Positions 1-37,606 of a DNA stretch of 37,606 nucleotides are shown here, piece by piece. The DNA lies in the NCBI GenBank assembly GCA_017465085.1, contig JAFTWW010000044.1:1-37606 (forward strand). Reading direction: 5' to 3'. Both the position numbers and the translations under genes were made by a program. The notes below the pieces were generated by a model. That model saw only the letters and a list, made by a program, of their open reading frames with translations. It did no database searches and was not told the origin of the DNA. The DNA comes from Clostridia bacterium. GTDB lineage: Bacteria; Bacillota; Clostridia; Oscillospirales; Acutalibacteraceae. Positions within the stretch are counted from its first letter, which is position 1, and every line of letters begins with the position of its first letter.

Positions 1-681
1 ATGAAATATCTCCTTTCTCCCGAGGAAATTGAAAGCAAATCCTTTGAGGAAATAAATAGACTTATCGGTGAAGAATTTACCTTCGATAATTTCAGATGGC
101 AGCAGGAAAACGGTATCAGAATTACCGAAAATTTCAGAGCCGATTACCTAAACCGTGTGCTCTATAAATGTCCTGATTGCAAGGCGGAGGGGCAAACAGA
201 GGGAAAGGGAACAACCCTCACCTGCAAAAACTGCGGTAAGGTTTATGAGCTTACCGAAGAGGGATTTATGCGAGCGGTAGACGGCGAAACCGAGTTCAGT
301 CATATTCCCGATTGGTTTTCCTGGCAGAGAGAATGTGTAAGAGAAGAGATTAAAAATGGTAAGTATAACCTTGAATTAAGGGTTAAAATTATGATGCTTA
401 TTGATTCTAAAAAGCTATACGATATAGGTATGGGTACCCTTATCCATAATATAAATGGCTTTAGGCTTTTAAGTGATGATAAAAAGCTTGATTATCATCA
501 GGCGGGCGAGCTTTCCTATAGCCTTTATTCAGATTTTTATTGGTATGAGCTGGGCGACATCATCTGCATAGGAAACAGTAAGGCTCTATATTATTGCTTC
601 CCGCAGAAAAAGGGCGATATAGTAGCCAAAACCCGCCTTGCAACAGAGGAAATTTATAAAATAAGAACAGCAAAGGCCTGA
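1..681 (+). CDS. C-terminal part of a 1-acyl-glycerol-3-phosphate acyltransferase-like protein (partial)
   Basis: The reading frame is open from the first base and ends at TGA 679-681, so the gene probably begins before the window and the Met at base 1 may be internal. A four-cysteine zinc ribbon (CPDC ... CKNC) lies near residues 57-79, followed by the motif ETEFSHIPDWFSWQRE and an ending KGDIVAKTRLATEEIYK. I recall this layout as the conserved tail that follows the PlsC acyltransferase domain in long clostridial acyltransferases that make phosphatidic acid at the membrane. The catalytic HxxxxD domain itself would lie upstream and cannot be seen. If the Met at base 1 is the true start, this is a stand-alone protein of unknown role. 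Assignment is by family memory, not by search. Confidence 0.55.
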   Translation: MKYLLSPEEIESKSFEEINRLIGEEFTFDNFRWQQENGIRITENFRADYLNRVLYKCPDCKAEGQTEGKGTTLTCKNCGKVYELTEEGFMRAVDGETEFSHIPDWFSWQRECVREEIKNGKYNLELRVKIMMLIDSKKLYDIGMGTLIHNINGFRLLSDDKKLDYHQAGELSYSLYSDFYWYELGDIICIGNSKALYYCFPQKKGDIVAKTRLATEEIYKIRTAKA

Positions 682-701
682 TTTTTAGGCCTTTCTTTTT
701 T
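672..701 (+). terminator. Intrinsic terminator after the acyltransferase-like gene
   Basis: Stem AAAGGCC (672-678) pairs with GGCCTTT (688-694) around a 9-base loop that contains the stop codon, followed by CTTTTTTG. Confidence 0.8.
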
Positions 702-704
702 GTG

Positions 705-733
705 TTTACAAATAAAATCGGTTATGGTATAAT
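705..733 (+). promoter_or_regulatory. Vegetative promoter of leader RNA A
   Basis: TTTACA (705-710), a 17-base spacer and TATAAT (728-733). The predicted start, near G740, is exactly the first base of the long closing stem of the leader RNA. Confidence 0.8.
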
Positions 734-739
734 TAGTTT

Positions 740-909
740 GCGACACAATTTAATATCCACGTATATTTTTATGCAAGTGTGTGCATTTTATCTATTGGTA
801 AAAATGCATATGCTCTTTTTCGCATACTTGCAGTACGTGGAAATTGTGTCGCAGCAATGGAGCATGCGTTTTTCGGTGCGTAGGCTCTGTCTGCGCACTT
901 TTTTATTTT
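740..909 (+). promoter_or_regulatory. Structured leader RNA A with alternative antiterminator and terminator hairpins
   Basis: Bases 740-751 (GCGACACAATTT) pair perfectly with 841-852. Inside, 757-763 pairs with 834-840, 772-781 with 823-832, and 782-789 with 801-808. A linker AGCAAT follows. Then GGAGC+ATGCG (859-868) can pair with TGCGT...GCTCT (877-888) across a TTTTTCGG loop. That hairpin uses the 5' arm (876-883) of a terminator GTGCGTAG/CTGCGCAC (891-898) followed by a T run, so the two folds exclude each other. The AGGAGG of the next gene begins five bases after the T-rich tail. A second copy lies at 33753-33960. Both share TTGGTAAAAATGCA (here 795-808). I do not recognise it as T-box, SAM, c-di-GMP, TPP, guanidine or another familiar class; the ligand or signal is unknown. 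Confidence 0.65.
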
Positions 910-921
910 AGGAGGATGTTT

Positions 922-1203
922 ATGTTTAATAATATCGGTAAAAAAATTCAGGTACTTGCTAAAACACTCTGTTGGATAGGTATAGTGGTAGCTATGATTT
1001 TCGGAATAGTTCTTATTGCTTCAGGTATTGTTCAAAAGCAATTCTTAATTTCCATAGGCGGAGTAGGTGTCGCGTTTATATATGCCGTGTTATCTTGGCT
1101 TTGTTCATTTACTATGGTTGGCTATGGCGAACTTATAGAAAAAGTAAACAGCATAGAAAATAAAATGACGCCGCATAATGAGGAAAAAGAAGTTATAGAA
1201 TAA
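922..1203 (+). CDS. Small two-helix membrane protein (93 aa)
   Basis: The start at 922 is chosen because AGGAGG (910-915) lies 6 bases upstream; in-frame ATG 916 is too close to it. The protein has two hydrophobic segments (about residues 15-36 and 42-66) with a short loop between them, and a charged C-terminal tail (GELIEKVNSIENK ... EEKEVIE) likely in the cytoplasm. It resembles small clostridial membrane proteins of unknown function that have the pattern IGKKI..LAK..CWIGI. No catalytic motif is visible. It is the only gene behind leader RNA A and is closed by a terminator, so it forms a one-gene unit whose expression should depend on the leader's terminator decision. Function unknown. Confidence 0.75.
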   Translation: MFNNIGKKIQVLAKTLCWIGIVVAMIFGIVLIASGIVQKQFLISIGGVGVAFIYAVLSWLCSFTMVGYGELIEKVNSIENKMTPHNEEKEVIE

Positions 1204-1205
1204 TA

Positions 1206-1247
1206 AAAACAGCTGTGATGCACCGAAACATCACAGCTGTTTTTTTA
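1206..1247. terminator. Bidirectional terminator
   Basis: AAAACAGCTGTGATG (1206-1220) pairs perfectly with CATCACAGCTGTTTT (1229-1243), with a T run on one side and an A run on the other. It can end both the small membrane protein gene (+) and the dehydrogenase operon (-). Confidence 0.85.
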
Positions 1248-2198
1248 CTTATTAACAACATTTTTAGGTTTGCCCTCTAAAAAGGCGGATATATTATCTG
1301 CAACAATGCCCATAAGTCTCTGCCTTGTGGCAAGGGGCGCCCAAGCGGTGTGGGGCGTTATGGTAATGTTTTTGGCGTTTATCAGCGGGCAGTCCTTGCT
1401 CATAGGCTCGGTTTCCAAAACATCTATTGCCGCGCCCGATAGATGACCTTCATTCAGCGAATCCGCCAGTGCCTGCTCATCTAAAATTCCGCCGCGGGCT
1501 GTATTTATAAAGTAAGAGCCCTTTTTCATCTTTGAAAATGCTTCTCTATTAAACATTTTTTTGCTTTGCTCATTTAAGGGACAATGGGCGGTAATTATAT
1601 CGCTCTCACCCAGAAGGGTATCAAGGTCCACAAAGGTAACTCCCTCGGCACCCCTCTTAGTTCTCGTAAAGCAAAGCACCCTCATATCAAAGGCAAGGGC
1701 GATTTTTGCCACCTTCTGACCGATACTGCCAAAGCCGATTATGCCTATGGTTTTACCTGCAAGCTCATCTGTAGGGTATCGTAGCATTGAAAAGGTAGGC
1801 GCGGTTATCCATCCGCCCTGCTTTACAAGGGTATCGTACTTCTCAATAGCGGAGTAATGATTTAAGATATAGGCGAAGGTCTGCTGGGCTACTGCATCTG
1901 TGGAGTAGCTTCCCGCGTTGCAAACGGTAATGCCCCGTTCCTTTGCATATTCGGTATCAATATTATTATATCCAGTAGCAAAAAGACCGATATATTTAAG
2001 CTTCTTTGCATTATCCATAACCTCTTTGTTTATAAGCGATTTATTGCAAAGAATCATATCGGCATCCCGCGTGGCATCAATAAGGGCTTTGCCGCTTACA
2101 CCCTCATTGTACTCAACCTTGCCGAACTGTTCGAAAACCGTAAGGTCAAGGTCGTTATTCGAAAGGAGTGTGGCGCAATCGGTTAAAACTATCTTCAT
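1245..2198 (-). CDS. D-2-hydroxyacid dehydrogenase, NAD-dependent
   Basis: This 317-aa protein has the D-isomer-specific 2-hydroxyacid dehydrogenase fold: an N-terminal substrate domain, a central Rossmann motif GIIGFGSIGQKVAK (about residues 153-166), the arginine signature NTARGGILDE (about 232-241, substrate Arg) and TPHTAWAP with the catalytic His near 280. The length fits hydroxypyruvate/glycerate or phosphoglycerate dehydrogenase-like enzymes, and it lacks the C-terminal ACT domain of long SerA. The true 2-keto acid substrate cannot be told from sequence. It is the last gene of the dnaX operon; its start overlaps the DUF896 stop by 4 bases, so translation is probably coupled. Confidence 0.85.
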   Translation of the reverse strand: MKIVLTDCATLLSNNDLDLTVFEQFGKVEYNEGVSGKALIDATRDADMILCNKSLINKEVMDNAKKLKYIGLFATGYNNIDTEYAKERGITVCNAGSYSTDAVAQQTFAYILNHYSAIEKYDTLVKQGGWITAPTFSMLRYPTDELAGKTIGIIGFGSIGQKVAKIALAFDMRVLCFTRTKRGAEGVTFVDLDTLLGESDIITAHCPLNEQSKKMFNREAFSKMKKGSYFINTARGGILDEQALADSLNEGHLSGAAIDVLETEPMSKDCPLINAKNITITPHTAWAPLATRQRLMGIVADNISAFLEGKPKNVVNK

Positions 2199-2398
2199 TT
2201 CTTAGGCTTCACCTTTGTTTTAGAGCCATCGGGCTCAACTATATACATATTATCAAGCTGAGAGGTAAGGCTGCGCTTAAAGGAATCAATATATTCTCGT
2301 CTGAGGGTATATTGCTCCGCCTTTTCCTCTTCTGTGAGACCTTCTGCCTTTTGCTTTTTGGCAAGAAAGTTTATGCGGTCTATTTTCTTCTGTTCCAT
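2195..2398 (-). CDS. DUF896 (YnzC-like) small protein
   Basis: A 67-aa protein from ATG 2398 (MEQKKIDRINFLAKKQ). A longer reading from a TTG at 2422 inside recR is less likely. The signature of the family is visible: IDRINFLAKK...GLTEEEKAEQ..LRREYID.FK. B. subtilis YnzC-type proteins are short helical proteins of uncertain role, sometimes linked to the SOS response. It starts 1 base after the recR stop and overlaps the dehydrogenase start by 4 bases, so it is an internal member of the operon. Confidence 0.8.
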   Translation of the reverse strand: MEQKKIDRINFLAKKQKAEGLTEEEKAEQYTLRREYIDSFKRSLTSQLDNMYIVEPDGSKTKVKPKK

Positions 2399-2399
2399 A

Positions 2400-2999
2400 T
2401 TAAATCTCGTTTCTGCCTTCAAGGGCTCGGGCTAAGGTGTATTCATCGGCATATTCAAGGTCGCCGCCAACGGGGATACCGTAGGCTAGGCGGGTAACCT
2501 TAATGCCCATAGGCTTTACAAGGCGGGAAATATAGCTTGCGGTGGCCTCGCCCTCAACGGTGGGATTGGTGGCCATAATAAGCTCGGTAATCTCACCCGA
2601 AGAAAGCCTTGCCATAAGCTCTTTAATTTTAAGCTGTTCGGGACCAACGCCATCAAGAGGGGAGATAACGCCGTGAAGCACGTGGTAAACGCCTCTATAT
2701 TCCCGCGTTCTTTCAAACGCCATAACATCTCTGGGGTCCTCCACCACGCAAACGGTGGTCTTATCCCGCTTTTCATCGCTGCAAAACTCACAGATATCCT
2801 TATCCGTAAGGCTCTGACAGCATTTGCAAAGATGTATCTTCTCCCGCGCGTTAACAAGGGCCTCGGCAAACTGCTTGGCTCGCTCGGGGGGCTGCTCTAT
2901 AATATTATAGGCAAGTCTTTGAGCGGTTTTCTTGCCGATACCGGGCAGGCGGGAAAACTGATTTATAAGCTCGTTTAAGGGAACTATATTGTAACTCAT
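2400..2999 (-). CDS. recR: Recombination mediator RecR
   Basis: 199 aa, the normal RecR length. It has the N-terminal helix-hairpin-helix (SRLPGIGKKTAQRLA, about residues 16-30), a four-Cys zinc finger CKCC ... CEFC (about 58-73), a Toprim domain with VVEDPRDVMAFE (about 85-96), and the C-terminal Walker-B-like LAYGIPVGGDLEYADEYTLARAL. RecR works with RecO/RecF to load RecA on gapped DNA in the cytoplasm. The dnaX-ybaB-recR order is highly conserved in bacteria and supports the call. Confidence 0.95.
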   Translation of the reverse strand: MSYNIVPLNELINQFSRLPGIGKKTAQRLAYNIIEQPPERAKQFAEALVNAREKIHLCKCCQSLTDKDICEFCSDEKRDKTTVCVVEDPRDVMAFERTREYRGVYHVLHGVISPLDGVGPEQLKIKELMARLSSGEITELIMATNPTVEGEATASYISRLVKPMGIKVTRLAYGIPVGGDLEYADEYTLARALEGRNEI

Positions 3000-3002
3000 A
3001 GC

Positions 3003-3344
3003 TTAAAACATACCTGGGAGATTGAGCCCGCCCGTGATGGCGCCCATCTCCTCTTCGGCAGCCTTTATAGCGTTATTTATTGCCTCGTTTACCGCAACGG
3101 TAACAAGGTCCTCAAGCATCTCCGCGTCATCGGGGTCAACGGCATCAGGCTTGATACTGATGGATTTTATAAGATGCTTTCCATCAACGGTAACGGTAAC
3201 AAGACCGCCGCCCGAAGAGGCGGTATATTCTCTCTGCTCAAGATCGGTTTGCAGGTTTGCCATATCCTCCTGCATCTTCTGAGCCTGCTTCAGCATCTGA
3301 TTCATATTACCGGCGCCGCCGGAATTGGGAATTCTAACCTTCAT
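3003..3344 (-). CDS. YbaB/EbfC family nucleoid-associated protein
   Basis: 113 aa with the family pattern MNQMLKQAQKMQEDMANLQTDLEQ..., then a glycine-rich SSGGGLVTVTVDGKH strand and VDPDDAEMLEDLVTVAVNEA. These proteins form dimers that bind DNA and help organise the nucleoid. It sits between dnaX and recR with short gaps (3 bases to recR, 16 to dnaX), the classical arrangement. The first 13 residues before MNQML are a slight extension. Confidence 0.93.
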   Translation of the reverse strand: MKVRIPNSGGAGNMNQMLKQAQKMQEDMANLQTDLEQREYTASSGGGLVTVTVDGKHLIKSISIKPDAVDPDDAEMLEDLVTVAVNEAINNAIKAAEEEMGAITGGLNLPGMF

Positions 3345-3360
3345 AATCTATCACCCTAAT

Positions 3361-5004
3361 TTAATTTTCAAGTTCTTTAAGCTTAGCAGCAAAGCTAGCA
3401 AGGGGGTCCTCACTCTCCGAGGGAGCTTTTCTGTAAGGACCTAATTTATAAACGCTACCAAGCACCTGCTCGGCGGCATTTCTTATGGAATTGCGGTAGG
3501 TGGCATTGTTCACAAGGGAGCGGAACTGAGAGTTTTTAGAATCAATCAGCAGATAATCACCCTTGATATATGCCTTTGAGCCCTGCAAAACTCCTGCAAT
3601 CAGGGGGCAGGTCTTTCTGAGAATAGAAATGATATCCTCCCACTCGGGCACATCACCCTCGTTATTGGTTACTTTCGGCTCTGCTTCCTTTACCTCAGGC
3701 TCTTGAACCTCGGGCTCGGGCGCATATTCATCGGGAGCCTCGGGCAGAGGAATTTCTTCTTCTTCAAACGTAGGCTCGGTAATTTCCTTCGTTACAGCCT
3801 CTTTGACTTCATCCTTAGGCTCTTCCTTTTCCTCGGGCTTAGGCTCGGCAGTAGGCTTTACTGAAACCGTTGAGCGCTCAAGTGCCGCAATTCTGAGCTC
3901 TAAGCTTTCTATATCGGTAGCAACCTTAGGTGAGCAAAGCTTGATGATGGCCATCTCCATCTCACAGCGGCGGTTGCCCGTTTGCATAGCCGCAGTTGCC
4001 GATTGCAAAACGTTTAGCACAGCCATAATCTCACCTAGCTCATAATCCTGAGCCTGATTTTCAAGGGCCAAAAGCTTTGCCGCAGAGCAAACAATGGGCT
4101 TATGCTTCGCTTTAACGGTTTTAACTATCATCAAATCACGGTAGTGACCGATAAGCTCGTTTAACAGCCTTAGCATATCAACAGAGGAATTATGAAGCTT
4201 ATCAAGCATCATAATAGCTCCCTCTATATCCTTTTGCTTAATTAAATCCGCAAGGCCTAAAAGGTAATCGTTGCCCGCCATTGCGCAAACATTTGCAACA
4301 ACACTTTCATCTATACTTGTGTTATTGGAGGCGCAAAGGTCCAAAATTGAAAGCGCATCACGCATACCGCCATCTGCGGCGCCTGCTATAAGGGAGGCTG
4401 CGTCATCGGTAAGGGTAAGCCCCTCGCATTCTGCAACATATTTAAGACGCTCTATAATTTTTTCAGGGTCAATCCTTCTAAAATCAAAACGCTGACAACG
4501 GGAAAGAATGGTAGAGGGAAGCTTGTGCACCTCGGTGGTGGCAAGAATAAATACCACATGCTCGGGGGGCTCTTCAAGGGTTTTCAAAAGACCGTTAAAG
4601 GCGCTTATGGAGAGCATATGGACCTCATCTATGATATAAACTCTGTACTTAGCGGTAACGGGTGAAAAATTAACCTGTTCGCGAAGCTCTCTTATATCGT
4701 TAATGCCGTTGTTGGAGGCGGCATCTATCTCGCAGATATCGGTAACCGTTTCCTCACTTATGGCGCGGCACATCTCGCACTCACCGCAAGGGTTTCCATC
4801 CTTGGGGTTTAAGCAGTTTATCGCCTTGCTTAAAATTTTCGCGCAGGTGGTTTTGCCCGTTCCTCTTGTACCCGTGAAAAGATAGGCGTGAACGATCTTA
4901 TTTTCACTAAGCTCGTTTCTGAGAGTATCGGTAATATGCTCCTGACCCACAACATCCGCAAATGTTTTGGGACGGTATTTGCGGTATAAGGCCTGATATG
5001 CCAT
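3361..5004 (-). CDS. dnaX: DNA polymerase III gamma/tau subunit DnaX
   Basis: 547 aa. The N-terminal AAA+ clamp-loader module shows YRKYRP..FADVVGQEH, Walker A GTRGTGKTTCAK (about residues 45-56), a zinc module with four Cys (64-84 region, ending CGECEMC), Walker B/DEVHMLS near 127-133 and an SRC sensor (LSRCQRFDF). A charged linker rich in Glu/Pro/Lys (about 385-450) leads to a C-terminal tau-type domain. It loads the sliding clamp and couples it to the replicase. I saw no clear slippery heptamer with a stimulatory hairpin, so a frameshifted gamma form is not claimed. It lies just downstream of the SRP RNA on the same strand. Confidence 0.95.
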   Translation of the reverse strand: MAYQALYRKYRPKTFADVVGQEHITDTLRNELSENKIVHAYLFTGTRGTGKTTCAKILSKAINCLNPKDGNPCGECEMCRAISEETVTDICEIDAASNNGINDIRELREQVNFSPVTAKYRVYIIDEVHMLSISAFNGLLKTLEEPPEHVVFILATTEVHKLPSTILSRCQRFDFRRIDPEKIIERLKYVAECEGLTLTDDAASLIAGAADGGMRDALSILDLCASNNTSIDESVVANVCAMAGNDYLLGLADLIKQKDIEGAIMMLDKLHNSSVDMLRLLNELIGHYRDLMIVKTVKAKHKPIVCSAAKLLALENQAQDYELGEIMAVLNVLQSATAAMQTGNRRCEMEMAIIKLCSPKVATDIESLELRIAALERSTVSVKPTAEPKPEEKEEPKDEVKEAVTKEITEPTFEEEEIPLPEAPDEYAPEPEVQEPEVKEAEPKVTNNEGDVPEWEDIISILRKTCPLIAGVLQGSKAYIKGDYLLIDSKNSQFRSLVNNATYRNSIRNAAEQVLGSVYKLGPYRKAPSESEDPLASFAAKLKELEN

Positions 5005-5026
5005 AAATTCACCCCGTTCTTAAATT

Positions 5027-5177
5027 AAAAAACTTGTGAGCTAAACCGCACGAATGGACCGATTTACTGCGGCGCACAGGCAAAACTGCTTAATGCTGCT
5101 CGGTTCCCCGCCTGACATGGTTCACAGCCGCCCATCGCACAGGACCCGCCCATTCGCACGATTTAACGCACAAGCGC
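5027..5177 (-). ncRNA. ffs: Bacterial signal recognition particle RNA (4.5S-type)
   Basis: On the minus strand the Ffh-binding hairpin reads TGTCAGG ... GGGGAACCG ... AGCAGCA (about 5125-5093). It is enclosed by a nearly continuous stem: CTTGTG...CGTGCGAATGG (plus 5174-5150) pairs with CCATTCGTGCG...CACAAG (plus 5057-5033), with GTTAAATCG/CGGTTTAGC between the two parts. A T run (plus 5027-5032) ends it. A minus-strand -10 TATAAT lies at 5189-5184, giving a start near 5177. The position directly upstream of dnaX matches Firmicutes synteny. About 150 nt; no Alu domain was identified. End points are estimated from pairing. Confidence 0.88.
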
Positions 5178-5183
5178 AAGTAT

Positions 5184-5189
5184 ATTATA
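5184..5189 (-). promoter_or_regulatory. -10 box of the SRP RNA
   Basis: TATAAT on the minus strand, 7 bases before the inferred 5' end of the SRP RNA. No convincing -35 was assigned. It may also feed the dnaX operon by read-through. Confidence 0.5.
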
Positions 5190-5231
5190 ATATATATTTC
5201 TAATATTAGCAATAGTAAAAAATATAAAATG

Positions 5232-5260
5232 TTGAAAAAAGTTCATAATACTGATATAAT
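5232..5260 (+). promoter_or_regulatory. Promoter of the beta-helix/NUDIX/zinc-ribbon operon
   Basis: TTGAAA (5232-5237), 17-base spacer, TATAAT (5255-5260); AAAGGAGG sits before ATG 5304. Confidence 0.75.
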
Positions 5261-5303
5261 TGTTTAGTAATATGAGATAACCTTATATAAAGGAGGAAGC
5301 AAA

Positions 5304-5969
5304 ATGAAAAATCTCGAAACTAAAGAGCTTTACTGTATGGAAAACACCATCGCATCGGCAATCTTTGAGGGAACAACCTATCCCTTTGAGGTTTTGCCCA
5401 AAATTAAGGATTTTATTTTAGAGCTCATAAAACAGCTTGATATGAGTAAATTTGAAGAAAAAGGCGAAAATATTTTCATAGCCAAGAGCGCAAAGGTAGC
5501 GCCTACGGCCAGCATAACGGGCCCCTGCATTATTGATGAGGAGGCAGAAATTCGCCATTGCGCCTTTATCCGCGGCAACGCTATCGTTGGTAAGGGTGCC
5601 GTTGTAGGCAACTCCACCGAGCTTAAAAACGTTATTCTTTTCGATAAGGCTCAGGTGCCTCATTATAACTATGTGGGTGATTCCGTAATAGGCTTCCGCT
5701 CCCATATGGGCGCAGGCGCCATTACCTCAAATCTTAAATCCGATAAAACCCTTGTAACCGTTAAGGTAGGGGATAAAAGGCTTGAAACAAGCCTTAAAAA
5801 GTTCGGCGCAATGCTAGGCGATAATGTTGAGGTAGGCTGTGGCAGCGTGCTTAATCCGGGAACGGTTATTGGAAAAAACACAAATGTTTATCCTCTTTCG
5901 AGTGTCAGAGGTTTTATTCCTGCTAACAGAATTTATAAAAACAGCGGAGAAGTAGCGGAGAAGAGATAA
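5304..5969 (+). CDS. Left-handed beta-helix (hexapeptide repeat) protein, GlmU C-domain-like
   Basis: 221 aa. Residues 1-55 form a helical N-terminus. From about residue 60 on there are imperfect hexapeptide repeats (IFIAKSAKVAPTASI, CIIDEEAEIRHC, AIVGKGAVVGN, VGDSVIGFRSHMGAGA) that build a left-handed beta-helix as in the acetyltransferase half of GlmU. No nucleotidyltransferase domain (GGxGTR) is present, so it is not a complete UDP-GlcNAc pyrophosphorylase, although databases often name such proteins that way. It may acetylate a sugar nucleotide or only bind one. It is first in a five-gene operon; its TAA overlaps the NUDIX start by one base. Confidence 0.75.
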   Translation: MKNLETKELYCMENTIASAIFEGTTYPFEVLPKIKDFILELIKQLDMSKFEEKGENIFIAKSAKVAPTASITGPCIIDEEAEIRHCAFIRGNAIVGKGAVVGNSTELKNVILFDKAQVPHYNYVGDSVIGFRSHMGAGAITSNLKSDKTLVTVKVGDKRLETSLKKFGAMLGDNVEVGCGSVLNPGTVIGKNTNVYPLSSVRGFIPANRIYKNSGEVAEKR

Positions 5970-6493
5970 TGGCAGTTGAACAATGGGATATATATAACTC
6001 CCAGGGTGAGAAAACAGGCCGCAAGATACCGAGGGGAAGATACTCCTTAAGGGCGGGCGAATATCACCTTGTGGTGCATATATGGATAATTTCGGATAAA
6101 GGCGAATTTTTAATTCAGCGCCGCTCTCTCCGTAAAAGGCTTATGCCTGGCGAGTGGGCGGCAACGGGCGGAGCCGCCGTTTCGGGCGAGGATTCCTTTA
6201 CCGCGGCAAGAAGAGAGCTTTATGAGGAGCTTGGTATAAGCACCGATGAAAGCACCCTTAAAAAGCTTTTCCGCATAAAGAGAAAAAATTCCCTTCTTGA
6301 TGTTTGGGTAACTACCTGCGATTTAAGCCCCGAGGATTTGGTTTTGCAGAAAAGCGAGGTAGATAGCGCCAAATGGGTAACTAAAGAAAAGCTTTGCGAT
6401 ATGATCTCCAAGGGTGAATATCATAATTACGGCAAAGAATATTTCGGCAATGTTTTTGATAAGATAGATGATTACAGAGGTGTTAAGGTATGA
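5969..6493 (+). CDS. NUDIX hydrolase (Idi/YfcD-like)
   Basis: 174 aa. The NUDIX box GAAVSGED...RRELYEELGIS (about residues 68-91) fits Gx5Ex7REUxEExGU completely, so the metal-binding glutamates are intact. The N-terminal WDIYNSQGEKTGR..PRG and EYHLVVHIWI resemble isopentenyl-diphosphate isomerase-like NUDIX proteins. Substrate unknown; likely a nucleotide or other diphosphate in the cytoplasm. Overlaps its upstream gene by 1 base and the downstream gene by 4 bases, so it is translationally coupled to both. Confidence 0.88.
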   Translation: MAVEQWDIYNSQGEKTGRKIPRGRYSLRAGEYHLVVHIWIISDKGEFLIQRRSLRKRLMPGEWAATGGAAVSGEDSFTAARRELYEELGISTDESTLKKLFRIKRKNSLLDVWVTTCDLSPEDLVLQKSEVDSAKWVTKEKLCDMISKGEYHNYGKEYFGNVFDKIDDYRGVKV

Positions 6494-7425
6494 GCCTTAA
6501 TTTGAAAGGAAAATCCTGCGCAGTATGTCACGCGTATCTTTTTGAAGAGGATGATGTGGTATTCTGCCCCGTGTGCGGAGCTCCCCATCATAGAGAATGC
6601 TATTCCAAGGTAGGCCATTGCGCGCTAGAGGCGCTTCACGGTACCGATGAGCAGTATGATAAGGTTATGGAGCGTAAGGCGCGCGAGGAGCAGGATAAAG
6701 CTCAGGAAAACAGCGGTGAGCAGGGCGGCTACAATAGGGTTAAATGCCCTATGTGCGAGGAAATTTACGATAATTCCCTTAATTCCTGCCCCAAGTGCTC
6801 CACCCCTAATTTCAGGGTATCCGATGGCTTTGCCCCCTTTGATTTTTTAGGCGGCGTTCCTGCCGATATGGATGTGGGTAAGGGCGTTACCGCCAATGAG
6901 GCAAAGCGTTTTGTTCTATCAAACACCCAAAGATATATCCCCAAATTTGCCGCCGCAAATGCAGGTAAAAAAGCCTCTTGGAACTGGATGGCCTTTTTAG
7001 TTCCTTGCCCTTGGTTTTTAGGCAGAAAAATGTACCTTTACGGCATTCTTACGGGGATTTTAACTGTGGTCTTAGCGCTGTTTTCGGTACCCTTTAACAA
7101 CGCTGTTTACAGTCTTGGTATTGATACTGCAAATTCAGTAGCGGCAGCCTCACAGCTTGCAAGCTCTATTTCCCAGATAGGAACTGCCCCCATCGTTTTA
7201 AGCGCCTTGGGTGGATTTTTAAGCCTTGTTTTAATGCTCCTTTGCGGAATTTTCGGCGATTATATCTATAGCCGCCATTCCATAAACAAGATTGTTGAGA
7301 TTAAGGAAAACAGCGAGGATAAGGATAGAGATTTCGCAAAAAAAGGCGGAGTGAATGTGCTTCTTGCGGCATTGGGCCTTTTTGGTACTGATATGTTAGC
7401 AAGTATTATAGCAATGTTTTTATAA
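6490..7425 (+). CDS. Prokaryotic RING-finger/zinc-ribbon membrane protein
   Basis: 311 aa. The N-terminus has a cross-braced Cys/His module (CAVC ... CPVCGAPHHRECY ... HCAL, about residues 11-46) resembling the prokaryotic RING family. A second zinc ribbon (CPMCEEIYDNSLNSCPKC) follows near 78-95. After the motif FVLSNTQRYIPKFAA come hydrophobic segments around 168-200, 230-255 and 293-311, so the zinc modules probably face the cytoplasm from a membrane anchor similar to DUF2628 proteins. Function unknown. It is paralogous to the next gene (shared xxxRFV...xxIPKF block followed by a W-rich membrane segment). Confidence 0.75.
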   Translation: MSLNLKGKSCAVCHAYLFEEDDVVFCPVCGAPHHRECYSKVGHCALEALHGTDEQYDKVMERKAREEQDKAQENSGEQGGYNRVKCPMCEEIYDNSLNSCPKCSTPNFRVSDGFAPFDFLGGVPADMDVGKGVTANEAKRFVLSNTQRYIPKFAAANAGKKASWNWMAFLVPCPWFLGRKMYLYGILTGILTVVLALFSVPFNNAVYSLGIDTANSVAAASQLASSISQIGTAPIVLSALGGFLSLVLMLLCGIFGDYIYSRHSINKIVEIKENSEDKDRDFAKKGGVNVLLAALGLFGTDMLASIIAMFL

Positions 7426-7436
7426 AGAGGTAAGCT

Positions 7437-8270
7437 ATGGAAGAAAAGAAAATTTGTAGCGAGTGCGGAACGGAAAACGAAGAAAAATTCGAATTCTGTA
7501 AAAACTGCGGTAAGGAGCTGTATTCCGAAAAACGCGAGGCAGAGAGGCGGGCTAAAGCTACGCCTCCTTCCCGTTACGATCATTCGGCTCCTTACGGCTT
7601 TAACGGCAATATGAACATCCCCGATATTGATGGCATCTCCACCGAAGAGGTGGCGGCCTTCGTGGGCAAAAAGGCGCATAAAATCGTGCCTAAGCTTGCA
7701 AAAATGCAGGTTACCTCCTCCAAGGTAAGCTGGTGCTGGCCTGCGGCAATTCTCGGTTATATGCTGGGTCCCTTAGGCGCGGCGCTATGGTATCTCTACC
7801 GTAAAATGTATAAGGTAGCCCTTATCTTTGCCGCGGTGGGTATTCTTCTTATGGGCGTTCAAATCGCCGTTTCCTATGTCCTGCCCAATACCTCGTCGCA
7901 GAGTGAAATCGGCGTAGAGGATATTATGGGTATTTATGAGGATTACATAAACGGTGAGATAACCTTTGATGAATATATGGAATCTCTTACCGATTCTATG
8001 AATGCTTCTTCGGGTCCCTTATCTGATATTTCGGGTGTGGCAACCCTTGTTATTGCGGGACTCTTTTCATACCATTGGTATAAAAAGCAGATAGTTAAAT
8101 CAATAATGAAAATACGGGCAAATAATACCGACCCGAGATACTATCACTTTGCCCTCACCGCCTCGGGCGGTACCTCGGCGGGAGCCGTGATTTTAGGTAT
8201 AGTGGTATATTACGGTGTAATTGTGGGCGCCGCCATGGCTCTGATGTTCACCTCGGGCTCTTTGTTTTAA
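7437..8270 (+). CDS. Zinc-ribbon membrane protein (DUF2628-like), paralogue of the preceding gene
   Basis: 277 aa. An N-terminal zinc ribbon CSECGTENEEKFEFCKNCGK (residues 7-26) is followed by a polar linker, then the block EEVAAFVGKKAHKIVPKLAKM and membrane segments (about 98-120, 124-143, 198-212, 242-270). The AAILGYMLGPLGAALWYLYRKMY segment is typical of DUF2628-type proteins. An acidic loop EDIMGIYEDYINGEITFDE lies between membrane helices. Eleven bases separate it from the RING-like gene and five from the HAD gene. Likely a membrane-bound partner of its neighbour; role unknown. Confidence 0.75.
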   Translation: MEEKKICSECGTENEEKFEFCKNCGKELYSEKREAERRAKATPPSRYDHSAPYGFNGNMNIPDIDGISTEEVAAFVGKKAHKIVPKLAKMQVTSSKVSWCWPAAILGYMLGPLGAALWYLYRKMYKVALIFAAVGILLMGVQIAVSYVLPNTSSQSEIGVEDIMGIYEDYINGEITFDEYMESLTDSMNASSGPLSDISGVATLVIAGLFSYHWYKKQIVKSIMKIRANNTDPRYYHFALTASGGTSAGAVILGIVVYYGVIVGAAMALMFTSGSLF

Positions 8271-8275
8271 GCTTT

Positions 8276-8956
8276 ATGAAGAAATATACTACACTTTATC
8301 TCGATTTGGATAATACATTGCTTGATTTCTATGCCGCAGAAAAATCGGCAATATCATCATTGCTTAAGCTTCATAATATACCCTTTGGTAACGCGGAAAT
8401 AAGTCTATATTCAGATATTAACCGCAGTTACTGGGAGATGTTTGAACGGGGCGAAATAAAAAAAGAGCAGATATTCGCAGGCAGATTCAAAACCTTTTTA
8501 GAGGCTGTAAGGCGTGAGGGCGACCCCGAGAAAATGGCGTCCGATTATTTTGGGCTTCTATCCGAAGGCTCACAGCTGATGGAGGGCGCAACCGAAATCC
8601 TTGATTATCTTAAAAGCAGGGGATATACCCTTTGCGCCACCACCAACGGAGTGGCTAATACCCAGTTTAAGCGCATAAAAAATTCGGGCCTTGAGCCATA
8701 TTTCGATTATGTTTTTGTTTCCGAAACAACGGGTAGGCAAAAGCCTGAAAAGGAATATTTTGATTATGTGATAGAGCATTCACCCGAAAAGGATAGAAGC
8801 AAAATCCTTATAGTAGGCGATTCCTTAAGCTCGGATATTTTAGGCGGTATAAACGCGGGGCTTGATACCTGTTGGTTTAATCCCACGGGCGAAAAGGCAA
8901 AATATCCTGTAACCTACCAAATCAAAGCTCTATCGGAGCTTAAAAGCATTTTATAA
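8276..8956 (+). CDS. HAD-superfamily phosphatase, YjjG/YfnB type
   Basis: 226 aa. Motif I YLDLDNTLLD (nucleophile Asp10, acid/base Asp12), motif II TTNG near 122-125, a motif III Lys in TGRQKPEKEYFDYV, and motif IV GDSLSSDILGG near 182-192 are all intact. The cap is a helical C1 insertion. The closest recognised group is the YjjG pyrimidine 5'-nucleotidases that remove non-canonical nucleotides. The NUDIX gene three genes upstream would be compatible with a nucleotide house-cleaning role, which is inference. Last gene of the operon; a terminator follows at once. Confidence 0.85.
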   Translation: MKKYTTLYLDLDNTLLDFYAAEKSAISSLLKLHNIPFGNAEISLYSDINRSYWEMFERGEIKKEQIFAGRFKTFLEAVRREGDPEKMASDYFGLLSEGSQLMEGATEILDYLKSRGYTLCATTNGVANTQFKRIKNSGLEPYFDYVFVSETTGRQKPEKEYFDYVIEHSPEKDRSKILIVGDSLSSDILGGINAGLDTCWFNPTGEKAKYPVTYQIKALSELKSIL

Positions 8957-8959
8957 AGC

Positions 8960-9000
8960 AAAAAACTCTTCCCTAAAATTCGGGAAGAGTTTTTATTTTT
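8960..9000. terminator. Bidirectional terminator between HAD gene and ABC operon
   Basis: AACTCTTCCC (8964-8973) pairs with GGGAAGAGTT (8982-8991), with runs of A before and T after. It serves two convergent operons. Confidence 0.85.
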
Positions 9001-9565
9001 ACATTTTAATAATTCGGGCGCCAAGCAGTTCGGCATCTGATGAAATATGAGAAACAAGAATAACCGATTTATTATTATCGAGGAATTCCTCTTTAATAAC
9101 TCTTGCGATTTTTTCCTTCATTTTAGCATCAATACCGTTAAATGCCTCGTCAAGAATAAGCAGGTCGCCCTCGAAACTTAGCGCTCTTATAATGGTGGCG
9201 CGGCGTTTCATACCGCCGCTAAGCTCGCTTACCCTTGTGTTCTTAAATTCAGCAAGACCGAATTTATCAATAAGCATATCTGCCTTCTTGTATTGCTCGC
9301 GCTTTAAGGGGAGCTTGATGTTTTTTTCAAGGGTAAGACCGTTAATCAGCCTATCCTCCTGAAAAACGCAGGAGATTTTTTGTGGTGTTAAGCATAAACC
9401 GCTATCTGCTTTTTCAAGGCCCATTATAATCCGTAGCGCAGTAGTTTTTCCGCAACCCGATTTGCCCCAAAGGCACACACATTCGCCCTTTTTAACGTCA
9501 AGGTTAAAGTTGTCCAATACCTTTAGTTCACCGTAGGAGAAGGAAACATTTTTAAGCTCAAGCAT
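8999..9565 (-). CDS. ABC transporter ATP-binding protein, NitT/TauT type
   Basis: 188 aa, shorter than most members (about 240 aa), with the end of the usual C-terminus missing, but all catalytic motifs are present: Walker A WGKSGCGKTTA (about residues 33-43), Q-loop CVFQEDRL, signature LSGGMKRRA (about 118-126), Walker B LLILDEAFNG and the switch His in ILVSHISSDAE. It powers import with the permease encoded just upstream; its start overlaps the permease stop by 8 bases. The substrate class (sulfonate, nitrate, pyrimidine precursor or other) cannot be deduced. Confidence 0.88.
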   Translation of the reverse strand: MLELKNVSFSYGELKVLDNFNLDVKKGECVCLWGKSGCGKTTALRIIMGLEKADSGLCLTPQKISCVFQEDRLINGLTLEKNIKLPLKREQYKKADMLIDKFGLAEFKNTRVSELSGGMKRRATIIRALSFEGDLLILDEAFNGIDAKMKEKIARVIKEEFLDNNKSVILVSHISSDAELLGARIIKM

Positions 9566-10361
9566 TTGCCTTCCCCCTTTCAGCGTTTAGCAGATATCTG
9601 CCGCAAAGACGCTTTAAGAGAATTTCAATAACAAGGCTCAGCGCCACAACCGTTAGGGTATAGGCATAAACACCCGAAAAATCGAGGTTTGCCTTCGCTA
9701 TATAAATGTTTTTACCGATGGAAATATTGGGGCTATACAGCACCTCAGCCGCAACGCCCGATTTCCAGGCGAAGCCAAGGCCCGTTACGAGAGCGGTTAT
9801 AATCTCCCCCGTAATTGAGGGAAGCTTAATCTTAAACAGTATAGCAAGGGCGCCCATCTTAAATACTCTTCCCATCTCCTCAAGCTCTTTGCAGGAGTTT
9901 TGCAAAGCATCATGGGTGGATTGCCACACAAGAGGAGTTACCATAAGAAAGGATATGAATATGGGCAGAGCATCAATGCTCATAAACAAAAATGCTAAGA
10001 TTATAAATGATACAACGGGAACCGCGCGGATTATTTTAAGTGCGGGGGAGAGAATTGCATCGGCAATTTTAATGTGGCTTGTGAGCATTCCCGAAACAAT
10101 TCCCGCCATAGCGCCTAAAATAAATCCTGCAAAAATTCTTAAGATTGTAAGTAGCGTGGCGGTCCAGAAATCCTTTGTTGCAACAAGGCTTACAAGGGTT
10201 TTTGCAACCGCAAAGGGCGAGGGGAGGAATAGCCTTAAATCCTCACCTATGAGAATGGAGGCTACCCACCAAAGCCCTATCCAGAAAATTACTGCAATAA
10301 TTGCAAATGAAGCTTTTTTAATAATATCTTTATTATTCCGCGCCGTAATAGAAGCTGTCAT
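9558..10361 (-). CDS. ABC transporter permease, NitT/TauT (SsuC) type
   Basis: 267 aa with about six hydrophobic helices and the EAA-type cytoplasmic loop ELEEMGRVFKMGALAILFKIKLPSI (about residues 170-195) that contacts the ATPase. N-terminal pattern LRLFLPSPFAVAKTL matches the SsuC/TauC group. Its reading frame begins 29 bases before the end of the binding-protein gene, so the two overlap. Acts in the cytoplasmic membrane. Confidence 0.88.
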   Translation of the reverse strand: MTASITARNNKDIIKKASFAIIAVIFWIGLWWVASILIGEDLRLFLPSPFAVAKTLVSLVATKDFWTATLLTILRIFAGFILGAMAGIVSGMLTSHIKIADAILSPALKIIRAVPVVSFIILAFLFMSIDALPIFISFLMVTPLVWQSTHDALQNSCKELEEMGRVFKMGALAILFKIKLPSITGEIITALVTGLGFAWKSGVAAEVLYSPNISIGKNIYIAKANLDFSGVYAYTLTVVALSLVIEILLKRLCGRYLLNAERGKANA

Positions 10362-11346
10362 CAGGCAAAGCTCCTCCTATGGATGTTGCATCGTAGCCCT
10401 TAAGCACCTCGAAATAACCAACAATGCTGTTCTTCATTTCACTACCGCTTACATAGGTAAGGTTGCAGTAAGGGATAGCCTGCTTGGCAATGGGAGCGGC
10501 GGCTACAATTTCGTATTTTGCGCAAAGCTCGGCGGCATCATCAATGGAGTTGTTTGCATAATCAACCGAAGCCTTATATTCCTCCAAGAATTTATCAACC
10601 TGCTCCTTGTTTGCCTCAACAAAGGAATCAAGAGCAACAAGGCAACCCATCATAAGACTGCTATCCCCTAATTTTTCCCACTCATCATTCATAGAGATTG
10701 CTCTTCTTAAGGTATCCTTTTTGGTAAGAACAGTGGTGGCAGCAGGCTCGGGTACCATAGCTACCTGCGCCTTGCCGCTAACGAGAGCAGAGATAAGCTC
10801 ATCGTTGGTGGCAATAAACTGAAGGGTAACATCCTTATCGGGATCAATACCGTTTTCAGAGAGGATGTAACGGAGTATATATTCGGGGTTGGAGCCTTCG
10901 CCCGTGGAGTAAATGGTCTTACCCTTAAGGTCGGCTACGGATTTAATGCTCTCACCGTTTTCGAGAATGGAAAGAACACCTAAAGTATTAACCGCAAGCA
11001 TCTTGATTTTGCCCTCGGTTTTTGTGTTAAGCTTTGCCGCAAGATTGGTGGGAACTGCGGCGATGTTGATTTCACCCTTAACTATCTTACCGCTGATTTC
11101 ATCGGCGGCAGAGGCCACGGTGAAGGTGTAATTGTTGGCGGTTTTGCCGTTTGCGCTATCCTCCATCAGCTTTGCCATACCAACGCCTGTGGGGCCTTTA
11201 AGGCAGGCAACGGTCATATCAATGGCGGTGTAGCTCTCCTGGGGCTTTTCATCGGAAATAGGCTCCTTGGCGCCTGCACAGCCCACAAGGCCTAAAATCA
11301 TAACAAGGCTCAAAACCAGAGCCAAAACAGAAATTAACTTTTTCAT
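10333..11346 (-). CDS. ABC transporter substrate-binding lipoprotein, NMT1/TauA-like
   Basis: Start at 11346 is preferred over 11352 because the GAGGT motif then has 8 bases of spacing. A lipoprotein signal peptide with the lipobox LVGCAG (Cys about residue 23) is followed by a type II binding-protein fold: TVACLKGPTGVGMAKLMEDS, AAVPTNLAAKL, DLKGKTIYSTGEGSNPEYILRYIL and VSGKAQVAMVPEPA. This is the pattern of periplasmic NitT/TauT-type receptors, here anchored outside the membrane of a Gram-positive cell. The ligand is unknown; MetQ-like or aromatic/sulfonate ligands are all possible. Confidence 0.88.
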   Translation of the reverse strand: MKKLISVLALVLSLVMILGLVGCAGAKEPISDEKPQESYTAIDMTVACLKGPTGVGMAKLMEDSANGKTANNYTFTVASAADEISGKIVKGEINIAAVPTNLAAKLNTKTEGKIKMLAVNTLGVLSILENGESIKSVADLKGKTIYSTGEGSNPEYILRYILSENGIDPDKDVTLQFIATNDELISALVSGKAQVAMVPEPAATTVLTKKDTLRRAISMNDEWEKLGDSSLMMGCLVALDSFVEANKEQVDKFLEEYKASVDYANNSIDDAAELCAKYEIVAAAPIAKQAIPYCNLTYVSGSEMKNSIVGYFEVLKGYDATSIGGALPDDSFYYGAE

Positions 11347-11364
11347 TTTCATTACCTCTTTTAT

Positions 11365-11964
11365 TTATTTGAGTGTGAACCTATGGCCGTTCCGTTCTAT
11401 AAGACCATCCTTTTCCAAAGCCTCAAGGCCTCGGTAAAGACTCGTTCTGCCGATTTTAAGCCTGCGGGCAAGCTCTGCCATACCGAACTCCACGGTAATA
11501 ACCCCGTTCTCGCAGGGGAGCCCCTGCAAAAACTCATAAAGCTTACTCTCAGCGCTACCTGCGGTAAAGGCATCTATCTTTCGGTTTAAGAATCTTATCC
11601 TATCGGTAAGATAAGCTATGTAGGTAAATGCCACCTGAGGTAGCTTCAGGGCAAGCGCCCTTAAATCCGCCTCGGATAAATAGCAAACCTCACATTTTTC
11701 ACAGGCAATAATATGGCTTAAATCATTATCCCACTCACCGAAAAGGGATGCCGAGCCGAAAATATCGCCGCTTTTAAGGTTTCGCATAGTAACTTGCCTA
11801 TCCTTATTGCAACGTTTTATGGCGGCGATGCCGCTTAACATAAAGCCGATATGGCCGCTTTTGTAAAGCTCCGAGCCCTTTTGCAATAAAACGGGCTCAC
11901 CTAAAAAGCCTCGCGCGGTCGCCTTTTCATCAGCAGTCAATCCTTCGAAAAGAAAACAGTCCAT
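11365..11964 (-). CDS. Crp/Fnr family transcriptional regulator with a CxxCxxC motif
   Basis: 199 aa: an N-terminal cyclic-nucleotide-binding-like beta-roll (residues 5-110), a dimer helix, and a C-terminal winged HTH (MAELARRLKIGRTSLYRGLEALEKDG, about 164-189). The beta-roll carries Cys88-x2-Cys91-x2-Cys94, plus Cys3 and Cys52, which could bind a metal or an Fe-S cluster; typical members of this clostridial group need not have it. It is first in the operon with the ABC transporter (19 bases to the binding protein, counting to the 11346 start), and a palindrome covers its own transcription start, so it most likely regulates itself and the transporter. Confidence 0.85.
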   Translation of the reverse strand: MDCFLFEGLTADEKATARGFLGEPVLLQKGSELYKSGHIGFMLSGIAAIKRCNKDRQVTMRNLKSGDIFGSASLFGEWDNDLSHIIACEKCEVCYLSEADLRALALKLPQVAFTYIAYLTDRIRFLNRKIDAFTAGSAESKLYEFLQGLPCENGVITVEFGMAELARRLKIGRTSLYRGLEALEKDGLIERNGHRFTLK

Positions 11965-11984
11965 AATTCACCTCCTATTTTTTC

Positions 11985-12010
11985 AAAAGTGTTCCATTTG
12001 GTACACTTTT
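11985..12010. promoter_or_regulatory. Palindromic operator, probable Crp/Fnr site
   Basis: AAAAGTGT (11985-11992) and ACACTTTT (12003-12010) form perfect 8-base arms, with CCA/TGG continuing the symmetry inside. It lies at about +3 to +28 relative to the minus-strand start, where a bound dimer would block transcription. Confidence 0.7.
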
Positions 12011-12019
12011 TGTAAATTC

Positions 12020-12048
12020 ATTATATATCCTGCTTTTCAAAAAATCAA
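12020..12048 (-). promoter_or_regulatory. Promoter of the Crp/Fnr-ABC transporter operon
   Basis: Minus-strand TTGATT (12048-12043), 17-base spacer, TATAAT (12025-12020). The palindromic operator lies immediately downstream. Confidence 0.7.
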
Positions 12049-12060
12049 TAGCAAATATGA

Positions 12061-12089
12061 TAATATTAAAAATTTTTTCGGCATACAAT
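12061..12089 (+). promoter_or_regulatory. Sigma-E-like sporulation promoter of the YlmC/YmxH gene
   Basis: TAATATT (12061-12067), then 14 bases from its ATATT to CATACAAT (12082-12089). This matches the mother-cell sigma-E pattern (ATATT, about 14, CATACAnT) and there is no good sigma-A pair nearby. Confidence 0.55.
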
Positions 12090-12105
12090 TATTTGAGGTG
12101 TAATT

Positions 12106-12378
12106 ATGGTTTGCAGAATAGATGAACTTAGGAACAAGCAGGTGGTGTGCATCAGGGATGGACGGGTTTTGGGATATATTTCGGATATAGAGCTTGATAC
12201 CGAAAAGGGAACGCTTACCTCCCTTATAATCTATGGGCGTCCAAAGGCGTTTGGACTCATAGGCAGAGAGGATGATATTGTGATACCCTTTGAGGATATT
12301 GAGGTTATAGGTCCCGAAACGGTACTTGTAAGATGTGATGTGTTAAGTTTTCCCGCTCCCCGTAAAAAACGCACCTGA
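12106..12378 (+). CDS. YlmC/YmxH family sporulation protein (PRC-barrel)
   Basis: 90 aa forming a single PRC-barrel: RIDELRNKQVVCIRDGRVLGYISDIELDTEKG, then FGLIGREDDIVIPFEDIEVIGPETVLV. The family is widespread in spore-forming Firmicutes and named after B. subtilis YlmC and YmxH; molecular role is not established. GAGGTG at 12095-12100 is the ribosome binding site. The preceding promoter resembles sigma-E, in agreement with mother-cell expression. The gene stands alone between the Crp operon and the glycogen operon. Confidence 0.88.
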   Translation: MVCRIDELRNKQVVCIRDGRVLGYISDIELDTEKGTLTSLIIYGRPKAFGLIGREDDIVIPFEDIEVIGPETVLVRCDVLSFPAPRKKRT

Positions 12379-12465
12379 TAAACAAATGGGGCTGATTTTT
12401 GTTGAAAATGCACAAAACGTCGTGAAAAACTTCTCAAATTGACTTATAAACTTGACAAATTTGTA

Positions 12466-12494
12466 TTGAAATAAACATTTTTTAGTGGTATAAT
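12466..12494 (+). promoter_or_regulatory. Promoter of the glycogen operon
   Basis: TTGAAA (12466-12471), 17-base spacer, TATAAT (12489-12494). A second TTGACA at 12452 is too far from the -10 to fit. Confidence 0.7.
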
Positions 12495-12535
12495 AAAGTA
12501 GAATACAAATTCCAAATGAAAGGAATGATCTTAAT

Positions 12536-14416
12536 ATGCAGGATTTTGTAAATTCGTATGATAACAGAATCAGGAACGATGCCTATAAATTTTTAGGCTC
12601 CTTCCTTTATGGAAATAAAGCTGTTTTCAGAGTCTGGGCGCCAAATGCTAAGAGTGTCAGCGTGGTGGGCGATTTTAACGGCTGGAACACAGAAAGTAAT
12701 TATATGTACGGTATCGGCTCGGGCATCTGGCAATGCGAGATAGAAAATGTAGCCGAGTATCAGTGCTATAAATACGCCATAACCGATTTTGGCGGAAAAG
12801 TTACCCTTAAAAGTGACCCATACGCCCGTCATTTTGAAACACCTCCCCAAAACAGTTCAAGACTTTATGGGGACAAGGATTATAAATGGCATGATGGGGA
12901 TTGGATAAAATCCAAGCCCGAAAAGAGTGTGTATTCTTCGCCCGTTAATATATATGAGGTGCACCTTAACTCATGGCGTAGATTCGAGGATGGTAATCCT
13001 TACGATTATGTTACCTTGGCTGAAGAGCTTTCGGCATATGCTAAGGATATGGGATATACCCATATAGAGCTGCTACCCGTAACCGAGCATCCCTTTGATG
13101 GCTCCTGGGGCTATCAGGTAACGGGATATTTTGCTCCAACCTCACGCTATGGCACCCCTGATGATTTCAAAAAATTAGTTGATATAATGCATCAGAACGG
13201 AATAGGCGTTATTCTTGATTGGGTACCCGCCCATTTCCCAAAGGATGAGTTTGGTCTATACCGTTTTGATGGAACACCCCTTTATGAATATTCCGATTAC
13301 CGTAAGGGCGAGCATAAGGAGTGGGGAACTGTCGTGTTTGATTACGGCAAGGTACAGGTTATGAGCTTCCTTATTTCCAGCGCGGTTTATTGGCTTAAGG
13401 AGTATCATGTAGATGGGCTTCGCGTTGATGCCGTTGCCTCAATGCTTTATCTTGATTACGGCCGTCAAGGTGGGGATTGGGCGCCCAATTCCTATGGCGG
13501 CAGAGAGCATTTAGAGGCGGTGGAATTCTTAAAGCAGCTTAATATGGCGGCCTTTGCGGCAGATCCTAACACCCTTATGATTGCCGAGGAATCAACCGCT
13601 TGGCCCCTTGTTACAAAGCCTGTGGAAACTGGTGGCTTGGGCTTTAATTTTAAGTGGAATATGGGTTGGATGAACGATATGCTCAGGTATATGTCTCTGG
13701 ACCCACTTTTCAGAAAGCACCATCACGATTTGCTTACCTTCTCATTTTTCTATGCATTTTCGGAAAACTTCGTTCTTTCCATCTCTCATGATGAGGTGGT
13801 GCACGGAAAATGCTCCCTTATAGAAAAAATGCCGGGGAATTATGATGAAAAATTCAATTCTCTTCGCGCCTTCTTTGCCTATATGATGGCGCATCCTGGC
13901 AAAAAGCTTATGTTTATGGGGCAGGAGTTTGCTCAGTTTATTGAGTGGGATTACAAAAATGAGCTTGATTGGTTCCTGCTTGATTATGATAAGCATAAGG
14001 AAATGCATAAGTTTGTAAAGGAGCTAAACAAATTCTATCTTGAAAATCCTCCGCTTTGGGAGGTGGATTACTCTTGGGAGGGCTTTGGTTGGATTTCTAA
14101 TGATGATACCTCTCAGAGCATAATCTCCTTTAAGCGAATTGATAAGTCGGGCGATGAGATTATCTGCGTTTGCAATTTCGTGCCCGTGGAACGAAAGGAT
14201 TACCGCATAGGCGTTGAGCGGGAAGGCGTATATAAGCAGATTTTCTCAACCGACCTTAAAGCCTTTGGCGGAAAAACCGAAAAGCTTAAATCCTATAAGA
14301 GTGAAGGAGAGGCTATGCACGGCTTTGCAAATTCAATTGCGGTGGATATTCCCGCCCTTTCGGTTACCTATTATAAGCTTTCTGCAAAAAGAACAGTGAA
14401 GAAAAAAGATGATTAA
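12536..14416 (+). CDS. glgB: 1,4-alpha-glucan branching enzyme GlgB
   Basis: 626 aa. An N-terminal CBM48 module ([19 protein letters not shown], residues 33-51) precedes a GH13 barrel. Catalytic residues visible: nucleophile Asp298 in [10 protein letters not shown], acid/base Glu351 in IAEES and transition-state Asp419 in [20 protein letters not shown] and [22 protein letters not shown] are branching-enzyme signatures. A C-terminal beta domain completes it. It introduces alpha-1,6 branches in glycogen. First gene of the glg operon; the ribosome binding site is the AAAGGAA at about 12520. Length is slightly shorter than GlgB enzymes with an extra N1 module. Confidence 0.95.
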
Positions 14417-14444
14417 ACCTATTTCAAAATCAGGAGATGTTTTT

Positions 14445-15650
14445 ATGTCAAAGAAAAAATGCGTTGCAATGCTTCTGGCAGGCGGTCAGGGAAGTAGGCT
14501 CGGTGTTCTTACCGAGAAGATTGCCAAGCCCGCCGTACCCTACGGAGGAAAATATAGAATAATAGATTTCCCTCTTTCAAACTGTGTAAACTCGGGTATC
14601 GATACGGTGGGAATTTTAACCCAGTATAAGCCCTTGGAGCTTAACGATTACGTGGGCTCGGGTAAGCCTTGGGATCTTGACCGCTTTAACGGAGGCGTTC
14701 ATATTCTGCCTCCCTATCAGGGCCAGAAGGGCGGAGATTGGTATAAGGGCACGGCCAATGCCATATATCAGAATTTGGAGTTTATCGCCCGTTACGAGCC
14801 TGAATATGTGCTTATCCTTTCGGGCGACCATATTTATAAAATGGATTACGCCAAAATGATAAAACAGCATATCGAAACAAATGCCTCTTGCACCATCTCG
14901 GTTATGGAGGTACCCTTTGATGAGGCCTCTCGCTTTGGTATAATGAATACCAATCCCGATGGTAGTATCTACGAGTTTGAGGAGAAGCCCAAGAATCCCA
15001 AGAGCAATTTAGCATCTATGGGCATTTATGTTTTCTCCTGGGATAAGCTTAAAAAATATCTTACCGAGGATGAGCAGAAGGAAGGCTCCTCCAACGATTT
15101 CGGTAAGGATATAATTCCTGCAATGGTAGGTGCGGGGGAAACCATGATGGTTTACCGCTTCGATGATTATTGGAAGGATGTTGGAACGGTGGATTCCCTT
15201 TGGGAAGCAAACCTTGATTTGCTTAATCCCAAAATTGACCTTAATCTTGCCGATCCCGATTGGAGAATTTATTCAAGAACGAGTAGCTTGCATCCTCAGT
15301 ATATTGATGAAAACGCTAAGGTTGAAAACTCACTTGTTACCGATGGATGCCATATCTACGGCAGTTTGGATTATTCAATCCTTTTTGAAAATGTAACTGT
15401 GGAGCAGGGCGCAAGTGTTGAATATTCACTTGTTATGCCGGGCGCCGTTGTGAAAAAAGGCGCTAAGGTTAAATATGCTATTATAGCAGAGAATGTTACT
15501 GTGGATGAGGGCGCATGTATAGGCACCGAGCCCAGTGGCGAGGATTGGGGCATAACCGTTGTGGGTGCAGATATAAATATAGGTAAAAATGCAACTATAG
15601 GCGCCAAACAGATGATAACCAAAAATGTTGAGGAGGGTGAAAAGATATGA
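14445..15650 (+). CDS. glgC: Glucose-1-phosphate adenylyltransferase GlgC
   Basis: Start at ATG 14445 has AGGAGA 7 bases upstream. An earlier in-frame ATG (14409) overlaps the end of glgB and would add 12 poorly conserved residues. The 401-aa protein has the nucleotidyltransferase motif [17 protein letters not shown] (residues 9-25), [19 protein letters not shown], the sugar-phosphate loop [17 protein letters not shown] and a C-terminal left-handed beta-helix with hexapeptide repeats for allosteric control. It makes ADP-glucose for GlgA. It is followed, with a 4-base overlap, by glgD. Confidence 0.95.
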
Positions 15651-16762
15651 GAGCTTCAAATGTTGCAGGCGTAATTTTCGGCAATACCAGAGATCTTCTT
15701 CTCGGAAAACTTACGGGTATTCGCTCTATGGCTTCGGTTCCCTTCGGTAGCCGTTACAGACTTATAGATTTTACCCTTTCTAACTTTGTAAATGCAGGTA
15801 TCACCAATATCGGTGTTGTAACCAACGGAAACTACCGTTCTTTAATGGATCATATCGGTAGCGGTATCGCTTGGGATCTTGATAGAAAAAATAAGGGCTT
15901 ACATATTATTCTTCCTTATGAAACCAAGGGTATGGGAAGATATACAGGCTCGGTGGATGCAATTAAGGGCAGTATGGATTTCATTGATAGATGCCACGCC
16001 GATTATATTGTAATTTGCGAGAGCAACCTTGTTGCTAATATAGATTTTGAATCGGTTGTAGATTTCCATATTAAAGAGCAGGCGGATGTTACCGTAGTTT
16101 ATGCCCACGGCAAGAGCCCTGAGGGTCAGATAGAAACTATGATAACCGAGCTTGAAAACGGCAGAGTAGTTAAGGGTAGTTTTTCAAAAGAATCGGTTGA
16201 GGATTGCGATTACACCTTGGGCGTTACCGTTATCGGCAGAAAGCTCTTAAAGAGCCTCATTGAAGCCGCATCTATGGAGGATATAGGCAGTCTTACAAGC
16301 GGAGTCCTTGCCAAAAAGCTTAATGTTCTTAAGATTCTAGGATACCGCCATAACGGATTTGCCACCGTAATCGATAGCCCTAAAAAGTATTTTGATGCTA
16401 ATATGAGTTTGCTGAGTTCCGAAGTTCGTGAGGATTTATTTAATTCGGAAAGACCCGTGTTCACTAAAACCCGCGATGATATGCCCACCCGTTACGGCAC
16501 CAAGGCGGATGTTAAAAACTGCTTTATTGCCAACGGCTGTGTTATTGACGGAACGGTTAAAAACAGCATCCTTTTCAGAGGCGTTAAGGTAGAAAAGGGC
16601 GCAGTTGTTGAAAACTCAATCATTATGCAGGGCGGCGTTATTGAAAAGGGCGCTAATCTTAAATATGTTATATCTGATAAGAATGCGGTTATCGGTGAGG
16701 GTACCGTTATAAACGGCACCGAAAACAGAGCCTTCTTTATCGAGAAAAATCAAATCTTATAA
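15647..16762 (+). CDS. glgD: Glucose-1-phosphate adenylyltransferase, GlgD (non-catalytic) subunit
   Basis: 371 aa, homologous to GlgC over its length ([22 protein letters not shown] aligns with the Glg[17 protein letters not shown] block), but the phosphate loop GGxGSRL is replaced by [15 protein letters not shown] and the GDHIYKMDY loop by [11 protein letters not shown]. This is the typical state of Firmicutes GlgD, which is inactive alone and raises GlgC activity in a heterotetramer. A C-terminal beta-helix (VKKGA-like repeats) is retained. The ATGA overlap with glgC suits equal production of the two subunits. Confidence 0.93.
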
Positions 16763-16775
16763 TCAGGAGAATAAA

Positions 16776-18209
16776 ATGAAAATATTATTCGCTTCAAGCG
16801 AGGTTTACCCCTTTGCTATGTCGGGCGGTCTTGCCGATGTTTCGGGAGCGCTGCCCAAGGCCCTTCGCCGCCGTTTTGTAGGCTGTAGGGTTATAATGCC
16901 GCTTTATAGCTCCATTTCGGAAGAGTATAAAAGTAAAATGAACTTCGTTTGTTCAATTACCGTTCCAGTTTCTTGGAGAAGGCAGTATTGCGGTATCTTC
17001 GAGTATCATATGGATGGAGTAATCTATTACTTTATCGATAATCAGTATTATTTCAAGAGAGATGGGCTTTACGGCCATTATGCTGATGCCGAGCGTTACG
17101 CCTTCTTCTCCCGCGCCGTTTTAGAGGCAATTCCTCATATTGATTTCACCCCCGATATAATTCATTGTAACGATTGGCAAACGGCTATGATACCCGTTTA
17201 TCTTAACGAGTTTTTCGCCGAAAATCCTCTTTATAAGGATATAAAAACCGTATATACCATACACAATATTCAGTATCAGGGTAAATACGGTATGGAGCTT
17301 TACGGTGATGTTTTAGGTCTTAAGGAGGGCAGAGAGGGTATAGTTGAATACGATGGCTCTGTAAATCTTATGAAGGCGGCTATTCAGTGCGCCCACAAGG
17401 TTACCACCGTATCTCCCACCTATGCAAAGGAGATATTGGACCCCTATTATTCCCACGGGCTTGATGGCATCTTAAAGACCTTCACCTATAAATTGACAGG
17501 TATAGTTAACGGTATTGATTGCGATGTTTATAACCCAGAAACCGACCCGCAGATTTATAAGAACTTTAATGCCGAAACCATAGAGAATAAGGCAGTAAAT
17601 AAGAGTGAGCTTCAGAAGGAAGCAGGGCTTCCCGAAAAGGATGTTGCCCTTATCGGTATGGTTACCCGCCTTGTTAAGCACAAGGGACTAGACCTTATTA
17701 AATGCGTTTTCGAAAACCTCATAAAAGAGGATATTCAGTTTGTTATTTTAGGCTCGGGCGAATGGGAATTTGAGCAGTTCTTCACCGAGATGAAGGAGAA
17801 ATATCCCGATAAGGTAGCCCTCAAAATCGGTTTTGATCAGCGCTTAGCTCATAGAATTTATGCAGGCGCCGATATCTTCCTGATGCCAAGCCTCAGCGAG
17901 CCCTGCGGCCTTGCTCAGATGGTGGCATTGCGCTACGGTACCGTGCCCATCGTTCGCGAAACGGGCGGTCTTAACGATACCATTACCGATAGCGCAGATG
18001 GCCTTGGCAACGGCTTTACCTTTAAGGATTTCAATGCTCACGATATGGAGTGTGCAGTCCGCCGAGCAATCGATGGTTATAAGAATAAGGAAGGCTGGAA
18101 TGTTTTAAGGCTTCGCGGTATGGCGTGCGATAACAGCTGGTCTGCCTCCGCAGGCTCCTATATCGGCCTTTACAAAGAGCTGTGCGGCAGTAAGGGTGAT
18201 AGTAAATGA
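16776..18209 (+). CDS. glgA: Glycogen synthase GlgA (GT5)
   Basis: 477 aa with a two-domain GT-B fold. The N-terminus reads ILFASSEVYPFAMSGGLADV; at the position of the E. coli KxGG lysine (residue 15) there is Met. C-terminal acceptor motifs are normal: GMVTRLVKHKGLDLI (about 290-304), ILGSGEWEFE, and SLSEPCGLAQMVALRYGTVPIVRETGGL (about 372-400) with the conserved Glu. It elongates alpha-1,4 glucan from ADP-glucose made by GlgC/GlgD. A 13-base gap with AGGAG separates it from glgD, and its stop overlaps the uppP start by 4 bases. Confidence 0.93.
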   Translation: MKILFASSEVYPFAMSGGLADVSGALPKALRRRFVGCRVIMPLYSSISEEYKSKMNFVCSITVPVSWRRQYCGIFEYHMDGVIYYFIDNQYYFKRDGLYGHYADAERYAFFSRAVLEAIPHIDFTPDIIHCNDWQTAMIPVYLNEFFAENPLYKDIKTVYTIHNIQYQGKYGMELYGDVLGLKEGREGIVEYDGSVNLMKAAIQCAHKVTTVSPTYAKEILDPYYSHGLDGILKTFTYKLTGIVNGIDCDVYNPETDPQIYKNFNAETIENKAVNKSELQKEAGLPEKDVALIGMVTRLVKHKGLDLIKCVFENLIKEDIQFVILGSGEWEFEQFFTEMKEKYPDKVALKIGFDQRLAHRIYAGADIFLMPSLSEPCGLAQMVALRYGTVPIVRETGGLNDTITDSADGLGNGFTFKDFNAHDMECAVRRAIDGYKNKEGWNVLRLRGMACDNSWSASAGSYIGLYKELCGSKGDSK

Positions 18210-19015
18210 TAGAAATACTTAAATCCGTATTCTTAGGCATCGTTCAGGGATTAACCGAATTTCTCCCCGTTTCTTCTTCGGGTCATCTTAATATTATGCC
18301 ATGGCTTTTTAAGTGGGATAATATATCCGAGTCCTTCGATTTAGCCCTGCACGCAGGAACTCTGCTTGCAATTCTTATATACTTTTATAAGGATTGGATA
18401 GCTCTTATCGGCGGCGGAGTAAAGATGGTTGCTAAGAAAGAAAAGTCAACCGAGGGAAAAATCTTTTGGTATATAGTAGCCGCCACCGTACCCGCAGGGG
18501 TTTTAGGTCTGATACTCGAAAAGGTTATAGAGTTTATAGTTGGAGATAATCTTAATCTCGAAATGATTATTATCGCCGCCGCCCTTATTATTATGGGTAT
18601 AATACTTTACCTTGTGGATAAAAGGTGTAAGGCAGATGTGGCCTTTGGTGATATCACCTTCAAAAAGGCTCTGCTTATCGGAGCTTCGCAGGCTATTGCC
18701 GCCGCAATACCGGGCACCTCCCGTTCGGGAATTACTATGACAGTTTCGCGAAGCTTAGGTCTTGATAGAGAATCCGCCGCAAAGTTTTCCTTTTTGCTTT
18801 CGGCTCCCATAGTGGCCGCGGCAGTACTTCTATCCATCGGGGAATTTGCCTTCTCGGTAGAGTTCTTTGCAGGGGTGCTTGCAAGCTTTGTTTCGGGTAT
18901 GCTTGTAATAAAATTCCTTATGAGCTACCTTAAAAAAGGAAGCTATAAAATTTTTGCAGTTTACCGCGTTATATTCGGTTTGTTTATCATAATAACCGCA
19001 ATAATAAGAATATAA
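18206..19015 (+). CDS. uppP: Undecaprenyl-diphosphatase UppP (BacA)
   Basis: 269 aa and about eight membrane helices. Motif 1 GIVQGLTEFLPVSSSGHL (residues 11-28) contains the catalytic Glu, and motif 2 PGTSRSGITMTVSRSLGLDRESAAKFSFLLSAP (about 168-200) the active Arg. It releases undecaprenyl phosphate for cell-wall lipid cycling and confers bacitracin resistance. It is unusual that it overlaps glgA by 4 bases and so appears to be the last gene of the glycogen operon. Confidence 0.94.
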   Translation: MIEILKSVFLGIVQGLTEFLPVSSSGHLNIMPWLFKWDNISESFDLALHAGTLLAILIYFYKDWIALIGGGVKMVAKKEKSTEGKIFWYIVAATVPAGVLGLILEKVIEFIVGDNLNLEMIIIAAALIIMGIILYLVDKRCKADVAFGDITFKKALLIGASQAIAAAIPGTSRSGITMTVSRSLGLDRESAAKFSFLLSAPIVAAAVLLSIGEFAFSVEFFAGVLASFVSGMLVIKFLMSYLKKGSYKIFAVYRVIFGLFIIITAIIRI

Positions 19016-19020
19016 GAAAT

Positions 19021-19058
19021 GGGCCGTTGTGAGCTAAACTCACAACGGCTTTAATTTT
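19021..19058 (+). terminator. Terminator of the glycogen operon
   Basis: GCCGTTGTGAG (19023-19033) pairs with CTCACAACGGC (19039-19049), followed by TTTAATTTT. Confidence 0.85.
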
Positions 19059-19156
19059 CACATAGTATGAATTGAAAAAAGAATTTTTGAGTTTTGATTA
19101 TTTATAGCAAAACAAGGCAAAAATATATTCAGAACAATTCGGAGTGTGAAACATAA

Positions 19157-19528
19157 GTGATTATTAAACGCGGAGAAATTTATTATGCTGATTTAAGCCC
19201 CGTTGTAGGCTCGGAGCAGGGCGGGGTAAGACCTGTACTTATAGTTCAGAACGATGTGGGCAACCGATATAGCCCCACCGTAATTGCCGCCGCAATTACG
19301 AGCCAACGGGATAAAACCGAGCTTCCCACCCACATAAAGCTTGATGCCGAGCTTAGCGGACTTGCCAAGGATTCCATAGTTCTCTTAGAACAGGTGCGAA
19401 CTATAGATAAACGCCGCCTTAAAGAGAAAATGGGCAGTCTTGACGGCGGGGCTATGAATATGGTGGATAGAGCCCTTTATGTAAGCCTCGGCCTTAATGA
19501 TACAACAGAAAATTCTATAACAGGTTAA
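19157..19528 (+). CDS. EndoA/MazF-family endoribonuclease toxin
   Basis: 123 aa from GTG 19157, preceded by [41 protein letters not shown] is the classic MazF/EndoA N-terminus, with the catalytic Arg in GVRP; AAAITSQ carries the catalytic Thr and the acidic/basic ending [15 protein letters not shown] is typical. Such enzymes cleave mRNA at short specific sites. Firmicutes EndoA is usually preceded by a small NdoAI/MazE antitoxin; here only 138 bases of AT-rich DNA lie upstream and no antitoxin reading frame is evident. It sits alone between two terminators. Confidence 0.9.
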
Positions 19529-19532
19529 ATAA

Positions 19533-19566
19533 AAAACACTCCTTAAACTAAGGAGTGTTTTTGTTT
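19533..19566. terminator. Bidirectional terminator after EndoA and after kdgK
   Basis: AAACACTCCTT (19535-19545) pairs with AAGGAGTGTTT (19550-19560), flanked by A and T runs. Confidence 0.85.
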
Positions 19567-19568
19567 AA

Positions 19569-20591
19569 TTATCTCTGAACTCGGCCTGAGCCGTCGCCGC
19601 CTGCAAGCTTTTCAACCTCGCTTACAGATACTCTGTTATAGTCGCCCTCAACCGAGTGCTTAAGAGCAGAGGCCGCAACCGCAAATTCGATGGCAGACTG
19701 TGTATCCTTGCCCGCAAGGAGCGAATAGATAAGGCCGCCGCCGAAGGAGTCGCCACCGCCTACACGGTCAACGATATGTAAGTGATAAGATTTAGAGAAG
19801 CAGTAATCCTTGCCGTCATAAAGCATACCTGCCCAGTCGTTATCGCTGGCGGAAATGGAGCTTCTAAGTGTTATAGCAACCTTCTCAAATCCGAAGGTAT
19901 CCATAAGCTGCTTAGCAACGGATTTGTAACCATCGTGGTTAAGTTTACCGCCGTAAATATCGGTGTTTTCTGCCTCAATTCCGAAAACATCCTTTGCATC
20001 CTCTTCGTTTGAGATGCAAACGTCAACATATTTGCAAAGCTCGGTCATAGCGGCTCTTGCTTCTTCTCTTGTCCAGAGCTTGCCTCTGTAGTTTAAGTCA
20101 CAGGATATCTTAACACCATTAGCCTTAGCGGCCTTGCAGGCTTCCTTGCAGATTTCAACAACATTGGGGCCTAAAGCGGGGGTAATACCTGTAAAATGGA
20201 ACCAATCGGCGCCTTCAAAAATATCATCCCAATTAAAATCCTCTTTGGAGGCTTCCTGAATAGCCGAGTGGGCTCTATCGTAAATACATACAGAGCCTCT
20301 CTGCGAAGCGCCCTTTTCGAGATAGTAGATACCAACTCTATCGCCGCCGCGAACTACCTTTGAGGTATCAACTCCCAATGCGCGAAGAGAATTGATAGCA
20401 GCTTGACCGATAGCGTGCTTAGGTAACTTTGTTACATAAACGCTATCCATTCCGTAATTGGCTAGGGATACGGCAACATTTGCCTCGCCGCCGCCAAAGG
20501 TGGCCTGCATCTGATCGTTCTGGAAGAAACGGTAGTAACCGTTAGGAGCCAGTCTTAACATTATTTCACCGAAAGTAACTATTCTTGCCAT
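19569..20591 (-). CDS. kdgK: 2-keto-3-deoxygluconate kinase (PfkB family)
   Basis: 340 aa. PfkB motifs are present: GGGEANVAVSLANYG near residues 33-47 and the catalytic anion hole/base VDRVGGGDSFGGGLIY near 274-289. KDG-kinase-like features are the N-terminus IVTFGEIMLRLAPNG and WFHFTGITPALG. It phosphorylates 2-keto-3-deoxygluconate to KDPG in hexuronate breakdown. It begins immediately after the eda stop and is the last gene of the uxuA-uxuB-eda-kdgK operon; the neighbours support KDG rather than fructose or ribose as substrate. Confidence 0.9.
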   Translation of the reverse strand: MARIVTFGEIMLRLAPNGYYRFFQNDQMQATFGGGEANVAVSLANYGMDSVYVTKLPKHAIGQAAINSLRALGVDTSKVVRGGDRVGIYYLEKGASQRGSVCIYDRAHSAIQEASKEDFNWDDIFEGADWFHFTGITPALGPNVVEICKEACKAAKANGVKISCDLNYRGKLWTREEARAAMTELCKYVDVCISNEEDAKDVFGIEAENTDIYGGKLNHDGYKSVAKQLMDTFGFEKVAITLRSSISASDNDWAGMLYDGKDYCFSKSYHLHIVDRVGGGDSFGGGLIYSLLAGKDTQSAIEFAVAASALKHSVEGDYNRVSVSEVEKLAGGDGSGRVQR

Positions 20592-21146
20592 TTATTTTTC
20601 CTCCATTTTCTCGAGCGCTTCTTTAACAAAGAAGCTGCCTCCAATAGCCGCAATTTTATCAAAGGCTAAAAATTCATCAATGTTGCTTCTATCTACGCCG
20701 CCCGTGGGTATAAACTTAACCTGAGGGAAGGGCGCGGAAAGGGCCTTTAATGCCTTAAGACCGCCGTAAATGTTTGCGGGGAAGAACTTAACGGTGGTAA
20801 TGCCAAGCTCTAAGGCCTGCATAATCTCGGTAGGTGTTACACAACCGGGATAATAGGGAACGTTTCTTTCATTACAAATATTTGCAACTGCAACCGAAAG
20901 ACCGGGGGAAACAATAAACTGCGCGCCGGCCTTTAATGCGGCGTTACACTGCTCGGCGTTAATAACTGTACCTGCACCGATACTCATATCGGGATAATTT
21001 TTGCAGGCGTACTCGATAGCCTCGGCAGCGCAAGCAGTTCTGAATGTGATCTCCGCGCAGTTGATACCTACGCCTTTAAGCGCGGTTAAGATCTTATCTG
21101 TTTCGGAAAGCTCCTTGATTACTACAACGGGTATAAATTTTTCCAT
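20592..21146 (-). CDS. eda: KDPG aldolase (2-dehydro-3-deoxyphosphogluconate aldolase)
   Basis: 184 aa, about 20 shorter than typical because the N-terminal helix is reduced (MEKFIPVVVIKE starts almost at the first strand). The active-site Glu32 (AEITFRT), the SPGLS loop and the Schiff-base Lys120 (TTVKFFPA) are all present, as is the phosphate-binding FIPTGGV. It splits KDPG into pyruvate and glyceraldehyde-3-phosphate. GGAGGAG lies before the ATG. Third gene of the operon. Confidence 0.92.
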   Translation of the reverse strand: MEKFIPVVVIKELSETDKILTALKGVGINCAEITFRTACAAEAIEYACKNYPDMSIGAGTVINAEQCNAALKAGAQFIVSPGLSVAVANICNERNVPYYPGCVTPTEIMQALELGITTVKFFPANIYGGLKALKALSAPFPQVKFIPTGGVDRSNIDEFLAFDKIAAIGGSFFVKEALEKMEEK

Positions 21147-21175
21147 TTTTACTCCTCCTTATTGGTACGGATATA

Positions 21176-22027
21176 TTATACTCCCGAATAAGCGGAGAAG
21201 CCGCCGTCAACGGGTAAAACAACACCTGTAATAAAGCTTGCCGCCTCGTTGTTAACGAGGAATAAAAGGCCTCCTTCAAGCTCTTCGGATTCGCCGAATC
21301 TGCCCATAGGAGTAGCGGCAAGAATTTTGCCTGTTCTGGCAGTGGGGGTGCCATCCTCATTAAAGAGAAGCTTGGCGTTCTGCTTTGTGGAGAAGAAGCC
21401 GGGAGCGATGGCATTAACACGAATACCCACCTTTGAGAAATGAACAGCAAGCCACTGTGTAAAGTTGGAGATAGCCGCCTTAGCGCCTGAATAGGCAGGA
21501 ATTTTGGTAAGGGGGGTATAAGCGTTCATAGAAGAAATATTAAGGATATTACATCCCTCGCGGCCAACCATCTGCTTAGCAAAACACTGGGTGGGGATAA
21601 GGGTGCCTAGGAAATTAAGGTTAAATACAAAGCCTACTCCGCTTGAATCTAGGTCGAAGAAGCTTTTGGTATCGGCATCGATATCGCCGAGCTCAAAATA
21701 CTCCTTATCGGTGGTAGCCTTGGGGTTGTTTCCGCCTGCGCCGTTAATAAGAATATCGCAGGGGCCAAGGTCCTCTAAAACCTTGTTTGCAACAGCTTCG
21801 CAGATATCCTTATCAAGAACATTGCAGGAATAAGCTTTCGCTACTCCGCCCTCGGCTACTATCTCATCGGCAAAGCTCTTGGCGGCCTCTTCGTTAAGAT
21901 CCAAAAGGGCAACCTTAGCGCCGGCGCGGGCCAAAACCTTTGCAAAGTTACTGCAAAGCACACCGCCTGCGCCCGTAACTACTGCAACCTTACCCGAAAG
22001 ATCGGTATTCAAAACATTCTTATTCAT
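21176..22027 (-). CDS. uxuB: D-mannonate oxidoreductase (fructuronate reductase), SDR type
   Basis: 283 aa short-chain dehydrogenase. It has the Rossmann motif VVTGAGGVLCSNFAKVLA (about residues 15-32), INGAGGNN, the catalytic Ser in NISSMNAY and the Tyr-x3-Lys in AYSGAKAAI, and the C-terminal ITGVVLPVDGGFSAYSGV. B. subtilis-type UxuB enzymes are SDRs of this kind, unlike the unrelated long-chain enzyme of E. coli. It interconverts fructuronate and mannonate with NAD(P)H. Function rests mainly on the adjacent uxuA (stop and start overlap by 1 base). The gene symbol is by this analogy. Confidence 0.82.
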   Translation of the reverse strand: MNKNVLNTDLSGKVAVVTGAGGVLCSNFAKVLARAGAKVALLDLNEEAAKSFADEIVAEGGVAKAYSCNVLDKDICEAVANKVLEDLGPCDILINGAGGNNPKATTDKEYFELGDIDADTKSFFDLDSSGVGFVFNLNFLGTLIPTQCFAKQMVGREGCNILNISSMNAYTPLTKIPAYSGAKAAISNFTQWLAVHFSKVGIRVNAIAPGFFSTKQNAKLLFNEDGTPTARTGKILAATPMGRFGESEELEGGLLFLVNNEAASFITGVVLPVDGGFSAYSGV

Positions 22028-23079
22028 TATTTTTTCTCCTTTTCGCAGGCTTCAAATAAGCCGTTTATATAGGCGGCGCCTAAGGCTCTGTCAAAAAGAC
22101 CGTAGCCGGGCTTGCCCGTTTCGCCCCAGATCATTCTTCCATGGTCGGGACGAACATATCCGTCAAATCCGTTATCGCAAAGAGCCTTAACAACCTCATA
22201 TATATCAAGGCTTCCGCAACTTGAAAGGTGGGCTCTTTCTTCAAAGGAGCCATCATCCATAATATACACATTTCTTATATGCATAAAGCCGATACGCTTC
22301 ATGGCCGCATATTTGCGCACCATCTTTGGAATATCGTTTGATTTAGCGCAACCAAGACTGCCTGTGCAAAGGCAAAGGGTGTTGGCGGGGCTATCGTAAA
22401 GCTTTAAGAATCTATCAAGATTTTCTTCGTTTGTTATTATGCGGGGAAGACCGAAAATGGGATATGGGGGATCATCGGGGTGGATAGCCATCTTAACTCC
22501 GCATTCCTCGGCAACGGGGATAACCTTCTTAAGAAATCTTTCAAGGTTTTTCCAAAGACCCTCTTCACCGATTTCGCCGTAGGCGTTTATAAGCTCGCGA
22601 ACTTCGGTTTGTGAGTAGCTTGAATCCCAACCGGGAAGATGAATATCATCTTTAAGAGGGTCAAGACCGCGCATCTGGTCCCAATACATAACAAGGCTTG
22701 TGGAGCCATCGGAGGCTTCTTTATCGAGCTGAGTTCTTGTCCAGTCAAACACGGGCATAAAGTTGTAGGTAACACATTTAACGCCGTATTTCGCGCAACG
22801 GCGGATGTTTTCGCAGTAAACATCTAAAAGATGCTCTACATCGCCGCGGCCAAGCTTGATATCCTCGTGAACGGGAATGGATTCAACCACATCAAATATA
22901 AGGCCGTTATCCTCACACTGCTTTTTCATCTTCTGAAGGCTCTCTTCGGGCCAAACCTCACCCGGCGCCACATCGTAAACAGCCGAAACCACCGAGCGCA
23001 TACCGGGAATCTGCGAGATGTACTGCAAAGAAACGGGATCGCTTTCTCCGTACCAACGGAAAGATAACTTCATATCCAT
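22027..23079 (-). CDS. uxuA: Mannonate dehydratase UxuA
   Basis: 350 aa from ATG 23079, which has AGGAG with 8 bases of spacing; ATG 23085 is also possible but too close. [22 protein letters not shown] opens the TIM barrel; [29 protein letters not shown] (metal-binding His/Asp), CTGSLG, HIRN and [11 protein letters not shown] are hallmark blocks. It dehydrates D-mannonate to 2-keto-3-deoxygluconate using Fe2+ or Mn2+. First gene of the operon, transcribed away from the AraC gene at 23214. Confidence 0.95.
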
Positions 23080-23141
23080 TTTCATATCTCCTTATAAAAG
23101 GCTTTCGCCTTTGATTACAAAATCAGTATAACACATATTTT

Positions 23142-23188
23142 TTGCAAGGTTAATTGCATAAATTGTTTGACATATTGCAAAAATTGCT
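23142..23188. promoter_or_regulatory. Repeated ATTGCA half-sites in the uxuA/araC divergent region
   Basis: TTGCAA (23142), ATTGCA (23153), ATTGCA (23174) and ATTGC (23183). The two full ATTGCA copies are 21 bases (two helical turns) apart in direct orientation, as expected for an AraC-type activator. The second copy lies in the spacer of the araC promoter. Confidence 0.5.
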
Positions 23189-23195
23189 GTAACAT
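23167..23195 (+). promoter_or_regulatory. Promoter of the AraC-family gene at 23214
   Basis: TTGACA (23167-23172), 17-base spacer, TAACAT (23190-23195). The predicted start falls close to the ribosome binding site GAGGTG (23202-23207), so the leader is very short. Confidence 0.6.
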
Positions 23196-23213
23196 AGCCT
23201 TGAGGTGTTGAAT

Positions 23214-24068
23214 ATGAGAACACGCGCTCAGCGTTTTGACCCAAGGCAGTATATGAGAGGGGAAAATTTCGAAGTTTTTCATTATAGGGAAACCGACCCC
23301 TATCTGCCCGAAGCTCACTACCATAATTTCTACGAGGTTTATTATCTTCTTGAGGGCGATGTGGAATATTGGATAGAGGGAAGAACATACAGCTTGCACA
23401 AGGGAGAAATCCTCCTTATAAAACCCATGGAGTTCCACCGCCCCGTTATTAAGGATAAAAACGTTCCTTATGAGCGGATAGTTGTGTGGCTTGATAAGGC
23501 GTATCTTGAAGAAATAAGCTCGGATACGCCCCTTGATAGCTGCTTTGATTTTTCCTCCGAGAGAAGCAGAGTTATAAAGCCATCGGTGGTAAAGCGTACC
23601 GAGATAACGGCTTTGCTCTCCGAGCTTGTAAAGGAATATTACAGCAACGAATATGCATCAAAAATCTGCGCCTTCGGGGCTCTTGTTCGCTTTATGGCAG
23701 AGCTTAACCGCATTTCTTTAAGTGTTCACAGCGATACGAAGGCAACCGAGGTTGAATCCCCCTTGGTGCTCGGCGTACTTGATTATATAGGCGAGCACTA
23801 TAACGAAGAGCTATCCCTCGATTTATTGGCATCAAGATTTTTTGTGAGTAAATATCACCTTTCCCACGAATTCAGCAAGGCAACGGGAACGGGTGTGTAT
23901 AGATATATTCTGCTGAAAAGACTTATATCGGCAAGAGGCCTTTTGCTTGAGGGCGTTTCGGCAACGCAAACCGCAACCCTTTGCGGCTTTAAGGATTACA
24001 CAAGCTTTTTTAAGGCATTTAAGGCAGAATACGGCATAAGCCCAAGGGAGTGCTCATCAGAGCGATGA
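23214..24068 (+). CDS. AraC-family regulator with N-terminal cupin
   Basis: 284 aa from ATG 23214 (GAGGTG 6 bases upstream); GTG 23205 would overlap the binding site. The N-terminal cupin contains HYHNFYEVYYLLEGDVEYWIEG and KGEILLIKPMEFHRP (residues 35-85), a sugar-binding pocket. The C-terminal two-HTH domain (about 185-282) shows LSLDLLASRFFVSKYHLSHEFSKATG and CGFKDYTSFFKAFKAEYGISPRE. It is divergent from uxuA, so it likely controls the hexuronate operon in response to an acid sugar. Its last 12 bases overlap the end of the convergent AraC gene. Confidence 0.88.
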   Translation: MRTRAQRFDPRQYMRGENFEVFHYRETDPYLPEAHYHNFYEVYYLLEGDVEYWIEGRTYSLHKGEILLIKPMEFHRPVIKDKNVPYERIVVWLDKAYLEEISSDTPLDSCFDFSSERSRVIKPSVVKRTEITALLSELVKEYYSNEYASKICAFGALVRFMAELNRISLSVHSDTKATEVESPLVLGVLDYIGEHYNEELSLDLLASRFFVSKYHLSHEFSKATGTGVYRYILLKRLISARGLLLEGVSATQTATLCGFKDYTSFFKAFKAEYGISPRECSSER

Positions 24069-25280
24069 ACGGTAAACCTTTGGCGTTTTACCTTCGTATT
24101 TTTTGAACAGCTTGGTAAAATACTGCACATCAAGTATGCCGCAGTGCTGTGCAATGGTTTGAATCTGTAAGTTCGTGGTTTTAAGTAGCTTCTTTGCCAT
24201 CTTAACACGGCGCCTGTTAACAAATTCGGTAAGGGTTTGTCCCGTTTCCTTCTTGAAAATAGAGGATAAATACCCCGCGCTTACGTTGTTAAGCTCCGAC
24301 ATAGCCTTAAGGGAAAGGTCGGCAGTAAGGTCGGCATCAACAGTAACGATGGTCTTTTGTACGGCAGGAGAGTATTTACTGATGGAGTGATTTTTAACAA
24401 GGTTACTGTATGCCCTGAAAATTTCCACCATAAACTCTCCCGTGCGTTCAACCGAGGGTAGCTCCTCAATACGCTTGGCGTAAGAGGAGGATACATTATC
24501 TATATATATAGGGTGAACGCCGCCGTTTTCCGCCGCCTTTCTGAGCAGAGTATTCATTATAATGCAGTAATTTTTTATGTTTCTGAGTTGGTCTGCAGTT
24601 CTCTTCTCAAAGGAAATCTCCGAAAAATTGGTAAGCAGCAGCTCTGCTTTGTGTGTAAGCCCTTGGGAAACCGCTCTCATAAGCTCGTTTTCGTAGGAGT
24701 AGCGTTGTTCCATCAAGCGCATATTGAATGCGGCAACATCCCGCTCAGTATCGGAATCCGCCTTCAGATTAAAGCTTGTAAAGGCCTGCTGATGCTCGCC
24801 GCCTATATCCGTTACGGTATAGGCTTCGCTTCCGCCCCAGATTTTTTCTGCAAAGGTGCCTATAATGGCAAAGATATGGTTTTCATCCGTAACAAGAGGA
24901 ACATTACCGAGATAATATTCAAGCGCCTTGATATCCTTTGGGTCTAAATTAAGGGATTCCGCCTTTTCCATTATCTGCCTATGGCTTATATCGGTTTTAA
25001 GATATGGCCCAATAACTAAGGCAGTTCTCTGAGCGGTATCGGGCAGCAGTAACAGATAATAGCTGCAGGAGAGCGCATCGGTGAATTTGTATATGGTGTT
25101 TTCCTTTATATCAGGGAAAATATCATCAAACCTGAGACTCACATTATTAAATTTAAGGAAATTGCCCAGTATGGCGTTTACGGAAAGATTGATATTACCC
25201 TCGGTGGAAAAAACCGATGTTTTAAGGTGATATTTGCTCAAAATATCCCTTAAAAAAATAAGCTCCGCATCGTAAGACAT
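24057..25280 (-). CDS. AraC-family regulator with large N-terminal sensor domain
   Basis: 407 aa. The C-terminal AraC domain (about residues 305-405) contains LSLKAMSELNNVSAGYLSSIFKKETG and IAQHCGILDVQYFTKLFKKYEGKTP. The roughly 290-residue N-terminus, with LLLLPDTAQRTALVIGPYL and FAEKIWGGSEAYTV, is a sensor region that I know only as common in clostridial AraC proteins of unknown ligand. It is divergent from the GPH symporter gene across a 231-base region, so it most likely controls the transporter and the GH2 gene. Confidence 0.85.
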   Translation of the reverse strand: MSYDAELIFLRDILSKYHLKTSVFSTEGNINLSVNAILGNFLKFNNVSLRFDDIFPDIKENTIYKFTDALSCSYYLLLLPDTAQRTALVIGPYLKTDISHRQIMEKAESLNLDPKDIKALEYYLGNVPLVTDENHIFAIIGTFAEKIWGGSEAYTVTDIGGEHQQAFTSFNLKADSDTERDVAAFNMRLMEQRYSYENELMRAVSQGLTHKAELLLTNFSEISFEKRTADQLRNIKNYCIIMNTLLRKAAENGGVHPIYIDNVSSSYAKRIEELPSVERTGEFMVEIFRAYSNLVKNHSISKYSPAVQKTIVTVDADLTADLSLKAMSELNNVSAGYLSSIFKKETGQTLTEFVNRRRVKMAKKLLKTTNLQIQTIAQHCGILDVQYFTKLFKKYEGKTPKVYRSSL

Positions 25281-25453
25281 GGAAATAAACCTTCCTTCAA
25301 AGCTGATTTTGGCAAAAAAATCTAAAAAAATTGAGCTTCTGTTTAATATTATAGTACATTATATATGCAAATTCAACCCATAAAATCTTATTTACATTAA
25401 AAAAATACAAAAATATATAAAATTTATACTCACCGCAAGAAGCGCAAAAGATA

Positions 25454-25459
25454 TATAAT
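25454..25459 (+). promoter_or_regulatory. -10 box of the symporter gene, activator-dependent type
   Basis: TATAAT, but the base positions 17 upstream (CACCGC) do not resemble a -35. This suggests dependence on an activator such as the divergent AraC protein. The rest of the 25281-25511 interval is AT-rich with no other feature I can support. Confidence 0.4.
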
Positions 25460-25511
25460 GGACATATAGTCAATCGCACAAAAAAATTTATTTTAGGGGG
25501 ATTTGTTTTTT

Positions 25512-26942
25512 ATGAAAAAACAGGTTAAACTCGATGCCAAGGGTTACCGCAAATTCGGTATGCGCGACTGCTTGGCATATGCAGCCGGTGACCTTGGCTG
25601 TAACATGAGCTTTGCTCTTAAGAGCACAATGTCTATTTTCTGGACACAGTTTATGGGTATGGACCTTTGGTATGCTCTTTTACTCATCGTTGTTCAGGTT
25701 TGGGATGCTATCAATGATCCGCTTATCGGTTCTATCGTTGATGCTGACAGACATCAGTACAAGAGAAACAAGTTCTTAACTTACATATGGGCCGGTTCCA
25801 TCGGTCTTATCATAGGCGGAGCTTGTTGCTTCCTTCCTTTCCCCAACGCACCCGTTTGGGCAAAGGCCATAATCTTTATTGCAGGTTATGTTGTTTGGGA
25901 TGCTTTCTATACTGTTGCCAATGTTCCTTATGGATCTCTTCTTTCCTTGATTTCAAACGATGTTAAGGATAGAGCCTCCCTTTCTGCTTGGCGTTCTATC
26001 GGCTCCATTTTTGGAAATATGCTTCCCATGGTTATTCTTCCTTTCATTATGTATGATGAGAATAACAATCTTATCGGCGAGCGTGTATTTATCGCGGCTC
26101 TCATAATGGGCGCACTTGGATTCCTTTGCTTCCAGTTTATGATTCGCAACACTGAAATCCGTGTTGAAACCAATGTTACTCTTAATGAGGAACAGCCCAA
26201 ATTCAATGTTTTCAAAGCTTTTGGCAATTTTATGAAAAACCGTCCTGCAGTTGGCGCTACAGTTGCCGCCATGGGTATGTTTATCGGTATGCAGGGAGCA
26301 GCAACAGCCGTTACTGTTATCTTCCAGTCATATTTCAAAAATGTTCAGATTTCAGGTATCGTTCAGCTCTTTGCTATGATTCCTATCGTAGTATTTACTC
26401 CTCTTGCCCGTAAATGCGTTGCTAAGTTCGGCAAAAAGGAACTTGCCACCTTCGGCTCCATCTGCTCTATAGTAGCAGGTCTTGGATTGTTTGTAGTAAT
26501 GCCCGATAACACAGGTCTTGACCTTATTATCTATATCGTATGTCAGCTTATATTCTCATTAGGCCTAGGAATTTATTCAACAGTTTCTTGGGCTATGATG
26601 GGTGATGCCATTGATTATAACGAGTGGAAAACCGGTACCCGTGAGGAAGGAACTGTTTATTCACTTCACTCCTTCTTCCGTAAGTTAGCTCAGGGTATTG
26701 GACCTTCACTTGTGCTTATCGTAATGGTATCCCTTGGTTATGTTGGCGCTGATGAAGGTAATCAGGCTTGGAATGTAGCTGTTAATATGCGTTACCTTGT
26801 TGCAGGAACCTATTTATTCTCCGCTATTCTTCAGTTTATCGGTTTAGGCCTTGTTTATAACCTTGATAAGAAAACTCTTGCTAAGATGAACTCAGAGCTT
26901 GGCAGAGATGTTGAAGCAGAAGAGACTGTTGATTTAGCATAA
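25512..26942 (+). CDS. GPH-family sugar:cation symporter (MelB/UidB-like)
   Basis: 476 aa from ATG 25512 (GGGGG 11 bases upstream; the TTG at 25503 is too close). There are about 12 membrane helices. The glycoside-pentoside-hexuronide signature VWDAINDPLIGSIVDADRHQYKRNKF (about 60-85) includes the cation-coupling acidic residues, and the central loop and GDAIDYNEWKTGTREEGTVYS motif (about 374-394) are typical. It imports a glycoside with Na+ or H+. Next to a hexuronate pathway and a GH2 enzyme, a glucuronide is a reasonable but unproven substrate. Confidence 0.88.
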   Translation: MKKQVKLDAKGYRKFGMRDCLAYAAGDLGCNMSFALKSTMSIFWTQFMGMDLWYALLLIVVQVWDAINDPLIGSIVDADRHQYKRNKFLTYIWAGSIGLIIGGACCFLPFPNAPVWAKAIIFIAGYVVWDAFYTVANVPYGSLLSLISNDVKDRASLSAWRSIGSIFGNMLPMVILPFIMYDENNNLIGERVFIAALIMGALGFLCFQFMIRNTEIRVETNVTLNEEQPKFNVFKAFGNFMKNRPAVGATVAAMGMFIGMQGAATAVTVIFQSYFKNVQISGIVQLFAMIPIVVFTPLARKCVAKFGKKELATFGSICSIVAGLGLFVVMPDNTGLDLIIYIVCQLIFSLGLGIYSTVSWAMMGDAIDYNEWKTGTREEGTVYSLHSFFRKLAQGIGPSLVLIVMVSLGYVGADEGNQAWNVAVNMRYLVAGTYLFSAILQFIGLGLVYNLDKKTLAKMNSELGRDVEAEETVDLA

Positions 26943-26949
26943 ATTTATG

Positions 26950-26982
26950 ATGTCCGACTGCTGTTGCGGTCGGACATTTTTT
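26950..26982 (+). terminator. Terminator between symporter and GH2 genes
   Basis: TGTCCGAC (26951-26958) pairs with GTCGGACA (26969-26976), followed by TTTTTTG. Together with the promoter downstream this separates the two genes into different units. Confidence 0.85.
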
Positions 26983-27017
26983 GTTTTGAAAATTCAAAAT
27001 TTATTTATACATTTCAT

Positions 27018-27046
27018 TTGCACTTAATGTATAATTAACCTATAAA
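27018..27046 (+). promoter_or_regulatory. Promoter of the GH2 gene
   Basis: TTGCAC (27018-27023), 17-base spacer, TATAAA (27041-27046). GGAGG precedes ATG 27066. Confidence 0.55.
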
Positions 27047-27065
27047 ACCGATTTGGAGGAAAATT

Positions 27066-29324
27066 ATGAGAACTGTTATAAACTTTAACAGAAAATGGGC
27101 CTTTTCTAAGCAGGCAAATGAAATTCCTACCGTTATTGATAACAAATGGGATTTCGTAAATCTGCCTCACAGCTGGAATGCTATTGACGGTCAGGATGGT
27201 GACAACGATTATTTCCGCGGTACCGCTTACTACGCAAAGAGCTTTTCTAAGCAGGATTTGCCTGATAGCGAGTGCTATTATCTTGAAATCCGCGGCGCTA
27301 ACTCTTCTGCTGATGTTTACCTAAACGGCGAAAAATTAGCCCATCACGATGGCGGCTACTCCACCTGGAGAGTCGATTTAACCGCTCACCTTACAGCTAT
27401 GAATATGCTCGTTATCGCAGTTGATAACGCGGCTAACGAAACTGTTTATCCCCAGATGGCAGATTTCACCTTCTACGGCGGTCTTTACAGAGATGTTAAC
27501 ATCATCTGCGTAAACAAATCCCACTTTGATTTAGATTATTACGGAGCTCCCGGTCTTAAAATCACCCCCGAAATTAAGGGCAAGGATGCTGCCGTAGAGA
27601 TTGAAACCTATGTAACAAACGGCGAAATCGGTCAGGATATCCATTATGTTATTGAGGATAAGGAAGGCAATGTAGTTGCCGAAACCACCACTAATGATAC
27701 CAAGGTAACCCTTGATATTTCCGATGTTCATCTCTGGCACGGAAGAAAAGATCCTTATCTCTATACCGCTAAGGTAGAGTTGGTTAAGGATGATGTGGTT
27801 ATTGATAATATTTCATCCCGCTTCGGTTGCCGCACCTTCAAAATTGATGCCGATAACGGCTTCATTCTGAACGGTGAGGAGTATGCCCTTCGCGGCGTAT
27901 CTCGCCATCAGGATAGATGGGGCAAGGGTAACGCTTTATCTCCCGAGGATCACGAGGAAGATATCGAGCTTATCTGTGAGGTTGGCGCTACCACCATCCG
28001 CCTTGCTCACTATCAGCACGATCAGTATTTCTATGATCTCTGCGATGAAAAGGGACTTGTTATCTGGGCAGAAATCCCCTATATCTCCAAGCATATGCCT
28101 ACAGGCCGCGAGAATACCATCTCTCAGATGAAAGAGCTTATCACCCAGAACTATAACCACCCCTCCATCGTTGTTTGGGGACTTTCCAATGAAATCGGTA
28201 TCGGCGGAAGCGATGATGACCTTCTCGAAAATCACCGCATCCTTAACGATATGTGTCACGAGATGGATAAAACCCGTCTTACCACCATTGCCGCAGTTTC
28301 TATGTGCAAGATTGATGATCCCTATCTCCAGATTCCCGATGTAGTTTCCTATAACCACTATTTCGGCTGGTACGGTGGCGAAACCGATATGAACGGCCCT
28401 TGGTTTGATAATTTCCATAAAACTCACCCGAATATTCCCATCGGCTGCAGTGAGTATGGCTGTGAGGCTCTTAATTGGCACACCTCTAATCCCACTCAGG
28501 GCGATTACACCGAGGAATATCAGGCATACTACCATGAGGAGCTCATTAAGCAGCTCTTTACCCGCAAATATATGTGGGCAACTCACGTATGGAATATGTT
28601 TGATTTCGGTGCCGATGCCCGTAATGAAGGCGGAGAGAACGGTCAGAATCATAAGGGCCTTGTAACCTTCGACCGTAAGTATAAGAAGGATGCCTTCTAT
28701 GCTTATAAGGCTTGGCTTAGCGATGAGCCCTTCGTTCACATCTGCGGCAAGCGATATGTTGATAGAGTTGAGGATGTAACCAAGGTTACCGTTTATTCTA
28801 ATCAGCCCTCAGTAGAGCTTTTCGCCAACGGCGAGAGCTTAGGCGTTAAAGAAAGCCCCGAGCATTTCTTCTATTTCGAGGTTCCCAATAAGGATGTAAC
28901 ACGCCTTGTTGCAAAGGCAGGGGACCTTACTGATGAAAGCGTAATCAAGAAGGTTGATACCTTTAACGATGCTTACAGACTCATTGAGAAAGGCGCTATC
29001 CTTAACTGGTTTGATATTGATGCTCCCGAAGGTTATCTCTCCCTTAACGATAAGATGAGCGATGTTATCTCCACTGTTCAGGGCAAGATGATATTTATGG
29101 GCCTTGTTGGCAAGCTTATGGGCGGCAAGGGCAAGGATGGCAAAATGGAGGCCATGGGCTTTGAAATCGGCCCCGAAATGATGAGTATGATGGGCGGCTT
29201 CACCGTTCTTCGCCTCTTCACCCTTATGGGCGGTATGATGGATGTTAAGTTCACTAAGGAACAGCTTTTGGACCTTAACAAAAAGCTCAACAAAATCAAA
29301 GCCCCCAAGAAAAAGGATAAATAA
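27066..29324 (+). CDS. GH2 glycosidase (beta-galactosidase/beta-glucuronidase family)
   Basis: 752 aa, no signal peptide, so it acts on imported substrate. It has the jelly-roll N-domain (LPHSWNAIDGQDGDNDYFRGTAYY), an Ig-like domain, then a TIM barrel with acid/base Glu376 (GLSNEIG) and nucleophile Glu463 (CSEYGCE). WNMFDFGADARNEG and NHKGLVTFDRKYKKDAFY follow. The NxKG block is a feature used to recognise gut beta-glucuronidases, but galactosidases of this group can carry similar NDKG sequences, so substrate is undecided; the hexuronate genes nearby favour glucuronide. The last 110 residues form a Met- and Gly-rich extension (MMSMMGG, LMGGMMD) of unknown role. Confidence 0.85.
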   Translation: MRTVINFNRKWAFSKQANEIPTVIDNKWDFVNLPHSWNAIDGQDGDNDYFRGTAYYAKSFSKQDLPDSECYYLEIRGANSSADVYLNGEKLAHHDGGYSTWRVDLTAHLTAMNMLVIAVDNAANETVYPQMADFTFYGGLYRDVNIICVNKSHFDLDYYGAPGLKITPEIKGKDAAVEIETYVTNGEIGQDIHYVIEDKEGNVVAETTTNDTKVTLDISDVHLWHGRKDPYLYTAKVELVKDDVVIDNISSRFGCRTFKIDADNGFILNGEEYALRGVSRHQDRWGKGNALSPEDHEEDIELICEVGATTIRLAHYQHDQYFYDLCDEKGLVIWAEIPYISKHMPTGRENTISQMKELITQNYNHPSIVVWGLSNEIGIGGSDDDLLENHRILNDMCHEMDKTRLTTIAAVSMCKIDDPYLQIPDVVSYNHYFGWYGGETDMNGPWFDNFHKTHPNIPIGCSEYGCEALNWHTSNPTQGDYTEEYQAYYHEELIKQLFTRKYMWATHVWNMFDFGADARNEGGENGQNHKGLVTFDRKYKKDAFYAYKAWLSDEPFVHICGKRYVDRVEDVTKVTVYSNQPSVELFANGESLGVKESPEHFFYFEVPNKDVTRLVAKAGDLTDESVIKKVDTFNDAYRLIEKGAILNWFDIDAPEGYLSLNDKMSDVISTVQGKMIFMGLVGKLMGGKGKDGKMEAMGFEIGPEMMSMMGGFTVLRLFTLMGGMMDVKFTKEQLLDLNKKLNKIKAPKKKDK

Positions 29325-29360
29325 AACCCAAAACGGCGGTGCTGATGCACCGCCGTTTTC
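29325..29360 (+). terminator. Terminator and repeat hairpin, copy 1
   Basis: AAAACGGCGGTGC (29330-29342) pairs with GCACCGCCGTTTT (29347-29359), loop TGAT. The same element with loop ATCA occurs at 33266-33295. Confidence 0.8.
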
Positions 29361-29388
29361 AAATAATAAAGAATAAATAATAAAGAAT
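29361..29388 (+). repeat. Two perfect tandem copies of a 14-mer
   Basis: AAATAATAAAGAAT occurs twice in a row directly after the hairpin. A shorter version (AAATAATAAATAATAAA) follows the related hairpin at 33296. A small hairpin GTTTCGC/GCGAAAC follows at 29398-29414. Confidence 0.75.
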
Positions 29389-29438
29389 AAAATCGGTGTT
29401 TCGCTTTGCGAAACAATATAAATATCAATAATTGTCAA

Positions 29439-29468
29439 ACACCTTATTTTAGGTGTTTTTATTTTTAT
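29439..29468 (+). terminator. Intrinsic terminator beside the RHH gene
   Basis: AACACCT and AGGTGTT surround a short AT loop, followed by TTTTTATTTTT on the plus strand. Confidence 0.55.
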
Positions 29469-29469
29469 G

Positions 29470-29670
29470 TTACTTACGTGTGGGCTTTACATTATAGGCA
29501 GGTGCAATGTTACCATCAATAACACCGTTGGTATCTTCAAAAGCTTTAATATTCTCTCTTATTAAAACAAGCACCTGACTGTTTACGCTTCTGCCTTCAT
29601 AATCTGCAATATATGCGATTTTATTTAACATTTCTTCTTCAATTCTAATCGAAACACTCTTAATAGCCAT
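29470..29670 (-). CDS. Ribbon-helix-helix (Arc/CopG-like) DNA-binding protein
   Basis: 66 aa. KSVSIRIEEEMLNKIAYIADYEGRSVNSQVLVLIRENIKAFED fits a ribbon-helix-helix: a basic beta strand, helix A, the GRS turn and helix B. Such proteins are dimeric repressors, often antitoxins or plasmid/phage regulators. The C-terminal 20 residues are a short tail that could bind a partner. It ends a three-gene minus-strand set with two XRE proteins. No toxin is recognisable beside it. Confidence 0.75.
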   Translation of the reverse strand: MAIKSVSIRIEEEMLNKIAYIADYEGRSVNSQVLVLIRENIKAFEDTNGVIDGNIAPAYNVKPTRK

Positions 29671-29679
29671 AAATTACCC

Positions 29680-29910
29680 TTAATCTTCTTCCAATAATTT
29701 AGAAGGCGATATTTTTAATACTTGTGCAATTTTAAATAGGGTTTCCAATGAAATACCACGTACAGTGCCTGTACCTTCAACTTGACCTAAAAAATTTACA
29801 CTTTTATCAATCATTTCAGCAAGAGCTTCTTGTGTGTATCCTGCTTTCTTTCTATAATAAGCAATTTTTAATCCTAATGTTATATAACGTTCAGGAAATT
29901 CGGTGTTCAT
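29680..29910 (-). CDS. XRE-family HTH regulator (76 aa)
   Basis: An HTH_3 domain covers almost the whole protein: LGLKIAYYRKKAGYTQEALAEMIDKSVNFLGQVEGTG, with the second and recognition helices about residues 24-43, ending ISLETLFKIAQVLKISPSKLLEED. Nine bases separate it from the RHH gene. Its target is unknown; the cluster and its AT-rich composition suggest an accessory element. Confidence 0.8.
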   Translation of the reverse strand: MNTEFPERYITLGLKIAYYRKKAGYTQEALAEMIDKSVNFLGQVEGTGTVRGISLETLFKIAQVLKISPSKLLEED

Positions 29911-29948
29911 TTTATCGCCCCTTTAACCATTAATATTCTACCAATGAA

Positions 29949-30287
29949 CTAGCGATTTTTGTATTTATCTATCTCAATAAGAATCTTAATAATCTGTTCC
30001 TGATCCTTTTGGCTTTTGCTTAATAAGAATTCATAGCATTCAAGAGGAATGTTGCGTTCGTTTGTGTTCTCGCCACCAAGATTTTCAAAAAGTTTTGATA
30101 AAGATAGATTTAATGAAGATGCGACTTTATCAATGCTTTCTAATGTAGCATTCTTTTCGCCACGCTCCAACTGCCCGATATATGTGGGGTGACAACCGGA
30201 AAGTTCGGATAGCTTTTCTTGGCTTAAACCGAGTTGTGTTCTATAGTTACGGATTCGTTGACCAACTATTTTTGCTAAATCACTCAT
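29949..30287 (-). CDS. XRE-family HTH regulator (112 aa)
   Basis: The N-terminal HTH (residues 8-65) reads VGQRIRNYRTQLGLSQEKLSELSGCHPTYIGQLERGEKNATLESI..., a clear Cro/C1-type domain. The C-terminal 45 residues (PLECYEFLLSKSQKDQEQIIKILIEIDKY) form amphipathic helices, likely for dimerisation. It is divergent from the SLOG-like gene, across a 140-base region with repeated TATTGATATT elements, so it probably represses itself and that gene. Confidence 0.82.
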   Translation of the reverse strand: MSDLAKIVGQRIRNYRTQLGLSQEKLSELSGCHPTYIGQLERGEKNATLESIDKVASSLNLSLSKLFENLGGENTNERNIPLECYEFLLSKSQKDQEQIIKILIEIDKYKNR

Positions 30288-30309
30288 AAAATCACCTCTA
30301 TGTTATAGT

Positions 30310-30384
30310 CTATTGATATTACTTTTAACATTCCACAGACTATTGATATTTATAATCCGATGGCGTATACTATAAATATCAAAA
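30310..30384. promoter_or_regulatory. Repeated operators and promoter between the XRE and SLOG-like genes
   Basis: CTATTGATATT occurs at 30310-30320 and 30340-30350 (30 bases apart) and inverted as AATATCAAAA at 30375-30384. The second copy contains the -35 TTGATA (30343-30348), which with 17 bases to TATACT (30366-30371) forms the promoter of the SLOG-like gene. Confidence 0.5.
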
Positions 30385-30427
30385 TTCGTAATTTTTGTGC
30401 TTATAGTATTTTAGATGAGGTGGGAAT

Positions 30428-30907
30428 ATGAACGAAAATTATACCTGTTGCTTTATCGGACATAGAGCGGTTTATGAAACAGAGCAATTAAAATCACAGC
30501 TATGGGAGATAATTGAAAAACTTATTGTGGAGAAAAATGTTGATACATTCCTTTTCGGTAGCAAGAGCCGATTTAATAGCATTTGCCACCATATTGTAAC
30601 TAAAATAAAAGAAAAATACCCGCACATAAAACGGGTTTATGTACGGGCAGAATATCAGTATATCGATGAAAATTATAAAAAATATCTTTTGCAAGATTAC
30701 GAGGATACCTATTATCCTGAAAAGATAAGCGACTCAGGCAAACTTGCTTATATCAAACGTAACTATGAGATGATAAATAATAGCTATTTTTGTGTAATGT
30801 ATTATGATGAGCAAATCGCCCAATTATACCGTAAAAGCGGTACTGAAATTGCCCTCGACTACGCTATAAAACAAGGCAAAGAAATTATAAATGTAACGGA
30901 GCTGTAA
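30428..30907 (+). CDS. SLOG-superfamily (DUF1273-like) protein
   Basis: 159 aa. The N-terminal strand-loop CCFIGHRAVY and the later FLFGSKSRFNSICHHIVTKIKEKYPHIKRVYVRAEYQ resemble the Rossmann-like SLOG fold (YpsA/DUF1273, LOG, DprA relatives), proteins that bind nucleotide-derived ligands. The C-terminal YKSGTEIALDYAIKQGKEIINV block is the conserved GTxxAxxYA-like part (here KSGTEIALDYA). Some SLOG families act as sensors in anti-phage or stress systems. Only a divergent XRE regulator accompanies it, so any defence role is speculative. Confidence 0.65.
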   Translation: MNENYTCCFIGHRAVYETEQLKSQLWEIIEKLIVEKNVDTFLFGSKSRFNSICHHIVTKIKEKYPHIKRVYVRAEYQYIDENYKKYLLQDYEDTYYPEKISDSGKLAYIKRNYEMINNSYFCVMYYDEQIAQLYRKSGTEIALDYAIKQGKEIINVTEL

Positions 30908-30916
30908 GTTAAACGG

Positions 30917-30931
30917 GCGAACAATGTTCGC
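30917..30931. repeat. Short palindrome GCGAACA-A-TGTTCGC
   Basis: Perfect 7-base arms with a single central base, with flanks like those of a dispersed gut-Clostridia intergenic element. Without a T run it is not a clear terminator. Only one copy is in the window. Confidence 0.5.
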
Positions 30932-30951
30932 TCCTACGATGTAATTAAATA

Positions 30952-30980
30952 TTGTATCAATACCGTTTATATGGTATAAT
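30952..30980 (+). promoter_or_regulatory. Promoter of lipoprotein 1
   Basis: TTGTAT (30952-30957), 17-base spacer, TATAAT (30975-30980). Confidence 0.7.
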
Positions 30981-31016
30981 TAGTTAAGAAAAATAAGTTT
31001 ATAGGAGGTTATGTTG

Positions 31017-32048
31017 ATGAAAAGATTTTTGTTATTAGTTTTAGGTGTAATTCTTGTATTTGCCTTAACCGCTTGCAGTGATGCGCCAACGGATGAATTT
31101 AGCTATTACGATGAAGAATCAACTGTCACCTCCTCGGGTGACGGCGCCGTATCACAAAATGAATCATCAAGTAAGGTAGAGGGAACAAGAGCAAAGAAAG
31201 ATAAAGCTGTTTCTGATTTCGAATCATCCAATGTAACGTCAAATAATAATGTGAGCTCTCAGCCCGAATCTGATAATTCATCAAGGCAAGAAGAAATTCG
31301 GGAAGAGCCTCAGATAACCGTTAATTTTGTACCTAAAGAATGGCCGAATTCTGATTCGGAAGGCACATATATAGCATATTCTAACGAGATTTTCTATAAA
31401 GGTGTTAAATATGCAGGTACAATGGGCAAAAATAACGGTGAGGATTGTTACGCAATCGTTAAAGTCGGGAATAATGATGAGTATCTAGGTTGCATTGCTA
31501 TTTTTGATAAAGCTAATAATGAGCGTGGCATTTTTAATATTTATAATGATAGAATTTATTATTTGCAGCATCCAAGTTATCAAAAGCCTGATTATGTGCA
31601 GCTTACGTCCCTGACTATATGCTCCATGGATTTATCAGGCAAGGATAAAAGAGTAGTACAGATAGAAGAAATGCCATTTACTAATACAGAAAATGTATCA
31701 TACTACAATAATAGCAAGTATTTATTCTTTAGGGTTGATGACCTCAATGTCGGTATATCTGGACATGATAGGATGTATAGATATAATATGGAGACAGGCG
31801 AATTTGTTGATTTGAATTACACGCTTGGCTCTCATAGAACAATATTCTCAATCGGAGATAGAGTTTTTGTCTACCATGAATATACCGCAATTTATGAATA
31901 CGATGCGGATTTTAAGAACGAGCAACTATTTTTTGATGTGAGTAATTATTCGTTTAGCAAATTCACAGAGAATGGATTTGTTCTTACTGAAGTTACTACA
32001 AAGGATAAGTATCTTCTTGATTTTTCAGGAAACCTTACTAAACAGTAA
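31017..32048 (+). CDS. Lipoprotein with a beta-propeller-like domain (lipoprotein 1)
   Basis: Start 31017 is chosen for the 8-base distance from AGGAGG (31003-31008); ATG 31011 is too close. 343 aa. The signal peptide MKRFLLLVLGVILVFALTAC has a lipobox LTAC. A Ser/Asn-rich linker of about 85 residues is followed by a C-terminal domain (about 110-343) with recurring short strands such as FNIYNDRIYYLQ, YYNNSKYLFFRVDD and IFSIGDRVFVYHE, resembling DUF5050-type propellers. It is an extracytoplasmic protein of unknown function and forms its own transcription unit. Confidence 0.7.
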   Translation: MKRFLLLVLGVILVFALTACSDAPTDEFSYYDEESTVTSSGDGAVSQNESSSKVEGTRAKKDKAVSDFESSNVTSNNNVSSQPESDNSSRQEEIREEPQITVNFVPKEWPNSDSEGTYIAYSNEIFYKGVKYAGTMGKNNGEDCYAIVKVGNNDEYLGCIAIFDKANNERGIFNIYNDRIYYLQHPSYQKPDYVQLTSLTICSMDLSGKDKRVVQIEEMPFTNTENVSYYNNSKYLFFRVDDLNVGISGHDRMYRYNMETGEFVDLNYTLGSHRTIFSIGDRVFVYHEYTAIYEYDADFKNEQLFFDVSNYSFSKFTENGFVLTEVTTKDKYLLDFSGNLTKQ

Positions 32049-32056
32049 AATTTGTA

Positions 32057-32085
32057 GGGGAGGGCTTTAAGGCCCTCCCGTTTTT
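32057..32085 (+). terminator. Terminator of lipoprotein 1
   Basis: GGGAGGGC (32058-32065) pairs with GCCCTCCC (32072-32079), then GTTTTT. Confidence 0.85.
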
Positions 32086-32089
32086 ATAC

Positions 32090-32118
32090 TTGTAATAGCA
32101 AGGTCGATATGGTAGAAT
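32090..32118 (+). promoter_or_regulatory. Promoter of lipoprotein 2
   Basis: TTGTAA (32090-32095), 17-base spacer, TAGAAT (32113-32118). Confidence 0.6.
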
Positions 32119-32161
32119 TATCTTGTAGGCTTAAAGCCAATAATTTATGAGGAGAATTAAA

Positions 32162-33262
32162 ATGAAAAAGATTATCGCGTTAATTCTGGCAATCACTTTT
32201 ATTTTTACCCTTTGCTCCTGCGGCAAGGAGAAGACCTCTTCAGACCCCGATACAAGCACACCTGCGCAGTCGCAGAGCGCTACCGCACCCGAAAATTATG
32301 CATCGGTTTTGCTCGTTACCATCAATCCGCAGTTTAAGCTTTATCTTGATAAGGATGGTATCGTTTTAGCCTTGGAAGCAGTAAATGATGATGCAAAAAC
32401 CTTCGAAAGCGAAATCAACTTTGAAGATACAAAGTTCGATTCCGTTGTGGAGAATCTTATAACAAAGGCTAATGAAAAGGGCTTTGTTAAGGATAATGCC
32501 AATGTTGATTTTAAGGTTACAGAAAAGAAGGATGAAGCTGTAAATGTTGCGTTTATTCTTAATAATGTAACTGCAACTGCCAAACAAACCGCAACTAAAT
32601 TAGAAATAAAAATCACTGTAACCACAGAGGATAAAACCACCGCGCAGGAAACTGATGATGCCGAGAGCAAACCCGAGGAAAGCAAGCCTGCCGAAAGTAA
32701 ACCCACCGAGCAGACCGCTTCCCACACCCACAGCTTCTCTGCCGCTACCTGTACCGAGGCTAAAAAGTGCTCCTGCGGTGCAACCGACGGAAATGCGCTC
32801 GGCCACGATTATAAGGATGGAAAATGCTCTCGTTGCGGAGCGGCAGACCCTAATGCAGTATCTTATACGCCCATCGCTAAAAAGGGCGGAACATGGAGCT
32901 GCCAATGGTTCTCAGGCGAAAATGCAGGCTCCTCTACCTTGGTTATTTATGAGGATGCCCCCGATGGATATATGCTTTATATAGGCGGATATAGATTGGC
33001 ATCTCCCGAAGAAATGAATTCGGAAGAAGCCGTGGTGTTGAATAACGGCAAAACCTATATAATGGGCCTGGGCAACGGCGGCGAAGAGCTTGATTCTGTT
33101 AACGAAAGCGGAAACAAGATTACCATAACCTTAGGGGATAAAAAAGCAGAGTTCCAGCGAACAGGTGAAAACACAATGAAATTACTTTCCTCTACCATAG
33201 TTTTCATAGATATTTGCGATATTCCTGCAGGAACAGTATTTAACTATTCAACCGAAGAATAA
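32162..33262 (+). CDS. Lipoprotein with RsgI-like domain and C-terminal beta domain (lipoprotein 2)
   Basis: Start 32162 has GAGGAG (32149-32154) 7 bases upstream; ATG 32147 overlaps that site. 366 aa. Lipobox LCSC. Residues about 45-155 (VLLVTINPQFKLYLDKDGIVLALEAVNDDAKTF) resemble the extracytoplasmic middle domain of RsgI-type anti-sigma factors (INPsxxLxxNxxxxVxxxxxxNxD). A SKPEESKPAESKP linker follows, then a CxC...CxxC element (KKCSCGATDGNALGHDYKDGKCSRCGAADP) and a C-terminal beta domain shared with lipoprotein 3. No anti-sigma N-terminal or transmembrane segment is present, so signalling is not implied. Confidence 0.7.
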   Translation: MKKIIALILAITFIFTLCSCGKEKTSSDPDTSTPAQSQSATAPENYASVLLVTINPQFKLYLDKDGIVLALEAVNDDAKTFESEINFEDTKFDSVVENLITKANEKGFVKDNANVDFKVTEKKDEAVNVAFILNNVTATAKQTATKLEIKITVTTEDKTTAQETDDAESKPEESKPAESKPTEQTASHTHSFSAATCTEAKKCSCGATDGNALGHDYKDGKCSRCGAADPNAVSYTPIAKKGGTWSCQWFSGENAGSSTLVIYEDAPDGYMLYIGGYRLASPEEMNSEEAVVLNNGKTYIMGLGNGGEELDSVNESGNKITITLGDKKAEFQRTGENTMKLLSSTIVFIDICDIPAGTVFNYSTEE

Positions 33263-33345
33263 CCCAAAACGGCGGTGCATCAGCACCGCCGTTTTCAAAT
33301 AATAAATAATAAAATAATTTTTATATCCGTGCGAAGCACACCTTA
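33263..33345 (+). repeat. Repeat hairpin copy 2 (also terminator of lipoprotein 2)
   Basis: AAAACGGCGGTGC (33266-33278) pairs with GCACCGCCGTTTT (33283-33295), loop ATCA. Flanks AACCC upstream and CAAATAATAAA downstream are the same as at 29325-29370. A small GTGC-GAA-GCAC hairpin follows at 33331-33341. Confidence 0.75.
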
Positions 33346-33376
33346 CTTCTTCACTATTACTTCTTACTTATTACCT

Positions 33377-33404
33377 AAAAAAGACGGCATCAGCCGTCTT
33401 TTTT
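33377..33404. terminator. Bidirectional terminator next to the deacetylase remnant
   Basis: AAAAAAGACGGC (33377-33388) pairs with GCCGTCTTTTTT (33393-33404). A related hairpin lies at 34995-35026 beside the intact gene. Confidence 0.8.
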
Positions 33405-33637
33405 GCATTGTGTTCCGTCGTGCTTGATTTCATAGTTATCTTTTAAAATCAAATCACTTATAAACACAAACTCATACCCCTCATCCTTAAGGCATTTGAG
33501 TATTGTGGGGAGGGCTTCGGGGGTGTGGTCGGCATCGTTGTGGAAGAGCACTATTGAGCCGTTTGTCACCCTGCTTGTAACCCTTTCGCAGATGGTATCT
33601 GCCGTGGCGTTCTCCTTCCAGCCAAGAGAGTCAATAT
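33390..33637 (-). pseudogene. C-terminal fragment of a polysaccharide deacetylase (duplicated)
   Basis: On the minus strand this encodes DSLGWKENATADTICERVTSR and onward to LILKDNYEIKHDGTQC, almost identical to the last 80 residues of the intact deacetylase at 35206-35979. Homology stops abruptly at about 33637, inside the WSVDSLDW motif; the catalytic motifs and any start codon are absent. After TQC the frame reads into the terminator hairpin and stops at 33390. It is a dead remnant of a segmental duplication. Confidence 0.88.
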
Positions 33638-33670
33638 ACGATACAAAAGTAATAATGTAAATATTTTATG

Positions 33671-33699
33671 AACAACCACTATAAAAGGGGTTGTTTTTT
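33671..33699 (+). terminator. Orphan terminator upstream of leader RNA B
   Basis: AACAACC (33671-33677) pairs with GGTTGTT (33689-33695), then TTTT. No gene on the plus strand immediately precedes it. It may be a leftover of the duplication. Confidence 0.65.
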
Positions 33700-33717
33700 C
33701 TTTTTTGGCGATAGGTG

Positions 33718-33746
33718 TTGCTAATTCGTTTTGTTTGTGATATAAT
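33718..33746 (+). promoter_or_regulatory. Promoter of leader RNA B
   Basis: TTGCTA (33718-33723), 17-base spacer, TATAAT (33741-33746). The start is expected near 33753, the first base of the closing stem. Confidence 0.7.
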
Positions 33747-33752
33747 TGATAT

Positions 33753-33960
33753 GCTACATGATATTCAATAAATTGAATATGGACTACTGTGCTTACATAG
33801 GGGTATTATATCCTTTTTGCATCCTTTAAGTTTTAATTTGGTAAAAATGCAAATTTCGCTTAATGGATGCAGAGTAGGTTCTGATTTATTGAGAATTGTG
33901 TAGCAACAATAGGAGTTTGCATTTTTCGTGCACTCTCTTATTGGGGGTGCACTTTTTTTA
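33753..33960 (+). promoter_or_regulatory. Structured leader RNA B with alternative antiterminator and terminator hairpins
   Basis: Bases 33753-33771 (GCTACATGATATTCAATAA) pair with 33886-33904, with a single mismatch if G-U pairs are allowed. TGCATCC (33818-33824) pairs with GGATGCA (33865-33871) and TTAAG (33826-33830) with CTTAA (33859-33863) inside. TTGGTAAAAATGCA (33838-33851) is identical to leader A. Then GAG+TGCA (33913-33921) can pair with TGCA+CTC (33929-33935) across TTTTTCG, excluding the terminator GTGCACTCTC/GGGGGTGCAC (33928-33952) with its T run 33953-33959. The GGAGG of lipoprotein 3 follows within ten bases. Same design as leader A. Confidence 0.65.
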
Positions 33961-33979
33961 TTTTATGGAGGAAAGAAAA

Positions 33980-34897
33980 ATGAAGAGACTTTTATCACTA
34001 CTTTTAGCATTAACTCTTGTTTTTGCTCTCGTTGCTTGTAGCAATGAAAAAGACACCGCCTCGGAGTCCGACACAAGCACCACACAAACGGAAGTGGAAA
34101 ATACCGACAACACGGAAACAACCGATAGCGATAGCGACACCACCGACAAAAGCTTGAGTGACACCAAAACACCGAGCAATAGCAATACCTCAAGTACACA
34201 AAATAACACAACCACAAATAACAAAGACAATACAACAAGCAGTAAACCAAGCAACGCAATAAACAAACCCACAATAAGTATGCCGTCCACGCCACCTGCA
34301 AAGGACACCACAACACCCACAGAGAGCACACAAACACCTACCGATGAGCCTGATGAAAATCCAGCCGACGAACCCTCTGATTGCGAGCATACCTATCCAA
34401 CAGTGACCTGCACCATACCCAAAATGTGTACCAAGTGCCATCACATTGCAGGCAACGCATTGCCTCACAACTACAAAAACGGCTCCTGTACAGTTTGCGG
34501 AATGGCAGAAATGCTTGTGACTTTTCGAGAGGGCTATTGGGTAGCCTATACGGTTAAAAGCGGCACAAGTGAGCAGGGAGAGATTCTCTCAGAATACGTA
34601 TTAGCCCCCGAACTAGACCACTTTAGCGGTTACATGTGCTTTTCAAACGCAAGTGCTTGCTTTCTTGACAAAGGCAAAATCACTTATAACGACAAAGCAT
34701 ATCATTCCGATTGGTACTACACCACATATCTGGAATGTACTTATGAGGAAAATGGAGATACCATTACCATTAAGGTAGGGCGTGAAACCCACTACTTTGA
34801 GTTTGTTGCCGCCAAAACAAGCGAAACACAACTTACCGTAATCTCCAGCACCAATACAGCATATGTTCCTGTTGGAATAGTGTTTGTGAAACAATAA
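33980..34897 (+). CDS. Lipoprotein with Ser/Thr-rich linker (lipoprotein 3), paralogue of lipoprotein 2
   Basis: Start 33980 (GGAGG 8 bases upstream); a longer in-frame reading from 33896 runs through the leader RNA and is rejected. 305 aa. Lipobox LVAC (Cys about 20). A low-complexity Thr/Ser/Asn/Asp linker spans about residues 25-130, then a CTKC ... GSCTVCG element and a beta domain (YWVAYTVKSG... to VPVGIVFVKQ) homologous to the end of lipoprotein 2 (IPAGTVF). The linker has an unusual ACA/ACC-rich codon composition. Probably surface-anchored; function unknown; controlled by leader RNA B. Confidence 0.72.
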   Translation: MKRLLSLLLALTLVFALVACSNEKDTASESDTSTTQTEVENTDNTETTDSDSDTTDKSLSDTKTPSNSNTSSTQNNTTTNNKDNTTSSKPSNAINKPTISMPSTPPAKDTTTPTESTQTPTDEPDENPADEPSDCEHTYPTVTCTIPKMCTKCHHIAGNALPHNYKNGSCTVCGMAEMLVTFREGYWVAYTVKSGTSEQGEILSEYVLAPELDHFSGYMCFSNASACFLDKGKITYNDKAYHSDWYYTTYLECTYEENGDTITIKVGRETHYFEFVAAKTSETQLTVISSTNTAYVPVGIVFVKQ

Positions 34898-34994
34898 ATC
34901 GGAGGAATAACACAACGGCGGTTCTATTGTCCCTTTTACATTCAGTGACGCAGGCACACCGAACTTCTTCACTATTCACTTTTCACTATTCACT
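34898..34994. other. Intergenic spacer with degenerate repeat pieces
   Basis: A partial relic of the GGCGGT hairpin (ACGGCGGTTCTATTGTCCC, about 34913) and the tandem TTCACTATTCAC/TTTTCACTATTCAC stretch (34968-34993). It is related to 33346-33376, which reads CTTCACTATTACTTCTTAC. Confidence 0.5.
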
Positions 34995-35026
34995 AAAAAA
35001 GACGGCGAAATTTCGCCGTCTTTTTT
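34995..35026. terminator. Perfect 32-base palindrome, bidirectional terminator
   Basis: AAAAAAGACGGCGAAA (34995-35010) and its complement (35011-35026). It ends lipoprotein 3 and can end the deacetylase gene on the other strand. Confidence 0.75.
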
Positions 35027-35220
35027 GCGATATATTGCTTCGCAATGCGATATTTTTGTTTACAAAAGCGATATATTTGCCTATTGGCAAATGCGATATG
35101 ATATAAATCGTGTGAACGCCCGAAGGGCATCTCGCATTAAAAATATATCGCGCTGTCAGGCATATCGCAAATCACGCAAGGGATTTATATCGTTGCAAAA
35201 TATCGTTATGATATTTTGCA
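35027..35220. repeat. Array of palindromes separated by GCGATAT/ATATCGC
   Basis: GCGATAT occurs at 35027, 35047, 35068 and 35093. Palindromes lie between: ATTGC-TTC-GCAAT (35034-35046), TTTTG-TTTA-CAAAA (35054-35067) and ATTTGCC-TATT-GGCAAAT (35075-35092). Then come GCCCGAAGGGC, and ATATCGC-type copies in the opposite sense near 35145, 35162, 35187 and 35200, ending with TGCAAAATATC-GTTAT-GATATTTTGCA. The forward and reverse copies let the whole element fold into one branched structure. It is not CRISPR: the units themselves are palindromic and differ. Confidence 0.75.
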
Positions 35221-35958
35221 CTGTGTTCCATCGTGCTTTATTTCGTAATTGTCTTTAAGTATCAAATCACTTATAAACACAAACTCATACCCCTCATCCT
35301 TAAGGCATTTAAGTATAGTGGGGAGAGCTTCGGGGGTGTGGTCGGCATCGTTATGGAAAAGCACTATTGAGCCGTTTGTCACCCTGCTTGTAACCCTTTC
35401 GCAGATGGTATCTGCCGTGGCGTTCTCCTTCCAGTCAAGACTATCTACCGACCACTGAATTGCATACATTTTATTCTCTTCGGTTGCCTCTACCACCGCG
35501 TTATCATAGTCCCCATAAGGCGGGCGGAAGAGGGTTGGGCGCACACCTGTTACAGCCTCAATTTTATCATTGCAGGCGTTAAGCTCATTTTTCATAGAGT
35601 CCTTGGAAAGCTGTGTCATATAAGGGTGGGTGTTGGAGTGATTCTGCACCTGATGCCCCGCATCGCTTAGCTGTTTTACCGATTCGGGATATTTATCCAC
35701 CCAAGAGCCTACCACAAAAAACGTGGCAGGAACATCGTATTCCTTGAGAATATCGATAAGTTGCTCGGTATCATCATTGCCCCAGGCCGCATCAAAGCTG
35801 ATGGCTATCTGCTTTTTATCGGTTTCAACACAGTAGATAGGCAGTTTTCTATCGGCGTTGGCCATAGTAACCCCCGCGCCCACACTCGCCAGAGTGATAG
35901 TAACCACCAATGCAAAGCACAGCATCAACTGTTTTTTGGTTATAACAAAGATTTTCAT
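35206..35958 (-). CDS. Polysaccharide deacetylase, PdaB-like
   Basis: Start 35958 (MKIFVITKK) is preferred; ATG 35979 has no ribosome binding site, and AAAGGA lies 12 bases before 35958. About 250 aa. An N-terminal membrane/signal segment (LMLCFALVVTITLASVGAGV) precedes a NodB domain: FDAAWGNDDT (a variant motif 1 like the FDxxWG of PdaB), HSNTHPYM (metal His), RPPYGDYD, WSVDSLDW and VLFHND. It would deacetylate peptidoglycan or another glycan outside the cell; the PdaB-like motif points to sporulation. Its last residues and stop codon are read from the neighbouring palindrome array. Confidence 0.85.
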   Translation of the reverse strand: MKIFVITKKQLMLCFALVVTITLASVGAGVTMANADRKLPIYCVETDKKQIAISFDAAWGNDDTEQLIDILKEYDVPATFFVVGSWVDKYPESVKQLSDAGHQVQNHSNTHPYMTQLSKDSMKNELNACNDKIEAVTGVRPTLFRPPYGDYDNAVVEATEENKMYAIQWSVDSLDWKENATADTICERVTSRVTNGSIVLFHNDADHTPEALPTILKCLKDEGYEFVFISDLILKDNYEIKHDGTQCKIS

Positions 35959-36005
35959 ATGTAAACACGTTCCTTTCATCCCTATTACGAGAATATGAGG
36001 GTGGG

Positions 36006-36041
36006 CTTGTATAATATGAGTATCTTGTATAATATGTATAT
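36006..36041. repeat. 18-bp direct repeat with CTTGTATAATATG core
   Basis: CTTGTATAATATGAGTAT is followed directly by CTTGTATAATATGTATAT. On the minus strand each unit gives CATATTATACAAG, which includes CATATTA, similar to a sigma-F/G -10. It lies upstream of the deacetylase gene. Otherwise 35980-36084 shows nothing I can support. Confidence 0.5.
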
Positions 36042-36084
36042 ATATTAAGGTGTAATATTAACAAAACTTTTACAGATTAAAGTG

Positions 36085-36113
36085 TTGACAATGGGGGAAA
36101 AGGGTGATATAAT
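36085..36113 (+). promoter_or_regulatory. Promoter of the T-box/ilvB unit
   Basis: TTGACA (36085-36090), 17-base spacer, TATAAT (36108-36113), a full consensus promoter. Confidence 0.85.
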
Positions 36114-36119
36114 ATCAAA

Positions 36120-36420
36120 AAAATTAAAAATTAAACGCATTGATGTGGAATAATAAGCAAAGAATATTGCCGTTAAGAGAGGTGTCGGTGGGTGCGAGAC
36201 ATCGGGTAAGTCTTGCCGAACTCACCACGGAGCGGTTGCGCTGAAATCTTTTGAGAGTAGGAGCGAACGGGTACTCCCGTAACAGAGTTAAGGTGTTTTA
36301 GCACCGAAAGAGCGTTTCTTTGGAAACGAAAAAGAGTGGTACCGCGGAAGTATATTTTTGATTTTAACGCTTTCGTCTCTTTGGTTTATTACTTAAGAGA
36401 TGAGAGTGTTTTGTTTTTTT
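36120..36420 (+). promoter_or_regulatory. T-box riboswitch, probable leucine (CUC) specifier
   Basis: Stem I begins at AAGAGAGG (about 36175). The specifier region reads GAACTCACCACGGAGC, giving codon CTC at 36221-36223 (Leu). The T-box core AGAGTGGTACCGCGG is at 36333-36347. A 16-base-pair terminator, AACGCTTTCGTCTCTT (36366-36381) with AAGAGATGAGAGTGTT (36395-36410) and a T run, ends it. Uncharged tRNA-Leu would prevent termination and allow ilvB expression, as in the B. subtilis ilv-leu operon. Confidence 0.92.
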
Positions 36421-36449
36421 CACTCGATTTACATACACGGAGGTAAATT

Positions 36450-37606
36450 ATGAAATTAGAGCAAGTATCAGGTTCCCGTATTGTTATTGAAACCTTGATA
36501 GAGCAGGGAGTTACCGATGTTTTCGGTTACCCCGGCGGTCAGGTGCTTAACATTTACGATGTGCTATATAAAGCATCGGATAGGATAAATCATTTCCTTG
36601 CGGCTCACGAGCAGGGCGCCGCCCACGCGGCAGATGGCTATTCGCGGGCAACAGGAAAGGTGGGCGTTGTTATTGCAACCTCAGGCCCAGGAGCTACTAA
36701 CCTTGTAACAGGTATTGCAACGGCAATGCTTGATTCGATTCCCATGGTAGCCATAACGGGAAACGTTCCAACCTCCCTTATCGGTAAGGATAGCTTTCAG
36801 GAGATAAATATTACGGGCGTAACCCTTCCCATAACAAAGCATAACTATTTTGTAAGCGATGTAAATGAACTTGCCGATACCATTCGCGAGGCATTTATGA
36901 TAGCCAAATCGGGAAGACCAGGCCCCGTGCTTATTGATATTCCTAAGGATGTTCAGGTTGCCCTCTGTGACTTTGAGGCTAAGGGTGTTGTTCCCTTTGC
37001 TGAGCAGAAAAAGGCAGAGGATTGTGAAATTGATAAGGCGGTTGAGCTTATCAACAAAGCAAAAAGACCTTATATCTATATCGGCGGCGGAGCCGCAGGC
37101 GCGGGTATGACCGCGGATATAATCGCCCTTGCCGAGAAGATTGACGGATACATAGGCTGTACCTTTATGGGCCTTTCTGCCATACCTAATTCCTATAAGA
37201 GATTTTTAGGTATGCAGGGCATGCACGGCAAATATGCCTCCTCTATGGCAAACAAAGAGGCAGATCTTATAATCGGCGTTGGAGTTCGTTTCAGCGATAG
37301 GGCAACGGGAAACACCGCAAAGTATTCAAAGAATGCTAAAATAATTCAGCTTGATACCGATCTTTCCGAGATAAACAAAAACGTTAAGGTAGATATCGGT
37401 ATTATCGGCGATATAGTTTCCTCCTTTAAGCGAATTTTGGAGCGAGTGGATAATAAGAGCAACCCTGAGTGGAATGAAAAGGTAACCGCTCTTAAAGCAA
37501 AGGGCGAGGCTATAAGCGAAAAAGCCGAGCGGATAGCAGGGGATAGACTCTCTCCCAAAAAGGCATTCGATATTATCAACGCCGTTAAGGATGAAAACAC
37601 CGTAAT
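36450..37606 (+). CDS. ilvB: Acetolactate synthase large subunit IlvB (5' part, runs off the window)
   Basis: ATG 36450 has CGGAGG upstream and the frame stays open to the last base (about 385 codons of the usual 560). The ThDP-binding N-domain is clear: VFGYPGGQVLNIYDVLY, AAHEQGAAHAADGYSRATGKVGVV (catalytic Glu in HEQ), TSGPGATNLVTGIATA and GKDSFQEINITG. The central domain shows RPYIYIGGGAAGAG and GVGVRFSDRATGN. It makes acetolactate or acetohydroxybutyrate for Val, Leu and Ile. The leucine-type T-box before it marks the biosynthetic enzyme. The PP-domain is outside the window. Confidence 0.95.
   Translation, partial: MKLEQVSGSRIVIETLIEQGVTDVFGYPGGQVLNIYDVLYKASDRINHFLAAHEQGAAHAADGYSRATGKVGVVIATSGPGATNLVTGIATAMLDSIPMVAITGNVPTSLIGKDSFQEINITGVTLPITKHNYFVSDVNELADTIREAFMIAKSGRPGPVLIDIPKDVQVALCDFEAKGVVPFAEQKKAEDCEIDKAVELINKAKRPYIYIGGGAAGAGMTADIIALAEKIDGYIGCTFMGLSAIPNSYKRFLGMQGMHGKYASSMANKEADLIIGVGVRFSDRATGNTAKYSKNAKIIQLDTDLSEINKNVKVDIGIIGDIVSSFKRILERVDNKSNPEWNEKVTALKAKGEAISEKAERIAGDRLSPKKAFDIINAVKDENTV

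What the first reader, a model, noticed from the sequence alone, without database searches (positions are those of the whole stretch)
33753..33960. Second copy (B) of the same leader RNA, with compensatory changes in the switch hairpin
Copy B sits before a lipoprotein gene 33 kb away and keeps the architecture: +1 at the base of a 19-nt closing stem, the identical 14-mer TTGGTAAAAATGCA, a CAAT linker, a TTTTTCG-loop antiterminator and an overlapping terminator before GGAGG. The arms differ in sequence (GAG+TGCA/TGCA+CTC versus GGAGC+ATGCG/TGCGT+GCTCT) but pairing is preserved, which supports a selected structure. The two regulated genes are both envelope proteins, hinting at a shared signal.
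Basis: partly seen in the sequence, partly recalled or inferred. Interest (0 to 1): 0.85.

Follow-up and report, generated by a model that had tools for sequence, protein, structure and literature searches.

The report
Widespread unnamed RNA switch of gut Clostridia
In front of a lipoprotein gene of a gut bacterium sits an RNA leader that appears able to fold two mutually exclusive ways, one of which should stop transcription; the same kind of leader recurs in many genomes of its class, often before surface-protein or unknown genes, and matches no catalogued RNA family.

Summary
Copy B (33752-33959) has a sigma70-type promoter, a long closing stem, the shared 14-mer, an antiterminator, an overlapping terminator, a ribosome-binding site and a 305-aa lipoprotein gene. 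A and B are two of seven good copies in the genome. A covariance model finds the element in 142 of 394 genomes of the order and 99 of 391 of the class; in a phylum sample only the window's own genome matched, 1 of 398. Rfam 15 has no match to it.

So one strand (seg3) chooses between seg2 (terminator forms, OFF) and seg4 (antiterminator, ON). Upstream ORFs are not enriched. Downstream genes are diverse but enriched for secreted and membrane proteins. Best reading: an undescribed cis-acting transcription attenuator, riboswitch-like, signal unknown. ON/OFF behaviour and ligand are inferred. In an all-pairs tree-null test only 3 pairs passed, none in 2:3.

The parts
33718..33746 (+). promoter of copy B, TTGCTA-17-TATAAT
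   Evidence: in the family a -10 match of at least 5/6 lies just before the closing stem in 82% of 200 elements, 22% of shuffles
33752..33959 (+). copy B leader RNA, long subtype (closing stem to end of T-run)
   Evidence: fold z -8.67 for 33752-33961; model R1 matches 33790-33957 with 67.1 bits, E 6.7e-10 in the genome
33752..33774 (+). 5' arm of closing stem P1
   Evidence: in the family P1 has double changes in all 12 pairs counted on A4
33883..33905 (+). 3' arm of closing stem P1
33777..33811 (+). extra hairpin between P1 and P2 (B is of the long subtype; the hairpin itself was not tested across the subtype)
   Evidence: fold; 55 of 208 elements are of the long subtype
33812..33878 (+). 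stem P2 carrying the apical hairpin
33838..33851 (+). shared 14-mer TTGGTAAAAATGCA
33843..33857 (+). seg2: can pair with seg3 (15 bp, -16.2 kcal/mol as a duplex)
   Evidence: covariation of this helix
33912..33926 (+). seg3: can pair either with seg2 or, as part of the antiterminator, with seg4
33908..33942 (+). antiterminator hairpin (3:4)
   Evidence: -12.8 kcal/mol; covariation
33928..33959 (+). intrinsic terminator (4:5) and T-run
33967..33971 (+). ribosome-binding site GGAGG
33980..34897 (+). 305-aa lipoprotein gene; no Pfam family reaches its cut-off
705..733 (+). promoter of copy A, TTTACA-17-TATAAT
739..905 (+). copy A leader RNA, short subtype
   Evidence: fold; model R1 119 bits, E 5e-20 (A is one of the 39 training sequences)
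800..816 (+). seg2 of copy A
859..873 (+). seg3 of copy A
875..899 (+). terminator stem of copy A
922..1203 (+). 93-aa small membrane protein gene behind copy A

Best explanation
The element is one member of an undescribed, class-wide family of cis-acting transcription attenuators. Transcription starts at the base of a long closing stem (P1) that holds an apical hairpin carrying seg2 (core AAAAAYGC). After P1 comes seg3 (core GCRUUUUUC). Seg3 can pair with seg2, a pseudoknot-like pairing across P1, which leaves the terminator free to form (OFF); or with seg4, the 5' arm of the terminator, which makes the antiterminator (ON). Something that decides whether seg2 is available sets the outcome. 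I think it most likely that a small molecule or ion bound around the conserved unpaired residues stabilises the 2:3 pseudoknot and turns the gene off. Supported by computation: the helices P1, 2:3, 3:4 and 4:5, the fact that neighbours in this chain share a strand, promoter and gene placement, and taxonomic range. Inferred: start site, ON/OFF assignment, direction of the response, ligand, and that the RNA acts without a protein.
For: 2:3 on 103 model-found members, none of them a training sequence and with a model that contains no 2:3 pairs: 96.4% of cells paired, 8 of 14 pairs with double changes against 3.7 in shuffles, best slid register 67.5% paired. Core Y-R combinations in 208 pattern-found elements: TA 81, TG 66, CG 60, CA 1. 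3:4: 93.3% of cells paired, best slid register 73.7%. P1 and terminator: 98.4%, 19 of 21 pairs with double changes (alignment fitted to these). Seg2 extensions pair better with their own seg3 than with those of other elements, cis stronger in 65% of comparisons, p 2e-24 if elements are taken as independent. In the window's genome two tandem copies have other core bases, AAAAGGTGTT with AACACTTTTT, that still pair. T-run to start codon is 15-24 nt in 122 of 172 elements with a recognised ORF. Mean energies: seg2:seg3 duplex -16.7, terminator -14.7, antiterminator -12.1 kcal/mol.
Against: No expression data. No cultured host was identified: of the 120 record titles listed the one that names a cultured strain, L305, did not match the model. 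An R-scape-like tree-null test (my own script, not R-scape) gave E<0.05 among all column pairs for only three pairs, two in P1 and one in the terminator; the best three 2:3 pairs reach single-pair probabilities of about 2e-4 to 9e-4 and pass only if the helix is taken as prespecified, and five of its A-U pairs show no usable variation. For 3:4 a register slid by +2 has as many pairs with double changes (6) as the true one, and 48 of 500 shuffles reach that number. The apical pairing 1:2 is weak: 81.8% paired, slid registers equal it on double-changed pairs. In the window's genome some trans seg2-seg3 pairings are as strong as the cis ones, so cross-talk is not excluded. 36 of 208 elements had no ORF recognised behind them, some because the contig ends.
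Confidence: 0.82

Rival explanations
1. Protein-controlled attenuator: an RNA-binding protein, not a small ligand, holds the apical hairpin or the pseudoknot and so decides between antiterminator and terminator.
For: The regulon is heterogeneous rather than one metabolic pathway; few unpaired residues are conserved at 90% or more in 103 members.
Against: No RNA-binding family appears among the 25 Pfam families shown of 58 found in downstream proteins. No candidate protein was looked for by co-occurrence, so this is weak.
Confidence: 0.3
2. Ribosome-mediated attenuation by a short upstream ORF in the leader.
For: The 14-mer contains an ATG in its T variant.
Against: That ATG is present in only 54 of 103 members. 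Leaders with a Shine-Dalgarno-like motif plus start codon are rarer than in shuffles: 32 of 208 (15%) against 25%.
Confidence: 0.03
3. Stand-alone small RNA or decoy that acts in trans, with the downstream gene incidental.
For: Tandem copies, each with promoter and terminator and without a recognised gene between, e.g. L117 and the C52 pair of the window's genome; some strong trans pairings.
Against: Pairing extensions are stronger in cis than in trans over 208 elements, and in the window's genome on average -16.7 against -11.0 kcal/mol; a start codon lies 15-24 nt after the T-run in 122 of 172.
Confidence: 0.08
4. Mobile repeat (MITE-like) or phage-borne element whose inverted repeat is P1.
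For: P1 is a terminal inverted repeat in shape; many copies per genome; 4 of 21 viral-contig pattern hits are true members; some downstream proteins match phage families.
Against: The seven copies in the window's genome are only 38-77% identical in rough global alignments while pairing is kept; promoter and terminator outside P1 are kept in the family; the 4 viral matches fall into two pairs of equal score, length and GC. Target-site duplications were not looked for.
Confidence: 0.03

Closest known systems
Transcription-terminating riboswitches (expression-platform logic of SAM-I and others, recalled)
   Same: Aptamer-like 5' domain, antiterminator and terminator that share a strand, gene immediately downstream.
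   Different: No Rfam family matches; no known ligand; the regulated genes are not one metabolic pathway.
trp-type leader attenuators (recalled)
   Same: A chain of alternative pairings 2:3, 3:4 and 4:5.
   Different: Upstream ORFs are not enriched; here 2:3 crosses a closed stem and frees the terminator rather than preventing it.
T-box leaders (RF00230)
   Same: A leader RNA that switches between antiterminator and terminator; one lies in the same window at 36131-36383.
   Different: Copies A and B do not match RF00230; the base before the conserved GG varies, whereas a T-box needs UGGN there (recalled).
trpB motif (SRC-39-1), an orphan riboswitch candidate in Firmicutes and Fusobacteria, PMC11109978
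   Same: Widespread, varied downstream genes, terminator with an antiterminator region in the shoulder of P1 (section 11, part 1 of 2, read).
   Different: Described as at least two hairpins, most often before an amino-acid-type ABC transporter; no pseudoknot is described in the part read. The alignment (supplement) was not available, so sequences were not compared directly.

Membership tests
Known Rfam 15 families | score at or above a curated gathering threshold | tested here: not met
   window and 16 loci carrying strong members: hits only to T-box and SRP RNA elsewhere in the window, and to tRNA and Gut-1 elsewhere in the loci; a permissive scan of 4 own-genome loci gave on an element only a MIR2679 match of 20.5 bits, E 4, gathering score 97
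Riboswitch | conserved structured 5' leader with covarying helices and an expression platform | tested here: met
   the stricter tree null supports only P1 and the terminator pair by pair
Riboswitch | direct binding of a small ligand or ion that changes expression | not testable with these tools
   needs an experiment
Ribosome-mediated attenuator | conserved upstream ORF in the leader | tested here: not met
   32 of 208 leaders against 25% in shuffles; core ATG in 54 of 103
T-box | match to RF00230 and a UGGN tRNA-end-binding bulge (bulge recalled) | tested here: not met
   copies not detected while a T-box elsewhere in the window is; base before GG variable
ANTAR-controlled leader | two adjacent hairpins with six-base loops (recalled) | tested here: inconclusive
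   the lowest-energy folds of A and B show no such pair; not examined across the family
Intrinsic-terminator-controlled attenuator (functional class) | mutually exclusive antiterminator and terminator, both under selection | tested here: met
   energies
MITE | near-identical copies and target-site duplications (recalled) | tested here: inconclusive
   own-genome copies 38-77% identical; target-site duplications not looked for
Phage-borne element | common in viral genomes | tested here: not met
   one strict pattern scan of 2.9 million viral contigs: 21 hits, 4 of them model matches

The most novel reading that the evidence does not exclude
A new riboswitch class, or a new second-messenger RNA receptor, of class Clostridia: a global RNA-level signal that sets expression of surface, secreted and accessory genes in gut bacteria, present in a quarter to just over a third of the genomes sampled in the class and order, often in several copies, and using a pseudoknot as anti-antiterminator.
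Probability: 0.45. Interest if true: 0.92.

Novelty: new variant of a known kind. Interest (0 to 1): 0.8.

Why it matters
A structured regulatory RNA found in 142 of 394 sampled genomes of an order (E<=0.001) and 99 of 391 of its class (E<=1e-4), with seven or more copies in some, and without an Rfam match, is a large gap in the RNA catalogue of gut bacteria. Many of its targets are lipoproteins, BspA-type repeat surface proteins, small membrane proteins and unknowns, so finding its signal would open the regulation of a mostly uncultured group and give leads on many unnamed genes. The covariance model and defined switch strands make it directly testable.

Tried and rejected
Known RNA family: rejected. 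Upstream ORF: disfavoured. Phage origin: disfavoured; 21 viral pattern hits, 4 match the model, in two pairs of equal score, length and GC. PHROGs, however, gave matches for some downstream proteins, up to 10 of 147 for families without a named function and two superinfection-exclusion families with one protein each. Defence-gene theme: the PADLOC scan gave at most 3 of 147 proteins per family, though single proteins match strongly, e.g. a type II methyltransferase and PDC-S29. Chance 14-mers: some exact 14-mer hits in the genus lack the downstream motif (L008, L009 and L031, L020); L013 also lacks the exact motif but looks like a true variant. L305 (Ruminococcus turbiniformis) has the pattern but no model match. 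L183, the one C-A exception, has no long closing stem or terminator and was not removed from the 208. The pattern near 15580 (one mismatch) lies in a 413-aa ORF and was not pursued.

Biases. The 208-element set was gathered by regular expression, so its 2:3 core could hardly vary; for that reason the covariation counts come from 103 model-found members. Of these, 75 also match that regular expression, 6 share a core with the 208, and none is a training sequence. A4 was fitted to P1 and the terminator, so counts for those two lean towards them; 2:3 and 3:4 were not in the model. A4 came from 100 loci that I chose from the listed matches, so it favours stronger matches and the short subtype; copy B is not in it. 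In the field-alignment check 22 of 208 rows were dropped because the register could not be set or a field failed, copy B among them. The background for one search was ORFs called mechanically from the 120 contig stretches L187-L306, while the targets came from all 208 elements. The Pfam, PADLOC, PHROGs and NCBIfam scans had 147 of 166 distinct complete downstream ORFs.

Literature: full-text searches (listings). PMC11109978: passages and section 11 part 1 of 2. PMC8632094 and PMC8040213: passages only. Supplements were not available, so an unnamed candidate in those tables is not excluded. My statement that the family is undescribed rests on these searches and Rfam only.

Full report
What is there. 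Copy B begins with a sigma70-type promoter (33718-33746). The closing stem starts 6 nt after its -10 box and consists of two 11-bp runs (33752-33774 with 33883-33905), inside which lie an extra hairpin, stem P2 and an apical hairpin whose loop holds part of the 14-mer. After the stem come CAAT, seg3, an antiterminator and an overlapping terminator (33928-33952), a T-run, GGAGG and a 305-aa lipoprotein. The fold is far more stable than shuffles for B (z -8.67) and for A (z -7.55).

How common it is. The exact 14-mer occurs four times in the genome, the reversed control not at all. In the genus it is in 27 of 70 genomes; the downstream motif, searched on its own, is in 39 of 70; some of these hits are chance matches. 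A pattern joining both parts is in 63 of 398 genomes and 36 of 135 genera of the family. Model R1, built from 39 short-subtype members, finds nine matches at E<=0.01 in the window's genome; seven are good (two of them, A and the C24 copy, are training sequences), and the other two are a weak match and the antisense of A. It finds 142 of 394 genomes of the order at E<=0.001, in 72 of 168 genera, 99 of 391 of the class at E<=1e-4, and in the phylum sample 1 of 398 at E<=1e-6, the window's own; that sample held some same-order and same-class genomes without a match too. In these searches of more than 40 genomes at most seven candidates per genome were scored and stricter filters used, so numbers there are lower bounds. 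The records of the pattern scan in named genomes, which stopped at 120, are nearly all metagenome assemblies labelled Clostridia, Oscillospiraceae or Ruminococcaceae; five of them were checked with the model and four matched. That the class is Clostridia is inferred from those titles.

Why it is a switch. I call the 14-mer region seg2, the strand after the closing stem seg3, the terminator's 5' arm seg4 and its 3' arm seg5. Seg2:seg3, seg3:seg4 and seg4:seg5 each share a strand with the next, so neighbours exclude each other. On 103 model-found members, 2:3 is paired in 96.4% of cells, with 8 of 14 pairs changed on both sides and none of 500 shuffles reaching its covariation score; 32 of 500 reach its number of pair types. 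3:4 is paired in 93.3%, with 6 of 11 pairs changed on both sides, which 48 of 500 shuffles and a register slid by +2 also reach, but with a covariation score that no shuffle and no slide reaches. The closing stem and terminator are paired in 98.4%, with 19 of 21 pairs changed on both sides. The apical hairpin 1:2 is weaker, 81.8%. In 2:3 the changes include G-C to A-U in 13 and in 6 sequences at two positions, and U-A to C-G in 32 with U-G in 33. A tree-based null that I scripted after R-scape is harder: among all pairs only two closing-stem pairs and one terminator pair have E<0.05; for the best three 2:3 pairs 2 to 10 pairs as good are expected among 11,781, so they are significant only as a prespecified helix. 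Pairing is tuned within each copy: seg2 extensions pair better with their own seg3 than with others (p 2e-24), and antiterminator arms with their own partner (p 3e-27); for 1:2 the effect is smaller (p 3e-5). The 2:3 effect holds inside the short and the long subtype. These p values treat related elements as independent. Two tandem copies on contig C52 of the window's genome keep 2:3 with other core bases, and the seven copies are 38-77% identical overall.

How it probably works. As a simple duplex 2:3 is on average the most stable of the three (-16.7 kcal/mol, against -14.7 for the terminator and -12.1 for the antiterminator), though a pseudoknot penalty and the cost of opening the apical hairpin are not included. 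Seg2 is transcribed before seg3, so 2:3 can form as soon as seg3 emerges; this would favour termination by default unless seg2 is held in the apical hairpin. The conserved unpaired residues (AUA after the closing stem, the first G of GG, CA of the linker) flank the strands of the pseudoknot in the sequence, which is why I favour a ligand that stabilises 2:3. That step and the direction of control are inference.

What it controls. Of 208 elements 172 have a recognisable ORF, in 95 sequence clusters, with the start 15-24 nt after the T-run in 122 of 172. Among 147 of these proteins the commonest Pfam families are BspA-type repeats (10), a second leucine-rich repeat family (8), AMP-binding enzymes (7), SHOCT (6) and zinc ribbons (5). 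Genes directly downstream (at least 60 aa) look secreted or membrane-bound more often than other ORFs of fetched contigs: transmembrane-like 76 of 122 against 279 of 788, signal-like 58 of 122 against 134 of 788, lipobox 17 of 122 against 22 of 788 (simple hydropathy rules of my own).

What it is not. No Rfam family, no enrichment of upstream ORFs, no T-box, and rare in viral contigs at the strict pattern used. Literature searches and the parts read of three RNA-discovery papers did not show it; their supplements were out of reach.

Verdict. A real and, as far as searched, undescribed family of transcription attenuators with good comparative evidence for a three-way strand choice. What triggers it is unknown; a small ligand is my first guess and a protein the main rival.

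Noticed in passing
window 36131-36383, + strand: T-box leader RF00230, 121.6 bits.
   Followed up: no
window 5053-5151, - strand: Bacterial small SRP RNA, 63.5 bits.
   Followed up: no
L117 (G029:C26), L171, L346, L358 and G000:C52: Tandem copies of the element, each with its own promoter-like region and terminator; at most a very short ORF between neighbours in the cases looked at.
   Followed up: partly
L107, L123, L125, L131, L144, L152: A small cysteine-rich protein (MKCEN-CIYE type, about 60 aa) recurs behind the element; function unknown.
   Followed up: no
L347, L348, L351: A 77-78-aa protein (MNIKVELLKNYI type) recurs behind strong class-level members of the family.
   Followed up: no
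L121, L128, L148: Similar long proteins of acyl-CoA-synthetase type (AMP-binding matches 7 of 147 downstream proteins) behind the element, unlike the envelope theme.
   Followed up: no
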